The translations under genes were made by a program, and so were the position numbers. Below, one piece after another: positions 1 to 64,000 of a stretch of 64,000 bases of DNA. The stretch covers positions 310,001 to 374,000 of the forward strand of contig NZ_RBXP01000011.1 of assembly GCF_003634965.1 (NCBI RefSeq). Direction: 5' to 3'. The stretch comes from Azonexus fungiphilus (GTDB lineage Bacteria > Pseudomonadota > Gammaproteobacteria > Burkholderiales > Rhodocyclaceae). Every line of letters starts with the position of its first letter. Positions within the stretch are counted from its first letter, which is position 1. The notes below the pieces were generated by a model. The model did no database searches. It had not been told where the DNA came from and worked only from the letters and a program-made list of their open reading frames with translations.

Positions 1-1274
1 ACGACCCGCTCACCGAGCTGCCCAACCGCGCCCTCTTCCTCGATCGCCTGCAGCAGGCACAAGGTCTGGCGACACGCAACGAGGGCAAGGTCGCGGTGCT
101 CTTCCTCGACCTCGACCGCTTCAAGGAAGTCAATGACACGCAGGGCCACGAAGTCGGCGACGCGGTGCTGCGCGAGGTCGCCCGCCGTTTCCGCCACGTG
201 CTGCGCCAGAACGAACTGCTCGCCCGCCTCGGCGGCGACGAATTCGCCGTCGTCGCGCCCACCGTCGAACATGCCGGCGCCGCCTACATCGCCGACCGCC
301 TGGCGCACGCGCTCGACGCGCCGATCGCCGCTGCCGGCCACGTCTTCTCGCTCGGCGTCAGCATCGGCATCGCCGTCCACCCGAACGACGGCGGCACGCC
401 CGACGAGCTGCTGCGCAACGCCGACATCGCCATGTACCGCGCCAAGGGCGGAGCGCAGCGCTACATGTTCTACGACCCCGGGATGAGCAGCGGCCTGGCC
501 GAGCGCATCGCCCTCGCCCGCGACCTCAAGGCGGCACTGCAGGATGGCGACGGCGAGTTGGCACTGGCCTTCCAGCCGCAGTTCGACCTCGCCTGCAACC
601 GCCTGGTCGGCGCCGAGGCCCTGCTGCGCTGGCAGCATCCGCAACAGGGTGCGATCAGCCCGGGGGTCTTCATCCCGATCGCCGAAGAGCGCGGGATGAT
701 GCCGCTGCTCAGCACCTGGGTCATCGACGCCGCCTGCCGCCAGCTGCAGGCCTGGCAGGCGGCCGGCCTGGCCTTCCCCGGCCGCCTCTCGATCAACATC
801 GCCGCCCAGCAGGTCGAGGACGCCACCTTCCCCAAGCAGGCCGGCGAGCGCATCGCGCAGCACGGCCTGACGCCGGCACGCTTCGAGCTCGAACTGACCG
901 AGAGCGGGATGATGCGCAACATCGACCTGGCCATCGAACTGGCCAACCAGCTGAGCGCCGCCGGCTTCTCGCTGGCAATCGACGATTTCGGCACCGGCTA
1001 CTCGTCGCTGGCCTACCTGAAGCGCCTGCCGGCCGACAAGCTGAAGATCGACCAGTCCTTCGTCCGCGACATGCTGGTCGACCGCAACGACCACGCGATC
1101 GTCGCCACTGTCATCGCCATGGGCCGCACCCTCGGCCTGCGCACAATCGCCGAGGGCATCGAGAGCGCCGAACAGGCAGCCGCGCTGCTCGAGCTCGGCT
1201 GCCAGGAAGGCCAGGGCTACCTGCTCGGCCGCCCGGTAAGCGCAACGGTCTTCGCCGAGCGCTGGCTGCGCTGA
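1..1274 (+). CDS. GGDEF-EAL c-di-GMP protein, 5' partial
   Basis: The frame is open from base 3 and has no start in the window, so the N-terminus and any sensor domain lie outside; 423 residues remain. It begins inside a GGDEF domain (DPLTELPNR). The GGDEF loop is intact at 231-245, but the place of the RxxD inhibitory site reads RQNE, so product inhibition at that site is unlikely. The EAL domain follows (EALLRW at 615-632) with the usual acidic and lysine residues: ELTES, DDFGTGYSS, KIDQSFV and EGIE. Known of the family: GGDEF makes and EAL degrades cyclic di-GMP. Both motifs look catalytically complete, so the net direction cannot be told from sequence. It ends just before the convergent cowN gene. 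Confidence 0.93.
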   Translation, partial: DPLTELPNRALFLDRLQQAQGLATRNEGKVAVLFLDLDRFKEVNDTQGHEVGDAVLREVARRFRHVLRQNELLARLGGDEFAVVAPTVEHAGAAYIADRLAHALDAPIAAAGHVFSLGVSIGIAVHPNDGGTPDELLRNADIAMYRAKGGAQRYMFYDPGMSSGLAERIALARDLKAALQDGDGELALAFQPQFDLACNRLVGAEALLRWQHPQQGAISPGVFIPIAEERGMMPLLSTWVIDAACRQLQAWQAAGLAFPGRLSINIAAQQVEDATFPKQAGERIAQHGLTPARFELELTESGMMRNIDLAIELANQLSAAGFSLAIDDFGTGYSSLAYLKRLPADKLKIDQSFVRDMLVDRNDHAIVATVIAMGRTLGLRTIAEGIESAEQAAALLELGCQEGQGYLLGRPVSATVFAERWLR

Positions 1275-1275
1275 A

Positions 1276-1593
1276 TCAGCAGCATTCCTCCTCGACCTGG
1301 AAGAGCAGTTCGAGCGCTTCCAGGTCGTGGCATTCCTCGAAGAACTCGCGGATTTGGTTGATGTGCGAATGAACCAGGAAGAGGTCGTCGGGCGCCGGCC
1401 CGCTCTTCGGCGTGCGCTTGGCCATGAAGTAGTTCCAGAACGGCTGCTCGCGGCCGCTGGCGACGATGTTGCGGGCGATCATCTCCATCACCCGACGGGC
1501 ATTGCCGGCACAGTCGATGCCGTCGAAACTGACATAGCGGTCGGTATTCCTGCTGCAGCCGCAAGCCGGCTGGCGATCCTGGGCGGTTTCCAT
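1276..1593 (-). CDS. cowN: CowN, CO-protection protein of nitrogenase
   Basis: A small soluble protein of 105 residues. The core RYVSFDGIDCAGNA, the FLVHSHINQIREFFEE segment and the C-terminal EEECC are those of the CowN family. Known of the family: CowN lets nitrogenase keep working in the presence of carbon monoxide, and in Rhodospirillum rubrum cowN is switched on by CO through CooA/RcoM. The start is ATG at 1593, with AAGGAG six bases upstream; a longer open frame upstream is not needed. The gene lies 77 bp downstream of a CooA-like regulator on the same strand and has its own CooA-type box in the gap. It implies that the organism carries nitrogenase genes elsewhere. Confidence 0.9.
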   Translation of the reverse strand: METAQDRQPACGCSRNTDRYVSFDGIDCAGNARRVMEMIARNIVASGREQPFWNYFMAKRTPKSGPAPDDLFLVHSHINQIREFFEECHDLEALELLFQVEEECC

Positions 1594-1650
1594 CGGTGGC
1601 TCCTTGAACGGTCGATGGCGGCATCTTGCCAGCCGACGCCGGGGCGCGTC

Positions 1651-1666
1651 CGTCGGCTGGCCGACA
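1651..1666 (-). promoter_or_regulatory. CooA-type box upstream of cowN
   Basis: On the minus strand the sequence reads TGTCG-GCCAGC-CGACG. This matches the CooA consensus TGTCG-N6-CGACA in 9 of 10 fixed positions. Its centre is about 42 bp upstream of a plausible start point (about 1616) given by a -10 like hexamer CAAGAT at 1628-1623. That is close to the class II position (-43.5) known for CooA-dependent promoters. An overlapping inverted repeat (1631-1638 with 1651-1658) may instead be a weak hairpin behind cooA. Confidence 0.55.
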
Positions 1667-1670
1667 GTCG

Positions 1671-2324
1671 CTAGATTTCGGCGCCGAGGCGGCGCAGGCT
1701 GTCGAGCGTGTGGATGTAGAGCACCCGCCGGCCCTGGCGACGGAGGATGCCGTCGCGCTCCCACTGGTTGAGCAGCGACGACACCGTCTGCCGGGTCGAG
1801 CCGAGCAGGCTGGCGATGTCCTCGGTACCGAGGTCGAGCGGCACCAGCCAGATGCCGCCGTCGAGCGGCCGCCCGCGGCGTTCGGCAAGGCCGGTGAGGA
1901 AGCGCGCCAGGCGTGCCGGCACCTCGCGGAAGGCGAGATCCTCGATCAGGTTGACTGCATTGACCAGGAGGCGGCCGAGGACGCGCATCATCACCGGCGT
2001 CACCGCCGGATCGCTGGCCAGCTTGCGCGCGAAACGGCGGGTTTCCATCAACCAGACGGTGGTCGGCACGACCGCCTCGAGATAGGTCGGCGTGTGGGTG
2101 GTGTAGATGTCGCCCGGCTCGAGGAAGCTCAGGCTGAGTTCGCGGCTTTCACCGGCCAGGTAGACGCGTAGCCGCCCCTGGTCGACGATCAGCACCTGGT
2201 CGCGGGCATCACCCGGCGTTGATAGCAGGTAGCCGCGGGCCAGTTCCTGGCGTGCGAAGCCCTCGAGCATGCCGGGCGGAATGCGGGGAAGCGAGACGAC
2301 GGGCGCGGGTTCGACGGCGTTCAT
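1671..2324 (-). CDS. cooA: CooA-like CO-sensing CRP/FNR-family regulator
   Basis: 217 residues in CRP/FNR order: an N-terminal sensor domain, a long dimer helix (about 105-135) and a C-terminal helix-turn-helix (DIASLLGSTRQTVSSLLNQW). The sensor contains GRLRVYLAGESRELSL followed by GDIYTTHTP. Counting from ATG 2324, the histidine is residue 77, the position of the haem ligand His77 in R. rubrum CooA; residue 75 is Thr where R. rubrum has Cys. This numbering supports ATG 2324 over an ATG 18 codons further up. Known: CooA binds CO at haem and then activates transcription. The assignment rests on this His77, the GRLRVYL block, a perfect CooA box in front of the gene, and cowN behind it. Another haem-dependent CRP/FNR subgroup is the main alternative. 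Confidence 0.8.
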   Translation of the reverse strand: MNAVEPAPVVSLPRIPPGMLEGFARQELARGYLLSTPGDARDQVLIVDQGRLRVYLAGESRELSLSFLEPGDIYTTHTPTYLEAVVPTTVWLMETRRFARKLASDPAVTPVMMRVLGRLLVNAVNLIEDLAFREVPARLARFLTGLAERRGRPLDGGIWLVPLDLGTEDIASLLGSTRQTVSSLLNQWERDGILRRQGRRVLYIHTLDSLRRLGAEI

Positions 2325-2394
2325 GGTCGACAGAAAGCAAGCCGCGGACCACCAGCCAAAGCGCGCCGGCAGGGGCATCCGACAGGCTTGCGCC

Positions 2395-2410
2395 TGTCGT
2401 CAACCCGACA
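2395..2410 (-). promoter_or_regulatory. Perfect CooA box upstream of cooA
   Basis: The sequence TGTCG-TCAACC-CGACA fits the CooA consensus TGTCG-N6-CGACA at all ten fixed positions. It lies 71 bp upstream of the cooA start, in the 90-bp gap behind the mutarotase gene, and suggests autoregulation by CO. On the minus strand the spacer region includes TTGACG, which could serve as a -35 element. A second perfect inverted repeat (CGACAGGC-TTGC-GCCTGTCG, 2380-2399) overlaps the box and could form a hairpin behind the upstream gene. Confidence 0.6.
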
Positions 2411-2414
2411 AAGG

Positions 2415-3263
2415 CTACACCGCGACCAGCGTCTGCCGGCCGTACCACTCGTCGCCGGCGGCAAGCTGCTGGCGGGTGTCGGCAGCAGCGGCTTCGACAC
2501 AGAGCAGGTGACGCCAGCCGTCGGCCGGCAGGTCGGCGAGCTTGGCGCACTTGTCGACCCAGGGATTCCACACCACGGTATCGGGGAATCCCTGCTGCTG
2601 GATGCCGAGGCTGAGGTTGCCGGCGCGCAGCAGTTGCGGCCGGCGGACGCGGCGGTAAATCCGGTCGGTTTCGCCGTCGACCGTCAACTCGGTGCCGCTG
2701 TCGCGCTGCACTGCGTCGGCGTTGGCCGCGTCGCGGTAATCGTGGCCGTAGAGGCCTTCGAGGGCGACGTCCTCGACCTGGACGACGCGCAGGTAGGTGT
2801 GCAGCGCGGCGGTGAATTCGAAGGGCAGCTCGCCGGTGTTGGCGACGCACAGTTCGAGGTCGATGCGGTCGGCTTCGAGCATCAGCGTCAGCTCGAGATT
2901 GAAGGCATGCGGCCACAGGGCGCGGCTGGCGGCATCGTCGCCGGTGCTCAGTGTGACCAGCGCGTAGTCGTCGCCGCTGCGGCGGGCGCTGACTTCCCAC
3001 TGGCGGGTGCGGACCAGGCCGTGGCGGGGCAGCTCGCCGCGATCGGAGAACTGCGGGAAGCAGACCGGGACGCCGCCGCGGATCGCGACGCTGCCGTCGA
3101 ACACCGCCCGCTCGGACAGATAGAGGCGCTCGCGGCCGTCGGGGGTGATCCAGGACAGCACCTGCGCGCCAAGCCTGGCGATGACCGCGCTGCTGCCTTG
3201 CGGGCCGTGCAGGCGCAGGGCCGGGATGCCGTGGAATTCGATGTCTTCAATGCCGGGTTTCAT
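2415..3263 (-). CDS. D-hexose-6-phosphate mutarotase (YeaD-like)
   Basis: 282 residues of the aldose 1-epimerase fold. It carries the blocks typical of the cytoplasmic hexose-6-phosphate mutarotases: GGVPVCFPQFSDRG followed by LPRHGLVR (about 63-87), HTYLRV (about 155) with a catalytic-type histidine, and VWNPW (about 230). Such enzymes (EC 5.1.3.15) interconvert alpha and beta anomers of hexose 6-phosphates feeding glycolysis. The ATG at 3263 lies inside the end of the upstream DUF3301 gene, overlapping it by 17 bp, so the two are probably co-transcribed and translationally coupled. Confidence 0.85.
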   Translation of the reverse strand: MKPGIEDIEFHGIPALRLHGPQGSSAVIARLGAQVLSWITPDGRERLYLSERAVFDGSVAIRGGVPVCFPQFSDRGELPRHGLVRTRQWEVSARRSGDDYALVTLSTGDDAASRALWPHAFNLELTLMLEADRIDLELCVANTGELPFEFTAALHTYLRVVQVEDVALEGLYGHDYRDAANADAVQRDSGTELTVDGETDRIYRRVRRPQLLRAGNLSLGIQQQGFPDTVVWNPWVDKCAKLADLPADGWRHLLCVEAAAADTRQQLAAGDEWYGRQTLVAV

Positions 3264-3588
3264 GGGTCTTGGGTACCACGTAGAGTTGGGGACGCAGGTG
3301 CAGGTACTCGACCGCATGGCCGAGCAGCACGACGCTGCCGTTGCGGCGGTTGTCGCCGGTATCGCTGTATTCGAAACGCAGCCGCCGGCGCAGGCGCAGG
3401 CGGCCGGCGTCATCGCGGGCCAGGCCGGCAATGTTGCCGATCGCGGTGTCGTCGAGGAACTGCAGGCCTTCCTCGGCGCAGGCGGCACGGGCGGCGGCGA
3501 TGGCGACCTCGCGGGCCTTCAGCGAATCGAGCCAGAACCAGACGCCGGCGGCCGCCGCGAGGATGAAAATGCTTTCGTAAATGGGCAT
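3247..3588 (-). CDS. DUF3301-type small membrane protein
   Basis: 113 residues. One hydrophobic segment at the very N-terminus (about 4-22, ESIFILAAAAGVWFWLDSL) is followed by a basic cytoplasmic-type domain with the pattern AREVA..ACAEEGLQFLDDTA and RRRLRFEYSDTGDNRRNG, as in DUF3301 proteins. The function is unknown. It overlaps the mutarotase gene and starts only 23 bp from the divergent rlmJ start, so both promoters must share or overlap this short gap and the neighbouring coding sequence. Confidence 0.75.
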   Translation of the reverse strand: MPIYESIFILAAAAGVWFWLDSLKAREVAIAAARAACAEEGLQFLDDTAIGNIAGLARDDAGRLRLRRRLRFEYSDTGDNRRNGSVVLLGHAVEYLHLRPQLYVVPKTHETRH

Positions 3589-3598
3589 GGGGTCGAAG

Positions 3599-3604
3599 TA
3601 TACT
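3599..3604 (+). promoter_or_regulatory. -10 element directly in front of rlmJ
   Basis: TATACT lies 7 bp before the rlmJ ATG and no ribosome binding site is visible between them. A transcript from this hexamer would start at or next to the A of the ATG. No convincing -35 hexamer is present. Confidence 0.35.
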
Positions 3605-3611
3605 GCCTGCC

Positions 3612-4457
3612 ATGCTCAGTTACCGCCACGCCTATCACGCCGGCAACCACGCCGACGTGCTCAAACACCTGATCCTGCTGCAGATCGCCCAGTATCTCGG
3701 CGAGAAACCTGCGCCCTTCTGGATCATCGACACCCACGCCGGTGCCGGCCGTTACGCGCTCGACTCGGCCCACGCCAGCAAGCTCGCCGAATGGCGCGAC
3801 GGCGTCGGCCGGCTGTGGAACGCGACCAGCCTGCCGCCGGCCGCGGTCGATTACCTCGATTTCGTCAAGATGCTCAACCCGGACGGCCAGCTCAGGCACT
3901 ACCCCGGCTCGCCCTGGCTGGCCCGTCAGCTGCTGCGCGAGAGCGACCGGCTGCGCCTGTACGAGATGCACAGCAGCGACGGCAAGCTGCTCCAGGAATG
4001 CTTCCATGGCGCCGGTCGCCAGGTCGCCATCACCGAGGGCGACGGCTTCGCCGGCCTCAAGGCGATCCTGCCGCCGCCGCCGCGCCGGGCGCTGGTGCTG
4101 ATCGACCCCTCGTACGAGACCAAGGCCGACTACGCCAACGTGATCAAGGCGCTGCAGGAAGCGATGAAGCGCTTCCCGACCGGCACCTACGCGCTGTGGT
4201 ATCCGCTGCTGCTCAAGCCCGAATCGCGCCAGCTGCCGGATCGCCTGAAGCGCCTGGGCGTGCCCAACTGGCTGAACGCCACGCTCGAAGTCAAGGCGCC
4301 GCCGCGCGACGGCTTCGGCATGTACGGCAGCGGCATGTTCGTCATCAACCCGCCGTGGACGCTGGAAAAGACACTGCACGAGACGCTGCCGGCACTGGCA
4401 ACGCTGCTCGCCCAGGGGCCGGGCGCCCGCCACACGCTGGAAAGCCAGACTAGCTGA
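3612..4457 (+). CDS. rlmJ: 23S rRNA (adenine2030-N6)-methyltransferase RlmJ
   Basis: 281 residues, the usual length. The N-terminus MLSYRHAYHAGNHADVLKH is the family signature; IDTHAGAGRY (about 40-49) is the SAM-binding loop and LIDPSYETK (about 163-171) the N6-adenine methyltransferase catalytic motif (DPPY/DPSY type). The enzyme methylates A2030 of 23S rRNA, and in E. coli it also supports growth on DNA. It is monocistronic, diverges from the DUF3301 gene and overlaps the convergent DUF3095 gene by 8 bp. Confidence 0.95.
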   Translation: MLSYRHAYHAGNHADVLKHLILLQIAQYLGEKPAPFWIIDTHAGAGRYALDSAHASKLAEWRDGVGRLWNATSLPPAAVDYLDFVKMLNPDGQLRHYPGSPWLARQLLRESDRLRLYEMHSSDGKLLQECFHGAGRQVAITEGDGFAGLKAILPPPPRRALVLIDPSYETKADYANVIKALQEAMKRFPTGTYALWYPLLLKPESRQLPDRLKRLGVPNWLNATLEVKAPPRDGFGMYGSGMFVINPPWTLEKTLHETLPALATLLAQGPGARHTLESQTS

Positions 4458-5643
4458 GCGCCTGCGGCGGCCGTGCCGCCGCCAGCTGGGCCTTGAGCTG
4501 GCGCGCCGCCAGCGCGTAGCCGCCCTCGCTGCCGTCGACGAAATGCAGATGGCGTCCGGCATGCGATTCGACCAGGCAGGTGATCAGCGCCTCGCGCGAG
4601 CTGTGCATGCCCCAGGCCAGCGCGCCGGCCGCCTGCTCGGCGGCGAGCCGGGCCTGCAGCGCGGCGATCTGCGCCTGGCTGGCATCGACGACCATGCGCA
4701 GGGCGCCGTCGAACTTGCGGAAATCGGTATTTGCCACCAGGTCGTCGCGGTAGCGGCTCCAGCGCACCGCCCGCGTGTCGATGCCGCGTGCGAACAGGTA
4801 GCAGCCGGCCAGGTTCTGCAGCAGGATGCGCAGCGCGTAGCCGGTTTTTGCCCAAAAACCGCGGTCGACCGTGCGCACCAGCGTCTCGCCGGCCAGCGCC
4901 CGCGGTGCGAAGGCGAGTTGCAGGCGCTGCGCGCGCAGCGGGTGGTGGGCGCCGAGGTCGCCGAAGATTTCATCGATCGCCGCCAGCACCCGGCCATAGG
5001 TGGCCTGGTTGACCGCCGGCTCGGGCGCGGTAGCGACGACGATCAGCGCCAGCTTGACGTCGCGGAAGCTGGGCACGTTCTGCCAGCGGCACTCGAAACC
5101 GGAAAAATCGGCCTGCGCCGGGCCGCCGTCGGGATCGACGCGGCAGACGCCGGCGCCCTCGCCCTTGACCCGACGCTCGGCCTCGTCCCAGCCGCGCCCC
5201 GAGAGCAACGGCTGGCTGACCAGCGGCGACAACGCCAGCTTGCCGATGCGCACCCAGTGGCCGTCGCGGCGCAGGTCGCCGACGCGGACCAGGCCGGCGC
5301 GCAACTGCAGGCCGAAGCTCGCGGCGGCCAGCCGCTGGGCGCCGCGCAAGGCAACGATGGCCGGCGCCCGCAGGCGCTCGGGCAGCGCGAAGGTGGCGCC
5401 GTCGCCGCCGAAGACGAACGGCAGCTCGAGGCTGCGCTCGAGGTTGGCGATCGCCGCGATGCAGGCGACACCGACGGTATTCACCTTCTTGTAGGCGCCA
5501 TCGGCGATCGCCTGCGTCGAATCGACGACGTCGGCGATCGCCACCCACCAGTCGTCGGGCAGGTCGACGTGGGCGCGGGTATCGATCGCCTCGGCGAAGG
5601 CGACTGCCGCCGGCAGGTCGCGGTAGAAGCCGTCGTCGGCCAT
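4450..5643 (-). CDS. DUF3095 protein (cyclase-like)
   Basis: 397 residues. The N-terminal part (about 1-200) has a nucleotidyl-cyclase-like pattern: VAIADVVDSTQAIADGAYKKVN near 34-55 and VFGGDGATFALP near 76-87. Proteins of this type are annotated as DUF3095 or adenylate-cyclase-related; no activity is proven. The GGDGA turn sits where cyclases have a metal-binding loop. The gene starts 4 bp after the MazG-like gene ends, so the two form an operon. The codons around 4862-4871 contain one copy of the CGGTCGACCG palindrome next to a GGTTTTT/AAAAACC inverted repeat. Confidence 0.7.
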   Translation of the reverse strand: MADDGFYRDLPAAVAFAEAIDTRAHVDLPDDWWVAIADVVDSTQAIADGAYKKVNTVGVACIAAIANLERSLELPFVFGGDGATFALPERLRAPAIVALRGAQRLAAASFGLQLRAGLVRVGDLRRDGHWVRIGKLALSPLVSQPLLSGRGWDEAERRVKGEGAGVCRVDPDGGPAQADFSGFECRWQNVPSFRDVKLALIVVATAPEPAVNQATYGRVLAAIDEIFGDLGAHHPLRAQRLQLAFAPRALAGETLVRTVDRGFWAKTGYALRILLQNLAGCYLFARGIDTRAVRWSRYRDDLVANTDFRKFDGALRMVVDASQAQIAALQARLAAEQAAGALAWGMHSSREALITCLVESHAGRHLHFVDGSEGGYALAARQLKAQLAAARPPQALS

Positions 5644-5647
5644 CGCC

Positions 5648-6004
5648 TCAGCCCAGTTCGGTGTATTTGGCGCGCGAGCCGCGGGCCTTGTCCACCGGGT
5701 ATTTCTCGCCGTTCTTGACGAGCTTGGCGCGGGCCGCGGCGAGCAGGTCGATGCCGGCCTTGTCGGCGATCAGCAGCAGGTAGAGCAGGATGTCGGCGCA
5801 CTCGTCGCGCAGCGCCTCGGCGGCCCGGGCATCGGCCGGCAGCGCCTCGATCTCGTCGTCGCGCCGCCATTGCGTCAGCTCGAGCAGTTCGCCGGCTTCG
5901 AGGTTGAGCGAGACGATCAGGTTGCGCAGCGAGTGGAACTGGCGCCAGTCGCGGGCGTCGCGGAAGGCCAGCAGTTCGGCGGTCAACGCGTTGAGGTCGG
6001 GCAA
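5648..6004 (-). CDS. MazG-like nucleotide pyrophosphohydrolase
   Basis: 118 residues from a TTG start at 6004, which has GGAGAA six bases upstream; no ATG in the frame is well placed. The all-alpha MazG fold is shown by [12 protein letters not shown], then [21 protein letters not shown], which carry the E..E and E..D metal-binding residues, and the C-terminal K..KNGEKYPV typical of the RS21-C6/dCTPase-like branch. Such enzymes hydrolyse non-canonical or surplus NTPs and dNTPs to monophosphates. It is the first gene of a two-gene unit with the DUF3095 protein. Confidence 0.8.
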
Positions 6005-6081
6005 TTGGGCTTCTCCGTCAGGGTCGACGGCATGATGCCAGCCGCCCTGCCCGCCAACAAGCCCGCCCGGTTTATCATGCG

Positions 6082-6103
6082 TTTTCACGGTCGACCGTGA
6101 AAA
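6082..6103. repeat. Iterated palindrome, 22-bp copy before gamma-CA gene
   Basis: A perfect palindrome with core CGGTCGACCG (6088-6097), extended outward by CA/TG and TTTT/AAAA. It sits between the divergent MazG-like and carbonic-anhydrase genes, 24 bp upstream of the latter's ATG. This is one of the intergenic copies of a motif repeated through the window. Confidence 0.8.
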
Positions 6104-6126
6104 AACGACAATTTCCAGGAGACGCC

Positions 6127-6648
6127 ATGCCCCTCTTCCAGCTTCCCGGCAAGACCCCGCAACTCGACGCCAGCGCCTGGGTCGCCCCGAACGCAACGGT
6201 GATCGGCGACGTCCGCCTCGGCGCCAACGCCTCGATCTGGTGGAACGCGACGCTGCGCGGCGACAACGATCCGATCCACATCGGCGCCAACAGCAACATC
6301 CAGGACGGCTCGGTGCTGCACACCGACGAAGGCGTGCCGCTGCACATCGGCGCCAACGTCACCGTCGGCCACCTGGTCATGCTGCACGGCTGCACCATCG
6401 GCGACGGCAGCCTGATCGGCATCGGCTCGGTGATCCTCAACCGGGCGGTGATCGGCAAGCACTGCATCGTCGGCGCCAACACGCTGATCCCCGAGGGCAA
6501 GGTCTTTCCCGAGCGCAGCCTGATCGTCGGCTCGCCGGGCAAGGTGGTGCGCCAGCTGAGCGACGACGAGGTCGCCAGGCTGGAGAAATCGGCGGCGCAC
6601 TACGTGGACAACGCGGTGCGCTACCGCAGCCAACTGGTCGCGCTTTAG
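6127..6648 (+). CDS. Gamma-carbonic anhydrase family protein
   Basis: 173 residues built of left-handed beta-helix hexapeptide repeats (about 20-140). The zinc ligands of the family are present as LHTD, VGHLV and LHGC. Members are gamma-class carbonic anhydrases or YrdA/PaaY-like proteins whose activity often is unproven. The ATG at 6127 has CAGGAG seven bases upstream; an in-frame ATG 10 codons earlier starts within the palindrome copy and lacks such a site. The 3' end overlaps the convergent hydrolase gene by 4 bp. Confidence 0.88.
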
Positions 6649-7406
6649 GCAAGCCCGCCGACGAAAGCGACAATCGCCGCCAGCACGGCCGCTTCCTGGT
6701 CGCGCTGCGGCGTGTGGCCGCAGGCGGCCAGCTTGAGCAGCGCGGCGCCCGCCACCCGTTCGCCGATCACCTCGATCTGGCGCAGCGTCGCATACTCGTC
6801 GTCCTCGCCCTGGATGGCCAGCACCGGACAGCGGATCGCCGGCAGGCAGGCCTCGATGTTCCAGTCGCGGAATTCCGGCGACAGCCAGCAGTCGTTCCAG
6901 TCGGCGAAGACGCGCGCGGCGTCGCGGTGGTAGCGCGCCAGTTTCTGCGGCCAGTCGCTGCTCGCCCAGAAGGCGCGGGCAGCGCGAATGCCGGCCAGGG
7001 TTTCGGCCTCGACGAATTCATGCGGCGCCATGGCGACGACGCCGGCGACCGCGTCGGGAAAGCTGCCGGCGTGGATCAGCGCGATGCTGCCGCCGTCGCT
7101 GTGACCGACCAGCACCGGTTTTTCGATGGCCAGCGCGGCGAGCAGCGCGGGCAGCACCTCGCGCGCCTCGCGGTGCATGTAGTCGGGACGCCGCGCCTGC
7201 CGATGCGGCTCGGAAGCACCGTAGCCCGGCCGCGAATAGACGACGACGCGGCAGCCACTGGCCGCCGCCAGCTTGTCCGGGAAATCGCGCCACATGGCGA
7301 CGCAGCCGAGGCCTTCGTGCAACAGCACCAGCGTCGGCCGGCCGGCGGCGGTGGCGGGCAAATCGCGGTATTCGAGGCGAAGCGCGTTGACGGTCAGGTG
7401 TTTCAT
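6645..7406 (-). CDS. Alpha/beta hydrolase
   Basis: 253 residues with the alpha/beta hydrolase order: oxyanion region LLHEGLG (about 27-33), nucleophile elbow VGHSDGGS (serine variant G-H-S-D-G) near 99, acid residue near GEDDEY and catalytic histidine in ACGHTPQRD. The substrate is unknown. Its ATG overlaps the stop of the upstream hydrolase gene in an ATGA arrangement, indicating translational coupling. Confidence 0.82.
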
Positions 7407-8257
7407 GCGCTCAACAGGAAATCGCGGACGACGGCGATCTGCTCCGCCGACTGGAACATCGGGGCATGCCCGACACCGGGAATTTCGGCCAGTTTTGCCC
7501 GTGGACCGCAATCGCCCATGCGCCGCCAGACCTCGGGCGCGAGCAGGTCGGATTCGCCGCCGCGGATCGCCAGCACCGGGCAGGCAATCGCCTCGTAAAG
7601 CGGCCACAGGTCGATGTCGCGATCGACGAAGGCGGCGCGGAACGGCTCGCCGATGCGCGGATCGTAGCGAAAGGCCCAGCGCCCGTCGTCGCGGCGGACG
7701 ACGCTGCTCTCGGTGAGCGCGTACCACTGCGCCTCGGTCAGCGGCCCGAACGGCGCGCTGACCTGGCGAACGTAGGCCAGCGCCTCGTCGAAGCTGGCCC
7801 AGTCCGGATCGGCACCGACGTAGGCGGCAATGCGCCGGAGGGCGTCGACGGCGATCAGCGGCCCGACGTCGTTGAGCACCAGCCGGTGGATCGGCGACGA
7901 GGCCTGGGCCGCCAGCGCCATGCCGATCAGCCCGCCCATCGAGGTCCCCAGCCAATGCACCGAATCGACGTTGAGGCGGGCGATCAGCGTGACCATGTCG
8001 GCGACGTACTGCGGAATCGCGTAGCCGGCCGGATCGCGCAGGCGCCCGCTCTGGCCGCGGCCGACGACGTCGGGACAGATCACCCGGTAGTGGCCGCAGA
8101 GCGCCGCCGCCAGCGTGTCGAAATCGCTGCCGTTGCGGGTCAGGCCATGGACGCAGACAAGCACGCGCGGATTGTCGCGCTCGCCCCATTCGTAGTACGC
8201 CATCCGGTGCAGGCCCGAGGGACTCAGGCACTGGACGAGCCGTTGTTGTTTTGTCAT
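7403..8257 (-). CDS. Alpha/beta hydrolase
   Basis: 284 residues, a second, only distantly similar alpha/beta hydrolase. It shows the oxyanion turn CVHGLTRNG (about 34-42), RVICPDVVGRGQS, nucleophile elbow LGTSMGGLIG (about 104-113), acid in RGGESDLL and histidine in GVGHAPMF. The sequence resembles the hydrolases found beside many proteobacterial housekeeping genes. The substrate is not predictable. It is placed 27 bp behind comEC and overlaps the next hydrolase gene by 4 bp. Confidence 0.82.
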   Translation of the reverse strand: MTKQQRLVQCLSPSGLHRMAYYEWGERDNPRVLVCVHGLTRNGSDFDTLAAALCGHYRVICPDVVGRGQSGRLRDPAGYAIPQYVADMVTLIARLNVDSVHWLGTSMGGLIGMALAAQASSPIHRLVLNDVGPLIAVDALRRIAAYVGADPDWASFDEALAYVRQVSAPFGPLTEAQWYALTESSVVRRDDGRWAFRYDPRIGEPFRAAFVDRDIDLWPLYEAIACPVLAIRGGESDLLAPEVWRRMGDCGPRAKLAEIPGVGHAPMFQSAEQIAVVRDFLLSA

Positions 8258-8284
8258 CGCTCTCTTCCTCCTGTGCGAAATGTA

Positions 8285-10582
8285 TCACCGTCCGTGCCAG
8301 TAGCGCCGATGCTGGCGGCGCCAGGCCTCGACCTCGACGCGCTGCGGCGCCAGGCGGATGCGCAGGGCGCCGTCGCGGTCGGTACGCCAGAGCCGGGCAC
8401 CGCCGGCGGCATAGCGCGCGAGCACGGCCGGCCGCGGATGCCCGAAACGATTGCGGTAGCCGGCGGAAAACAGCACCTCGGCGGCGTCGACCGTGGACAC
8501 GAAGGCCGCCGACGAAGCGCCGGCGGCGCCGTGATGCGGCGCCAGCAGCAGGTCGGCGTGCAGCGCGGCGGCGTCGCGGGCGATCAGCGCCGCCTCGTCG
8601 GCGGCTTCGATGTCGGCGGTGAGCAGCAGGCGGCGCTCGCCGGCGTCGATGCGCAGGACGCAGGAAAGCGCGTTGCGGCCCCGGCCCCGGTCGTAGTCGG
8701 CGGCGGCCGGATGCAGGATGAGGAAATCGACGCCGTCCCATTGCCAGCGCTGGCCGGCCTGGCAGCGCTCGCCGAACTCGGGCGCCGACGACAGCCAGCG
8801 GTCGACCGGCAGGGCGGCGCGCAGCGAGGCGGCGCCGCCGGCATGGTCGGCGTCGCCATGACTGACCACGACGCGGTCGAGACGCGCGACACCGAGCCAG
8901 CGCAGGTAAGGCACGAGCACCCGTTGCCCGGCATCGGCGTCGCCGCCGTAGAGCGGCCCGGGGTCGTAGACCAGCGCGTGACGCCGGGTGCGCACGACCA
9001 CCGCCTGCCCCTGGCCGACGTCGAGGACGTCGATCCGCGCCTCGGCGAAGGGAATCGCCGCCGGCGGCCAGGCCACCGCCGGCACCACCAGCAGCAGGCC
9101 CAGCCAGCGCCCGGGCAGACCGCGCGGCAGCAGGCACAGCGCCACCCCGAGGCCGGCCAGGACGACCGCCCAGGGCGGCGGCGCCGGCGCCTGCCAGAGC
9201 GGCCAGGCGGCGCACCAGAAGAGAAAGCGCATGAGCAGGTCGAGCAACCCGTGCGCCAGCATCAGCAACGGCGGCCACGGCAGCACGGCGGCAAGCAGGG
9301 CCAGCGGCGTCACCGCGAAGCTGATCAGCGGCACCGCCAGCGCGTTGGCCAGCGGCGAGACCAGCGAGAACTGCTGGAACACCCACATCAGCAACGGCAG
9401 CGAGGCCAGCGTTGCCGCCCACTGGACGGCGCCCCAGCCGCGCAGGCGCTGGCCCCAGCCGGCACCGGCGGGAAGCGCGCTGCCGATGTAGAGCAAGGCG
9501 CCGACGGCAGCGAAGGAAAGCCAGAAACCGGCGGCCAGCGGCGCCCAGGGATCGGCCAGCAGCACCGCCAGCAGGGCCAGCGCCAGCGTCCGGCTGGGCG
9601 CCGGCTGGCGCCCCGACCACAGTGCCGCAGCAGCCACCAGCAACATGTACAAGGTCCGCTGCGCGGGCACGGCAAAGCCGGCGAGCAGCGCGTACGCCGC
9701 CGCGGCCAGGGCCGCCGCGAGCAGGCCGACGCGCTGCGCCGGGCAGAGCAGCGGCGCGCCCGGCAGGCGTCGCCAGAGCGCTGCCGCCAGCCAGCCGAAG
9801 AGGCCGGCGACCATGGTCACGTGCAGGCCGCTGATGGCCATCAGATGGGTCGTGCCGGTGCGGTTGAAGAGCGTCCACAAGTCGCCGTCGACCGCCCGCT
9901 GGTCGCCGACCGCCAGCGCGGTGAGAATGCCGCCCCACGGCCAGCTTTCGGCCGGCATCAGGCGGGTGAAATTACGCTGGACGACGGCGCGCAGCGCCTC
10001 GACGACGTAGGCCGGGCGCCAGACGAAGTCAGCCAGCTTGTCCGCCGGCCCCGGGCGGACGTAGCCGGTAGCGCGGATGCCGCGCTCGAGCAGCCAGGCC
10101 TCGTAGTCGAAACCGCCGGGATTGGCGCCGCCGTGCGGCCGCTTCAGGCGCACCGTGAGCCGCCAGCGCTGGCCCGGCTCGACTGCCGGCGCCGCCTGGC
10201 TGCTGTGATACCAGGCGAGCTGCAGGCGTTGCGGCACGACGGCGTTGACGGTCGACACCGTGTCCACGGCAAATTCGAAGCGCCAGCCCTGCGCGAACGG
10301 CTGCGGCAGGCCGGCGACACAGCCGGTGACGACGACGTCACGGCCTTCCCAGTCGGCACCGAGCGCGTCGTCGAGGCGCAGTTCGGCGCGCCAGCCGGCC
10401 CAGGCGACGCCGAGCAGGAAGCCGGCGAGCAGCAGCAGCGGCCGACCGATCCGGCGGCCGCCCAGCCTCGCCGCCAGCAGGCAGGCCAGGCCGGCGCCGA
10501 GCCAGGCCGCCGGCAGCGGCAGCTCGGCCCGGGTCTGCAACCAGAAGACGCCGGCGGCGAAGGCAAGGATGGCAAGGCGCAT
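8285..10582 (-). CDS. comEC: ComEC/Rec2 DNA uptake channel
   Basis: 765 residues. An N-terminal DUF4131-type membrane part with a soluble loop is followed by the ComEC competence membrane domain (about 230-500, starting at the block around HLMAISGLHV) and a C-terminal metallo-beta-lactamase-like domain with LDVGQGQAVVV, SHGDADHAGG, LLLTADIE and LLAPHHGA. The protein forms the inner-membrane channel for single-stranded DNA in natural transformation. The start ATG 10582 begins a typical hydrophobic N-terminus (MRLAILAFAAGVFWL) but has only a weak ribosome site. One CGGTCGACCG copy lies in the coding sequence at 8809. Confidence 0.92.
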   Translation of the reverse strand: MRLAILAFAAGVFWLQTRAELPLPAAWLGAGLACLLAARLGGRRIGRPLLLLAGFLLGVAWAGWRAELRLDDALGADWEGRDVVVTGCVAGLPQPFAQGWRFEFAVDTVSTVNAVVPQRLQLAWYHSSQAAPAVEPGQRWRLTVRLKRPHGGANPGGFDYEAWLLERGIRATGYVRPGPADKLADFVWRPAYVVEALRAVVQRNFTRLMPAESWPWGGILTALAVGDQRAVDGDLWTLFNRTGTTHLMAISGLHVTMVAGLFGWLAAALWRRLPGAPLLCPAQRVGLLAAALAAAAYALLAGFAVPAQRTLYMLLVAAAALWSGRQPAPSRTLALALLAVLLADPWAPLAAGFWLSFAAVGALLYIGSALPAGAGWGQRLRGWGAVQWAATLASLPLLMWVFQQFSLVSPLANALAVPLISFAVTPLALLAAVLPWPPLLMLAHGLLDLLMRFLFWCAAWPLWQAPAPPPWAVVLAGLGVALCLLPRGLPGRWLGLLLVVPAVAWPPAAIPFAEARIDVLDVGQGQAVVVRTRRHALVYDPGPLYGGDADAGQRVLVPYLRWLGVARLDRVVVSHGDADHAGGAASLRAALPVDRWLSSAPEFGERCQAGQRWQWDGVDFLILHPAAADYDRGRGRNALSCVLRIDAGERRLLLTADIEAADEAALIARDAAALHADLLLAPHHGAAGASSAAFVSTVDAAEVLFSAGYRNRFGHPRPAVLARYAAGGARLWRTDRDGALRIRLAPQRVEVEAWRRQHRRYWHGR

Positions 10583-10631
10583 GCCAATATCATGGCACGA
10601 AGCGTCACAAACGGCGACGCCCTTGTTTTGC

Positions 10632-10637
10632 GATAAT
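10632..10637 (+). promoter_or_regulatory. -10 element directly in front of DUF2062 gene
   Basis: GATAAT ends 6 bp before the ATG at 10644 and no ribosome binding site lies between. This is the same arrangement as in front of rlmJ and would give a leaderless mRNA. Confidence 0.3.
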
Positions 10638-10643
10638 CGGCCG

Positions 10644-11183
10644 ATGCGCCGCCTGCTGAAAAAATACCTGCCCGACCACGAGACGATCCGCCGCAACCGC
10701 TGGTTGCGCCCGTTCGAGAACAGCCTGCTGCATCCCCGCCTGTGGCATCTGAACCGTCGCTCGGCGGCCGGCGCCGTCGCCGCCGGCATGTTCTGCGGCC
10801 TGATCCCCGGCCCGCTGCAGATGCTCGGCGCCGCCTTCTGTGCGATCAAGTTCCGCGTCAACCTGCCGGTCGCGCTGCTGGTGACGCTCTACACCAACCC
10901 GTTCACGATCGTCCCGCTTTATCTGCTGGCTTATCAGATCGGTCGCCTGCTGATCGGCGACAGCGGCGGCTTCCTGGTGCCGCCGCCGCTCAATCCGGCC
11001 GACTTCGTCGCCTGGAGCCAGGCCATGCAGGACTGGATGCTGGCCGTCGCCCGGCCGCTGACGGTCGGGCTGATCGTCCTTGCCGACGTCCTGGCGCTGG
11101 CCGGCTACCTGCTGACGCGCGGCGCCTGGCGGCTCTACCTGGTCCGCCACTGGCACCGGCGCCGGCAGCGCAACTCAGCCTGA
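10644..11183 (+). CDS. DUF2062 membrane protein
   Basis: 179 residues. A basic N-terminus (MRRLLKKYLPDHETIRRNR) is followed by hydrophobic segments near 45-65, 70-100 and 140-165, with the family block AAGMFCGLIPGPLQM and TNPFTIVPLY. DUF2062 proteins are small inner-membrane proteins of unknown function. The gene is divergent from comEC, with 61 bp between them, and its end overlaps the convergent paaK by 9 bp. Confidence 0.85.
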   Translation: MRRLLKKYLPDHETIRRNRWLRPFENSLLHPRLWHLNRRSAAGAVAAGMFCGLIPGPLQMLGAAFCAIKFRVNLPVALLVTLYTNPFTIVPLYLLAYQIGRLLIGDSGGFLVPPPLNPADFVAWSQAMQDWMLAVARPLTVGLIVLADVLALAGYLLTRGAWRLYLVRHWHRRRQRNSA

Positions 11184-12482
11184 CTTCCTGCGGTGGTCGA
11201 TGACGCGGACCGCCTTGCCCATCGAACGCTCGACCGAGCCGGTTGGCTTGACGACCACCTGGCAGGAAACGCCGATGAAGTCCTTGATGTCCTTCTGCAC
11301 CTTGGCGGCGATCCGGTCCATCGCCTCCTGGCCGCGCGCGAACAGCGGCGGGCTGGCCTCGACGTTGACCACCATCGAATCCATGAAGCCTTCGCGGAAC
11401 ACCTCGATCTGGTAGAAGGGTGACAAGGTCTCGGTACGCATCAGCACTGCCTCGACCTGGGTCGGGAAGACATTCACCCCGCGGATGATCAGCATGTCGT
11501 CGGAACGCCCCGAAATGCGCCGGATGCGGGCATGCGTGCGGCCGCAGCGGCACGGCGTGCGCTCGATCACCGAGATGTCGCGGGTGCGGTAGCGGAGGAT
11601 CGGGAAGGCTTCCTTGGTCAGCGAGGTGAACACGATCTCGCCCTCCTCGCCGTCGGCCACCGGCTGGCCGGTATTGACGTCGACGCACTCGACCAGGAAA
11701 TGGTCTTCCCAGATGTGCAGCCCCTTCTTGGCCTCGATGCACTCGATGCCAACGCCCGGCCCCATCACTTCCGACAGCCCGTAGATGTCGATCGCTGCCA
11801 GCCCGAGCCGCGACTCGATCTCGTAGCGCATTTCCTCGGTCCACGGCTCGGCACCGAAGATGCCGACGCGCAGCGCCAGCTTGCGCACGTCGACGCCGAT
11901 GCTCTCGGCCTCCTCGGCGATGTTCAGCGCATACGACGGGGTACAGCATATCGCGGTGGCTTCGAAATCGGAGAGCAGCATGACCTGCTTCTGGGTCTGG
12001 CCGCCGGACATCGGTACGGTCAGCACGCCCAGCTCCTCGGCGCCGTAGTGCAGTCCGAGCCCGCCGGTGAACAGCCCGTAGCCGTAGGCGTTGTGCAGCC
12101 GGTCGCCGGGGCGCAGGCCGGCCGCAGCCAGACTGCGGGCGACCAGCTGCGCCCAGTTGGCGATGTCGCGCCGGGTATAGCCGACGACGGTCGGCTTGCC
12201 GGTGGTGCCGGACGAGGCATGGACACGGACGACCTGCTCGGTGGGCACGGCGAACATGCCGAAGGGGTAGTTGTCGCGCAGCTGCTCCTTCTTGGTGAAG
12301 GGCAGCAGGCGGGCGTCGGCCAGCGACTGGATGTGGTGCGGCTTGACCTCCAGTTCGTCCATCGCTTCGCGGTAGAACTTGACCGTCGCATAGCAGCGTT
12401 CGACGGTGCTGCGCAGGCGACGCAGCTGCAAGGCCTCGAGTTCCTCGCGTGGCAAGGTCTCGTTTTCGATATCGAAAATCAT
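11175..12482 (-). CDS. paaK: Phenylacetate-CoA ligase PaaK
   Basis: 435 residues of the adenylate-forming family. The P-loop VHASSGTTGKPTVVGYT lies near 90-106; YGLSEVMGPGVG (about 235) and YRTRDIS (about 300) are the later adenylation motifs, and the C-terminal lid ends in SMGKAVRVIDHR. The enzyme activates phenylacetate to phenylacetyl-CoA, the first step of the aerobic paa route and also used in anaerobic aromatic degradation. No other paa gene is next to it, so this may be a stand-alone copy. A related arylacetate is a possible substrate. Confidence 0.92.
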   Translation of the reverse strand: MIFDIENETLPREELEALQLRRLRSTVERCYATVKFYREAMDELEVKPHHIQSLADARLLPFTKKEQLRDNYPFGMFAVPTEQVVRVHASSGTTGKPTVVGYTRRDIANWAQLVARSLAAAGLRPGDRLHNAYGYGLFTGGLGLHYGAEELGVLTVPMSGGQTQKQVMLLSDFEATAICCTPSYALNIAEEAESIGVDVRKLALRVGIFGAEPWTEEMRYEIESRLGLAAIDIYGLSEVMGPGVGIECIEAKKGLHIWEDHFLVECVDVNTGQPVADGEEGEIVFTSLTKEAFPILRYRTRDISVIERTPCRCGRTHARIRRISGRSDDMLIIRGVNVFPTQVEAVLMRTETLSPFYQIEVFREGFMDSMVVNVEASPPLFARGQEAMDRIAAKVQKDIKDFIGVSCQVVVKPTGSVERSMGKAVRVIDHRRKSG

Positions 12483-12529
12483 CAGTCATCCTCCCTGGAT
12501 GCGTTTTTTTTGGTTGAGCGCAAAATAAT

Positions 12530-12549
12530 ACGCCCGCCGAAGCGGGCGT
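12530..12549 (-). terminator. Rho-independent terminator of chemoreceptor gene
   Basis: An 8-bp perfect stem ACGCCCGC/GCGGGCGT with a TTCG loop on the minus strand, followed by ATTATTTT. It lies 33 bp past the stop of the chemoreceptor gene. Confidence 0.85.
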
Positions 12550-12582
12550 GGGCGGTGCCGGCGGGAGGAACCGGCTGGCCGT

Positions 12583-14598
12583 TCAGGTGCGGAAGCGGCC
12601 GACCTCGCTGTTGAGCGTTTCGGCCAGCTGGCGCAGGCCGTCGGCGGTCTGTGCGTTGCTGCCGGCGGCGGCGTTGTTTTCCTCGGCCATCTGGGCGATG
12701 CGCTCGACGTTCTGGGCGATCTCGGTGCTCGCCGCGGCCTGCTCGCGCAATGCGACGGTGATTTCCGACACCGCTTCCATGACCTTGCGCGAATGCGCCT
12801 GAACCTGGCCGATCGACTCGCCGGCGCGCTGCGCCTCGACGACGCCGACCGCGACCCGGTCGACGCCGTGCTTCATGCTGTCCACGGCGGTCGCCGTACC
12901 GGACTGGATGGCGGCGATCATCGCGGCGATTTCCTGGGTCGACTTGGTGGTCCGCTCGGCCAGCTTGCGCACTTCGTCGGCAACCACCGCGAAACCGCGC
13001 CCGGACTCGCCGGCGCGTGCCGCTTCGATCGCCGCATTCAGCGCCAGCAGGTTGGTCTGGTCGGCGATGTCCTTGATCGTGCCGACGATCGCCGAAATCT
13101 CGTCGGACTGCCGGCCAAGCGCCTCGACGCTGGCCGCCGAATGGTTCACCGAATCGGCGATGCTCTGGATTTCGATCACCACCTGGCGAACGATTTCACC
13201 GCCTTCGCCCGCCACCCGATCGGATTCGCGCGAGTAGGATTCGGCATCCTGGGCATTCTTGGCGATGTGATCGACGCCGACGGTCATCTGCTCGACCGAG
13301 GCCGCCATGCTCGAGGCCGAATCGCTCTGCGAGCCGGCGCTGCGGGAAATCTGCTGACTCGACGTGGCCAGGTCGCCGGAAGCACCGCGCAACTGGCCGA
13401 CATCGGCCTGGATGCGGGCGAGCAACTGGCGGATCGAAGCCGCCATGTCGTTCAGGTCGCGGCCGGCGGCGTGCAGTTCATCACTGCCGTCGGTGGCGAA
13501 ACGGACGGTCATGTCGCCGTCGGCCATGCGCTTGGCGCCGGTCGAGAATACCTCGACGGTACCGATCACCGAATAATAGGTACCGACCCCGAAATAGCTG
13601 ACCAGAAGCAGGACCAGCGTGGACAGCGCCGCCTGCAGCATGAGCACGCGCTCGGCATGGGCCTTGCGCGCCTGCAACTGGGTCTCGAACTGCGGGATCA
13701 GGGTCTCGAACATGATCTTGTAGCCGAGGTCGATGACCTGCGTGGTCATCGCGAAGTAATCGGCCGGCTTGGTCGTGAAACGCTCGCCGAGAATATCGTC
13801 CTGGACCAGCTTGAGCACCTGCTGCGTCGCCTCGGTGAACTGGCCGGTCGGGCCGGACAGCGTCGCCTGCAGTTCGGGCGCGTACTTCATCGATTTTTCC
13901 AGGTTGGAGTTCTGCAGGCGCAGCGTGCCGCTCAGGCGATCGAGCAAGGCGGTGATCTCGCGGCGCATCTCGAGTGTCAGCTCGTGCGCGCTGAGCACGC
14001 CGGTACCGCGGGCCCGCATGATGCCAAGTGGCTCGAGCATGGCCGGCATCTTGTCAACGACGGTATCCATGAAATAGTAGGTATCGATCGCCGGATCCAG
14101 CGTCAGCTCGGTTTCGTCGGCCAGATCGACCATGAAGATCAGGATCTTGGCGATCATCTGTGAATGCCGCTTGAGATTCTCTGGCGCCTGCCAGCTCAGG
14201 CCGTTCTGGCTGATTTCCGACCAGTCGGCGCGGATCGCCTTCCAGGCCTCGCTGTCACGCAGCGTCGGGCTCAGCACCGCGTCAGTCTCGCGCACGGCCT
14301 TTTCGACTTCCTGGTTAACGGCGGCGCGCCTTTCCTTCATGGCCTCGTTGCCGTTGAGCACCCCCGACGACAGGCCGCGATGCTGCTGCATGTACTGCAC
14401 TGCCCGGTTCATCGGCTTCAGCATCTGCAGCCCGACCAGTTCGTGCTCGGCGGTCTTGATGTCGCGACTGAGGTTGATGAACAGCGTGTACAACAGGACC
14501 AGCAGCACAAGGACCAGCGCACTGCCGAGAAAAATGAACTTGGCGCGAAAGCGCAGGCGGTTCATCAAAGCCACCGCAGGCATGAACAAGGCACGCAT
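12583..14598 (-). CDS. Methyl-accepting chemotaxis protein with NIT-like sensor
   Basis: 671 residues. TM1 (about 22-44) is followed by a long periplasmic helical sensor region (about 45-310), then TM2 (about 318-340), a HAMP domain and the methyl-accepting signalling domain with its highly conserved hairpin tip ([20 protein letters not shown]). The sensor starts with [15 protein letters not shown], the pattern of nitrate/nitrite-sensing (NIT) domains, so the ligand may be an inorganic anion; this is inference. There is no C-terminal CheR-binding pentapeptide. The gene is monocistronic and has its own terminator. Confidence 0.88.
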
Positions 14599-14665
14599 TT
14601 TTACCCCCCCTTGGCCAACATTACGGCCAAAAACTCACCAAAACAGCAAAATATTACAGAAGATA

Positions 14666-15346
14666 TTACAAACCAACTAATCTGCCATCATTAAGTTCGA
14701 TCAAGGAATCCGCCCTTGCCGCCAGCGCCCGGTCGTGCGTGACCATGATCAGGCTGGCGCCCTGGCGCCGGACGTGCTCGAGCAGCAGATCGAAAACCAC
14801 CCCGGCGGTATGACTGTCGAGATTTCCGGTTGGTTCATCCGCGAGTATGCACGATGGATGGGAAACCAGGGCACGGGCGATCGCGGCGCGCTGCCGCTCG
14901 CCGCCCGAAAGTTCGCCGGGACGGTGCGCCAGGCGATGGCCGAGGCCGACCGCGGCGAGCATTGCGGCAGCCCGTTCGAGGGCCTCGGCACGCGGCGTGC
15001 GGCGGATCAGCAGCGGCATGGCGACGTTTTCCTGGGCCGAGAACTCGGGCAGCAGGTGGTGGAACTGGTAGACGAAGCCAAGGTGACGGTTGCGCCAGTC
15101 ACCACGGTCGACCTCGTTCAAGGACGAAAAATCGCGGCCCATCAGCGAGACCGTTCCGGCGCTCGGCGCGTCGAGGCCGCCGAGCAGGTGCAGCAAGGTG
15201 CTCTTGCCCGAACCGGAGGCACCGACCACGGCGAGCGTGGTGCCGGCGGCAACGTCGAGGTCGATGCCGGACAGGACGGCAACGTCGAGACCGCCGCCAC
15301 GGAAGGTCTTGGCCAGGCCCCGGGCCTGGAGAACGATTTCACTCAT
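14666..15346 (-). CDS. lolD: Lipoprotein-releasing ABC ATPase LolD
   Basis: 226 residues: Walker [10 protein letters not shown] (about 39-47), Q-loop [10 protein letters not shown], which is characteristic of LolD, signature LSGGERQR (about 144) and Walker [13 protein letters not shown]. With the LolC/E-type permease encoded just upstream (8-bp overlap) it forms the inner-membrane complex that extracts lipoproteins and hands them to LolA for outer-membrane delivery. No lolE copy follows, so the complex may use one permease type. Confidence 0.93.
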
Positions 15347-16586
15347 AGCGCAGGGCCTCCGCCGGATTGACGCGGGCCGCCCGCCAGCTCGGGTAAAGCG
15401 TGGCCAGCAGCGAGAGCACGAAGGCGATCAGGGTGACACCCCAGACATCGCTCCAGAGCAGCTCGGACGGCAGGTCGGAAATGTAATAGACGTCCTTGGC
15501 CAGGAACTGGATGCCGAGCAGGCGCTCGAGTGCCGGCACCACGACGTCGATGTTGAGCGCCAGCGCGACGCCACCGGCGACGCCGAGGCCGAGGCCGATG
15601 CAGCCGACCAGCGCCCCCTGGATCATGAACACCGCCATGATCGAGCGCGGCCGGGCGCCGAGCGTGCGCAGGATGGCTATGTCGGCCTGCTTGTCGGTGA
15701 CCGCCATGACCAGCGTGGACACCAGGTTGAAGGCGGCGACGGCGACGATCAGCGAGAGGATGATGAACATCATCGTCTTCTCGATCTGCACCGCGCGGAA
15801 GAAGTTGGCGTGGCTCTTGGTCCAGTCGTGCAGGTAGGCATCGGCGTTGATGTAGGCAACCAGCTCGCGGGCGATGCGCGGCGCCTTGAACAGGTCGTCG
15901 ACCTTGAGGCGCACGCCGCTGACGCTGTCGCCCATCTGGTACAGGCGCTGGGCGTCCTGCAGGTGGATCAGGGCCAGCCCCGAGTCGTACTCGTACATGC
16001 CGACCTCGAAGATGCCGACCACCGTGAACGAGCGCACCCGCGGCACCACGCCGGCCGGCGTGACGGTGCCCTGGGGCGCGATCAGCGTCACCTTGTCGCC
16101 GGTGAACACGCGCAAGGAGCGCGCCAGGTCGGCACCGAGGACGACCCCGAACTCGCCCGGCTTGAGCGCATCGAGGCTGCCGCTCTTGATCGTCTTGCGG
16201 AAATCGGCGACGCCGTCCTCGAGGTCGGGCAGGATGCCGCGGATCAGCGCCCCCTTGACGTCGCCATCGACCGAGAACATCCCCTGCGACTGGACGAAGG
16301 GCGCGGTCTCGCGGACTTCCGGATGGCGCTTCGCCTGGGCCGCGATCGACTGCCAGTCGGCGAGGCCGGCGTCGATGCCGGTGATCTGGATGTGCGAGGC
16401 GACGCCGAGGATGCGCGTGCGCAACTCCTTCTGGAAGCCGTTCATCACCGAGAGGACGACGATCAGCGCGGCGACGCCGAGGCCGATGCCGGCCATCGAG
16501 ATCAGCGAGATGAAGGAAATGAAATGGTTGCGGCGCTTGGCCCGCGTGTAGCGCAGGCCGATCAGCAACTCGTAGGGCAATGACAT
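15339..16586 (-). CDS. lolC: Lipoprotein-releasing ABC permease LolC/LolE
   Basis: 415 residues with the FtsX/LolCE architecture: TM1 near 25-50 ([19 protein letters not shown]), a large periplasmic domain (about 55-265) and three TM segments near 270-300, 320-350 and 375-400. The N-terminal [24 protein letters not shown] is characteristic. It works with LolD. The ATG 16586 faces the YbjQ-type gene; the divergent gap is 83 bp. Confidence 0.92.
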
Positions 16587-16669
16587 CCGTATTCCCGCAA
16601 TGCAACAAAACCGCTATGGTACACGCACCCGGAAAGCCCGGCCCATCCACCCGTTCAGGAAATTCCGCA

Positions 16670-16984
16670 ATGATCGTCACGAACATCGAAACCGTCCCCG
16701 GCAAAACCATCGTCAAGCACCTCGGCCTGGTCAATGGCAACACCGTCCGCTCCAAGCACGCCGGCCGCGACATCATGGCCGGCCTGAAGAACATCTTCGG
16801 CGGCGAACTCAAGGGCTACACCGAGCTGCTCACCGAATCGCGCGAGGAAGCCCTGCAGCGCATGCTCGACCAGGCCCGGGCGATCGGCGCCAACGCCGTG
16901 GTCAATGTCCGCTTCTCGACCTCCTCGGTCGCCGCCGGCGCCGCCGAGCTGTTCGCCTACGGCACCGCCGTCGTCGTGGAATGA
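16670..16984 (+). CDS. YbjQ/UPF0145 family protein
   Basis: 104 residues, the full length of the family: TVPGKTIVKHLGLVNGNTVRSK, then GRDIMAGLKNIFGGELKGYTELL and a C-terminal GANAVVNVRFSTSSV. The fold is an oligomeric alpha/beta domain once called heavy-metal binding; the role is unknown. The ATG has an AGGA site 11 bases before it. The next gene encodes a second, membrane-anchored member, 4 bp downstream. Confidence 0.88.
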   Translation: MIVTNIETVPGKTIVKHLGLVNGNTVRSKHAGRDIMAGLKNIFGGELKGYTELLTESREEALQRMLDQARAIGANAVVNVRFSTSSVAAGAAELFAYGTAVVVE

Positions 16985-16988
16985 CGCC

Positions 16989-17435
16989 ATGTACGACCTG
17001 ATCCTGTTCCTGTTCCTGCTGCTGCTCGGCTACGTTTTCGGTCAACGCGCCGAAAAGCGGCATTTCCGCTCGATCATCGAACGCGAGGCGCAACTCGGCG
17101 ACATCCTCGTCTTCTCGGAACGCAAGATTCCCGACGAAGCCGCCTGCGAAGGCATCCTGGTCGCCGGCAGCGTGGTCGTCTCGGTCGATTACTTCAAGCG
17201 CTTCGTCGCCGACCTGCGCAATTTCTTCGGCGGCCGCGTCAGCGCCTACGAGTCGCTGCTCGAACGCGCCCGCCGCGAAGCCGTGCTGCGGATGAAGGAA
17301 GCCGCCCGGCGCAAGGGGGCCGACAGCGTCTGGAACCTGCGCCTGGAAACCGCCTCGATCTACAAGGGCGCAGCCGGCAGCGTCGGCGCCGTCGAAGTCA
17401 TCGCCTACGGCACCGCCGTGCGCCAGCGCCGCTGA
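16989..17435 (+). CDS. YbjQ-type domain protein with N-terminal anchor
   Basis: 148 residues. An N-terminal membrane segment (about 3-18, LILFLFLLLLGYVFG) is followed by a YbjQ-like domain (ILVAGSVVVSVDYFKRFVADLRNFFGGRVSAYESLL as two short blocks, then GADSVWNLRLET). It looks like a membrane-tethered paralogue of the preceding protein. The three genes 16670-18279 are spaced by 4 bp each and read as one operon with an M48 peptidase, which suggests a common membrane-linked task. Confidence 0.78.
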   Translation: MYDLILFLFLLLLGYVFGQRAEKRHFRSIIEREAQLGDILVFSERKIPDEAACEGILVAGSVVVSVDYFKRFVADLRNFFGGRVSAYESLLERARREAVLRMKEAARRKGADSVWNLRLETASIYKGAAGSVGAVEVIAYGTAVRQRR

Positions 17436-17439
17436 GCCG

Positions 17440-18279
17440 ATGGCCGACTACGAGAACCGCCCGCCGCCGGAAGGCATCAACGTCAGCCCGACGCATCCGC
17501 TGAAGGATTTTGCGCTGCTCGTCGGCGGCATCAGCGCCCTGGTCGTCGTCGCCGTGCTCGCGCTGTCGCTGCTCGCCGGGCAACTGGCGCGGCACATCCC
17601 CTTCGCCCACGAGCGCGCGCTGGCCGGCCAGCTCGGCCGCTGGCTGCCGGCCGAGCCGGTGAGCGCGGTCGAGCGCCAGCGCCGGCAATACCTGCAGGCA
17701 CTGGCCGAGCGTCTGGCGCAAGGCATGGAAATGCCGCCGGAAATGACGTTGACCGTGCACTACTCGGCGCAGCCGACGATCAACGCGCTGGCGACGCTGG
17801 GCGGCCACATCGTCGTCTTCCAGGGATTGATCGACACGCTGCCGAGCGAGAATGCGCTGGCCATGGTGCTGGCCCACGAGATCGCCCACGTCCGCCACCG
17901 CCATCCGGTGGTCGCGATGGGGCGCGGTTTCGCGGTGCTGCTGGCGGTCGCCAGCCTGTCCGGGGTCGGCGACGGTTCGCTGCAGCAGTGGCTGGGCGGC
18001 ATCGGCATGCTGCCGGTGCTGTCGTTCAGCCGCGCCCAGGAAGAAGAAGCCGACGCCGCTGCGCTGCAGGCGGTACTGCGTACCTACGGCCATGTCGGCG
18101 ACGCCGCCGCCTTCTTCGAGCATGTCGCCCGCGCGCCGCTGGCGCGCGAACCGCTGGCGATCTTCAGCAGCCACCCCGGGCACGCCGAGCGCATCGCCCG
18201 CATCCGCGACTTCGCCGCCCGGCACAGCCAGGTCGATACGCCGCCGGTCGCGTTGCCGGCGTTCATGAAGGGCGACTAG
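17440..18279 (+). CDS. M48 family zinc metallopeptidase
   Basis: 279 residues. One TM segment (about 25-47) precedes a peptidase domain with the zinc motif HEIAH near 146-150 and the third ligand in EEEADAAAL near 200. The domain order and length resemble the periplasm-facing BepA/LoiP/Oma1-like M48 enzymes that degrade misfolded envelope proteins. It is the last gene of the YbjQ operon and its stop codon overlaps that of the convergent nudC. Confidence 0.88.
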   Translation: MADYENRPPPEGINVSPTHPLKDFALLVGGISALVVVAVLALSLLAGQLARHIPFAHERALAGQLGRWLPAEPVSAVERQRRQYLQALAERLAQGMEMPPEMTLTVHYSAQPTINALATLGGHIVVFQGLIDTLPSENALAMVLAHEIAHVRHRHPVVAMGRGFAVLLAVASLSGVGDGSLQQWLGGIGMLPVLSFSRAQEEEADAAALQAVLRTYGHVGDAAAFFEHVARAPLAREPLAIFSSHPGHAERIARIRDFAARHSQVDTPPVALPAFMKGD

Positions 18280-19022
18280 GCGAGCGCCGCGTCGATCAGC
18301 CGGCGGGCGATGCTGACCGGTTCCGGCAGCTGTGGCAGCGCCGCCGGCAGGAACCAGGCAGCCGCCTCGATCTCGCCCGGCTGCGGCACGATCTCGCCGC
18401 CGGCGTAATCGGCAAAGAAGGCGACCATCAGCGAATTCGGGAAAGGCCAGGGCTGGCTGGAAAAATAGCGCAGGTTGGCGATCTCGACGCCGACTTCCTC
18501 GCGCACTTCGCGCGCCGCGCACTGCTCGAGCGTCTCGCCCGGCTCGACGAAGCCGGCCAGGGCGCTGTAGATGCCCGGCTTGAAATGCGGACTGCGCGCC
18601 AGCAGCAGGCGTTCACCGTCGCGCACCAGGACCATCACCGCCGGCGACAGCCGCGGATAGGCGACCAGTCCGCAGGCCGGGCAGCGCAGCCCGTGCTCAT
18701 CGGGCAGACGCTCGGTCGGCGTCGCGCAGTGGCCGCAGTAGCGATGATTGCGCTGCCAGTCGAGGAGTTGCGTGGCACGACCGGCCAGTGCGAAAGCCTC
18801 GGCCCCGGCCTGCGCGTAGAGCGCGCGCAACGGGGTCGGCTCGGCGCCGTCGATTTTCGGGAATTCTGCCAGGTCGACCGTCAGACAGCGCCGCCCGGCG
18901 TAGTCGCCGACCGCCAGCGCGCCGGCAAAATCGCCGGCCTCGCCGGCCGGGAACGGACGGTCACCGGGAAGCAGCAGCAGGCGGTGCTCGCAGCGCAGGA
19001 TCCAGAAAACCGGCTGGCTCAT
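18276..19022 (-). CDS. nudC: NAD+ diphosphatase NudC
   Basis: 248 residues. The zinc ribbon YCGHC...CPAC (about 95-118) is followed by the Nudix box GFVEPGETLEQCAAREVREEVGV region (about 158-180) and the NudC signature SQPWPFPNSLM. The enzyme hydrolyses NAD(H) to NMN(H) and AMP and removes NAD caps from RNA. The ATG at 19022 overlaps the stop of the MFS gene by 4 bp, so the two are coupled. Confidence 0.94.
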   Translation of the reverse strand: MSQPVFWILRCEHRLLLLPGDRPFPAGEAGDFAGALAVGDYAGRRCLTVDLAEFPKIDGAEPTPLRALYAQAGAEAFALAGRATQLLDWQRNHRYCGHCATPTERLPDEHGLRCPACGLVAYPRLSPAVMVLVRDGERLLLARSPHFKPGIYSALAGFVEPGETLEQCAAREVREEVGVEIANLRYFSSQPWPFPNSLMVAFFADYAGGEIVPQPGEIEAAAWFLPAALPQLPEPVSIARRLIDAALA

Positions 19023-20239
19023 GGCTTGGCCTCCGTGCGCCCGTGCATGACGATGCGCCCGGCCCACCAGATCGCCGCCAGGTTGGCGACGACGGCAACA
19101 TAGCCGACCAGCGGGTAGCCGACGATGCGGCCGTCGGCGCCGGTGCCGATGAGGAAGCCGCCGAGCGTCGTCGCCAGCCCCATGGCCAGCGACTGGACGG
19201 TGCCGTTGAGCGACATGAAGGTGCCGCGCAGCCGCGCCTGCGCCGCCGAGGCGATGATCGCCATGGCCGGGATCATGCGCCCGGAAATCAGCACGAAGAA
19301 CGAGGTCGAGCAGATCAGCCAGCCCCACAGCGGCAGCGGCCCGGCGTGCGTCAGCGCCAGCAGCGGCAGCAAGGCCAGCAGCGCGACCCGGCGATAGACC
19401 TCGGCCTTGCCGTGGCGGTCGGCCCAGCGCCCGATCAGGCGGGCGCTGATGAAGGTGGCGAAGCCGCCGACCAGATAGACGAAGGGAATCTCGCTTTGCG
19501 CGATGCCGACGTTGTTGACTGCGAAGACGGTGATGTAGGGAATCACCGTGAATCCGGAAAAGATGATCAGCGCCGAGAACAGCAGCGCGCGCAGGTGGTT
19601 GCTGTCGGCAAGCACGCCGAAGGTGTCGGAAAGCAGGTGGGCGCGCTGCTCGCCGTGGAGGTGCTGGCGCAGTTCGGGCAGGTAGCGCAGGCCGACGCCG
19701 ATGCAGATCAGGCTGAGTGCGGCGACCAGCACGAAGGGCGCGTGCCAGCCGAGATGGTTGGCCAGCCACAGCGACAGCGGCACGCCGGCGATCGTCGAGA
19801 TCGAGAAGGCGCTGGCAACGATGCCGCTGGCCCGGGCCCGGCGCGAGAACGGGATGGCATCGCCGATCATGGTGTGGATCAGCGCCCCCATGATGCCGCC
19901 GAAGGTGCCGGCCAGGCCGCGGGCGACGAGCAGCGAGGCGTAGCCTGGCGCGATCGCGCAGGCCAGCGTTGCCAGCGCGAACAGGCCGACGACGACGAGC
20001 AGCAGCCGCTTGCGCTCGAAACGATCGACGAAGGTCGCCGCCAGCACGCCGGAGGCGGCGGCGCTGAAGCTGTAGGACGCGACCAGCAGGCCGAACTCGT
20101 GCGTATCGATGGCAAAGGCCGCCATCAGGATCGGCCCGAGCGGCATCATGATCATGAAATCGAGGACGTGGCTGAACTGGATGCCGGCCAGCGTCAGCAG
20201 CAGGAAACGTTCGTTGCGCGGAGAGAGTTCGACGGACAT
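19019..20239 (-). CDS. MFS transporter, sugar/drug efflux type
   Basis: 406 residues with 12 predicted hydrophobic segments. Between TM2 and TM3 the loop DRFERKRLLL is the MFS D-R-x-x-R-R motif, and the N-terminus (HVLDFMIMMPLGPILM) fits the DHA1/YdhP-like efflux branch. The substrate is unknown. The start ATG 20239 was chosen over a longer frame because the extension is basic and lacks family character. Confidence 0.82.
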   Translation of the reverse strand: MSVELSPRNERFLLLTLAGIQFSHVLDFMIMMPLGPILMAAFAIDTHEFGLLVASYSFSAAASGVLAATFVDRFERKRLLLVVVGLFALATLACAIAPGYASLLVARGLAGTFGGIMGALIHTMIGDAIPFSRRARASGIVASAFSISTIAGVPLSLWLANHLGWHAPFVLVAALSLICIGVGLRYLPELRQHLHGEQRAHLLSDTFGVLADSNHLRALLFSALIIFSGFTVIPYITVFAVNNVGIAQSEIPFVYLVGGFATFISARLIGRWADRHGKAEVYRRVALLALLPLLALTHAGPLPLWGWLICSTSFFVLISGRMIPAMAIIASAAQARLRGTFMSLNGTVQSLAMGLATTLGGFLIGTGADGRIVGYPLVGYVAVVANLAAIWWAGRIVMHGRTEAKP

Positions 20240-20332
20240 CGGCAGAAGCAGGACAAGGTGCGGAAGGCAGGGCGACAAGGATACGCGCTCGCCGCCCGGC
20301 CCGGCACCCCGGACAACCACATTTCGCGCGCC

Positions 20333-22273
20333 TCAGCCGCCCTGCCAGGCGAACAGCCGGTGGCGGAAGGCGTGATCGGCACCCTGGTAATAGGCGATCG
20401 CCCGGCGCACCAGCGGATCGTCGCTGCCGACTGCACGCTCGGCCGCGTCGGCGTCGACGCTGCGCATTTGCCGGCGCGGGCTGAGGATGGCCAGGCGCTC
20501 GCCGTCGTACAGCCCGAGATGCTGGTAATTGCCGATCAGCGCCCGCCCCTGCCAGTCGCCGTCGCGCAGCATGTCGCGGCCGTAGAAGGTCGAGGTGTAA
20601 TCGAAGCCGAGCAGGCCGAGCAACGTCGGCGCGATGTCGATCTGGCTGGCCAGGCGGTCGATGCGGCGCGGTTCGAGCAGGGCCGGCGCGTGGATGAACA
20701 GCGGAATCCGGTAGTTCTCGACGGGCAGGTCCTGCTGGCCGGCGCTGCCGGCGTTGTGGTCGGCGACGAAGACGAACACGGTCTGCGCGAACCACGGCTT
20801 CTGCCGCGCCGCCTCGAGGAAACGGCCGATCGCGTAATCGGTGTACTTGACCGCACCGGCGCGGCCCTCGCCCGACGGGATGTCGATGCGCCCGTCCGGA
20901 TAGGTATAGGGGCGGTGGTTCGAGGTGGTCATCAGCTGCAGGAAGAAAGGCTTGCCGGCGGCGTGCTCGGCGTCGGCCAGCTTGACCGCCTGGCGGTAGA
21001 GGTCCTCGTCGGACATCCCCCAGGCGTTCTCGAATTCCATCTCGGCCTTGGGCAGCGCACTCTGGTCCACGATGCGGTAGCCGTTGCCGCTGAAGAAGGC
21101 GTTCATGTTGTCGAAGTAACCGCGCCCGCCGTAGAGGAAGACCGGGTCGTAGCCCTGCGCGCGGAACTGGCGACCGAGACTGGCGTAACCGGATTCGCGG
21201 CCGATCCGCTTGACCACCGAACGGCCCGGCGTCGGCGGCAGCGACAGCGTGATCGCCTCGAGGCCGCGGTCGGTGCGCGTGCCGGTGGCGTAGAAGTTGG
21301 TGAAGAACAGGCTGTCGCGACTGAGCCGGTCGAGGTTCGGGGTCAACCCGCGGGCATCGCCAAAAACGCCGAGGTACTTGGCGCTCAGGCTCTCGATGGT
21401 GACCAGGACGACGTTGAGCCGACGCAGCGCGCCCGGGTTGTCGATGTGCCGGCGGATATTCTGCGCCTCGCTGCCGGCGAAGACCGCCAGCGGTTCGGCA
21501 ACCTCCCCATGCAGCAGCGTGGCGACCTCGGCGGCGGGCAGCGTCGCGTAGAACTCGCCGTACTTGATCTCGTTGTTGCGGAAGGCGGCAAAGAACTGGT
21601 ACGGCCCGTTGGCTGCCAGCTCGCGCTGGTAGGTGTTGCCCTCGCTGGGACGCGGGAAGTCCTGGCCGATCGTCGCTGCAACCAGGGCCGCGACGCCGCC
21701 GCCGGCCGCCAGCAGCAGGCCGCGCCGGCGCCAGCCGAGCAGTGCCGCCGGCTGCGCCAGCGGCCGCCACAGGCGGTGCGCCGCGAGCAGCGCCAGGGCG
21801 GCGATGGCGGCGAGCAGCGGCCAGACCGGGTAGGACTCGAGGATGTTGTCCACGACTTCCTTCGAATAGACCAGGTAGTCGACGGCGATGAAGTTGAAGC
21901 GGACCCCGAATTCGTCCCAGAAGATCCACTCCGACAGCGCCACGAAGAGCATCGCGAAGCAGCTTGCGAAGAGCAGCAGTTGCGGCACCCGGCGCGCCGG
22001 ACCACTGCCCCAGCAGGCTTGCGGCAGCAGGAAGACGAGCATGGCCAGGGCCAGCCCGGCGTAGGCGAGGAAAGCCAGGTCATAGACCAGGCCGCCGGCG
22101 AAGATGCCGAGGATGGCCGCGGGCGTTGCCTCGGCCTGGGCGAAGCTGACGACCAGCAGGGTCAGTCGCGTCGCGGTGAACACCGCCAGCCAGCTGCCGA
22201 GCAGCCAGAGCAGGAAACGGAGCTGGGCCGGCAGCCGGCAGGAGGAATCGATGTCGTGCGGATCGTTGGGCAT
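20333..22273 (-). CDS. LtaS/MdoB-like membrane phosphatase or phosphoglycerol transferase
   Basis: 646 residues. Five hydrophobic segments (about 15-200) are followed by an extracytoplasmic sulfatase-fold domain. It contains LVTIESLSAKYLG (nucleophile region near 280), TGTRTDRGLEA, GRESGYASLG, TTSNHRPYTYPDG and FVADHNAG, matching the metal- and phosphate-binding blocks of LTA-synthase-like proteins. In Gram-negatives such proteins modify membrane glucans or other polymers with phosphoglycerol; the acceptor is unknown here. It reads away from the RpfE-type gene. Confidence 0.83.
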   Translation of the reverse strand: MPNDPHDIDSSCRLPAQLRFLLWLLGSWLAVFTATRLTLLVVSFAQAEATPAAILGIFAGGLVYDLAFLAYAGLALAMLVFLLPQACWGSGPARRVPQLLLFASCFAMLFVALSEWIFWDEFGVRFNFIAVDYLVYSKEVVDNILESYPVWPLLAAIAALALLAAHRLWRPLAQPAALLGWRRRGLLLAAGGGVAALVAATIGQDFPRPSEGNTYQRELAANGPYQFFAAFRNNEIKYGEFYATLPAAEVATLLHGEVAEPLAVFAGSEAQNIRRHIDNPGALRRLNVVLVTIESLSAKYLGVFGDARGLTPNLDRLSRDSLFFTNFYATGTRTDRGLEAITLSLPPTPGRSVVKRIGRESGYASLGRQFRAQGYDPVFLYGGRGYFDNMNAFFSGNGYRIVDQSALPKAEMEFENAWGMSDEDLYRQAVKLADAEHAAGKPFFLQLMTTSNHRPYTYPDGRIDIPSGEGRAGAVKYTDYAIGRFLEAARQKPWFAQTVFVFVADHNAGSAGQQDLPVENYRIPLFIHAPALLEPRRIDRLASQIDIAPTLLGLLGFDYTSTFYGRDMLRDGDWQGRALIGNYQHLGLYDGERLAILSPRRQMRSVDADAAERAVGSDDPLVRRAIAYYQGADHAFRHRLFAWQGG

Positions 22274-22403
22274 GGATCAATGGCGCAAAAGCGGGAAACC
22301 CCGCGAAAGGGCGCCATTCTTCGGATTGCGGGTTAACCGGCGATTAACGATGGCGGTGCGGCCCGGTGATAAACTCGCGCCTTCCCCAGCCCCGAGTTTC
22401 GCC

Positions 22404-23435
22404 GTGCGCCTCACCCTGCTCGTCCCCGAACTGATCTGGCCCGAACCGGGCGACACGCAAACCCTCGCCGACCTTGCCGCGCCGGCCTTCCGCTGGCTCG
22501 ACGGGCACGCCGACCTGGCACGGTCGACGGCGATTTCCTGGGAAAAATCGCTGCTCGAGCAGTTCGCCGTCGCCGACGCCGGCAGCGCCGCCTTCCGCCG
22601 CCTCGGCGAAGACGGCAGCGCGCCCGACGACGGCCACTGGCTGTGCGCCGACCCGGTGCACCTGCGTTTTCACCACGAACGCATCGTCCTCGCCGACGCC
22701 GGCGCCTTCGACATCGACGCCGCCGAAGCAGAGGCGCTGGTCGGCGCGCTCAATACCGAGTTCGCCGACATCGGCGTCTTCCACGCGGCGACACCGCGGC
22801 GCTGGTATCTGCGCCTGCATGCCGCGGTCGACCACCTTGCCGCACCGCTGTCGGCAGTCGCCGGCCGACGCATGGACAGCGACCTGAGCGACAAGACCTC
22901 GCCGCTGCACCGCTGGCTCAACGAGGTGCAGATGTTCCTCCACCTGCACCCGGTCAACGCCGCCCGCGCCGCCGCCGGCAAGCCGGCGATCAACAGCCTC
23001 TGGCTGTGGGGCAACGGCCAGGCAGCAACGCCGGCCAACGGCCCGGACGCAGTCTTCGCCGACGATCCGCTGGCGCGCGGCCTCGCCCGCGCCGCCGGGA
23101 TCACCGCCCGGGCGCTGCCGGCCAAGGCCGACGCCGTCCTCGACAGCGGCGCGCAAAGGCCGCTGGTCGTCATCGACATGCTGCTGCCAAACGTCCTCTA
23201 CGAAAACCCGGAAGGCTGGCGACAAGCCTTCGCGCGGCTCGACACCGAGTGGCTGGCACCGATTCACGGTCGACTGGGCAAAACCGTCAAAAACCTGGTC
23301 GTCGTCGCCCCGACCATCTACGGTCGCCTGCACTGGACGCTCGCCGCCGGCGCCCGCTGGAAATTCTGGAAATCCGGCCGCACGCCGCAACAAGTCGCCC
23401 AGGCGCTGGCCGGGCCGCAAGGAAAAGCATCTTGA
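22404..23435 (+). CDS. RpfE-type protein (PGM-like, COG4255)
   Basis: 343 residues from GTG 22404; the reading frame is open far upstream but the conserved block begins RLTLLVPELIWPEPGD. It ends with NLVVVAPTIYGRLHWTLA. I recognise the family from its place next to recJ in many beta- and gammaproteobacteria, where it is called regulatory protein RpfE or phosphoglycerate-mutase-like. The biochemical role is not known. Its stop overlaps the TTG start of recJ (TTGA), so the pair is translationally coupled. Confidence 0.7.
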   Translation: MRLTLLVPELIWPEPGDTQTLADLAAPAFRWLDGHADLARSTAISWEKSLLEQFAVADAGSAAFRRLGEDGSAPDDGHWLCADPVHLRFHHERIVLADAGAFDIDAAEAEALVGALNTEFADIGVFHAATPRRWYLRLHAAVDHLAAPLSAVAGRRMDSDLSDKTSPLHRWLNEVQMFLHLHPVNAARAAAGKPAINSLWLWGNGQAATPANGPDAVFADDPLARGLARAAGITARALPAKADAVLDSGAQRPLVVIDMLLPNVLYENPEGWRQAFARLDTEWLAPIHGRLGKTVKNLVVVAPTIYGRLHWTLAAGARWKFWKSGRTPQQVAQALAGPQGKAS

Positions 23436-25120
23436 CCCGCATCGTCACCCGCAGCGCGCCGCCGCGCACCGTCTGGCAACTCGAGCAGCAGGGCCTGCAT
23501 CCCCTGCTCGCCCGCCTCTACGCCGCCCGCGGCGTCACCGACAAGGCCGAACTCGACTACGAGCTGAAGTCGCTGCTGCCGCCGGCCGCGCTGACCCACG
23601 CCGGCGACGCCGCCGCACTGCTCGCCGACGCCATCGAGGCCGAGGCAAAAATGCTGATCATCGGCGACTACGACTGCGACGGCGCCACCGCCACCGCCGT
23701 CGGCATGCGCGCGCTGAAGGCGCTCGGCGCCGACGTCGATTTCCTGCTGCCCGACCGCTTCAAGCTCGGCTACGGGCTGTCGCCGGAGATCGTCGACGTC
23801 GCCGCGCAGCAATCGCCCGACCTGATCATCACCGTCGACAACGGCATCGCCAGCCTCGAAGGCGTCGCCCGCGCCCAGCAGCACGGCATCGCCACGCTGA
23901 TCACCGACCACCACCTGCCGGCGGCAACGCTGCCCGACGCCGACTGCATCGTCAATCCGAACCAGCCCGGCTGCGACTTCCCGTCGAAGTGCATCGCCGG
24001 CGTCGGCGTGATGTTCTACGTGATGCTGGCGCTGCGCGCCGAACTGCGCGAACGCGGCTTTTTCACTGACCGCCCCGAACCCAACTTCGCCGACCTGCTC
24101 GACCTCGTTGCGCTCGGCACCGTCGCCGACGTCGTCAAGCTCGACCGCAACAACCGCATCCTGGTCAGCCAGGGCTTGAAGCGCATGCGCGCCGGCCGCC
24201 TGCAGCCGGGCATCGCGGCGCTGTTCAAGGCGGCCGGGCGCGACCCACGCCGCGCCACCGCCTTCGACCTCGGCTTTTTGATCGGGCCGCGCCTGAACGC
24301 CGCCGGCCGCCTGGCCGACATGCGCCTGGGCGTCGAATGCCTGCTCACCGACGATCCGGCGCGGGCACTCAACATCGCCCAGGAACTCGACAACCTCAAC
24401 CGCGAACGCCGCGAAATCGAATCCGGCATGCAGGAACAGGCGCTGGCGCTGCTGGAGAAGATGGATATTGAAGCCGCCGCCCCCGGCGTCGCCCTCTTCG
24501 ACCCCGGCTGGCACGAAGGCGTCGTCGGCATCCTCGCCTCGCGCATCAAGGACAAGCTGCACCGGCCGGTATTCGCCTTCGCGCAAAGCGAGGGCGACAT
24601 CGTCAAGGGTTCCGGCCGCTCGATCCCCGGCCTGCACCTGCGCGACGCGCTCGACCTCGTCGCCAAGCGCGCCCCCGGCCTGCTCGTCCGCTTCGGCGGC
24701 CACGCCATGGCCGCCGGCGCGACCATCAAAGCCGGCGATTTCGAGCGCTTCCAGGCACTTTTCGCCGAAGTCGCCGGCGAACTCCTCGCCCCCGCCGACC
24801 TCACCCGCACGCTGGAAACCGACGGCCCGCTCGAAGGCGGCTACATCAGCCTGGAAACCGCCAAGCTGCTGGAAAACGAAATCTGGGGCCAGGGCTTCCC
24901 GGCGCCGCTGTTCGTCGATGAATTCGAAGTCGAGCAACAGCGCGTGCTCAAGGAAAAACACCTGAAACTGCGCCTGCGCAAGGGCAACAGCCGGATCGAG
25001 GCAATCCAGTTCAACTTCGCCAGCCAGCCCGGCCACAGCACCCGCGCCGCCTACCGGCTGTCGGTCAACGAATACATGGGCGTCGAGAATCCGCAGTTGA
25101 TGATCGAATACCTCGAGTAG
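23432..25120 (+). CDS. recJ: Single-stranded-DNA exonuclease RecJ
   Basis: 562 residues with the DHH/DHHA1 architecture: GDYDCDGATATA (about 76), VDNGIAS, TDHHLP (about 157) and, in the C-terminal half, VGILASRIKDKLHRPV, GSGRSIPGLHL and RFGGHAMAAG. It is the 5'-3' ssDNA exonuclease of recombination and mismatch repair. The start is TTG 23432, which has AAGGA seven bases upstream and overlaps the RpfE-type stop; it begins LTRIVTRSAPP. It is followed by an unusually long hairpin terminator. Confidence 0.94.
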   Translation: MTRIVTRSAPPRTVWQLEQQGLHPLLARLYAARGVTDKAELDYELKSLLPPAALTHAGDAAALLADAIEAEAKMLIIGDYDCDGATATAVGMRALKALGADVDFLLPDRFKLGYGLSPEIVDVAAQQSPDLIITVDNGIASLEGVARAQQHGIATLITDHHLPAATLPDADCIVNPNQPGCDFPSKCIAGVGVMFYVMLALRAELRERGFFTDRPEPNFADLLDLVALGTVADVVKLDRNNRILVSQGLKRMRAGRLQPGIAALFKAAGRDPRRATAFDLGFLIGPRLNAAGRLADMRLGVECLLTDDPARALNIAQELDNLNRERREIESGMQEQALALLEKMDIEAAAPGVALFDPGWHEGVVGILASRIKDKLHRPVFAFAQSEGDIVKGSGRSIPGLHLRDALDLVAKRAPGLLVRFGGHAMAAGATIKAGDFERFQALFAEVAGELLAPADLTRTLETDGPLEGGYISLETAKLLENEIWGQGFPAPLFVDEFEVEQQRVLKEKHLKLRLRKGNSRIEAIQFNFASQPGHSTRAAYRLSVNEYMGVENPQLMIEYLE

Positions 25121-25135
25121 CCGGCCTGCCTGTCG

Positions 25136-25181
25136 AAAAATGCCCGGATTTAACGGTCGACCGTGAAATCCGGGCATTTTT
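25136..25181 (+). terminator. Long hairpin terminator of recJ containing the iterated palindrome
   Basis: Two perfect 16-base arms (25136-25151 and 25166-25181) end in AAAAA and TTTTT and enclose a palindromic loop ACGGTCGACCGT (25153-25164). The stem is A/T-bounded and symmetric, so it can terminate transcription from either side. It lies 15 bp past the recJ stop. Confidence 0.85.
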
Positions 25182-25259
25182 GCAAAGAAAAAGTCAATTG
25201 CGCGCCGCCAATGACTTCACCATAATCAGACTTCACCGTTATAACGATGGAATTTATCC

Positions 25260-25583
25260 ATGGAAATCCTGGTCATTATCATCGGTGGTGCAATCGCGTT
25301 TGTGCTTTTCTTGAATCATATGAACAAGAAACGCCGGGCAGCGTTGATAGAAAAATACAAGGACGAAAGCATCGTAGCCAAAATCATGGGGCGCATGATC
25401 TGGCAAGGACAAACCCCGGAACAACTGACTGACTCGCTCGGAACGCCTGTTGATGTCGACAGGAAAGTCCTGAAAACGAAAACCAAAGAAATCTGGAAAT
25501 ATAACCAGACCGGCAAGGGAAGGTTTGCGCTTCGCGTAACACTAGAAAATGGCGAAGTCGTTGGCTGGGAACAAAAATCTTAA
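25260..25583 (+). CDS. Small anchored protein, unknown function
   Basis: 107 residues. One N-terminal TM segment (about 3-19, ILVIIIGGAIAFVLFL) is followed by a basic stretch and a soluble domain TPEQLTDSLGTPVDVDRKV, then KEIWKYNQTGKGRFALRV and ENGEVVGWEQK. This last part resembles the BamE/SmpA-like fold, where a short helix pair precedes a beta sheet, but I do not recognise a named family. The A+T content is clearly higher than in neighbouring genes, a sign of transfer or weak selection. A TGGAA site lies before the ATG. Confidence 0.65.
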   Translation: MEILVIIIGGAIAFVLFLNHMNKKRRAALIEKYKDESIVAKIMGRMIWQGQTPEQLTDSLGTPVDVDRKVLKTKTKEIWKYNQTGKGRFALRVTLENGEVVGWEQKS

Positions 25584-25745
25584 GTCGCCAAATCAACAAT
25601 AATGCACGCGCATAGAAGACCGCGCCAAACGGTCAAGAGCCGGGCGAGACACGCCCAAGCTGAAACCCTTTGACATATCCCGATGGCCTACTAGCTTGAA
25701 GCATGGCTCCCGCCGGGAGCCGGCTTTGCTTCGGGAGGTATTGCC

Positions 25746-26723
25746 ATGTTGTTCATCACCAGCCGCATGCCGACGGTCAATACGGAACCCGCGCTCAACG
25801 CGGATTTCGTGTTCGACCTGACGAACAATTCGTCGAGCCGCAGCTTTTTCTGCTGCCGCCGCGAGCGCAAGGGGAAATGCGTCGAGATCGGCAGCCTCGC
25901 GCTGCTGCAGGCGTTGAAGGCGGCCAAGGTGCGCCAGGTGCTGGTATACATCCACGGATTCGCCAACCTGCCCGACGATGTCTTCGCCGCCGCCGGCGAG
26001 CTGCAAAAACTGTGCGATCGCAAGAAGACCGGCGAAATCCTGGTCCTGCCACTGATCTGGCCGTGCGACGCCGACCTCGGCGTGGTCAAGGATTATTGGG
26101 ACGACCAGAAGGCGGCCGACCAGAGCGCCTTCACCTTCGCCCGGGTGATGCAGAAATTCATGGCCTGGCGCAATTCCGAGAGCCACAACCCCGAGGATGA
26201 TCCCTGCCTGAAGCGGATCAACGTACTCGCCCATTCGATGGGCAACCGGGTGCTCCGCCAGACACTCGAGAACTGGCGCCGCTACGACCAGCCGCAAGGC
26301 CTGCCGCTGCTCTTCCGCAACACCTTCATGGTTGCTGCCGACATCGTCAACGAATCGCTGCACAAGGGCGAGCCGGGTGAGTTGATCAGCCACGCCTCGC
26401 GCAATGTGGTCGTCTATTACGCCTCGGACGACCTGGCGCTGCGTGCGAGCAAGGTGTCGAACCTGAAGAACGCCGAGGCCTCGCGCCGGCTCGGCCATTC
26501 CGGGCCGGAAGACATGGCGCGAACGCCGAAGAACGTCTATGCGATCGACTGCGACGAGGTGAACACGCGCTACGACCCGCCCCGGGGACATTCCTACTTC
26601 CGCTGCGGGACGCGCAAGGGCGAGCCCGGCGTAGTCTTCGAGCACATCTTCGCGACACTGCTCAGCGGCCGCGTGTTCCCCGGCGACGAACAGCGCAAGT
26701 CGAGCATCCTCGAACTCGGCTGA
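25746..26723 (+). CDS. DUF900-type alpha/beta hydrolase
   Basis: 325 residues. The oxyanion turn YIHGFANLPDDV (about 74) and the nucleophile elbow NVLAHSMGNRVL (about 162) are typical of DUF900 hydrolases; an acidic residue in YYASDDLAL (about 225) and a histidine in the C-terminal GHSYF region may complete the triad. Proteins of this kind are serine esterases of unknown substrate. The ATG 25746 is preceded by GGGAGG. No operon partners: the gene stands alone, with 160 bp of plain sequence before it. Confidence 0.8.
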   Translation: MLFITSRMPTVNTEPALNADFVFDLTNNSSSRSFFCCRRERKGKCVEIGSLALLQALKAAKVRQVLVYIHGFANLPDDVFAAAGELQKLCDRKKTGEILVLPLIWPCDADLGVVKDYWDDQKAADQSAFTFARVMQKFMAWRNSESHNPEDDPCLKRINVLAHSMGNRVLRQTLENWRRYDQPQGLPLLFRNTFMVAADIVNESLHKGEPGELISHASRNVVVYYASDDLALRASKVSNLKNAEASRRLGHSGPEDMARTPKNVYAIDCDEVNTRYDPPRGHSYFRCGTRKGEPGVVFEHIFATLLSGRVFPGDEQRKSSILELG

Positions 26724-26750
26724 AAACGTCGCAATGTCACAGTCGACCGA

Positions 26751-28892
26751 TCATTTCGGCGATTTTTCGTCGAGATAGCCGGCCAGCTGGGCGGCCGGCA
26801 GCGGCCGGGCGAACAGGTAGCCCTGGAATTCCTCGCAGCCGAGGGCGTTGAGCACGGCCAGCTGGGTCTGTTTCTCGACGCCTTCGGCGACGACGCGCAG
26901 GTTGAGGCTGTGCGCCAGCGAGACGATGGCGCGGGTGATCGCCAGGCCGCCGTTGCCCTGGTCGCATTCGAGCACGAAGGAACGGTCGACCTTGAGGATG
27001 TCGATCGGGAAGCGCTTGAGGTAGGCGAGCGAGGAATAGCCGGTGCCGAAGTCGTCGACCGCGATATAGACGCCCATCGCCTTCAGTTCGTCGAGCACCG
27101 CCAGGGCGCGCTGGACGTCGCCCATCAGCATGCCTTCGGTGATCTCCAGTTCGAGGTTGCCCGGCGGCAGGCCGGCTTCCTCCAGCACCGAGCGGACCAG
27201 TGCGGCGAGATCCTTCTCGCGGAACAGGCTGGGCGAGATGTTCACGGCCACGCGCAGGCGCTCGTGACCGGCGGCGCGCCAACGGGCGGCCTCGTGGCAG
27301 GCGGCGCGGAGCACGAACCAGGTGAGCTGGCCGATCAGGCCGTTTTCCTCGGCCAGCGGGATGAAGCGTACCGGCGAGACGCTGCCGAACTCGGCGCTGT
27401 CCCAGCGGACCAGCGCCTCGAAGCCGAACGGCCGGCCGCGGGCATCGACCTTGGGCTGGTAGACGACGTACAGCTCGTCCTGTTCGAGCGCCCGGCGCAG
27501 CGCCGAGTCGAGGGCCAGGCGGTCGCGCGCGGCGACGTTGAGCGACTCGGTGTAGAACTGGAACTGGCCCTTGCCCAGCTTCTTGGCATGGTGCATCGCG
27601 GCGTCGGCGTGGCGCAGCAGGACTTCGAGATCGACGCCGTCGTCGGGAAAGACGCTGACGCCGAGGCTGCAATTGACGCGCACTTCCTGGCCGTCGAGCA
27701 TGATCGGCTCGCTGACCGCGTCCTGGACGCGGTGCAGGATGTGCAGCGTGTCGCTGAGGCCGCCGTAATCGCCGAGGATGAGCACGAATTCGTCGCCGCC
27801 GTAGCGGGCAACGGTGTCCGACTCGCGCAGGCAGGCCTTGAGCCGGCGCGCGACCTCGACCAGCAGGGTGTCGCCGGCGCCGTGGCCGAGGCTGTCGTTG
27901 ACGAACTTGAAGTTGTCGAGATCGACAAAGGCCAGCGAGCCCTTGGTCGCCCGCCGCTGGGCCAGGCGCAGCACCTGCTGCAGGCGGTCCTGGAGCAGGT
28001 TGCGGTTGGGCAGGCCGGTCAGCGGATCGTGCGTCGCCTGGTATTCGAGTTGCTGGCGGTAGTTGTGCTGGGCGGTGACGTCCTCGACGGTGCCCTCGTA
28101 GTAGAGCGGTTCGCCGTCCGGGCTGTAGACCACGTGGGCGTGCTCGGAAATCCAGATGCGGCTGCCGTCGCGACGATAGACCTCGGATTCGAAGTCGCTG
28201 ACGCGGCCGTGCTCGCGCATCAGCGTCTTGAACTCCTCGCGCCGGCCTTCGGCAACGTAGAGGCTGCGGGCGATGTCGGAGAGGCCCTCGATCAGCGCCA
28301 CCGGGCTCTCGTAGCCGTAGAGCTGGGCCAGCGCCTTGTTGGCGGCCAGGTAATGGCCGTCGATCGAGGTCTGGAACATGCCGACCACCGAATCCTCGAA
28401 GATGCTCCGGTAACGCAGCTCGGCATCGGCCAGCTGGCGCTGGCTGAGCACCTGCTCGGTGACGTCCTCGATGAAGCCCTCGAGCACCCGCCGGCCCTGC
28501 TCGTCGAGGACGACGGCACCGCGCTCGAGCACCCACTTGACCGCGCCCTTGCGATGCACGATCCGGTACTGCACGCGGTAGCGCCCGTTGTTGGCGGCGG
28601 CGACCATGATCTTGCGCCGCACCATCGCCCGGTCCTCGGGATGGGTGATCGTCTCGAGCGAGGCGAGCTTGTTGTTCTCGAGCTCGTCCGGGCAGTAGCC
28701 GGTCAGGTCGCGGCTGCCGTCGCTGACGAAGTGCATCGTCCACTGCTCGTCGATGGCGCAGCGGAAGACCATGCCCTCGAGGTTGTGCACCAGCACCTGC
28801 AGCACGCGTTCGCTGTCGATGTCGTTCCAGGCCGAGTCGCGGTGCTTGCGCAGCACGGGCAGGAAACCGGGAGGCGGGGCGGAGTCGTTCAC
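26751..28892 (-). CDS. PAS-PAS-GGDEF-EAL c-di-GMP enzyme
   Basis: 713 residues from GTG 28892. Two PAS domains (about 28-150 and 165-280), a GGDEF domain (about 290-455) with YGGDEF intact and an RxxD inhibitory site (RESD) five residues before it, and an EAL domain (about 465-710) with EALVRW, ELEITEGML, DDFGTGYSSLAYLKRFP and KVDRSF. It has both synthesis and degradation motifs and, unlike the protein at the left edge, keeps the I-site. No TM segment is evident, so it probably senses a cytoplasmic signal. It lies downstream of the NIT-protein/chemoreceptor operon. Confidence 0.93.
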   Translation of the reverse strand: MNDSAPPPGFLPVLRKHRDSAWNDIDSERVLQVLVHNLEGMVFRCAIDEQWTMHFVSDGSRDLTGYCPDELENNKLASLETITHPEDRAMVRRKIMVAAANNGRYRVQYRIVHRKGAVKWVLERGAVVLDEQGRRVLEGFIEDVTEQVLSQRQLADAELRYRSIFEDSVVGMFQTSIDGHYLAANKALAQLYGYESPVALIEGLSDIARSLYVAEGRREEFKTLMREHGRVSDFESEVYRRDGSRIWISEHAHVVYSPDGEPLYYEGTVEDVTAQHNYRQQLEYQATHDPLTGLPNRNLLQDRLQQVLRLAQRRATKGSLAFVDLDNFKFVNDSLGHGAGDTLLVEVARRLKACLRESDTVARYGGDEFVLILGDYGGLSDTLHILHRVQDAVSEPIMLDGQEVRVNCSLGVSVFPDDGVDLEVLLRHADAAMHHAKKLGKGQFQFYTESLNVAARDRLALDSALRRALEQDELYVVYQPKVDARGRPFGFEALVRWDSAEFGSVSPVRFIPLAEENGLIGQLTWFVLRAACHEAARWRAAGHERLRVAVNISPSLFREKDLAALVRSVLEEAGLPPGNLELEITEGMLMGDVQRALAVLDELKAMGVYIAVDDFGTGYSSLAYLKRFPIDILKVDRSFVLECDQGNGGLAITRAIVSLAHSLNLRVVAEGVEKQTQLAVLNALGCEEFQGYLFARPLPAAQLAGYLDEKSPK

Positions 28893-28930
28893 GATGTCAA
28901 AGCACGAAGTCGGTATTTTTGATTTACAGC

Positions 28931-28958
28931 AAAAAACCTGCCAGCCGAAAAACTGGCA
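28931..28958 (-). terminator. Terminator behind the NIT/chemoreceptor operon
   Basis: On the minus strand TGCCAG-8 bases-CTGGCA is followed by GG and TTTTTT. It sits between the NIT-protein stop (29102) and the next gene's start (28892), and is directly adjacent to the palindrome copy at 28966-28994. Confidence 0.6.
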
Positions 28959-28965
28959 TTTTTAT

Positions 28966-28994
28966 CGGATTTTGACGGTCGACCGCAAAATCCG
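28966..28994. repeat. Iterated palindrome copy with 9-base arms
   Basis: Core CGGTCGACCG (28976-28985) with perfect outer arms CGGATTTTG and CAAAATCCG (one extra A on the left). The A/T-rich arms and the following CATTTTT resemble the recJ copy. Confidence 0.75.
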
Positions 28995-29101
28995 GCCATT
29001 TTTGCGCCGACCACGCACCTTGGCGGTGCATCGATTCCCCAGTTCGGCCCACGATGCCCCGCGGCGGCGCCCTGCCCGTCCGCATGCACCGTGCATGGGC
29101 A

Positions 29102-29986
29102 TCAGCCAGCCGGCACCGGCCGCAGCCCCGGATCCGCTGCCGGCGCCGCAGCGGCCAGCTGTCGGCCGCTCTCGGAAATCCACGCAAAAACCGCGTCGAC
29201 CGCCAGCGTCGCATCGGCGAAATAGCGTTCGGCGCCGATGTCCACGCCGCCGGCGCCGAGCAGGCGCTGACGCACCAGCTGCAGCATGTGGCGCACCGCC
29301 AGCCCGGCGCGCTCGCCGTGCCGGCACGGCGGGCTGCCGGCGACGGCCTGGTCGAGCAGGGTTTCGGCGCGGGCGATCAGGAACATCAGGCGCACCCGCG
29401 CCACCGCCGGACAACGGCCGCGGGTGGCGACGCCAAGCCCGACCGCGCGCGCCTGGCCGAGGCATTCGGTGAGCGCCGGCAAGCGGGCGGCGTAGTTGCG
29501 TACCGCCGCGTGCGCGTCGCGCCCGGCCAGCAGCGGCTCGACCCGGGCTTCGCCGAAGGCCGCCAGCCAGCGCAGCAGCTGTTCGACCAGCTGGCTGTGC
29601 TCGGCGATGCTCTGGTCGACGCTGCGCCCGGCCAGGGTTTCGCGCAGGCTGCTCCAGCGGTGGACGAACAGCGCCAGTTCGTTGACCGTCAGGCAGGGAT
29701 GCGGCCGATCGCTTTCGTGACGGGCCAGCGGACGCAGCGCCTGGAGCAGCGCCCCGATCTCGCCCGCCTTGCCGTCGAGACGGCTGGCGAAGCTGCGGTC
29801 GCCGGCCAGCCAGGCGGTGCTCATGCCGCGGTGCTGCTGGAAGCCGGCGAGCAGCGCCAGGAGCAGCCGGCACGCCTCGAGGCCGTGCGCCGGTGAGGCA
29901 TTGCCGGCGCGCCGGCGGCGCCACAGGAAGAAGATCGCGGCCGGCAGGGCCAGCGCGGGCAACAGGTAGACGATCCAGTTCATCAT
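29102..29986 (-). CDS. Membrane-anchored NIT-like sensor protein
   Basis: 294 residues. One TM segment (about 3-22) is followed by a helical domain with LLALLAGFQQHRGMSTAWLAGD (two short blocks), the same pattern as in NIT (nitrate/nitrite-sensing) domains and in the chemoreceptor at 12583-14598. No signalling output domain is present. The gene begins 4 bp after the chemoreceptor gene 29991-31178 ends, which suggests that it is the missing sensor of that receptor. Assignment to NIT is from pattern only. Confidence 0.65.
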   Translation of the reverse strand: MMNWIVYLLPALALPAAIFFLWRRRRAGNASPAHGLEACRLLLALLAGFQQHRGMSTAWLAGDRSFASRLDGKAGEIGALLQALRPLARHESDRPHPCLTVNELALFVHRWSSLRETLAGRSVDQSIAEHSQLVEQLLRWLAAFGEARVEPLLAGRDAHAAVRNYAARLPALTECLGQARAVGLGVATRGRCPAVARVRLMFLIARAETLLDQAVAGSPPCRHGERAGLAVRHMLQLVRQRLLGAGGVDIGAERYFADATLAVDAVFAWISESGRQLAAAAPAADPGLRPVPAG

Positions 29987-29990
29987 GGCC

Positions 29991-31178
29991 TCATTCGTAG
30001 TGGTACTTGTCGAGGGCGCCGGTCAGCTGCACCGCCAGCTCGCTCAGGTAGCGCGACAGCTCGCTGTTCTCGCTGACCAGGTGTTCGTTGGCGTCGGCCA
30101 GCCGCGCCACCTGCTCGATGTCGCGGGCGATGTTCTGCCCGGCTTCGCTCTGCTCGCGGCTGGCCGCCGCGATGTCGCGGATCAGCGCCAGCGTCTGCGC
30201 CGCGTTGTCCTCGACCCGGCGCAGCTCGGCCACCGCGGCACCGGCGTCGGCCAGGCTGTGGGCGGCCTCGTCGCGGGTTTCGGCCATCGCCGCGATCATC
30301 CCGGCGACCTCGTGATGGACGCCCTCGATGCGCTCGCCGATGTCGCGCGTTGCCGTGCTGGTCCGTTCGGCCAGCTTGCGCACTTCGTCGGCAACCACCG
30401 CGAAGCCGCGCCCCTGCTCGCCGGCGCGGGCCGCCTCGATCGCCGCGTTGAGCGCCAGCAGGTTGGTCTGGCCGGCGATGTCGGCGATCAGGCCGACGAT
30501 GCTGTCGATCTCGCGCGACCGCTCGCCGAGCCGCCCGGCGCCATCGGCAGTGCGCGCCACCGTCGCCGCCAGGCGATCGAGCTTGGCGGCCAGGCCATCG
30601 ACCCGGGTGGCGCCGCTGTTGGCCATCCGGCGCGAGGCCTCGGCCACCTCGGCGGCGCCCTGGGCGCTGTCGCTGGTCATGCCCAGGCTGACCGTCAGTT
30701 GTTCCAGCGTCGCCGACGACGACAGCGTGACGTCGCGCTGCAGGCGCACCCCGGCATCGCCGCCGCTGGCGTTGTGGCGGCTTTCGCTGGCGACGCTGGC
30801 GATCTCCTGGGCCATCCGGGCGAATTCGAGGAAGAGTCCGGCCAGCGACCGGGCCATCCCGTTCAGGCGCTCGGCCAGCGGCGCCAGCGGGCCGCAGCGG
30901 CGACCGTCGACGCGCTCGACCAGGCGCCCGGCGGCGAGCGCCAGGGCGAAACGGTCGATCACCGCCAGCGCCTGCTCGAGACTGAAGACGACGCGGCCGC
31001 CGACGATCACCGAGAGAATCAGCAGGCCGCCGCCGCACCAGGCCAGGCCGGCGGCGCCGGCCGCTGCAGCGTAACCGGCGGCTGCCCCGGCGAGCAGGGC
31101 GGAGGCCCAGACGCCGAGCAGGGGCAGACGCAAATTGACCGAAAGGGGCCGCGGTCCGGGCGTGTCTGGCGCTGTCAT
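29991..31178 (-). CDS. Chemoreceptor without periplasmic sensor domain
   Basis: 395 residues. Two hydrophobic segments near 18-60 lie next to each other and leave no room for a periplasmic ligand domain; a HAMP-like stretch, then a full methyl-accepting signalling domain follows ([25 protein letters not shown] near 235-260). There is no C-terminal pentapeptide. ATG 31178 is used; a GTG four codons earlier is possible. It is coupled to a stand-alone NIT-like protein, so sensing may be by a separate subunit. Confidence 0.82.
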
Positions 31179-31202
31179 GGGGATACTCACTTTTGTCGAT
31201 AT

Positions 31203-31217
31203 TGTTGCGATGCAACA
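31203..31217. promoter_or_regulatory. Inverted repeat just upstream of chemoreceptor operon
   Basis: TGTTGC-GAT-GCAACA, 13-27 bp upstream of the GTG/ATG starts on the minus strand. It could be an operator or a hairpin in the leader. No protein is predicted to bind it. Confidence 0.3.
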
Positions 31218-31414
31218 CGCAAAAGCCTTGCCACCATCGGCCAGAGCAGAAAATCCATCGTTTAATCAAGGCCCTGGAAAAACCGCCGGCAAACGAGATA
31301 CGCGAAAATCAACAAAATCACCAGGCAGCCGCCCCGTGTTGGCGCGGGCATGCACCGTCGCGGTGCCGATGCCGGCGCGACGACAAAGCGGTCGGCAGCG
31401 CCGGCCCCGGCGGC

Positions 31415-31420
31415 TATAAT
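31415..31420 (+). promoter_or_regulatory. -10 element of prfB
   Basis: A perfect TATAAT 31 bp before the prfB start, in the 273-bp gap shared with the chemoreceptor operon. A clear -35 hexamer at the right distance is missing. The rest of the gap shows no gene. Confidence 0.4.
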
Positions 31421-31451
31421 TGCGTCTTTTCAAAGCATTGGAATTCGTCTC

Positions 31452-32556
31452 ATGGAAGCAGAACGGCAGAACAGCATCTCCAACAAGCTCGACGACCTGG
31501 CGCAGCGCGCCGACGAGCTACGGAGGTATCTTTGACTACGATCACAAGCGCGAACGCCTGACCCTCCTCAACCAGGAGATGGAAGATCCGAAGATCTGGG
31601 ACGACCCCAAGCGTGCCCAGGAACTCGGTCGTGAGAAGAAGGCGCTGGAAGACATCGTCCTCGTCCTCGAGGACGTCGCCGGCGGCATCAAGGACGGCCG
31701 CGAGCTGTTCGCGATGGGCAAGGAAGAAGGCGACGACGACACGCTGCTCGCGGTCGAGGCCGACAACGCCGAACTCGAGCAGAAGGTCGGCAAGCTCGAA
31801 TTCCGCCGGATGTTCAACAATCCGTCCGACCCGATGCCCTGCTTCCTGGAAATCCAGGCCGGCGCCGGCGGTACCGAAGCCCAGGACTGGGCCTCGATGC
31901 TGCTGCGCATGTACCTGAAATTCGGCGAAAAGAAGGGGTTCACCGTCGAAGTCATGGAAGAGTCGGAAGGCGACGTCGCCGGCATCAAGAGCGCCACCGT
32001 CAAGTTCACCGGCGACCATGCCTACGGCACGCTGCGCACCGAAACCGGCATCCACCGCCTGGTCCGCAAGTCGCCGTTCGACTCGAACGCCCGCCGCCAC
32101 ACCAGCTTCACCTCGGTCTTCGTGTTCCCGGAAGTCGACGAGTCGATCGAAATCGCCATCAACCCGGCCGACGTGCGCACCGACACCTACCGCGCCTCCG
32201 GCGCCGGCGGTCAGCACATCAACAAGACCGACTCGGCCGTGCGTCTGACCCACGTACCGACCGGCATCGTCGTGCAGTGCCAGAACGACCGTTCGCAGCA
32301 CCGCAACCGCGACGAAGCCTGGCAGATGCTGCGCGCCCGCCTGTACGAGTTCGAGCTGCGCAAGCAGCAGGCCGAGCAGCAGAAGCTGGAGGACGCCAAG
32401 TCCGACATCGGTTGGGGCCACCAGATCCGCTCCTACGTGCTCGACCAGAGCCGGATCAAGGACCTGCGCACCAACTTCGAAACCGGCAACACCCAGGCCG
32501 TGCTCGACGGCGACCTCGACGACTTCATCGAGGCCAGCCTGAAACAGGGCGTGTGA
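31452..32556 (+). CDS. prfB: Peptide chain release factor 2, programmed +1 frameshift
   Basis: The first 27 codons (31452-31532) end with an in-frame TGA (31533-31535). The site reads CGGAGG-TAT-CTT-TGA-C, with an internal Shine-Dalgarno sequence, the slippery CTT and the RF2 stop TGA. Ribosomes shift +1 at CTT and continue from GAC (31534) to 32556. The full product has about 367 residues with the SPF anticodon-mimic tripeptide ([14 protein letters not shown]) and the catalytic GGQ ([14 protein letters not shown]). It releases nascent chains at UAA/UGA and the frameshift autoregulates RF2 level. The gene is intact. Confidence 0.97.
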
Positions 32557-32879
32557 TCGCCAACCTGTTCGCCGGATTGCCGTCGACCGTCACGGTCGAC
32601 GAGCAATTGGCGACGATTTTGCAGCGGCCGGGACTGCGCATCGAGCGCATCGTCTCGACCGGCCAGGCCAGCCCGCCGGATTTCTGGTACGACCAGGACG
32701 AAGGCGAATGGGTGGTGCTGCTGCAGGGCGAAGCGAAACTGCGCTTCGCCGACGAAGCCGACGCCCGCCACCTGCACGCCGGCGATTGCATCGACATCGC
32801 CGCACACCGCCGGCACCGTGTCGACTGGACGGCGCCCGATCAGGTCAGCGTCTGGCTGGCAGTCTTCTACGCCGCCTGA
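32553..32879 (+). CDS. Cupin-domain protein
   Basis: 108 residues from GTG 32553, which overlaps the prfB stop (GTGA). The single cupin fold shows [14 protein letters not shown] and [19 protein letters not shown]. The metal ligand set (H..H) is only partly visible, since the first motif has a glutamate (YDQDEGEW) at the place of the usual H-x-H. The role is unknown. The overlap suggests it is translated together with RF2. Confidence 0.75.
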
Positions 32880-33818
32880 TCAGGCAAAGACGATGTGGCC
32901 GATGGTGCGCAGCGCGATGCCGATGCAGGCGCCGAGCGCTGCCGGCTTCCACACCTTGGCGACGCGCGGCCCGGCGGCGATGAGCACGGCGACGCCGGGC
33001 AGGTCGAAGGGCGAGATCAGGAAGCCGGCGCTGGCATTGAGCAGTTCGACGCTGACCTGACCGGCGCGACGCATCTCGTCCATCACCCCCATCATCGCCG
33101 TGCCGCCGGCCAGGTACTTGGTCAGCGTCGGCAGCACCAGCATCCGGTCGATCGCCAGCGCATCGAGCAGCGGCGCCAGCAAGGCCGTCAGCAGGTCGAT
33201 GGCGCCGAAAGTGCGCAGCGCGGTGACTACCACCAGCGACAGCACCAGCATCGGGATCGCCCCAACCGCCAGCTTGAAGGCCTCGGCGCCGGCGCGGTTG
33301 ATCACGTCGAGCACGCCCTTGGCGCTCTCGGCGACCGGATGCGCGAGATGTTCGTCGACCACGCCCTCGGCCGCCGACAGCCCGCGCCCGAACAGGTAGT
33401 AGGTCGCCGCCGCCGCGGCCAGGCCGCCGATCAACGACCACAGCAGGGTCAGGCCGATGTCGAGGCCCATGGTCATCATCGGCAGCGCCGCGTTGGCCTG
33501 CGACATCGCGAAGACCATCGCCAGCGTCGCCGCGATGTGGCGGTCCGACGCCCCGCGCTGGTCCATCATGGTCAGCGTCGCCATCGGCGCCGCGAAACTG
33601 ACGAAGTTGATCTGCACCGCCGCGAACACGCCCAGCCCGGTCAGGCCGAAGGGTTTCAGCACCGGCGCCAGTTTCGCCACCACCCAGTCGAGCGCGCCGC
33701 GCGCCTCGAGCAGTCGCATCAGCGACAGCATCACCACCATCACCGGCAGCAGCACGAACAGGGAAAGCTCGACCGCCGAGCGGCCGGCCTTGAGAAGGAT
33801 GTCGATGAGGATTTCCAT
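32880..33818 (-). CDS. Nucleoside-recognition (Gate) domain membrane protein
   Basis: 312 residues with eight or more hydrophobic segments and two Gate-domain-like halves (about 20-150 and 180-300), similar to spore-maturation SpmA/SpmB and to YjiH-like proteins. Conserved stretches are [11 protein letters not shown] and [16 protein letters not shown] transport or membrane role is likely but the substrate is unknown. It converges on the cupin gene (its stop starts right after that gene's end) and diverges from lysS. Confidence 0.75.
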
Positions 33819-33919
33819 GGGGCGGCATTATGGCATTGCCTGGCCGACAAAACTCGCCCCCCTTTCCCTGTCCTTTCCCTTGTCCCTCCCCGCCGAATCG
33901 GCGAAAATCCCCCGTTTCC

Positions 33920-33931
33920 GCGGTCGACCGC
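33920..33931. repeat. Iterated palindrome copy upstream of lysS
   Basis: GCGGTCGACCGC, flanked on the right by AAAATTCCCGATTTTT, lies 32 bp before the lysS ATG and 102 bp from the divergent membrane-protein gene. Confidence 0.75.
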
Positions 33932-33962
33932 AAAATTCCCGATTTTTCCCAAGGATTCCCCG

Positions 33963-35456
33963 ATGTCCAACGCCGAACAGCAACAAGACGAGAACCACAT
34001 CATCGCCGAGCGCCGCGCCAAGCTGGCCGAGTTGCGCCAGGGTGGGGTCGCCTTCCCGAACGACTTCCAGCGCGAGAACACCGCGCAGAAGCTGCATGAC
34101 GGCTACGGCGAGAAATCGGCGGAAGAACTCGAAGGCCTGCCGGTCGAGGTCAAGGTCGCCGGCCGCATGATGCTGAAGCGGGTCATGGGCAAGGCCTCGT
34201 TCGCCACGCTGCAGGACGTTTCCGGCCGCATCCAGGTCTACGTCGCCCGCGACAAGGTCGGCGAGGAAGCCTATGCCGCCTTCAAGGGCTGGGACTTGGG
34301 TGACATCCTTGGCGTCGTCGGCACGCTGATGAAGACCAAGACCGGCGAGCTGACCATCGCCGCCACCGAGATCCGCCTGCTGACCAAGTCGCTGCGCCCG
34401 CTGCCGGACAAGTTCCACGGCCTGGCCGACCAGGAAATGAAGTATCGCCAGCGTTACGTCGACCTGATCATGAACGAGGAAACGCGCGCCACCTTCCGCG
34501 CCCGCTCGGCCATCGTCGGCGCCATCCGCAACTACATGAGCGGCCACGGCTTCATGGAAGTCGAGACGCCGATGATGCACCCGATCCCCGGCGGCGCCGC
34601 GGCCAAGCCCTTCATCACCCATCACAACGCGCTCGACATGCAGCAGTTCCTGCGCATCGCGCCCGAGCTCTACCTCAAGCGCCTGGTCGTCGGCGGCTTC
34701 GAGAAGGTCTTCGAGATCAACCGCAACTTCCGCAACGAAGGTTTGAGCCCGCGGCACAATCCCGAATTCACGATGATGGAGTTCTACGAGGCGTACGCGA
34801 ACTACCACACGCTGATGGACTTCACCGAGGGCCTGCTCCGCCACGCCGCGCGCGAGGCGCTGGGCAAGGAAGTCTTCGAATACCAGGGGCGCGAACTCGA
34901 CCTGTCCAAGCCCTTCCACCGCCTGACCATCACCCAGGCGATCCAGCGCGAGCAGCCGTCGTTCACCGACGCGCAACTGGCCGACGCCGAATTCCTCAAG
35001 GCCAAGATCGTCGCCTTCGGCGAGAAGGTCAAGCCGGGCGGCCTCGGCAGCCTGCAGCTGCAGCTGTTCGAAGCCTGTGCCGAAGCGCAGTGCTGGGAGC
35101 CGACCTTCATCATCGACTACCCGGTCGAAGTCAGCCCGCTGGCCCGCGCCTCCGACAGCAACCCGGAAATCACCGAGCGTTTCGAGCTGTTCATCGTCGG
35201 CCGCGAGATCGCCAACGGCTTCTCGGAGTTGAACGACGCCGAGGACCAGGCCGCCCGCTTCCAGGAACAGGCCAAGGCCAAGGACGCCGGCGACGAGGAA
35301 GCGATGTACTACGACGCCGACTACATCCGCGCGCTCGAGTACGGCCTGCCCCCGACCGGCGGCTGCGGCATCGGCATCGACCGGCTGATCATGCTGCTCA
35401 CCGACAGCCCGGCGATCCGCGACGTCATCCTCTTCCCCTCGATGCGTCCGGAGTAA
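33963..35456 (+). CDS. lysS: Class II lysyl-tRNA synthetase
   Basis: 497 residues. An N-terminal OB-fold anticodon-binding domain (about 60-170, including [19 protein letters not shown]) is followed by the class II catalytic core: motif 1 ([18 protein letters not shown]), motif 2 ([20 protein letters not shown] region) and motif 3 ([13 protein letters not shown]). It charges tRNA-Lys. The gene is followed without a gap by a small conserved gene and mnmC. Linkage to prfB is the common arrangement in betaproteobacteria and some gammaproteobacteria. Confidence 0.97.
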
Positions 35457-35959
35457 TGCAGATCCGCCAGCTCCAGGTGGCTTGCGACGCGGTTCAGGAC
35501 CGACTGACCCTGCGCGTCGCGACGCAAGCCAACGAGGAGTTCCGGGTGTGGATCACCCGGCGTTACCTGCGCGAGCTGTGGCCGCACCTGGTGGCCATGC
35601 TCGCCGGGCATCTGGCGGCACGGCCGCAGGCGCCGGCGGAAAAGCCGGCCGGCGAGCCGGCGGCCAGCTTCGAGCAGCCGTTCAAGGAAGACAATCCCAG
35701 CTTTCCGCTCGGATCGACGCCGCTGCTGGCCAGCGAAGCGACGCTGACGGCCAGCGGCGAGGGCCTCGCCCGGCTGATCCTGCGCGAAGGCCGTGAGCGC
35801 AGCTTCACGCTCAACGTCAACGGCGAACTGCTGCAGGCGCTCTGCGCGATGCTGCGCAAATCGGCCGAACAGGCCGGCTGGGGGCTGGCCCTCGACTACG
35901 CGCCGGCGGCTGCGCCGGCACCGGCCGCCGACAACGCCAAGCCCGGCCTGCTCCACTAG
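35456..35959 (+). CDS. Conserved hypothetical protein between lysS and mnmC
   Basis: 167 residues from ATG 35456, which shares one base with the lysS stop (TAATG). No named domain is recognised. The N-terminal part (about 1-50, [17 protein letters not shown]) is a small beta-rich stretch, a proline/alanine linker lies near 55-70, and the rest ([28 protein letters not shown]) looks folded. The stop overlaps the GTG start of mnmC, so translation of the three genes is coupled. Confidence 0.72.
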
Positions 35960-37878
35960 TGGAACCGCTGCGCCCGGCCCGACTCGAATTCGCCGACGAC
36001 GGCACACCGTACTCGAGCGCCTTCGGCGACGTCTATCACTCGGCCCACGGCGGCCCGGCGCAGGCGCGCCACGTCTTCCTCGGCGGCAACGAGCTGCCGC
36101 AGCGCTGGCAGGGGCGCGACCGCTTCGTCATCCTCGAGACCGGCTTCGGCCTCGGGCTGAACTTCCTCGCCGCCTGGCAGGCCTGGCGCGCCGACCCGCA
36201 ACGCTGCCGGCGGCTGCATTTCGTCTCCTTCGAAAAGCACCCGTTTTCCGCCGCCGACCTCGCCGTTGCCCAGCGCGCCTGGCCGGAATTCGCCGAACTC
36301 GCCGCCCAGTTGCAGGCCCGCTGGCCGCTGCTGACGCCGGGCGTGCATCGCCTCTTCCTCGACGACCGGCAGGTCATCCTGACGCTGTTCTTCGGCGACG
36401 CGACGACGCAGTTGCGCACGGTCGACGCCTCGGTCGATGCCTTTTTCCTCGACGGCTTTTCGCCGGCGAAGAACCCGGAACTGTGGACGCCGGAACTGTG
36501 CCGCGCGCTGTCGCGCCTCGCTGCGCCGGGCGCGACGCTGGCCACCTGGTCGGTTGCCGGCCATGTCCGGGCGGCGCTGGAAGCGGCCGAGTTCGACCTG
36601 GAAAAACGCCCCGGCTTCGCTGGCAAGCGGCAGATGCTGCACGGCCGCTTCCGCTCGCGCCGGCCCGACCGCCATGCGCCGCCGGCCGAGCGCCGCGCCG
36701 TCGTCATCGGTGCCGGCATCGCCGGCTGCACCGCGGCCAGCGCACTGGCCGGCGCCGGCTGGCAGGTCGACATCATCGAGCGCGCGCCGACACCGGCCAC
36801 CGGCGCCTCGTGCAATGTCGCCGGCGTGCTGCGCCCCTTGCCCAGCGCCGACGACAACCGCCTGTCGCGCCTGACCCGCGCCGGCTACCTGGCCACCCGC
36901 GCCCTGCTGCAATCGCTGCCCGACGCCCGCTGGTCGCCCTGCGGCGTCCTCCATCTGGGCCGCGAGCCGCTGCACGAGGCGACCCAGCAGCGCGTCGTCG
37001 AGCGCCTGCAACTGCCCGCCGAGCTGCTCCAGTTCGTCGACCGCGAGCGCGCCGGCGCAATGCTCGGCCTGCCGGTCGAGGCTGGCGGCTGGTGGTTCCC
37101 GCAAGGCGGCTGGGTCAATCCGGCCTCGGTCTGCCGCGCCGCGCTGGCCGCTTTTCCCGGGCGCATCCGCGAACACTACGGCGTCACGGTCGACCGCCTG
37201 GAAAGGACAAAAACCGGCTGGCGCCTGCTCGCCGCCGACGGCAGCGAGATCGCCAGCGCGCCGGTGGTGGTCATGGCCGCCGGCGTCGGCGCCCCGGCCT
37301 TCGCCGAATTCGCCTGGCTGCCGCAGAAAAGCGCCCGCGGCCAGGTCAGCCATCTGCCGCCCGATCCGGCGCGCACGCTGGCGCACGTCGTCTGCCGCCA
37401 CGGCTACGCGATGCCCGAGGTCGACGGCATCCGCCTGACCGGCGCCACGCTGCAGCCGAACGACCCCGATCCGTCGGTGCGCGCCGACGACCATGCCGAG
37501 AACCTGGCCCGCCTGCGCCTGAGCCTGCCCGGCTACCTCGGCCCAGACGATCCGGCGCCGCTGGCCGGGCGCACCGGCTTCCGGCCGATGTCGCCGGACC
37601 GCCTGCCGATCGTCGGCGCCCTCCCCGATCCGGCCGCGATCCAGGGCCAGCCGCGCCTGCCAGCGCTGCCGCGCCACCCCGGCCTGTGGTGCGTGCAGGG
37701 CTTCGGCGCACGCGGCATCGTCTGGTCGGCGCTGATGGCCGACCTGCTGGTCAGCCGCCTGGAAGGCGACCCGCTGCCGCTGGAAATCGACCTCGTCGAT
37801 GCCGTCGACCCCGGCCGGTTTTTGCTCAAATCGCGCGGTCGACCGCAAGACGACGACGCTTTCGACGACCGCACCTGA
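35959..37878 (+). CDS. mnmC: Bifunctional tRNA-modifying protein MnmC
   Basis: 639 residues from GTG 35959. The N-terminal SAM-dependent methyltransferase domain (MnmC2; [27 protein letters not shown]) is followed by an FAD-dependent oxidoreductase domain (MnmC1) that starts at the dinucleotide fold [19 protein letters not shown] near 255-275. Together they convert cmnm5(s2)U34 of tRNA to mnm5(s2)U. The family length is about 660. Two CGGTCGACCG copies lie in frame at 37188 and 37836 as Val-Asp codon pairs. Confidence 0.93.
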
Positions 37879-37954
37879 AGCGCCAGCGGCCGACATAAGC
37901 TTAGAAGCCGAAGTGATTGGCATGGCGCCGGCCGAGGCCTTAAGCTGGCGCTTC
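37877..37954. repeat. 11-bp inverted repeat in front of metY
   Basis: GAAGCGCCAGC (37877-37887) and GCTGGCGCTTC (37944-37954) are perfectly complementary across 56 bases. The right arm ends next to a -10 like TAAACT (37958-37963), so the repeat may be a leader structure or an operator. The loop holds smaller TAAGCTTA and CCTTAAGC elements. No known riboswitch is recognised. Confidence 0.45.
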
Positions 37955-37998
37955 CTGTAAACTCCCGCTTTCGAAACACAACAAAGAGAGACGCACGC

Positions 37999-39270
37999 AT
38001 GAAGATCGAAACCCTCGCCGTTCATGGCGGCTACAGCCCGGACCCGACGACCAAGGCAGTCGCCGTGCCGATCTACCAGACCACGTCGTACGCCTTCGAC
38101 AGCACCCAGCACGGCGCCGACCTGTTCGACCTCAAGGTCGCCGGCAACATCTACACCCGGATCATGAACCCGACCCAGGACGTGCTCGAAAAGCGCGTCG
38201 CCGCGATGGAAGGCGGCGTTGCCGCGCTGGCCATGGCCTCGGGCATGGCCGCGATCACCGCCTCGATCCAGACGATCGCCGAAGCCGGCGACAACATCGT
38301 CACCTCCAGCACCCTGTACGGCGGCACCTACAACCTGTTCGCCCACACGCTGCCGCAATACGGCATCGAAGTCCGCTTCGCCGACTACCGCGACCCGGAT
38401 GCCTTCGAGAAGCTGATCGACGCGAAGACCAAGGCCGTCTTCTGCGAATCGGTCGGCAACCCGCTCGGCAACATCACCGACTTTGAAAAGCTCGCCGAGA
38501 TCGCCCACAAGCACGGCGTGCCGGTCATCGTCGACAACACCGTGCCCTCGCCCTACCTGTGCCGCCCGTTCGAGCACGGCGCCGACATCGTCGTCCATGC
38601 GCTGACCAAGTACCTCGGCGGCCATGGCAATTCCATCGGCGGCATCATCGTCGATAGCGGCAAGTTCCCGTGGGCCGAGCACAAGGCCAAGTTCAAGCGC
38701 CTCAACGAGCCGGACGTCTCCTACCACGGCGTCGTCTACACCGAAGCGCTCGGTGCTGCCGCCTACATCGGCCGCGCCCGCGTCGTGCCGCTGCGCAACA
38801 TGGGCGCCGCGATCAGCCCGTTCAACGCCTTCCTGATCCTGCAGGGCATCGAGACGCTGGCGCTGCGCATGGACCGCATCTGCGACAACTCGCTGAAGAT
38901 CGCCCGCTTCCTGCAGAACCACCCGAAGGTCAGCTGGGTGAACTACGCCGGCCTGCCCGAGCACAAGGACCACGCGCTGGTGCAGAAGTACATGGGCGGC
39001 CGCGCTTCCGGCATCCTCAACTTCGGCGTCAAGGGCGGCCGCGAAGGCGGCGGCAAGTTCCAGGATGCGCTCAAGCTGGTCACCCGTCTGGTCAACATCG
39101 GCGACTGCAAGACCCTGGCCTGCCACCCGGCCTCGACCACGCACCGCCAGCTGTCGCCCGAGGAACTGGCCAAAGCCGGCGTCTCCGAAGACATGATCCG
39201 CCTGTCGGTCGGCATCGAGCACGTCGACGACCTGATCGCCGACCTCGACCAGGCGCTCAACGCCGCCTGA
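37999..39270 (+). CDS. metY: O-acetylhomoserine sulfhydrylase
   Basis: 423 residues of the Cys/Met metabolism PLP family: the internal lysine in HALTKYLGGHG (about 207), substrate-binding GNPLGNITDF and SASGMAAI-like (ASGMAAITA) patterns, and the C-terminal SVGIEHVDDLIADLDQALN. Its length and the insertion ETLAVHGGY near the start fit the OAH-thiolyase branch that makes homocysteine from O-acetylhomoserine and sulfide. It stands alone and has its own terminator. Confidence 0.9.
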   Translation: MKIETLAVHGGYSPDPTTKAVAVPIYQTTSYAFDSTQHGADLFDLKVAGNIYTRIMNPTQDVLEKRVAAMEGGVAALAMASGMAAITASIQTIAEAGDNIVTSSTLYGGTYNLFAHTLPQYGIEVRFADYRDPDAFEKLIDAKTKAVFCESVGNPLGNITDFEKLAEIAHKHGVPVIVDNTVPSPYLCRPFEHGADIVVHALTKYLGGHGNSIGGIIVDSGKFPWAEHKAKFKRLNEPDVSYHGVVYTEALGAAAYIGRARVVPLRNMGAAISPFNAFLILQGIETLALRMDRICDNSLKIARFLQNHPKVSWVNYAGLPEHKDHALVQKYMGGRASGILNFGVKGGREGGGKFQDALKLVTRLVNIGDCKTLACHPASTTHRQLSPEELAKAGVSEDMIRLSVGIEHVDDLIADLDQALNAA

Positions 39271-39291
39271 CCGAAGCCCTGTCGCTCACAC

Positions 39292-39323
39292 AAAACCCGG
39301 CTACTTGCCGGGTTTTGTTTTTT
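39292..39323 (+). terminator. Rho-independent terminator of metY
   Basis: A perfect 10-bp stem AAAACCCGGC/GCCGGGTTTT with a 5-base loop, followed by GTTTTTT, 22 bp past the metY stop. Confidence 0.92.
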
Positions 39324-39460
39324 CGGGGTTTGAGGCTGTTGACCGTGCACCACTGCGCTCGGTCTTGGCCATGGCTTCGGCACAACTTGGTAACGTCAGT
39401 TATCGACCCAAAGCGGAAATTTGCAAAACAGCAAAGCGGTCGTTCAGGAACCTGCAAGCT

Positions 39461-39516
39461 CAGGGGCGCGAAGTTGGCTTGCCGGCGTAGCGTCCCTCTG
39501 GAGCGGGATGTTAGAG
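39461..39516 (-). repeat. attC-like site behind the nuclease-like gene
   Basis: On the minus strand CTCTAAC (39516-39510) contains the gene's TAA. Then CAG-A-GGG-A-CGC (39500-39490) pairs with GCGCCCCTG (39469-39461) leaving two unpaired A residues, the extrahelical bases expected in a folded attC. The R' end (a GTTRRRY box) is not recognisable, so the site is probably incomplete. Confidence 0.45.
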
Positions 39517-39993
39517 CGCGCGATTATAGCCACAGTGGGAAAGCTGCAACACGCGCAGAAGTGGATAGTTTTCGGATATGGCACTGCGGCAAGCAACACC
39601 ACACTCAACGACCTTTGAACGAACCTCGGCGACAAACTCATCAATGGACATGATTTGACCGCCCGCAATGGTGTGTCGGCCTTTGGGGTGAGAGGGGAAG
39701 ACCGCGATTTGACGGAGCGCGGTTTCTGGTGGCAACCAAGAGAAAACTTCAGTAAAAATGAGTTTTCGTGCTGCCTCGAACTTTTTGGCGTATCTGGCCT
39801 CACGCGTATCCCATGTGTGGGCATCAACCGACGGCTCGTAATGAACAAGATCGCTGGTGTGCGGGTTGTAGCCGATGACATCAAGCTCCATTTCCCAGCC
39901 GCCATGCTTCAAACGGCCGACTTTTGTATTGCGCCGTACCAAATAACCCTGCCAGTCAAGGTATTCAACGATGAGTGATTCGAGGTGGGACAT
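39511..39993 (-). CDS. Putative nuclease-like protein (cassette gene)
   Basis: 160 residues, not matched to a named family. The N-terminal 80 residues (LIVEYLDWQGYLVRRNT, EMELDVIGYNP, LVHYEPSVDAHTW) look like a PD-(D/E)XK endonuclease-type core in which E, D and E are placed as in that fold, but the usual lysine is not seen, so this is a guess from pattern. Codon use is less G+C-biased than in the neighbours. The ATG 39993 follows TT at a cassette junction, and the stop TAA is inside the attC-like CTCTAAC box. Host activity such as defence is possible but unproven. Confidence 0.6.
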   Translation of the reverse strand: MSHLESLIVEYLDWQGYLVRRNTKVGRLKHGGWEMELDVIGYNPHTSDLVHYEPSVDAHTWDTREARYAKKFEAARKLIFTEVFSWLPPETALRQIAVFPSHPKGRHTIAGGQIMSIDEFVAEVRSKVVECGVACRSAISENYPLLRVLQLSHCGYNRAL

Positions 39994-40069
39994 AACGTGC
40001 CCTTGTAGTCTTAGCTAAACGGCCCGCGACGGCATACTGTTACGGGTCCGGTTGAGTAGGGGGTTAGGC
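39990..40069 (-). repeat. attC-like site between the two cassette genes
   Basis: On the minus strand it begins with GCCTAAC (40069-40063), a perfect RYYYAAC R'' box holding the TAA of the upstream gene, and ends with CGTTATG, where ATG starts the downstream gene. Inside, AACCGGACCCG and CGGGCCGTTT can pair with bulged bases. The start-in-junction and stop-in-R'' layout is typical of gene cassettes. Confidence 0.55.
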
Positions 40070-40735
40070 GTCGTCCGTAGTTGCTGCAATTACGTCGTTC
40101 CAGAGGCCCTGCAGACGGAAATCAAGTGAGCCCTGGCCACTGTTCCTTTGGTCATCCGGGTCGTAGTTGCTAACGATCACTGATGGATTTGAGGCATTGT
40201 CATTCTGTCCGTCAGGCGGGCGACCCAAGGCCGCGTTCACTATTTGGCGAGTGGGAGTGTGGGAGTCGTCCCAGAGAAGGACGTCAGCCTCATTGTTGGA
40301 AGCGGTTAAGTTAAACGCGCTTCTTGTGAGATTACTGCTTCCAACAACTGCAAACCTATGGGTCTGGCCTTCCCGGGCGATGAAGATCTTGGCGTGCCAG
40401 TGATTTGCATACTGTCTCAGGCTGCGGCGCTTCGTGACTGCAACCGGGCCTCCGGCAGCGTTCAATCCAGCATCGACCTTGTTCACGAAGTCATCGAACT
40501 CCGTAGCCGCCGGATCGTACGCACCGACGACTGTCACTGTGCTGCCAGCAGGGAGTACGGCGTTGGCGAAGGCGTCAGAGGCGTAGAACGCTCCCCTCTT
40601 ATTAATGCGTTCGTGGAAGAACCCGCTACAAATGAGAAAGTGATCGTAAGCGCCCGAGCGAAATGCCTCCTCGAGCGCAGCGCGATACACGTTGTAGGAA
40701 GGAATGGTGCTGAGGACCAGTGCAACTTTGTACAT
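40064..40735 (-). CDS. PLD-like nuclease-domain protein (cassette gene)
   Basis: 223 residues with one phospholipase-D-type HKD half: HWHAKIFIA (His and Lys) followed by VVGSSNLTRSAF (about 130-150), the arrangement seen in single-domain PLD-like endonucleases. The N-terminal AALEEAF...LICSGFF and FYASDAFANAVLPAGS segments complete an alpha/beta fold. Active enzymes of this type work as dimers and cut DNA or RNA; its target is unknown. The ATG lies 4 bp after a GTTAGGT box and the TAA stop is in GCCTAAC, typical of a gene cassette. Confidence 0.7.
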   Translation of the reverse strand: MYKVALVLSTIPSYNVYRAALEEAFRSGAYDHFLICSGFFHERINKRGAFYASDAFANAVLPAGSTVTVVGAYDPAATEFDDFVNKVDAGLNAAGGPVAVTKRRSLRQYANHWHAKIFIAREGQTHRFAVVGSSNLTRSAFNLTASNNEADVLLWDDSHTPTRQIVNAALGRPPDGQNDNASNPSVIVSNYDPDDQRNSGQGSLDFRLQGLWNDVIAATTDDA

Positions 40736-40738
40736 GAC

Positions 40739-40773
40739 ACCTAACAGTTCCTAGACGGACCCAGCGGGTCCGT
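40739..40773 (-). repeat. attC-like junction upstream of PLD gene
   Basis: GTTAGGT (40745-40739, minus strand) fits the R' consensus GTTRRRY, 3 bp before the PLD ATG. Upstream lies a perfect 8-bp hairpin ACGGACCC-AGC-GGGTCCGT (40755-40773) that may be the attC stem, though an R'' box is not clear. The next 200 bp carry further GTTAGG-like and GTTATGC sequences and no gene. Confidence 0.4.
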
Positions 40774-40971
40774 GTATTAATTAACATCAGGGCTGGGATT
40801 ATGCCCATGTAATCCATTGTGATACAAGGAACTCACCAATTTTTGGCCCGCATAACAACGCAATATTCAACTGCATAAGGGTCTGCTTCGAGGCATATTT
40901 CCTAACGACCGCATTTGGCCGAATACGGAAGCCCCCTCCCGTTCTGCAACCCAGCCCTGGCGTTTTTTCCA

Positions 40972-40997
40972 GAATTTCACGGTCGACCGTGAAATTC
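40972..40997. repeat. Iterated palindrome, 26-bp perfect copy
   Basis: The longest perfect copy. Core CGGTCGACCG (40980-40989) is extended by CA/TG and GAATTT/AAATTC. It lies 10 bp after the stop of the secretin-N-like gene on the minus strand and marks the border between the cassette island and the core genome. Confidence 0.85.
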
Positions 40998-41006
40998 GAT
41001 CAAAAA

Positions 41007-41810
41007 TCAGTCGACTTCCTCGACCATCAGCCAGATCGAGCGGGCGTCGCGCATCTGGCCGCTGCCGACGCTGAAGCCGCCGCCCTGGCGGTTGCTGGCC
41101 TGCTGGCCGGTGCCGCCGAGTTCGATCCACTCGCCGAGCCGGCCGCTCACCGTGGTCGCCAGTTGCTGGGTGGCGATCGCGCCGTTGCGGCGGCCTTCGA
41201 GCTGCTCGACCTGCTGCGAGATTTCCAGCGTCACCCGTTCGCCGCTGACGCGCGGGCTGGCGTAGAAGCCGCTGCCGATGTCGCGATAGACGATGCTGTC
41301 GTTGACGATGGCGCCGGCCGGACCGACCGCGACCTGGCGCATCGGCACCGGCAGCGAGCGGCCGACCTGGATGAAGGCGCGCCCGCCTTCGATGGTCTGC
41401 ACGCGCTGCGCCGCGTTCTCGCCGCGCTGGCTGCGGGTGTCCCAGACGCGCGCCTCGACGTCGGCGCGCGGCCGGCTGCCGATGACCACCTGGCCGGCGG
41501 CTTCGGCGCCGCGATCGCTGGCCTCCTGGCGGCGGTCGTGGGCGACGTGGATGACCAGCCGGCGGGCCGGGCGGTCGATCGCCGCCAGCGCCCGCTTGAT
41601 CTCTTCGCGGTTGCGCGGCGAGGCGCGCAGGAAGAGCTGGTTGTTCATCCCGGTCAGCGTGCCGCCCGGTTCGACCAGCGGCGTCAGGATCGGCAGCACG
41701 TCGCCGACGGTGCGGCTGCGCAGTTCGATGATTTCCATCTGCTGGGCGGCGACCAGACCGGCCCAGAGGACGACGATCACGGTCAACAGGGTTTTCAGGG
41801 CATTTTTCAC
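41007..41810 (-). CDS. Periplasmic secretin-N-domain protein
   Basis: 267 residues with a signal peptide (about 1-22, cleaved after AAA/VAA-Q). The segment MEIIELRSRTVGDVLPILTPLVEPGGTLTG, then LFLRASPRNREEIKRALAAIDRPAR, is the short N-domain of secretins (N1/NolW type). The C-terminal secretin pore domain is missing; instead there is a basic and Gly/Gln-rich tail. Such stand-alone proteins may assist a type II/IV secretion or pilus secretin; no such genes are near. It follows zapE by 10 bp on the same strand. Confidence 0.72.
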   Translation of the reverse strand: MKNALKTLLTVIVVLWAGLVAAQQMEIIELRSRTVGDVLPILTPLVEPGGTLTGMNNQLFLRASPRNREEIKRALAAIDRPARRLVIHVAHDRRQEASDRGAEAAGQVVIGSRPRADVEARVWDTRSQRGENAAQRVQTIEGGRAFIQVGRSLPVPMRQVAVGPAGAIVNDSIVYRDIGSGFYASPRVSGERVTLEISQQVEQLEGRRNGAIATQQLATTVSGRLGEWIELGGTGQQASNRQGGGFSVGSGQMRDARSIWLMVEEVD

Positions 41811-41820
41811 GGCGAGTTCC

Positions 41821-42939
41821 TCAAGGGGCGACGATGTGCGGTTGCGCCAAATATTCGCGCGAGTTCATCTCGGTCAGCCGGCTTACCGTGCGCTTGAATT
41901 CGCTGGCCTGGGTGCCTTCGGTGTACAAGGCGTCGGCGGCGCAGTCGGCGGTGGCGATCAGCTTGACCTTGTTGTCGTAGAAGACATCGACCAGCCAGGT
42001 GAAACGACGGGCTTCCGAGGCCTGGTGCACGGTCATTTTGGGAATCCCGGAAAGGAGGACGGTGTGGTGGCCGCGCGAGATTTCCAGGTAATCGTTCTGC
42101 GAACGCGGCCCGCCGCACAGGGTGCGGAAATCGAACCAGATGACGCCGTTGGCGCGGCGCACGGTGTCGATCTTGCGCTCGAGGATCTCGATCTGGCCTC
42201 CGCGCTTGCCCTCCTCGCCGGCCACCATGCGGAAGTAATCGAGCATCTTGGCTTCGGCGGCAGCGTCGGCCGGGTGATGGTAGATCTCGACCTGCTCGAG
42301 CGCGCGCAGGCGGTAATCGATGCCGGCCTCGACCTCGTAGACGTCGAGGTTCTTCTCGAGCAGCGCGATGGCCGGCAGGAAGCTCTCCCGGTGCAGGCCG
42401 TTCGGATAGAGCATCGACGGCGGATAGTTCGAGGTCATGACCAGGATCACGCCGTGGGCGAAAAGCCCTTCGAGCAGGCGGCCGAGGATCATCGCATCGG
42501 CGATGTCGGAGACATGGAACTCGTCGAAGCAGAGCAGGCGCACGTCCTTGGCGATGGCTGCGGCCAGCTTCAGCATCGGATCGGGCTCGCCCTTGAATTT
42601 CTCGAGGTCGCGATGGATCTGCTGCATGAAGGAATGGAAATGCAGGCGCTTCTTGCGACGATACGGGACCGAGGCGTAGAAGCAGTCCATCAGGAAGCTC
42701 TTGCCGCGCCCGACGCCGCCCCAGAAATACACGCCCTGCGGCGGCTTCGGCGGATTGAGCAGGCGTTTCAGGGTGCTGCCGCGATTGACCTTGAACTGCA
42801 GCAGTTGCGTATACAGGTTCTGCAGCGCGCCGGCGGCGGCCAGCTGTGCGGCGTCGGCGGTATAGCCGCGCTCGGCGAGCAGTGCGTGGTAGGCGTCGAG
42901 CATGCCGTTGGCGGCGACATTGAGTTTTTTATGGGGCAT
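41821..42939 (-). CDS. zapE: Cell division ATPase ZapE
   Basis: 372 residues of the AFG1/ZapE AAA-like family: Walker A WGGVGRGKSFLMD (about 75), Walker B LLCFDEFHVSDIADAM (about 140), followed by SNYPPSMLYPNGL and FTWLVDVFYDNKVKL. ZapE associates with the Z ring in E. coli and acts late in division under stress or oxygen-limiting conditions. In betaproteobacteria it commonly lies behind lpdA, as here. The intervening 100 bp holds the lpdA terminator. Confidence 0.93.
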   Translation of the reverse strand: MPHKKLNVAANGMLDAYHALLAERGYTADAAQLAAAGALQNLYTQLLQFKVNRGSTLKRLLNPPKPPQGVYFWGGVGRGKSFLMDCFYASVPYRRKKRLHFHSFMQQIHRDLEKFKGEPDPMLKLAAAIAKDVRLLCFDEFHVSDIADAMILGRLLEGLFAHGVILVMTSNYPPSMLYPNGLHRESFLPAIALLEKNLDVYEVEAGIDYRLRALEQVEIYHHPADAAAEAKMLDYFRMVAGEEGKRGGQIEILERKIDTVRRANGVIWFDFRTLCGGPRSQNDYLEISRGHHTVLLSGIPKMTVHQASEARRFTWLVDVFYDNKVKLIATADCAADALYTEGTQASEFKRTVSRLTEMNSREYLAQPHIVAP

Positions 42940-42988
42940 CGAAGCGTGTTTTTTTCGGTTGGGGAAGAGTCGTTATTCTCGCAAATAA

Positions 42989-43019
42989 AAAAGGCGGTTG
43001 CGTCACCGCAACCGCCTTT
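42989..43019 (-). terminator. Terminator of lpdA
   Basis: A 13-bp stem AAAGGCGGTTGCG/CGCAACCGCCTTT with a 4-base loop; on the minus strand it is followed by TTTTATTTG. It lies 21 bp past the lpdA stop. Confidence 0.92.
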
Positions 43020-43039
43020 CGTGCCGGAAAAGCCCGGGC

Positions 43040-44461
43040 TTAGAAGTGCAGCGAGCGCTTGTCGCAGGCCAGGGCGGCCTCATGCACGATTTCCGACAGC
43101 GTCGGGTGGGCATGGCAGATGCGGCCGAGGTCTTCGGAAGCACCGGCAAATTCCATCGTGACGACGGCTTCGGCGATCAGCTCGGAGGCGCTGTTGCCGA
43201 TGATGTGCACACCAAGGATGCGGTCGGTCTTGGCACAGGCCAGGACCTTGACGAAGCCGCTGGCATCGCCGTTGCCGAGGGCACGGCCGCTGGCCATGAA
43301 CGGCACCTTGCCCGGCTTGTAGGCAATGCCTTCGGCCTTGAGCTGCTGCTCGGTCTTGCCGACCCAGGCGATTTCCGGATGCGTGTAGACCACGCCCGGG
43401 ATGGTGTCGAAGTTGCAGTGACCGGCCTGACCGGCGATCAGCTCGGCAACCATGACGCCCTCTTCCGAGGCCTTGTGGGCCAGCATCGGGCCACGGACGA
43501 CGTCGCCGACCGCCCAGACGTTGGGCAGGTTGGTCTGGCAGTGGCCATTGACCTCGACCTGGCCGCGCTCGTTTAGCTTGAGGCCGACCGCGTCGCCGTT
43601 GAGGCCGTCGGTGTTCGGGATGCGGCCGACCGAGACGATCAGCTTGTCGCATTCGAGCTTCTTGGCGCCGTCCTTGTCTTCGTACTCGACGGTGACACCC
43701 TTCTTGGCCACCGAGACCTTGCCGATCTTGACGCCGGTGGTGATCTTCAGGCCCTGCTTGGTGAACAGCTTGAGCGCTTCCTTGGCGATGTCCTGGTCGG
43801 CGAACGGCATGAAGTCCGGCGCGGCTTCGAGGACGGTGACGTCGGTGCCGAGACGGCGCCAGACCGAACCCATTTCCAGGCCGATGACACCGGCACCGAT
43901 GACGCCCAGGCGCTTCGGTGCGGCGTCGAAATCGAGCGCGCCGACGTTGTCGCAGATCACCTTGTTGTCGACCGGGATGCCGTCGAGGTGGCGCGGCTTC
44001 GAGCCGGTGGCGATGATCACGTGCTTGGCCAGGACTTCTTCCTCGCCGACCTTGACCTTGTACAGCTCGCCTTCCTTGCCGGCGAAACTGGCGTGGCCGT
44101 TGAGGCCGGTCACCTTGTTCTTCTTGAACAGGCCGCGGATGCCGCCGGTCAGCTGGGTGACGATGGTGTTCTTGCGACCGATCATGGTCTTGACGTCGAT
44201 GCTGACGCCCTTGGCCGAGATGCCGTGCATCTCGAAGGAATGATTGGCTTCCTCGAACAGTTCGGAGGAACGCAGCAGCGCCTTGGACGGGATGCAGCCG
44301 ACGTTCAGGCAGGTGCCGCCGAGGCGCGGCTCGCCCTTCGGATCGGCGTAGGCGTTGGATTCGGCGCAGGCGGTGCTGAAGCCGAGCTGGGCAGCGCGGA
44401 TGGCGGCAACATAGCCGCCGGGACCGCCGCCGATGACGAGCACGTCGAATTGCTTGGACAT
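43040..44461 (-). CDS. lpdA: Dihydrolipoyl dehydrogenase (E3)
   Basis: 473 residues. FAD-binding GGGPGGYVAAIRAAQLG, the redox-active disulfide GTCLNVGCIPSKALL (about 44-58), an NAD-binding GAGVIGLEMGSVW, and the C-terminal active-site HAHPTLSE are all present. It reoxidises the lipoyl groups of 2-oxoglutarate dehydrogenase and perhaps of pyruvate and glycine enzymes. It is the last gene of the odhA-odhB-lpdA set. Confidence 0.97.
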   Translation of the reverse strand: MSKQFDVLVIGGGPGGYVAAIRAAQLGFSTACAESNAYADPKGEPRLGGTCLNVGCIPSKALLRSSELFEEANHSFEMHGISAKGVSIDVKTMIGRKNTIVTQLTGGIRGLFKKNKVTGLNGHASFAGKEGELYKVKVGEEEVLAKHVIIATGSKPRHLDGIPVDNKVICDNVGALDFDAAPKRLGVIGAGVIGLEMGSVWRRLGTDVTVLEAAPDFMPFADQDIAKEALKLFTKQGLKITTGVKIGKVSVAKKGVTVEYEDKDGAKKLECDKLIVSVGRIPNTDGLNGDAVGLKLNERGQVEVNGHCQTNLPNVWAVGDVVRGPMLAHKASEEGVMVAELIAGQAGHCNFDTIPGVVYTHPEIAWVGKTEQQLKAEGIAYKPGKVPFMASGRALGNGDASGFVKVLACAKTDRILGVHIIGNSASELIAEAVVTMEFAGASEDLGRICHAHPTLSEIVHEAALACDKRSLHF

Positions 44462-44491
44462 GGTCTTACCTTTCGTTTTCTGATGTGCAAA

Positions 44492-44521
44492 GGCGCCAGC
44501 CTCCTTGCGGAGACTGGCGCC
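44492..44521 (-). terminator. Hairpin between odhB and lpdA
   Basis: A 13-bp stem (GGCGCCAG-T-CTCC/GGAG-G-CTGGCGCC) with a GCAA loop on the minus strand, followed by only TTTG. It may be an attenuator or mRNA-stabilising hairpin rather than a full terminator, since lpdA lacks another promoter in the 72-bp gap. Confidence 0.5.
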
Positions 44522-44533
44522 GGCGTTCGTCGA

Positions 44534-45772
44534 TCAGACGTTGAGCAGCAGGCGGGCCGGATCTTCCAGCGCTTCCTTCATGGTCACCAGACCGAGGACG
44601 GCTTCGCGGCCGTCGATGATGCGGTGATCGTAGGACATCGCCAGGTAGTTGATCGGACGGACGACGACCTGACCGTTTTCAACGACCGCACGGTCCTTGG
44701 TGGCATGGATGCCGAGGATCGCGGATTGCGGCGGGTTGATGATCGGGGTGGACATCATCGAACCGAAGATGCCGCCGTTCGAGATGGAGAAGGTGCCGCC
44801 GGTCAGTTCCTCGATCGACAGCTTGCCGTCCTTGGCCTTGGCGCCGAACTCGGCGATCTTCTTCTCGATGTCGGCGATCGACATCTGGTCGGCATTGCGC
44901 AGGATCGGCACGACCAGGCCGCGCGGCGAACCGACGGCGATGCCGATATCGACGTAGCCGTGATAGACGATGTCGTTACCGTCGACCGAGGCGTTCAGGA
45001 TCGGGAACTTCTGCAGCGCAGCAACAGCGGCCTTGACGAAGAAACCCATGAAGCCGAGGCGAACGCCGTGGGTCTTCTCGAACTTCTCGCCATACTGCTT
45101 GCGCAGCGCCATCACCGGGGCCATGTTCACTTCGTTGAACGTGGTCAGGATGGCGTTGGTCTGTTGCGACTGCAGCAGGCGCTCGGCAATGCGGGCACGC
45201 AGGCGGGTCATCGGCACGCGCTCTTCGGTCCGCTCGCCAAGGGCGACGCCGGACGGCGGCACCGGCAGCGAAGCCGCCGACGACTTGGCGGCAGCAACCG
45301 GACCGGACGGCGCCACAGCCTTGGGCTGGGCGGCAACGGCGTCTTCCTTGGTGACGCGGCCACCACGGCCGGAACCGGCGACGTCGGCAGCAGCGATGCC
45401 CTTCTCGTCGAGGATCTTGCGGGCAGCCGGGCTGGCGGTACCGGCCGGGGCGGCGGCAGCGGCGGCCGGCGCCGCTGCGGGCGCAGCAGCCTTCGGCGCT
45501 TCGGCGGCCGGGGCAACGGCACCAGCGGTGGCCGCCGTATCGATCTTGGCGATCAGTTCGCCGGAAACGACGGTCTCGCCATCGCCCTTGATGATTTCAA
45601 CCAGGACGCCGGCAGCCGGCGACGGCACTTCGAGGACGACCTTGTCGGTTTCGATATCGATCAGGACTTCGTCGCGGCCAACGGCCTCGCCGATCTTCTT
45701 CTTCCAGGAGGCCAGCGTGCCTTCGGCGACGGACTCGGACAGTTGCGGAACTTGAACTTCGATAATGCTCAT
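44534..45772 (-). CDS. odhB: 2-oxoglutarate dehydrogenase E2 (succinyltransferase)
   Basis: 412 residues. The N-terminal lipoyl domain has the lipoylated lysine in [11 protein letters not shown] (about 42), a Pro/Ala linker near 80-115, an E1/E3-binding domain ([15 protein letters not shown], with [10 protein letters not shown]) and the C-terminal acyltransferase core with [16 protein letters not shown] (about 370-385). It moves succinyl groups to CoA. The gene starts 24 bp after odhA. Confidence 0.97.
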
Positions 45773-45796
45773 GGTGACTCCACTCTGCTTTCGTTA

Positions 45797-48637
45797 TTAG
45801 TAGTCGATCTTGCCCAGCGCGGACTCGATCAGTGCCTTGGTTTGCTCGTTGTGCTTGGCCAGGTAACCCACCGCCGGCGACGAGGAAGCCGGACGGGACA
45901 CCAGCAGCAGTTTCTGCTTGCTGCCGAGCTGAGTATCCAGGTGGTGACGCGAGGCGATCCAGTACCAGGCGCCCTGATTGCGGGGTTCTTCCTGGGCCCA
46001 GACGACTTCGGTCGCCTTCGGATACTTTGCCATTTCCTTCTCGAGCGACTCCTTGGGGAACGGATAGAGCTGCTCGAGGCGAATGATGGCAATGTCGTTG
46101 ATCTTTTTCTCGCGGCGGGCATTGACCAGGTCGTAATAGACCTTGCCGCTGCACAGGATGATGCGCTTGACCTTCTTCGCATCGAGGTCGTCCACTTCAC
46201 CGATGACGCGCTTGAATTCGCCGTTGGCCAGTTCTTCCAGCGACGAGGCGGCATCCTTGTGGCGCAGCAGCGACTTCGGCGACATCACGATCAGCGGCTT
46301 GCGCTGCATGCGGACGGCCTGACGGCGCAGCATGTGGAAAACCTGGGCGGCAGTGGTCGGGACGCAGACTTCCATGTTCATCTCGGCGCACAACTGCATG
46401 AAGCGCTCCGGACGCGCCGACGAGTGCTCCGGACCCTGGCCTTCGTAGCCGTGCGGGAGCAGCATGACCAGACCGCAGGCGCGACCCCACTTGGCTTCGC
46501 CGGAGGCGATGAACTGGTCGATGACGACCTGGGCGCCGTTGGCGAAGTCGCCGAACTGACCTTCCCAGATCACCAGTTCATACGGATTGGCCGAGGCGTA
46601 GCCGTAATCGAAGGCGAGCACGGCCTCTTCCGACAGCACCGAGTCGTAGCACTGGAAACCGGCCTGCTTGTCCTGCAGGTTCTTCAGCGGATGATAGGTG
46701 CCCTCGTCCCAGCTGGTACGGTTCTGGTCGTGGAAAGCGGCATGGCGGTGGAAGAAGGTGCCGCGGCCGACGTCCTCGCCGGAAATCCGCACACCGTAAC
46801 CGGAGACCAGCAGCGAGGCATAGGCCAGGTTCTCGGCCATGCCCCAGTCGACCGGCAGCTTGCCCTCGCCCATCGCGGCACGATCCTCGACGATCTTCTT
46901 GACCCGGGAATGCAGCGTGAAGCCTTCCGGGATCGTCGTCAGACGCTGCGACAGACGTTGCAGTTCGGCCAGCGGCACGGTGGTATCGCAGGTCTCGATG
47001 TAGTTCTTGGTCAGGAACGGCGTCCAGTCGATCGTCATCGGATGCTTGTAGCCCGCCAGCACCGGGTTGTAGAGCAACTCGCCCTTGTCGAGGTGAGCGC
47101 GGTACTCGGCGATCATCTGGTCCGGACCGTCGGCAGCCAGCACGCCTTCGGCGATCAGCTTGTCGCCGTAGAGCTTGCGGGTGCCCGGGTGCTTGGCGAT
47201 GATCTTGTACATCAGCGGCTGCGTGACCATCGGCTCGTCCTGCTCATTGTGGCCGAGCTTGCGGTAGCAGATGATGTCGATGACAACGTGCTTCTGGAAT
47301 TTCTGGCGATATTCGATGGCGATCTGGGTGACCAGCGCAACCGCTTCGGGATCGTCGCCATTGACGTGGAAGATCGGCGCATCGACCATCTTGAAGATGT
47401 CGGTGCAGTAGTGGCCGGAGCGATAGTCACGCGGGTCGGAGGTGGTGAAGCCGACCTGGTTGTTGACGACGATGTGCAGCGTGCCGCCGACGCCGTAACC
47501 GCGCGTCTGCGAGAAATTGAGCATTTCCTGGTTGACGCCCTGGCCGGCGACGGCAGCGTCGCCATGGACCAGGATCGGCAGGACCTTGCTCTTGCTGCCT
47601 TCGCCACGACGGACCTGGCGGGCATAGACCGAGCCTTCAACGACCGGATTGACGATCTCGAGGTGCGACGGGTTGAAGGCCAGCGTCAAGTGGCAGGGAC
47701 CTCCCGGGGTCGACACATCGGACGAGAAACCCATGTGGTACTTGACGTCGCCGGCCGAGAGATCGCTCTTCTTCTTGCCTTCGAACTCGGCGAAGAGCAT
47801 CGACGGAGCCTTGCCCAGCGTATTGACTAGGACATTCAGGCGACCGCGGTGGGCCATGCCGACAACCACTTCATCAACGCCGAGGGCGCCACCGGAGCGG
47901 ATTGCTTCGTCCATGGCAACGATCAGCGATTCGCCGCCTTCGAGCGAGAAGCGCTTCTGGCCGACGTACTTGGTGTGCAGGTAACGCTCCAGCGTCTCTG
48001 CCGCGGTCAACCGCTCGAGGATGCGCTTTTTCTGTTCGGCGTTGTACGACGGGCGCGAGCGGATGCCTTCCAGCTTTTCCTGCAGCCAGCGCTTCTCGTT
48101 GTAATCCGTCATGTACATGTACTCGACGCCGATCGTGCCGCAATAGGTCTGCTTGAGCGTCTCGAGAATGTCGCTGAACTTGGCGTTCTCGGGCAGCCCC
48201 TTGAGCGAACCGACGTTGAAGGTCTGGTTCAGGTCGGCATCGGTGAAGCCGTAGAACGACGGTTCCAGCTCGTCGAGCTTGGGACGCGGCACGCGCTTGA
48301 GCGGATCAAGGTCGGCCCAGCGGGTCCCGAGCGAACGATAGGCGGTAACCAGCTGACCGACCGCCGATTGCTTCTTGTGCTCGCTTGCCGAGGATGCCGG
48401 AGCTGTCTGGCGGAAGCCGCCCTCCTTGGCCAGCTCGGCGAAAGCCGCGACGACCGGCGCATGCGCCACGTCACGCGCGACAAAGCCCGGCATCTGGGCC
48501 AGGCGGTCGAAATAGTCACGCCACTCGGGCGAAACGGAAGTCGGGTCGTTCAGGTAGTTTTCGTAAACTTCTTCGACGAAGGGCGCATTACCACCAAAGT
48601 AAAGCGTGCTGTCGAACTTTTCATTCATCGTGGTCAT
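45797..48637 (-). CDS. odhA: 2-oxoglutarate dehydrogenase E1
   Basis: 946 residues with ThDP-binding GDAAVAGQGV (about 360), NNQVGFTTSDPRDYRSG and the transketolase-like C-terminal half ending in SPAVGYLAKHNEQTKALI. The N-terminal DSTLYFGGNAPFVEEVYENYLNDP is the short E2-binding segment. It decarboxylates 2-oxoglutarate and succinylates OdhB. ATG 48637 is chosen for the GGTGGGGA site before it; a GTG four codons up is possible. It lies behind the gltA terminator, and the 97-bp gap presumably holds its promoter. Confidence 0.97.
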   Translation of the reverse strand: MTTMNEKFDSTLYFGGNAPFVEEVYENYLNDPTSVSPEWRDYFDRLAQMPGFVARDVAHAPVVAAFAELAKEGGFRQTAPASSASEHKKQSAVGQLVTAYRSLGTRWADLDPLKRVPRPKLDELEPSFYGFTDADLNQTFNVGSLKGLPENAKFSDILETLKQTYCGTIGVEYMYMTDYNEKRWLQEKLEGIRSRPSYNAEQKKRILERLTAAETLERYLHTKYVGQKRFSLEGGESLIVAMDEAIRSGGALGVDEVVVGMAHRGRLNVLVNTLGKAPSMLFAEFEGKKKSDLSAGDVKYHMGFSSDVSTPGGPCHLTLAFNPSHLEIVNPVVEGSVYARQVRRGEGSKSKVLPILVHGDAAVAGQGVNQEMLNFSQTRGYGVGGTLHIVVNNQVGFTTSDPRDYRSGHYCTDIFKMVDAPIFHVNGDDPEAVALVTQIAIEYRQKFQKHVVIDIICYRKLGHNEQDEPMVTQPLMYKIIAKHPGTRKLYGDKLIAEGVLAADGPDQMIAEYRAHLDKGELLYNPVLAGYKHPMTIDWTPFLTKNYIETCDTTVPLAELQRLSQRLTTIPEGFTLHSRVKKIVEDRAAMGEGKLPVDWGMAENLAYASLLVSGYGVRISGEDVGRGTFFHRHAAFHDQNRTSWDEGTYHPLKNLQDKQAGFQCYDSVLSEEAVLAFDYGYASANPYELVIWEGQFGDFANGAQVVIDQFIASGEAKWGRACGLVMLLPHGYEGQGPEHSSARPERFMQLCAEMNMEVCVPTTAAQVFHMLRRQAVRMQRKPLIVMSPKSLLRHKDAASSLEELANGEFKRVIGEVDDLDAKKVKRIILCSGKVYYDLVNARREKKINDIAIIRLEQLYPFPKESLEKEMAKYPKATEVVWAQEEPRNQGAWYWIASRHHLDTQLGSKQKLLLVSRPASSSPAVGYLAKHNEQTKALIESALGKIDY

Positions 48638-48705
48638 AGGTGTCCCCACCAGGGTTTTTTCTCTGTCTCTGCGAATGCAGTCGAACTAGTCTCTGCATGA
48701 AAAAA

Positions 48706-48724
48706 GGGCGGCCTCAGGCCGCCC
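48706..48724 (-). terminator. Terminator of gltA
   Basis: Perfect 8-bp GGGCGGCC/GGCCGCCC stem with a 3-base loop, followed on the minus strand by TTTTTTCATG. It lies 10 bp past the gltA stop. Confidence 0.93.
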
Positions 48725-48734
48725 GTTTATTATA

Positions 48735-50033
48735 TTAGCCGCGCTGGGCGAGCGGTACAACGTCGCGCTTGGCTGCGCCGACATACAACTGGCGCGGGCG
48801 ACCGATCTTGTATTCCGGATCGGAGATCATTTCTTCCCACTGCGTCATCCAGCCGACCGTGCGGGCCAGCGCGAAGATGCAGGTGAACATCTCGGTCGGG
48901 ATACCGATCGCCTTCTGGACGATGCCGGAGTAGAAATCGACGTTCGGGTAGAGCTTCTTCTCGACGAAGTAGTCGTCCTCGAGGGCGATCTTCTCGAGCT
49001 CCATCGCCAGCTTGAACAGGCGGTCGTTTTCCAGGCCCAGTTCGGTCAGGACTTCGTTGCAGACCTTGCGCATCAGCTTGGCACGCGGATCGAAGTTCTT
49101 GTAGACGCGGTGACCGAAGCCCATCAGCTTGAACGAGTCATTCTTGTCCTTGGCACGCTTGATGTACTCGCCGACACGGGAAACGTCGCCGATCTGTTCC
49201 AGCATCTGCAGGCAGGCTTCGTTCGCGCCACCGTGCGCCGGACCCCACAGGCAGGCGATACCGGCCGAGATGCAGGCAAACGGGTTGGCACCGGACGAAC
49301 CGGCCAGGCGGACGGTCGACGTCGACGCGTTCTGCTCGTGATCGGCATGCAGCGTGAAGATGACGTCGAGGGCACGGACCAGAACCGGGTTCGGCACGTA
49401 CTTCTCGCACGGGGTACCGAACATCATGCGCATGAAGTTCGCGGTGTAGTCCAGCTCGTTGTCCGGATACATGAACGGCGCGCCGGTATTGTACTTGTAG
49501 GCCATCGCGACGATCGTCGGCAGCTTGGCGACGATGCGGTTGAAGCTGATGTTGCGATGCTCGGCGTCGGAATAGTCCATTGCCTCATGGTAGAAGGCAG
49601 ACAGGGCACCGACGACACCGACCATGACGGCCATCGGGTGAGCGTCACGGCGGAAACCGTTGTAGAAGCGGGTGAGCTGGTCGTGCACCATCGTGTGCTT
49701 CTTGATGGTGGTTTCGAAATTGACCTTCTGGGAGGCGTTCGGCAGTTCGCCGTTCTTCAGCAGGTAGGCCACTTCGAGGAAGTTGCAGTTCTCGGCCAGT
49801 TGCTCGATCGGGTAACCACGATAAAGCAGCTCGCCCTTGTCGCCGTCGATGAAGGTGATCTTGGACTTGCAGCTGGCGGTCGACAGGAACCCGGAGTCAT
49901 AGGTGAACAGCCCGGTCTTGCCGCCCAGCGTACGGATATCGACACAGTCATTGCCATGCGTCGGGGACATGATCGGGAAATCGACGGGTGCTTGTCCGTC
50001 GATACTCAGGGTTGCCTTGCGTTCGGTCGTCAT
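48735..50033 (-). CDS. gltA: Type II citrate synthase
   Basis: 432 residues, the length of the hexameric NADH-sensitive form. The catalytic histidines are in [10 protein letters not shown] (about 265) and [15 protein letters not shown] (about 305), and the acid in the C-terminal DFYSGIVQ. The N-terminal beta domain ([20 protein letters not shown]) is typical of the type II enzyme. It opens the TCA cycle by condensing acetyl-CoA with oxaloacetate. It lies 64 bp after sdhE on the same strand. Confidence 0.97.
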
Positions 50034-50097
50034 GGTTTATTCCCTTTACAGGTGTTGGTTGTCACTGCACTGCCAAAAATCGGTCAACGTTACAAAG

Positions 50098-50364
50098 TTA
50101 GTTCGCCAACCTTACTGAACACTTACGGAGTTTTTCGACAACGGGCGCGAAGTGCGCCTCGTCGTCGGTGCACTCGGTCTTGCCGCTGATGAGGTACCAC
50201 AGATCGTGGTCCTCCAGCGCCACCAGGTCCACGAACACCGCCTGCTCCTCCTCGGTCAGCTGATCGAATCCGTCATCGAGAAAACGCGTCAGCGTGATAT
50301 CGAGTTCGAGCAGGGCGCGCCTGATACAACGCCAGCGCAGGCGTTCGTAGTCCTGGCGTTCCAT
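50098..50364 (-). CDS. sdhE: Succinate dehydrogenase flavinylation factor SdhE
   Basis: 88 residues of the SdhE/YgfY family, with the sequence RRALLELD near 15-22 and WLISGK-like (LWYLISGK) at the end. The family motif is RGxxE; here the glycine is replaced by alanine (R16-A17-L18-L19-E20), which may or may not be tolerated. SdhE helps attach FAD covalently to SdhA. The ATG shares one base with the sdhB stop, as expected for an sdh operon. Confidence 0.9.
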   Translation of the reverse strand: MERQDYERLRWRCIRRALLELDITLTRFLDDGFDQLTEEEQAVFVDLVALEDHDLWYLISGKTECTDDEAHFAPVVEKLRKCSVRLAN

Positions 50365-51074
50365 CAGACGGCGCGACGGACCATCATGTCCTTGATCTTG
50401 CCGATGGCCTTGGTCGGGTTCAGACCCTTCGGGCACACGTCAACGCAGTTCATGATGGTGTGGCAACGGAACAGGCGGTACGGATCCTCGAGGTTGTCGA
50501 GGCGCTCGTTGGTCGCCTGGTCGCGCGTGTCGGCGATGAAGCGATAGGCAGCCAGCAGGCCGGCCGGGCCGACGAACTTGTCCGGATTCCACCAGAACGA
50601 CGGACAGGAAGTCGAGCAGCAGGCGCACAGGATGCACTCGTAGAGACCGTTCAACTCTTCACGGTCTTCCGGCGACTGCAGACGCTCGCGCTCCGGTGCC
50701 GGATCGTTGTTGATCAGGTAGGGCTTGATCGAGTGATACTGCTTGAAGAACTGGGTCATGTCGACGATCAGGTCGCGGATGACCGGCAGGCCGGGCAGCG
50801 GACGCAGGACGATCGGCTGCTTGAGTTCGTCGATGTCGGTCAGGCAGGCCAGACCGTTCTTGCCGTTGATGTTCATCGCGTCCGAACCACAGACGCCTTC
50901 GCGGCAGGAACGACGATAGGACAGCGTGTCGTCCTTGGCCTTCAACTTGGTCAGGGCATCCAGCAGCTTGCGATCGGTCGGCTCGAGCTCGACCGAGATG
51001 TCCTGCATGTAGGGCGCGTCGTCCTTGTCCGGATCGTAGCGGTAGATGCTGAATTGAACCGTACGTTTGCTCAT
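50364..51074 (-). CDS. sdhB: Succinate dehydrogenase iron-sulfur subunit
   Basis: 236 residues. The [2Fe-2S] cysteines are in SCREGVCGSDAMNINGKNG, then C, and the [4Fe-4S]/[3Fe-4S] sites in CILCACCSTSCPSFWW and CHTIMNCVDVCPKGLNP. It passes electrons from SdhA to the quinone site of the membrane subunits. It lies 12 bp after sdhA. Confidence 0.98.
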   Translation of the reverse strand: MSKRTVQFSIYRYDPDKDDAPYMQDISVELEPTDRKLLDALTKLKAKDDTLSYRRSCREGVCGSDAMNINGKNGLACLTDIDELKQPIVLRPLPGLPVIRDLIVDMTQFFKQYHSIKPYLINNDPAPERERLQSPEDREELNGLYECILCACCSTSCPSFWWNPDKFVGPAGLLAAYRFIADTRDQATNERLDNLEDPYRLFRCHTIMNCVDVCPKGLNPTKAIGKIKDMMVRRAV

Positions 51075-51086
51075 CTTCTTCTCCGA

Positions 51087-52871
51087 TTAGTACGAACGCG
51101 TCTTCAGCGCGATCGGTTCGACGGTCAGCGGCTGCATGTTGACCGGCTTGTACGAGATGCTGTTGTCGACCGGGTTGAACAGCGTGTGCTTGAGCCATTC
51201 GGCGTCGTTGCGACCGTTCGGGAATTCCGGGGTATCCGGGGCATCGTCGCGCACGTGGGCGCCGCGCGATTCCTTGCGGGCCTCGGCGGAGAGCATCGTC
51301 GCCTTGGCGACCTCGATCAGGTTTTCCATTTCGAGAGCTTCGGTACGCGCCGTGTTCCAGGCCATCGACTTGTCCTTGATCTCGAGTTCGCGGGCTGCCT
51401 TCTCGACTTCGAGGATCTTCTCGACGCCGGACTTGAGCAGGTCGCCGAAACGGAACACACCGGCGTGGTTCTGCATCGTGCGCTGCATGGCCAGACGGGT
51501 TTCGTGCACGTTGGCACCGCCCTTGCGGCTGTCAAGTGCGGCGATCCGCGCCAGGGATTGCTCGGCGGCATTCTTCGGCAGTTCGCGATGCGCCTTGCCG
51601 GCCTTGAGATCCTCGACAGCGGAATCACCGGCCGACTTGCCGAAGACCAGCAGGTCGAGCAGCGAGTTGGTACCGAGGCGGTTGGCGCCGTGCACCGAGG
51701 CACAGGCACATTCGCCAGCGGCGTAGAAGCCCGGAACGACGGTGTTGTAGTCGCCGTTCTGCGGCGTCACGACGCGACCGGAGTAATGCGTCGGGATACC
51801 GCCCATCTGGTAGTGGCAGGTCGGCACCACCGGCAGCGGTTCCTTGATGCAATCGACACCGGCGAACTGCAGGCCGATTTCGCGGATGCCCGGCAGGCGC
51901 TTCATGATGGTGTTGGGATCGAGGTGGGTGATGTCGAGCAGGACGTAGTCCTTGTTGACGCCACAACCGCGGCCTTCGTTGATTTCGGTGGTCATGGCGC
52001 GGGAAACCACGTCGCGCGACGCCAGGTCCTTGGCGTTCGGCGCGTAGCGCTCCATGAAGCGTTCCTTGTTGGCGTTGCGCAGGATGCCGCCTTCGCCACG
52101 GACGCCTTCGGTGATCAGCACACCGGCACCGGCGACGCCGGTCGGGTGGAACTGCCAGAACTCCATGTCTTCCAGCGGGATGCCGGCGCGCGCCGCCATG
52201 CCCAGGCCGTCACCGGTGTTGATGAAGGCGTTGGTGGAAGAATAGAAGATGCGGCCGGCACCGCCGGTGGCGAAGATGGTGGCACGGGTGTGGAAAATCA
52301 CGACCTGGCCGGTTTCCATTTCCATCGCCGTAACGCCCAGCACATGGCCTTCGCTGTCGCGGATCAGGTCCAGGGCCATCCACTCGACGAAGAACTGGGT
52401 GTTGGCCTTGACGTTGCGCTGATACATCGCATGCAGCATGGCGTGACCGGTACGGTCGGCAGCAGCACAGGAGCGGCGCACCGGCTTCTCGCCGAAGTTC
52501 GACATGTGGCCGCCGAACGGACGCTGGTAGATCTTGCCGTCGTCGGTACGGTCGAAGGGCATGCCGTAATGCTCAAGCTCGACGACGCACTCGTTGGCCT
52601 TGCGCACCATGAACTCGATCGCGTCCTGGTCGCCGAGCCAGTCGGAACCCTTGACGGTGTCGTACATGTGCCAGTGCCAGTGATCTTCCTCGGAGTTGCC
52701 GAGCGAGGCGGCAACGCCGCCCTGGGCGGCAACGGTATGCGAACGGGTCGGGAAGACCTTGGACAGGACGGCCGTCTTCAGGCCGGCTTCGGACAACTGG
52801 ATCGCGGACCGCAGACCGGCGCCACCGGCACCGACGATGACCGCATCGAATTTCAGAACAGGAATACTCAC
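51087..52871 (-). CDS. sdhA: Succinate dehydrogenase flavoprotein subunit
   Basis: 594 residues from GTG 52871, which has GGAGG eight bases upstream and overlaps the sdhD end. FAD-binding GAGGAGLRSAIQLSEAG, the FAD-attachment histidine in RSHTVAAQGGVAA (about 43), the substrate/active-site TGHAMLHAMYQ, PTVGxx-like blocks and the C-terminal RxxY end are present. It oxidises succinate to fumarate. The FAD is bound covalently with help of SdhE. Confidence 0.98.
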   Translation of the reverse strand: MSIPVLKFDAVIVGAGGAGLRSAIQLSEAGLKTAVLSKVFPTRSHTVAAQGGVAASLGNSEEDHWHWHMYDTVKGSDWLGDQDAIEFMVRKANECVVELEHYGMPFDRTDDGKIYQRPFGGHMSNFGEKPVRRSCAAADRTGHAMLHAMYQRNVKANTQFFVEWMALDLIRDSEGHVLGVTAMEMETGQVVIFHTRATIFATGGAGRIFYSSTNAFINTGDGLGMAARAGIPLEDMEFWQFHPTGVAGAGVLITEGVRGEGGILRNANKERFMERYAPNAKDLASRDVVSRAMTTEINEGRGCGVNKDYVLLDITHLDPNTIMKRLPGIREIGLQFAGVDCIKEPLPVVPTCHYQMGGIPTHYSGRVVTPQNGDYNTVVPGFYAAGECACASVHGANRLGTNSLLDLLVFGKSAGDSAVEDLKAGKAHRELPKNAAEQSLARIAALDSRKGGANVHETRLAMQRTMQNHAGVFRFGDLLKSGVEKILEVEKAARELEIKDKSMAWNTARTEALEMENLIEVAKATMLSAEARKESRGAHVRDDAPDTPEFPNGRNDAEWLKHTLFNPVDNSISYKPVNMQPLTVEPIALKTRSY

Positions 52872-52873
52872 GC

Positions 52874-53221
52874 TTACAGCCTCCAGAGAATCGCGGCAGC
52901 CCACGCGGTGTAACCCACCAGCGCGGCAATGGTCAGGACATGCAGGGTCAGGCGCAGGGCCGTCGGCTTGACGTAGTCCATCCAGATGTCACGCACGCCG
53001 ATCCAGGCGTGGTAGAACAGGCTGACGAAGAACAGGAAGGTAAAGAACTTGATGACGCCATTGGCGAAGATGCCTTGCCAGGCCTCGAAGGTCGAGGGAC
53101 GGACGACGATCAGCACGGCAGCGATGACGACCGAGTAGACGGCCATGATGACCGCGGTGGCGCGCTGGGCGATCCAGTCCTTGAGGCCGTAATGGGCACC
53201 GACAACGATACGGTTGATCAC
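52874..53221 (-). CDS. sdhD: Succinate dehydrogenase membrane anchor subunit
   Basis: 115 residues with three TM segments (about 20-40, 50-70, 90-110). GLKDWIAQRATAVIMAVYSV and FYHAWIGVRDIWMDYV carry the haem and quinone site residues typical of SdhD. The GTG at 53221 overlaps the sdhC stop (GTGA). Confidence 0.94.
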   Translation of the reverse strand: MINRIVVGAHYGLKDWIAQRATAVIMAVYSVVIAAVLIVVRPSTFEAWQGIFANGVIKFFTFLFFVSLFYHAWIGVRDIWMDYVKPTALRLTLHVLTIAALVGYTAWAAAILWRL

Positions 53222-53607
53222 AGCAGAACCCCCCACAGGATCAGGGTCAACGGGATGCTGACGGCAAAAACGACAGCGGCGGACTGGCGGGCAGCTTCCT
53301 TCTCGATGCCAACATGGACGTCGAGCAGCAGGAAGCGGATACCGGCGCAGAAATGATGCACGAAGGCCCACAGCAGACCGGCGAGAATCACCTTGACCAG
53401 CGGATGGCCGGCAACCGACTGGAAGTCGGCAAAACTCTCAGGGGAACCCAGGCTGGCACCGAAGAGCCAGAGCATCACCGGGAAGCAGAGAAACAAGCCG
53501 GCACCGCTGACGCGATGCAGAATTGAAACCTTGCCGGGCAATGGCAACCTGATGGTCGTCAAGTCCAAATTTTTTGGACGTTTCTTCTTGATGGACATTT
53601 CTGCCAT
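53218..53607 (-). CDS. sdhC: Succinate dehydrogenase cytochrome b556 subunit
   Basis: 129 residues from ATG 53607, placed at the right distance from GAGGG; an ATG three codons earlier is too close to that site. The family block SILHRVSGAGLFLCFP and the haem-ligand histidine region FVHHFCAGIRFLLLDVHVG are present, with three TM segments. First gene of sdhCDAB-sdhE. Confidence 0.94.
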   Translation of the reverse strand: MAEMSIKKKRPKNLDLTTIRLPLPGKVSILHRVSGAGLFLCFPVMLWLFGASLGSPESFADFQSVAGHPLVKVILAGLLWAFVHHFCAGIRFLLLDVHVGIEKEAARQSAAVVFAVSIPLTLILWGVLL

Positions 53608-53670
53608 GAACGTCATCCCTCGCGTAAGAGTGCGGATTATCCGCTTGTACGTGGTTTGAAAAGAGCCGTA

Positions 53671-53676
53671 ATTATA
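53671..53676 (-). promoter_or_regulatory. -10 element of sdhCDAB
   Basis: TATAAT on the minus strand (53676-53671), 63 bp upstream of the sdhC start, is the most promoter-like sequence in the 131-bp gap behind gntR. A matching -35 hexamer at 17 bp is not evident. Confidence 0.4.
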
Positions 53677-53738
53677 CAGTCAAAAACGGCCGCGAAGCGC
53701 CACACAGCGTGCTTTCGGCAAGCAAAAAAGTGGCAGGT

Positions 53739-54494
53739 TCAACCCAGATCATTCTTGTAATAGTGGCTGCGCGTGCAGTACAAACCGCGGCGCCATTCCA
53801 CCGGTTTATTACCGTAGGTGTAAGCCGTCCGCTCGACCAGCAACAGGGGGTCACCAACCCCGACCCCGAGGTGGCCGGCGCTCTCGGAATCGGCGCCGAC
53901 GGCACGCAGGCGCTCCTCGGCGTTGATCATGCGCACGCCGAAATCGCTCTCGAACAGGCTGTACAGCGAACGCTCGCCGGCGCGCAGGGCGTCCAGCGTC
54001 AGGCCGCCGAACAGATCGGCGAGCAGGTAGATCTGATCGAAGACCACGGTCTCGCCAGCAAAGCTCAGCAGGCGCTTGACGTGAATCACCGGATCGCCCG
54101 GCTGCAGGCCGAGCGCGGCAGCAACTTCGGCACTGGCGGCGATCGTCTCGCAGAAAAAGGGGTCGCTGGCCGACGGCACGGCGACGCCGTCGTCGGGCAG
54201 GAGGCGCAGGAAACGATAGAAGGAGCGCGGATCGTCGTGGGTGGACACGAAGGTGCCCTTGCCCTGGCGGCGAACCAGCATGTTCTCGGCGGCCATCTCG
54301 TCGATCGCCTTGCGCACCGTTCCCTGGCTGACATTGAAACGCTGCGCCAGCTCGCCCTCACTGGGGATCGCATCACCCGGCCCCCACTCGCCGCGCTCCA
54401 GGCTGGCGACCAGGAAATCCTTGATCTGCCGGTAGAGCGGGCTGAAGGTCGGGGCCGTGGCGCGCACGGCAGGACGGTTGGCATCGCGATTCAT
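53739..54494 (-). CDS. GntR-family regulator (HutC/FarR type)
   Basis: 251 residues. The N-terminal winged helix (about 17-80; YRQIKDFLVASLERGEWGPGD, ELAQRFNVSQGTVRKAIDEM) is followed by a UTRA effector domain (about 95-245) ending in RGLYCTRSHYY. It lies between the sdh operon and the divergent mdh and is probably the local regulator of TCA-cycle genes; the effector may be a carboxylic acid, an inference only. A perfect 16-bp palindrome sits in the divergent control region. Confidence 0.85.
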   Translation of the reverse strand: MNRDANRPAVRATAPTFSPLYRQIKDFLVASLERGEWGPGDAIPSEGELAQRFNVSQGTVRKAIDEMAAENMLVRRQGKGTFVSTHDDPRSFYRFLRLLPDDGVAVPSASDPFFCETIAASAEVAAALGLQPGDPVIHVKRLLSFAGETVVFDQIYLLADLFGGLTLDALRAGERSLYSLFESDFGVRMINAEERLRAVGADSESAGHLGVGVGDPLLLVERTAYTYGNKPVEWRRGLYCTRSHYYKNDLG

Positions 54495-54539
54495 GGCCCG
54501 GGATTTCAGCACACTTCTCGACCAGCGTCCACGAAAAGT

Positions 54540-54555
54540 TGTCTTATATAAGACA
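54540..54555. promoter_or_regulatory. Perfect 16-bp palindromic operator, gntR-mdh region
   Basis: TGTCTTATATAAGACA, a perfect palindrome, lies 46 bp before the gntR start and 10 bp upstream of the mdh -35 box. Its symmetry and size fit a GntR-family dimer. The site is the most likely target of the regulator coded next to it. Confidence 0.65.
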
Positions 54556-54564
54556 GATGATGAT

Positions 54565-54593
54565 TTGACAGCACCGGACCGAACTTCTAACAT
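54565..54593 (+). promoter_or_regulatory. Sigma70 promoter of mdh
   Basis: TTGACA (54565-54570), 17-bp spacer and TAACAT (54588-54593). The -35 is perfect, the spacer is ideal and the -10 has 4 of 6 matches. The mdh leader would be about 90 bases long. Confidence 0.7.
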
Positions 54594-54689
54594 CTTGGTC
54601 TCCGGTGCCGACCGACGCAAGGAAGAAAAACGTCTGCATTCGGGTACATCGAACAATTCAACCAAGCTGTTCAAATTCAGGAGCGATAC

Positions 54690-55682
54690 ATGTCCAAAGC
54701 CCCCATGCGCGTTGCCGTGACCGGCGCCGCCGGCCAGATCGGTTATAGCCTGCTGTTCCGCATTGCCTCGGGCGAAATGCTCGGCAAGGACCAGCCGGTC
54801 ATTCTGCAACTGCTCGACCTGCCGCAGGCCCAGAAGGCCGTTCAGGGCGTGATGATGGAACTCGACGACTGCGCTTTCCCGCTGCTCGCCGGCATGGTCG
54901 CCACCGATGATCCGAACGTCGCCTTCAAGGATGCCGACGTCTGCCTGCTGGTCGGCGCCCGTCCGCGCGGCCCGGGCATGGAGCGTGCCGACCTGCTGCA
55001 GGCCAACGGCGCGATCTTCACCGTCCAGGGCAAGGCCATCGCCGAGAACGCCAAGGAAGACGTCAAGGTCCTGGTCGTCGGCAACCCGTGCAATACCAAC
55101 GCCTACATCGCCCGCGCCGCAGCGATCAAGGTCGGCCGCACCAACCCGAACAACTACCACGGCATGCTCCGCCTCGACCACAACCGCGCTCTCACGCAGC
55201 TGGCCCAGAAGGCCGGTCGCCCGGTCTCGTCGCTGAAGCAGCTGGTCGTCTGGGGCAACCACTCGCCGTCGATGTACGCCGACTACCGCTTCGTCACCTC
55301 CAACGGCGACAGCGTCAAGAACCTGATCAATGACGCCGCCTGGAACAACGACGTCTTCCTGCCGACGGTCGGCAAGCGCGGCGCCGCGATCATCGACGCC
55401 CGCGGCCTGTCGTCCGCCGCTTCCGCCGCCAACGCCGCGATCGACCACATCCGCGACTGGCACCTCGGTTCCAGCGAATGGGTCACGATGGGCATCCCGG
55501 CACCGGCCGACAACGGCTACGGCATTCCGGAAGGCCTCGTCTTCGGCATGCCGTGCGAGTGCAAGAACGGCAGCTTCACGCTGATCAAGGGCCTGGAGAT
55601 CGACGAATACGCCAAGAGCAAGATCGCGATCACCCTGAAGGAACTGGAAGACGAGCGCGCCGCCGTCGCCGGCATGCTCTAA
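54690..55682 (+). CDS. mdh: Malate dehydrogenase
   Basis: 330 residues of the cytosolic-type MDH group. NAD-binding [19 protein letters not shown], substrate-binding [24 protein letters not shown], and the catalytic histidine in [13 protein letters not shown] (about 190) are all present. It converts malate to oxaloacetate for citrate synthase. AGGAG lies eight bases before the ATG. The terminator follows 24 bp after the stop. Confidence 0.97.
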
Positions 55683-55705
55683 GCGGCTGTTCAGCCAACA
55701 CCCGG

Positions 55706-55734
55706 GGCCGCGGTAAAATACCGCGGCCTTTTTC
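55706..55734 (+). terminator. Terminator of mdh
   Basis: Perfect 10-bp stem GGCCGCGGTA/TACCGCGGCC with an AAA loop and TTTTTCTTT behind. Confidence 0.93.
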
Positions 55735-55757
55735 TTTCATCGGCCGCGAAATTCATC

Positions 55758-55783
55758 GAATTCGACGGTCGACCGTCAGATTC
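55758..55783. repeat. Iterated palindrome copy behind mdh
   Basis: The perfect core GACGGTCGACCGTC (55764-55777) is flanked by GAATTC and AGATTC, almost symmetric. It lies between the mdh terminator and the lyase gene, 29 bp before its ATG. Confidence 0.8.
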
Positions 55784-55811
55784 CGCGTATTTTCATCGGA
55801 CCGAACCCGTC

Positions 55812-56795
55812 ATGCGCCATCCCAAGCACACCCTCTTCGCCGGCGAAAAGCCCTTCCCCGTCCTCCCCGCCGTCGACCACTACGCCGGCTCGGAAAAGCT
55901 GATGCGAAAGGCGCTGCAATTGCAGAAGGAACTCGGCCCGATCTTCGACATCACCTGCGACTGCGAGGATGGCGCCCATGCCGGCGCCGAGCGCGAGCAC
56001 GCCGAGATGGCCGCCGCCGTCATCAACAGCGCGGACAACCTGTACAACCGCGTCGGTGCGCGCATCCACGACGTCACCCACGCCCACTGGCGCCAGGACC
56101 TCGAAATCCTGGTCGGCCGCGCCGGCAGCCGCCTGCCCTTCATCACCCTGCCCAAGCCGTGCAGTGCCGGCGACGTGCAGACGCAGATCGAGGCCCTGCG
56201 CGAAATCGAGCGCGCCCACGGCGTCGACCGCAGGATTTCGGTGCACGTGCTGATCGAAACCCACGGCGCCCTGCGCGAAGTCTGGGAGATCGCCGCCCTG
56301 CCCGGCGTCGAGTCGCTCGACTTCGGCCTGATGGACTTCGTTTCCGGCCACCACGGCGCGATTCCCGGCAGCGCCATGAAGAGCCCCGGCCAGTTCGAGC
56401 ACCCGCTGGTCGCCCGCGCCAAGTGCGAGATCACCGCCGCTGCGCTGGCCAACGGCGTGGTGCCGGCGCACAACGTCACCACCGAGCTCAAGGACATCGA
56501 CTACATCCGCAACGACGCCCGCCGCGCCCGCCAGGAATTCGGCTACCTGCGCATGTGGAGCATCCACCCCAACCAGATCGTGCCCATCGTCGAGGCGATG
56601 CGCCCGGATTTCTCCGAGGTCGAAGCTGCCACGGAAATCCTGATCGCCGCCCAGGACACCGACTGGGGCCCGATCCAGCACGCCGGCAAGCTGCACGACC
56701 GCGCCTCCTACCGCTACTACTGGGAACTGCTCGAACGCGCTCACGTCACCGGCATGACCATCCCGGGTACCGCCAGGGAACGGTTTTTTGCCTGA
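55812..56795 (+). CDS. HpcH/HpaI aldolase/citrate-lyase-beta-like protein
   Basis: 327 residues. The TIM-barrel lyase family of CitE, malyl-CoA lyase and HpcH is recognised from FDITCDCEDGAHAGAEREHA, the metal-binding E of VLIETHGALRE (about 155), the LDFGLMDFVSGHHG block and WSIHPNQIVPI. Members cleave or form 3-hydroxy-3-carboxyl CoA esters; its substrate is unknown, but the position beside mdh suggests a malate- or citramalate-type compound. The stop overlaps the TTG start of the next gene. Confidence 0.82.
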   Translation: MRHPKHTLFAGEKPFPVLPAVDHYAGSEKLMRKALQLQKELGPIFDITCDCEDGAHAGAEREHAEMAAAVINSADNLYNRVGARIHDVTHAHWRQDLEILVGRAGSRLPFITLPKPCSAGDVQTQIEALREIERAHGVDRRISVHVLIETHGALREVWEIAALPGVESLDFGLMDFVSGHHGAIPGSAMKSPGQFEHPLVARAKCEITAAALANGVVPAHNVTTELKDIDYIRNDARRARQEFGYLRMWSIHPNQIVPIVEAMRPDFSEVEAATEILIAAQDTDWGPIQHAGKLHDRASYRYYWELLERAHVTGMTIPGTARERFFA

Positions 56796-57552
56796 CAACG
56801 CGGTCGACCGTGACATCGGCGGCGAGCCGCCGCTGCCGGTGCTCTACCGCGACACCCAGATCGTCGTCATCGACAAGCCGGCCAACCTGCTCGTCCATCG
56901 TTCGGAAATCGACCGCCACGAGACGCGCTTCGCGATCCAGCTGCTGCGCGACCAGATCGGCCAGAAGGTCTGGCCGGCGCATCGCCTCGACCGCGGCACC
57001 TCGGGCGTGCTGCTGTTCGGACTGAGCCCGGAAATCGCCGGCGCCCTCGGCCGCCAGTTCGCCGCCGGCACGGTCGGCAAGCGCTACCTGGCGGTGGTCC
57101 GCGGCCATCCGCCGGCAAGCGGCAGCATCGATCATCCGCTGACGCGCCAGCGCGACGACTACGAATTCCAGGGCGAACACTGCAGCCAAGAGGCGCAGCC
57201 GGCACTGACCCACTTCCGCCGGCTGGCGACGATCGAACTCCCGGTCGCCGTCGACCGCTACCCGAGCAGCCGCTACGCGCTGCTCGAACTGAACCCGGAA
57301 AGCGGGCGCAAGCACCAGCTGCGCCGCCACCTCAAGCACATCGCGCACCCGATCATCGGCGACGCAACCTACGGCAAGGGCCGCCACAACCGCTTCTTCG
57401 CCGAACAGTTCGGCTGCCGCCGGCTGCTGCTGGCGTGCACGCAACTGTCCTTCAGCCATCCGGCCGACGGCCGGACGCTGACGGTCGACGCCCCGCCGGG
57501 CGGAGAATTCGCCGCCCTGCTCGAACGCTTCGGCTGGTCGGCGGCTCAGTAG
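56788..57552 (+). CDS. truC: tRNA pseudouridine synthase, TruC-like
   Basis: 254 residues of the RluA/TruC family. The catalytic aspartate is in HRLDRGTSGVLLF (about 70) and the C-terminal NPESGRKHQLRRHLKHIAHPIIGD contains the conserved RxHQxR motif. The closest fit is TruC, which makes psi65 in tRNA. The TTG 56788 overlaps the end of the lyase gene by 8 bp; no better ATG is present. A CGGTCGACCG copy (56801) falls in its first codons. Confidence 0.85.
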   Translation: MPDNAVDRDIGGEPPLPVLYRDTQIVVIDKPANLLVHRSEIDRHETRFAIQLLRDQIGQKVWPAHRLDRGTSGVLLFGLSPEIAGALGRQFAAGTVGKRYLAVVRGHPPASGSIDHPLTRQRDDYEFQGEHCSQEAQPALTHFRRLATIELPVAVDRYPSSRYALLELNPESGRKHQLRRHLKHIAHPIIGDATYGKGRHNRFFAEQFGCRRLLLACTQLSFSHPADGRTLTVDAPPGGEFAALLERFGWSAAQ

Positions 57553-57986
57553 CCGATCGAGGTCTCGAGCGCCGCCATGCGCTTGATGTCGTACTCGAGC
57601 TCGACCATTTCCTGGCCGAGCGCATCGCGCGCCGAAACCATGCCGATCGCCCGGCCGTCGTCCTCGACTACCGGCACATGGCGGAAACCGCCTTCGGACA
57701 TCATGTGCAGGGCGTGCGACAGCGGCCGGTCGGCGCGGATGCACAGCGGCTCGGCGACCATCACCTGGGCCAGCGGCGTGCGGTCCGGATCGAGGTTGCC
57801 GGCGAGCACCTTGTTCAGTGCATCGCGCTCGGTGAAGATGCCGGCGATGCGCTCGCCTTCCATCACCAGCAGGGCGCCGATGCGCTTTTCCGCCATCAGG
57901 CGGCAGGCCACGCGCACGCTCATGTCGGGCGTGGCAGTGATCAGCGGACGATCGGCAAGCATGTTGCGGATGGTTCTTTGCGGCAT
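57546..57986 (-). CDS. Two-CBS-domain protein
   Basis: 146 residues made of two CBS motifs (about 8-62 and 75-128): MLADRPLITATPDMSVRVA, IGALLVMEGERIAGIFTERD, and AEPLCIRADRPLSHAL, FRHVPVVEDDGRAIGMVSARD. CBS pairs bind adenosine nucleotides such as AMP or ATP. It has no partner domain, so it may be a stand-alone energy sensor. The ATG 57986 has AAGGAG nine bases upstream. The gene converges with truC (7-bp overlap). Confidence 0.88.
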   Translation of the reverse strand: MPQRTIRNMLADRPLITATPDMSVRVACRLMAEKRIGALLVMEGERIAGIFTERDALNKVLAGNLDPDRTPLAQVMVAEPLCIRADRPLSHALHMMSEGGFRHVPVVEDDGRAIGMVSARDALGQEMVELEYDIKRMAALETSIGY

Positions 57987-58101
57987 GGTTTGTCTCCTTG
58001 TCGTTGTCGTGCAGGTGGCATCGGAAGCGGATCGGACCGCTGCCGGCAGCAGCCTGCCAGCCCTATATTGAGTTTTTATGACCACCGGCGCAAGCCGGAG
58101 T

Positions 58102-58533
58102 TCAGGGCTTGAGTTCGTACACGACGCGGACCCGGGCGTCGGCCCGGGACAGCTCGATGAAGCCGATGCCGCCGGGGTGGCTGACCACCCATTTCAGCAC
58201 CTCGTCGGTCGATTGCAGGCGCGGCGGCGCCTGCATGCGGCCGGTGAACACCTGGCGCGACCAGTAGGCATTGATGTCGGAGAGGTCCTTGCCGATCAGC
58301 AGCTTGTAGAACTGCGCCCGCTTCGGATTGGCATCGTCGAGATCGACCGGGAGCGCCTCGAGGCCGTTGAAGAACTGGCGGTTGCGACCGAAGAAGACGT
58401 TGACCACTTCGTTGCGCGTCATCGCCGCGACACCGCTGCGGGCATTGACCACGACGACCAGCTCGGCCAGCGCCGAACCGGCCGTGGCGCAGCCGAGGCA
58501 GACGAGCAGGAGTTTGCAGAGGCCGCGGATCAT
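58102..58533 (-). CDS. PstS-like small periplasmic phosphate-binding-type protein
   Basis: 143 residues with a signal peptide (about 1-23, cleaved after ALA). The core NEVVNVFFGRNRQFFNGLEALPVDL, then WSRQVFTGRMQAPPRL and PGGIGFIELSRAD, is one lobe of the PstS/PBP-like fold, about half of a full binding protein. The role is unknown. The gene starts 4 bp after a porin-like gene ends, so the two are probably co-expressed. Confidence 0.8.
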   Translation of the reverse strand: MIRGLCKLLLVCLGCATAGSALAELVVVVNARSGVAAMTRNEVVNVFFGRNRQFFNGLEALPVDLDDANPKRAQFYKLLIGKDLSDINAYWSRQVFTGRMQAPPRLQSTDEVLKWVVSHPGGIGFIELSRADARVRVVYELKP

Positions 58534-58537
58534 GCGT

Positions 58538-59743
58538 TCAGAAGACGAAATCCAGGCTCATCGAGAAGACGTTCAGACGCCCGTCCCAGGTGGCACGCCG
58601 GTCCTGGCGGTAAGGAAAGAGCGAATCGGCATCGCCGCGGATGCCGTCCCACTGCGCCTTCAGCGCCAGATTGCGGGCGAAGTCCCAGCGCACCCCGGCG
58701 AACACCGTCTTCTGGTCGGAATGGGAGTCGGCGACGACATAACCGGCGACCTGGCTGGGCGGCCGCTTGCCGGCTTTCGAATAGACCCGCGAATAGCCCA
58801 GGTAGGGCGTCCACTCGCCGACCCGGTAGCCGACCAGGGCGTAGCCGCCGTCCGAGCTTTCCAGCGCGTTGCTGCCCTGCTCGATGTGATTGAGCATCAG
58901 GTGGGCCTGCAGCGGTCCCTTGTCGTAGACCAGGCCGAACGAGTAGTAATGCGTCCGCGTTCCCCGGGTTTTCAGGAAATCGGCATCGGCCTGGGCAAGG
59001 ACGATGCCGGCCTCCTTGAGCAGCACCGGTGCCAGCGGCAGGTCGTGCTCGAAGCGCAGGTTGGCGTAGCTGCCGCGGACCTGCCAGGGCCCCGACTGGT
59101 ATTCGAGATAGCCGCCGACCATCGGCGAGCCGCGGATGTCCCATTGCTCGTCGGCGAGCGGGATGCTGCCGCGCGAACGGCCGTAGAACAGCTTGCCGCG
59201 GACGACGCCTTCGCCGGCCGGGAGAGTCAGCGCAGCATCGGCGCCGTGGATGCTGTAGAACGGCAGGTACCAGAAATAGTCGCCGGGCGGGCGGACGGTG
59301 AGGAAGGAATAACCGACCCAGCGCGAGTCGGCGAGCATGAAGAATTCCGTCCCCAGACGGCCGGCGCGCAGACTGAGATTGGGCGTCGGCTCGTACTTGA
59401 CGAAAGCCCAGGCGATCTCCGGGCGGAAACTCCGGTCGTAGCGGTAACGACTCAGCGCCTGGACCACCACCTGCCATTGTGCTGCCGGCTGCCAGCCGGC
59501 CTGCAGGCCGAAGGCGCTGTCGGTGGCGGCACTCCAGCGATCGCTGGCGCCGCGCGCCTGGGACAGGTCACGGACGAACTCGACATCGTCGCCATCGGTG
59601 CGCACCGCACCCAGCGTCCCGAAACCGTGGATGCTGAAGGTCTCGGCGGCCGCCGCCAGGCCTGCCGCAAAGAAAAGCAGCGCGGCGAAGAGCAAGGCTG
59701 TCGGCGCGGTGGCGAAACGGTTGGCGCGTTCTTGCGTCGGCAT
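58538..59743 (-). CDS. Outer-membrane beta-barrel (porin-like) protein
   Basis: 401 residues with a signal peptide (about 1-33) and a terminal FVF, as required for insertion by the Bam complex. Alternating hydrophobic and polar stretches (WAFVKYEPTPNLSLRAGRLG, YYSFGLVYDKGPLQAHLML) and many aromatic residues mark beta strands. No specific porin family is recognised; it resembles the outer-membrane proteins found beside half-PstS proteins and two-component or c-di-GMP genes. The substrate is unknown. Confidence 0.8.
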   Translation of the reverse strand: MPTQERANRFATAPTALLFAALLFFAAGLAAAAETFSIHGFGTLGAVRTDGDDVEFVRDLSQARGASDRWSAATDSAFGLQAGWQPAAQWQVVVQALSRYRYDRSFRPEIAWAFVKYEPTPNLSLRAGRLGTEFFMLADSRWVGYSFLTVRPPGDYFWYLPFYSIHGADAALTLPAGEGVVRGKLFYGRSRGSIPLADEQWDIRGSPMVGGYLEYQSGPWQVRGSYANLRFEHDLPLAPVLLKEAGIVLAQADADFLKTRGTRTHYYSFGLVYDKGPLQAHLMLNHIEQGSNALESSDGGYALVGYRVGEWTPYLGYSRVYSKAGKRPPSQVAGYVVADSHSDQKTVFAGVRWDFARNLALKAQWDGIRGDADSLFPYRQDRRATWDGRLNVFSMSLDFVF

Positions 59744-59827
59744 GGCCGGTCCTGCCTCATCCCCGGCCAGGCTGACCGGGGTCGGGTTGATGGAGGCTGC
59801 GCCGGCAAGCCGGCGCAGCCGTGTCGA

Positions 59828-61084
59828 TCAGTCCTGCAGCAGGGCCGGCAGGGCGATCTGCTGGTCGGTGCTGAACTGGTAGTCCTTGAAGATGTGCTCG
59901 GCGCTGAGCATCTGGTAGCTGCCGTCGGCCAGCTTGCGGGTGGTGTCCTTGAGCCGCCAGGTGAGCTGGCCGCAGGTCCAGATATCGAAGTTGCGCATGT
60001 GCGTGCACAGGCAGGTCTTGTCCCAGACCTTGACCTTGCGCGCTTCCGGGTGCGCCGCCACTTCGCGGTTGTAGGAGGCGATGTAGGCGCACTTGCCGTT
60101 GGCGTCGAGCAGGTAGCCGTAGGCCTCGCAGTTCGGGCGGATGCCGTCGCCGATGCCGGGGCTCGACTTGATCATGCGCATCGGGTAGCCGGTCGGCGAA
60201 ATCTGGTTGACCTCGATGTCGTCCTCGGTGGCGCGGAAGTATTCCTGCTTGGCGGCATCGGGCAGGCCGCATTCCTCGGCGACGGTGAAGCGTGTCGCCA
60301 CCTGCACGGCGGCGGCGCCTGCATCGAGGAACTGCGCCGCATCGGTGCCGGTGAAGATGCCGCCGGCCGGAATCACCGGAATGTCGAGCTTTTCTTCCTT
60401 GAGGTAGTGCAGGACCTCGGCGACGATGGTGGCCAGGTCGTACTGCGCCCAGTCCATGCCGAAGCCGAGGTGGCCGCCGGCCAGCGGGCCTTCGACGACG
60501 ACGTAGTCGGGCATGCGGTTGGTGCGCGCGCTCTTCTTCAGGAACAGCTGCAGTGCGCGCACCGACGAGACGATGATGCCGAGCTTGGCATCGCGGAAAC
60601 GCGGGTGGTCCTCGATCAGGCCGAAGGAGCCGAGGTGCAGGCCGGCGGCCAGGGTGATGCCGTCGATGCCGGCGTCGAGCGCGGCCGACATGCGGACCTT
60701 GAGGGTCTCGCGCGGCGCGTTCATGGTCAGCTTCTCCATGCAGTTGATGAAGACCATGCCGCTGCCCTGCTTGCGCGCCATCGTCGCCTCGACGTGCAGG
60801 CGGGTCGCTTCCTCGAGGCGGCCGAGGTCGAACTTGACCGGCGACTTGTCCTCGTTGTTCACGTTGTACTTGTACAGCGCGAGCTTTTCCTTGACGTGCT
60901 TGGTTTCGTAGCGCCGGTCGGAGACCGTGTTGATCATCGCGTCGGAAATATGGCCGACACCGCCGAGACGGGCCGCCTCCAGCGCCAGGTCGGCGGTCGA
61001 GATATCGACGCCCATGCCGCCGATCATGATCGGAACCAGCTCGTGCTTGCCAAAACGCAAGCGGAAATCATCCACACGCTTCAT
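59828..61084 (-). CDS. Nitronate monooxygenase-family protein with C-terminal extension
   Basis: 418 residues. The FMN-dependent TIM-barrel (about 15-310) has VPIMIGGMGVDIST, DYVVVEGPLAGGHLGFG (about 180) and DIPVIPAGGIFTG. It is followed by a cysteine-containing tail (about 320-418; PNCEAYGYLLDANGKCAYI, KTCLCTHMRNFDIWTC) not found in the classical nitronate monooxygenases. The tail may bind a metal or another cofactor. The exact substrate is unknown, and related members act as 2-nitropropane dioxygenase-like or enoyl reductase enzymes. Confidence 0.78.
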   Translation of the reverse strand: MKRVDDFRLRFGKHELVPIMIGGMGVDISTADLALEAARLGGVGHISDAMINTVSDRRYETKHVKEKLALYKYNVNNEDKSPVKFDLGRLEEATRLHVEATMARKQGSGMVFINCMEKLTMNAPRETLKVRMSAALDAGIDGITLAAGLHLGSFGLIEDHPRFRDAKLGIIVSSVRALQLFLKKSARTNRMPDYVVVEGPLAGGHLGFGMDWAQYDLATIVAEVLHYLKEEKLDIPVIPAGGIFTGTDAAQFLDAGAAAVQVATRFTVAEECGLPDAAKQEYFRATEDDIEVNQISPTGYPMRMIKSSPGIGDGIRPNCEAYGYLLDANGKCAYIASYNREVAAHPEARKVKVWDKTCLCTHMRNFDIWTCGQLTWRLKDTTRKLADGSYQMLSAEHIFKDYQFSTDQQIALPALLQD

Positions 61085-61255
61085 CGTAGTCCTTAAAAAA
61101 CCGTCCCGACCGTCGTCTCTCTCCGGGTTCGGGCAAGGCCGTGATTTTACGCCAATGTCCCGCCTCCTGCGCGCCGCCATGGGATAAATCAAATGTCCGG
61201 GGCTGCCGGCTTGGTAAAGTTGCGACGTTTTGCAACCCCGGATACGAGAAAAATC

Positions 61256-62413
61256 ATGTCCTCCGTGCGCCATCCGCTGTGGCTGGTCGGCTTCCGCCCC
61301 TTCTTCCTGCTCGCCTGCATCGCCGGCGCCGTGCTGCCGCTGGTCTGGGCGATGGTTTTTTCCGGTTACGGCGGGTTGACCGTCAGTCCCGTCGATGCGC
61401 TGCGCTGGCACGCCCACGAGATGTTCTTCGGTTTCGGCTGGGCGGTGCTCGGCGGCTTCCTGCTGACCTCGACCAAGAATTGGGTGAACATCCGCGGCCA
61501 CCATGGCGACGCCCTCGCCTTCCTCGCCGCCGCCTGGCTGATCGAACGCCTCGGCATGGCCGTCGGCGGCAGCTGGCCGACAGCGCTGTTCCTGCTTTCG
61601 AACAACCTCTTCCTCGGCAGCATCGTCGCCATGCTGCTGTGGACGCTGATCCGCTACCGGGCACAGGACAGCTACCGCGACAACGCCTTCTTCATCGTCC
61701 TGCTGCCGGCCTTCATCGCCGCCAAGCAACTGCTGCTGCACGGCGATTTCGCGGCCGGCAGCGAGATGACGCTGGCGCTCTTCCGGCTGGCCTTCCTGGT
61801 CATGCTCGAACGCACGCTGACGCAGTTCATGAAAGGCGCCTTCCAGGTGAACATCCTGCGCCAGCCGCGCCTGGACATGCCGATCAAGCTGCTCGGCCTG
61901 ATCCTGGTCGGCAGCTTCCTGCTGCCGGCCGACCTCGCCGCGGCGCTGTCGCTGGCGCTGGCGGTGCTGCTCCTGGTCCGCTTCGTCTTCTGGCACCCGC
62001 AGCTGGCGTTGCGCCGCATCGACATCGGCATCATGTACGTCGGCTACCTGGCGATCGTCGGCCAGTTGCTGCTCGTCGCCCTGGCCCGGGTCGCCGATCC
62101 CGGCTGGGTCGGCTCGGTGGCGACCCACCTGTTCACCTTCGGCGCCATGGGCTGCGTCATCCCGGCGATGATCGTGCGCATCGCCAACGGCCATACCGGC
62201 AGAAAAGTCGTCTTTTCGGCAGTCGACCGTGGCGTCCTCTACCTGATGCTGGCGGCGCTGGCGATCCGCGTCGTCCTGCCGCAGTTCGCTCCCGGGCTGT
62301 ACCTGGCCTGCATCCACGCTGCTGCCACCTGCTGGCTGCTGGCTTTCGGCCTGCTCGGCTGGCGCTACATCCCGATCCTGCTCAAGCCGCGCATCGACGG
62401 CCGCGAGCACTGA
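61256..62413 (+). CDS. nnrS: NnrS family haem-copper membrane protein
   Basis: 385 residues with about 12 hydrophobic segments. The family blocks LWLVGFRPFFLL near the start, HAHEMFFGFGWAVLGGFLLT (about 45-64), and HLFTFGAMGCVIPAMI (about 300) with conserved histidines are clear. NnrS is linked to nitric-oxide stress and denitrification and is usually controlled by NO-responsive regulators. An ATCAA half-site (61188-61192) before the gene is too weak to call an FNR/NnrR box. ATG 61256 is used rather than an upstream ATG in the same frame. Confidence 0.9.
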   Translation: MSSVRHPLWLVGFRPFFLLACIAGAVLPLVWAMVFSGYGGLTVSPVDALRWHAHEMFFGFGWAVLGGFLLTSTKNWVNIRGHHGDALAFLAAAWLIERLGMAVGGSWPTALFLLSNNLFLGSIVAMLLWTLIRYRAQDSYRDNAFFIVLLPAFIAAKQLLLHGDFAAGSEMTLALFRLAFLVMLERTLTQFMKGAFQVNILRQPRLDMPIKLLGLILVGSFLLPADLAAALSLALAVLLLVRFVFWHPQLALRRIDIGIMYVGYLAIVGQLLLVALARVADPGWVGSVATHLFTFGAMGCVIPAMIVRIANGHTGRKVVFSAVDRGVLYLMLAALAIRVVLPQFAPGLYLACIHAAATCWLLAFGLLGWRYIPILLKPRIDGREH

Positions 62414-62422
62414 GCCGACGTT

Positions 62423-62434
62423 CACGGTCGACCG
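62423..62434. repeat. Iterated palindrome copy behind nnrS
   Basis: CACGGTCGACCG (core 62425-62434), followed by CCGGAAAATCCGG, 9 bp past the nnrS stop. The left arm is longer than the right, so the palindrome is imperfect. Confidence 0.65.
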
Positions 62435-62530
62435 CCGGAAAATCCGGAAAATCAGGCAGTTGACCGCAACATCGCTTGGTCGCCCCGGCCAGGCGTGGGA
62501 CAATCGCGCCCCCGCTCCCGGAAAGCCACC

Positions 62531-63541
62531 ATGCACCCGCGCAACAAGAATGCCGACGGCTACGACCTCGCCGCGCTGACCGCGACCTCGGCCGCGCTCG
62601 CCAAGTACCTGAAGACGACGCCGGCCGGCGCGCCGACCATCGATTTCGCCAACCCGGCGGCGGTCAAGGCGCTCAACCGGGCGCTGCTGATGCATCACTA
62701 CGGCGTCCGCGGCTGGGAAATCCCCGAGGGCTACCTGTGCCCGCCGATCCCCGGCCGCGCCGACTACCTGCACGCACTCGCCGACCTGCTCGCCAGCTGC
62801 AACAAGAAGAACATCCCGGGCGGCCCCGGCGTGCGCGCGCTCGACATCGGCACCGGCGCCAACCTGGTCTATCCGCTGATCGGCCACGCCGAATACGGCT
62901 GGTCCTTCCTCGGCGTGGACATCGACGAGGCGGCGCTGGCCAACGGCGCCCGGATCATCGCCAAGAACCCCGACCTCGACGGCGCCATCGAACTGCGCCA
63001 CCAGCCGGTCTGGGACAACATCTTCACCGGCCTGCTGCGCGCCGGCGAGAGTTTCGACGTCTCGCTGTGCAACCCGCCCTTCCACAATTCGCCCGACGAA
63101 GTCCTGGCGGTCAGCCAGCGCAAGTGGAACAACCTCGGCAAGCCGGGCGCCGGCAAGGGCTCGCTGCAGCCGCGCCTGAACTTCGGCGGCGGCGGCACCG
63201 AACTGTGGTGCAACGGCGGCGAGCGCGCCTTCGTCAAGTCGATGATCGAGCAGAGCGCGCAGATTCCCAAGCGCGTGCTGTGGTTCACGACGCTGCTGTC
63301 GAAGGCCGACAACCTGGTGCACATCGAGGCGGCGCTGAAGAAGGCCAAGGTCGTCGAATCGCGCATCATCCCGATGGCGCAGGGCCAGAAGCAGAGCCGG
63401 ATCGTCGCCTGGACCTTCTGCGCCAACGGCGAACGCGAGAAATGGCGGCGCGAGCGCTGGTCGTCGAAACCGGCCTTCGGCACGCCGCATGACCCCGACA
63501 GCGGGACGGAAAGCGCGTCGACCACGGTCGACCCGGTATAA
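62531..63541 (+). CDS. rlmF: 23S rRNA (adenine1618-N6)-methyltransferase RlmF
   Basis: 336 residues. The N-terminus [16 protein letters not shown] and the SAM loop [17 protein letters not shown] (about 102-118), catalytic [11 protein letters not shown] (about 184) and [12 protein letters not shown] are those of RlmF. It methylates A1618 of 23S rRNA. ATG 62531 is preferred over an upstream ATG in the same frame because MHPRNKN is the family's N-terminus. The stop overlaps the psd -10 box. Confidence 0.95.
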
Positions 63542-63542
63542 T
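63537..63542 (+). promoter_or_regulatory. -10 element of psd
   Basis: TATAAT, 28 bp before the psd GTG and overlapping the rlmF stop (TAA). A variant of the iterated palindrome (GGTCGACC, 63526-63533) lies in what would be the spacer. Confidence 0.45.
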
Positions 63543-63570
63543 TGCCATTTTTCACAATCCGGAATCGCCT

Positions 63571-64000
63571 GTGTCCGACCGCCTTGCCGTCCTGCCCCAA
63601 TACCTGCTCCCGAAACAGGCGCTGACCCGCCTCGCCGGCCGGCTCGCCGCCGCCGAGGCCGGCACCCTGACAACCTCGGTGATCCGCTGGTTCGTCGGCC
63701 GTTACGGCGTCGACATGAACGAAGCGGCCGAACCCGACATCGCCGCCTACAAGAGCTTCAACGAATTCTTCACCCGGCCGCTGAAGGCCGGCGCCCGGCC
63801 GCTCGCCGACGCCGACTTCCTCTGTCCGGTGGACGGCGCGATCAGCCAGTTCGGCGCCATCGAGCGCGACCAGATCTTCCAGGCCAAGGGCCACAGCTAC
63901 TCGACCACCGCGCTGCTCGGCGGCGACCGCGAGCTCGCCGCACGCTTCGAGAACGGCCAGTTCGCCACGCTCTACCTCAGCCCGCGCGACTACCACCGCA
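63571..64000 (+). CDS. psd: Phosphatidylserine decarboxylase, 3' partial
   Basis: The gene starts at GTG 63571 and runs off the right edge; about 143 residues are present. The N-terminal half carries [30 protein letters not shown], and ends at ...[10 protein letters not shown], which is the conserved Y/H region before the pyruvoyl self-cleavage site (LGST/GGST), still outside the window. The enzyme decarboxylates phosphatidylserine to phosphatidylethanolamine at the inner membrane. Confidence 0.93.

Follow-up and report, generated by a model that had tools for sequence, protein, structure and literature searches.

In Rhodobacter capsulatus (Hoffmann et al. 2014, J Bacteriol 196:3494), NifA reportedly activates cooA, CooA together with CO reportedly activates cowN, and cowN is said to protect the Mo-nitrogenase. 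In Gluconacetobacter diazotrophicus, passages of PMC8047169 describe the gene order algH-cooA-cowN with a CooA site approximately 60 bp upstream of cowN, call cooA probably RpoN dependent, and propose a wiring that runs from NifA through CooA to cowN. According to the same passages, cowN of this organism is 30-fold up when nitrogen is being fixed and higher with CO, CO has no effect with ammonium, and CowN has been shown to sustain nitrogenase turnover under CO. In Rubrivivax gelatinosus, cooA likewise adjoins cowN, apart from the CO dehydrogenase genes, and the passages of PMC4257681 that describe the pair mention no NifA site for it; that organism, unlike the pair described here, has CO dehydrogenase and RcoM (passages of PMC4257681). 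CooA of Rhodospirillum rubrum, a haem CO sensor of the CRP family with a palindrome of the TGTC type, shares these traits with the regulator predicted here.

The pair described here lies near the start of a 64-kb window (the whole stretch of DNA analysed, 64,000 nt). A cooA-like gene (1671..2324, minus strand; 217 aa, ATG at 2324) is followed on the same strand, after a gap of 77 nt, by cowN (1276..1593, minus strand; 105 aa), which has an AAGGAG ribosome site just upstream by eye and whose product scores over the cut-offs of both family models, NF033689 (124.1 bits, cut-off 48) and PF20543 (128.4 bits, cut-off 27). The host genome also contains nifH (473 bits) and nifA (667 bits), both over cut-offs, together with nifE, nifN, nifB and nifV over theirs. 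These nif genes are found on contig C8 and the cooA-cowN pair on contig C1, whereas the R. capsulatus pair is said to lie beside nifHDK. The gene before cooA encodes an aldose 1-epimerase homologue (PF01263), in place of the algH of G. diazotrophicus (passages of PMC8047169).

Both genes named in the first-pass annotation, a CooA-like regulator with His77 and then cowN, were thus recovered, and its two box matches, a perfect TGTCG-N6-CGACA before cooA (10/10) and a 9/10 match before cowN, held on recounting. It had further proposed a free-standing CO-response circuit distinct from the coo operon of R. rubrum. The pair does stand alone, and a search of the host genome for the CooS CO dehydrogenase gave no match (the control search was positive in 5 of 14 named genomes), which sets it apart from the R. 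rubrum coo regulon and supports its description, on genome content, as a free-standing pair without CooS; a CO dehydrogenase regulon was ruled out by the same absence. As a circuit it is not new: published work already describes both the adjacency of cooA and cowN and the control of cowN by CooA, and the window pair adds a new member.

We consider it very probable, judging from sequence comparisons, that the locus encodes a two-step circuit in which NifA and sigma54 drive cooA, CO-bound CooA drives cowN, and CowN protects nitrogenase from CO. Under nitrogen-fixing conditions, NifA at 2395-2410 would activate a sigma54 promoter at 2337-2351, so that cooA would be made with the nif regulon. CooA would hold its haem via His77, and a change of haem ligation caused by CO would lead the dimer to bind 1651-1666 and to activate a sigma70 class II promoter of cowN, whose product would keep nitrogenase turning over under CO. 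Such a circuit would act as an AND gate in which cowN expression calls for both nitrogenase synthesis and CO; CooA autoregulation probably lies outside it. The wiring of the R. capsulatus genes is reportedly the same, with NifA acting on cooA and CO-CooA on cowN. In this lineage, near Azonexus and without the CooS CO dehydrogenase, nitrogen fixation is probably coupled to a CO sensor in this way.

The cooA box and the predicted sigma54 promoter

Promoters recognized by sigma54 carry a -24/-12 consensus of the TGGCACG-N4-TTGC type. An element of this kind, TGGTCCGCGGCTTGC (2337..2351, minus strand), is predicted upstream of cooA, with TGGTCCG and TTGC on either side of CGGC, 9 of 11 consensus positions in agreement, and its end 12 nt before the cooA ATG. 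It lies 43 nt downstream of the box TGTCGGGTTGACGACA (2395..2410, minus strand), the CooA box of the first-pass annotation, in which the arms TGTCG and CGACA (10/10) enclose the interior TCAACC. The same letters fit both TGTCG-N6-CGACA and the NifA site pattern TGT-N10-ACA (passages of PMC8047169 and PMC10590331), and we predict this box to be a NifA upstream activator sequence of cooA. Within the 64-kb window, an upstream activator sequence combined with a sigma54 element (9/11) was found only before cooA; the reversed control gave 1 match.

Perfect TGTCG-N6-CGACA palindromes number 16 in the 3.55 Mb of the host genome, and 9 of them fall at C8:58-151 kb, the contig stretch with nifH and nifA; this clustering in the nif region changed our reading of the cooA box. 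Nine TGT-N10-ACA sites at C8:50-165 kb have a sigma54 element (at least 9/11) 20-130 nt downstream, versus 0 in the reversed sequence, and 10 of the 15 perfect palindromes fetched (of 16), that of cooA included, have one of at least 8/11 at 40-65 nt. The combination stands before nifE, nifN, nifB and nifV too. Ten open reading frames (ORFs) lie behind the nine sites and a tenth whose element reaches 8/11; NifE, NifN, NifB, NifH, NifV, RnfA and an A-type Fe-S protein were identified among them over cut-off, and the remaining three comprise a 2Fe-2S ferredoxin below cut-off and two ORFs without a match. The ORFs at C8:103578-104129 and C8:108368-109204, each behind a NifA-type site with a sigma54 element, gave no NCBIfam match at 1e-10. 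Elsewhere in the host genome (L003, C1:441726), an ORF follows another perfect palindrome of the NifA type that is accompanied by a sigma54-like element (8/11); the first 52 residues of this ORF match Flavodoxin_1 just under the cut-off (24.2 of 25 bits).

The two site types were also compared using simple matrices built from few sites (10 NifA sites of the host genome, selected for having a sigma54 element nearby, and 25 cowN operators). The matrices overlap: three cowN operators reach 18.2 with the NifA matrix, and the cowN operator of L062 scores 10.2 with one matrix and 10.3 with the other. The cooA box of the window scores 19.0 bits as a NifA site and 13.9 as a CooA operator, and for the corresponding boxes in eight related loci the ranges are 10.6 to 18.3 and -5.6 to 7.3, respectively. 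Given the sigma54 element below it, the like arrangement of nif promoters, and the NifA-type scores of the related boxes, the cooA box is better explained, as far as sequence can tell, as a NifA upstream activator than as a CooA site.

Both proteins might use the box, with NifA driving cooA from the sigma54 promoter and CO-CooA raising or damping cooA from the same position. The arms are common to both site types, and the 13.9 bits of the window box are the top CooA score among the NifA-type boxes compared, all ten NifA sites falling below it (-2.3 to 12.0). Overlapping CooA and NifA sites have moreover been described before cowN in G. diazotrophicus (passages of PMC8047169), whereas no sigma54 element of at least 8/11 stands before cowN in the window; matches of 8-9/11 were seen there in 3 of 26 loci. 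Dual use of the cooA box is not conserved in relatives, however, and the interior GGC..GCC of cowN operators is only partly present in it, which leaves this reading rather unlikely.

Predicted NifA control of cooA was followed through 32 cooA loci, 26 of them with cowN, one (L024) without, and five more with cowN; the window itself is counted as L047, and some of the relatives' loci may be the same or sister strains. L024, which has cooA and no cowN match on its 5.2-kb contig, does not enter the pair counts, and L035, L036 and L037, having no in-frame ATG, stand outside the 29-locus sigma54 count. In 12 of the 29 loci, the chosen ATG follows the end of a sigma54 element (at least 8/11) by 12-13 nt; the reversed control gave 3 scattered matches. 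Five loci have the element at 35-40 nt and L024 at 28 nt, where another upstream ATG, which was not counted, would give 13 nt. Since 9 of the 29 loci, all at most 60% identical, have no sigma54 element within 150 nt of cooA, the predicted NifA control is not general. Among ten loci compared in which the element is close to the ATG, a box resembling an upstream activator sequence lies 42-52 nt above it in 9 (window included), mostly with one or two changes, and TGT-N10-ACA is intact in 3 of 10 (the window, L021 and L023).

With the element only 12-13 nt before the ATG, a nearly leaderless cooA mRNA is predicted, with a leader of 0-3 nt. No ribosome site was seen by eye at 2325-2351. The distance to the start is 28-66 nt for nine of ten nif-region promoters and depends on the start chosen for the tenth. 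A terminator-like site at 2340-2357 overlaps the sigma54 element and is no more than shuffles give.

The cowN box as a predicted CooA operator

The box upstream of cowN, TGTCGGCCAGCCGACG (1651..1666, minus strand), is well supported as a predicted CooA operator by its conservation and its matrix score. It is important to note that its 9/10 match means little alone, because patterns with at most one mismatch occur 109 times in the host genome against 90 for the backwards pattern, and because two further 9/10 matches lie in the window (31370 and 33712); conservation carries the assignment. Of the 31 loci with an adjacent cooA, 30 have the pattern NGTCR-N6-YGACN in the roughly 200 nt upstream of cowN; of the 15 without one, none has it (Fisher 3e-11, computed on related loci as if they were independent, so that the counts overstate independent support). 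Absence of an adjacent cooA is defined here as no match to the window CooA at E<1e-20 in the fetched stretch, approximately 1.5 kb on each side. The one locus of the 31 that fails the strict pattern, L027, fits the palindrome TGTCGGCYRGCYGACR with two mismatches. This intergenic palindrome is kept, interior included, in most of 26 loci, and the interior GGC..GCC is nearly invariant at cowN operators. The matrices, with the overlap given above, assign the window cowN box 22.9 bits as a CooA operator and 9.6 as a NifA site.

In the host genome, TGTCGGCYRGCYGACR is perfect only at the cowN site. A search for a wider CooA regulon in this genome, at up to two mismatches to TGTCGGCYRGCYGACR, returned 83 and 73 matches on the two strands, compared with 77 and 74 for the backwards control, so no wider regulon is proposed. 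The loci with cowN and no cooA in the fetched stretch, in which the operator pattern is missing throughout (15/15), are L040, L045, L051, L055-L061, L063, L080, L082, L083 and L089.

The first-pass annotation had placed a -10-like sequence at the class II distance from this box. Among 30 operators (that of the window included), 28 have a -10 hexamer of at least 4/6 at 21-22 nt after the box, and at control spacings not overlapping the -10 at most 4 of 30 reach 4/6; the exceptions are L088 and the window itself. In the window the predicted sigma70 -10, CAAGAT (1623..1628, minus strand), is weak, agreeing with TATAAT at 3/6 and assigned on the basis of spacing, and scanning 1200-2600 with the plain sigma70 consensus yielded no promoter. 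The spacing thus stood up across relatives, and the -10 of the window itself less well. The predicted operator centre, at about -42.5, fits class II activation.

One could instead suppose that most cowN transcripts start at the cooA promoter and run through both genes as an operon, and that the intergenic box carries little weight. The common strand, the 77-nt gap, the failure to find a terminator-like site between cooA and cowN, and the missing sigma70 consensus would all suit such an arrangement. Against it stand the conservation of an operator and a -10 at fixed spacing and the absence of the operator where cooA is not adjacent, and we regard read-through as unlikely to be the main route of cowN expression.

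The two boxes compared and the regulator

From the perfect box before cooA, the first-pass annotation had predicted that CooA controls its own gene; on this reading CooA would bind both boxes and activate cowN and cooA without NifA. The cooA box does fit, with 10/10 arms, 13.9 bits, and a sequence within two mismatches of the full operator. Conservation argues otherwise: a box with CooA arms precedes cowN in 30 of 31 loci and cooA in only 9 of 32, and when the full operator of the cowN type is required, at up to two mismatches, just 2 of 32 cooA loci have one upstream, the window and L054. Together with the low CooA scores of the eight related boxes, the sigma54 element below the cooA box, and the marking of nif promoters by the same palindrome pattern, this makes control by CooA without NifA quite improbable, and autoregulation by CooA alone was discarded as the main interpretation. 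The predicted circuit probably does not include CooA autoregulation, which is neither conserved nor supported by the comparison, although the window box itself could still be a CooA target. A perfect "CooA box" can accordingly be a NifA site, both patterns fitting one palindrome, and the two are told apart only by the interior bases and by the type of promoter below (sigma54 or sigma70).

Because NifA sites and CooA operators have the arms TGTCG/CGACA in common in this lineage, CO-CooA may in addition occupy NifA sites, that before cooA and perhaps those of nif promoters, such that CO would directly damp or tune the nif regulon, with cooA translated from a NifA-driven, nearly leaderless mRNA; we give this extension of the circuit little credence. 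Cross-binding through the common arms, if it takes place, could give CO a direct effect on nif genes. A figure legend of PMC8047169 has nifK of G. diazotrophicus slightly lower with CO, which by analogy would be weak support at best for CooA binding at nif promoters.

The two-step circuit requires that the regulator be a CO sensor. Alignment with characterised CooA proteins, as proposed at the outset, agrees with this: against PDB sequences the regulator scores 136.9 bits to Carboxydothermus hydrogenoformans CooA and 122.7 to R. rubrum CooA, versus 67.6 for the best non-CooA chain, and His77 is invariant (26 of 26 aligned proteins). Residue 75 is Thr in the window regulator (Thr 13, Ser 10, Cys 2 and Ala 1 across 26 loci), and residue 2, counted from an inferred start codon, is Asn; 8 of the 11 closest relatives carry Glu or Asp there. 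The Cys75 and Pro2 of R. rubrum CooA (ligands according to passages of PMC6955866) are consequently not conserved. With the R. rubrum-type ferric ligand Cys75 missing, and apparently also the N-terminal Pro/Ala ligand of studied CooA proteins, the ferric ligand of the predicted protein differs from that of R. rubrum CooA and the second haem ligand probably does; another amino group could serve. Cys75 is not defining for the CooA family, since CooA of C. hydrogenoformans is said to use Ala2 and His82 as ligands, without a ligand change (passages of PMC6955866).

NCBIfam gave only CRP/FNR-type matches to the regulator, far below their cut-offs. A predicted model of middling quality (pLDDT 77, pTM 0.46) retrieved CooA chains as the four best by E-value, yet their TM-scores reach only 0.48-0.53, below those of some other CRP-family chains (0.61 for Thermus thermophilus CAP). 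TM-scores thus do not separate CooA from other CRP proteins, and for this model the fold search says little more than that the regulator belongs to the CRP family. That the regulator is instead a non-haem, or NO- or redox-sensing, CRP/FNR protein would accord with its Thr75 and Asn2, the low NCBIfam scores and the better fit of CAP, but is very improbable with CooA structures best by both sequence and fold E-value, an invariant His77, and cowN beside cooA in 7 of the 8 loci found with the CooA protein alone.

The closest loci by protein search belong to Azonexus hydrophilus (82-84%) and to a MAG labelled Dechloromonas aromatica (86%). A search for a viral relative of CowN found none. In plasmid records, the search brought up a single cooA-cowN pair, in Rhodobacter sp. 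CZR27, and a single helix-turn-helix protein of Azospirillum that has no annotated cowN nearby. The cowN sample comprised 37 places in 34 of 199 genomes, 30 of these places being fetched as loci, and broader draws had cowN in 5 of 398 and 8 of 399 genomes, the host genome being counted in each. Three genomes (G011, G109 and G156) have two cowN matches each.
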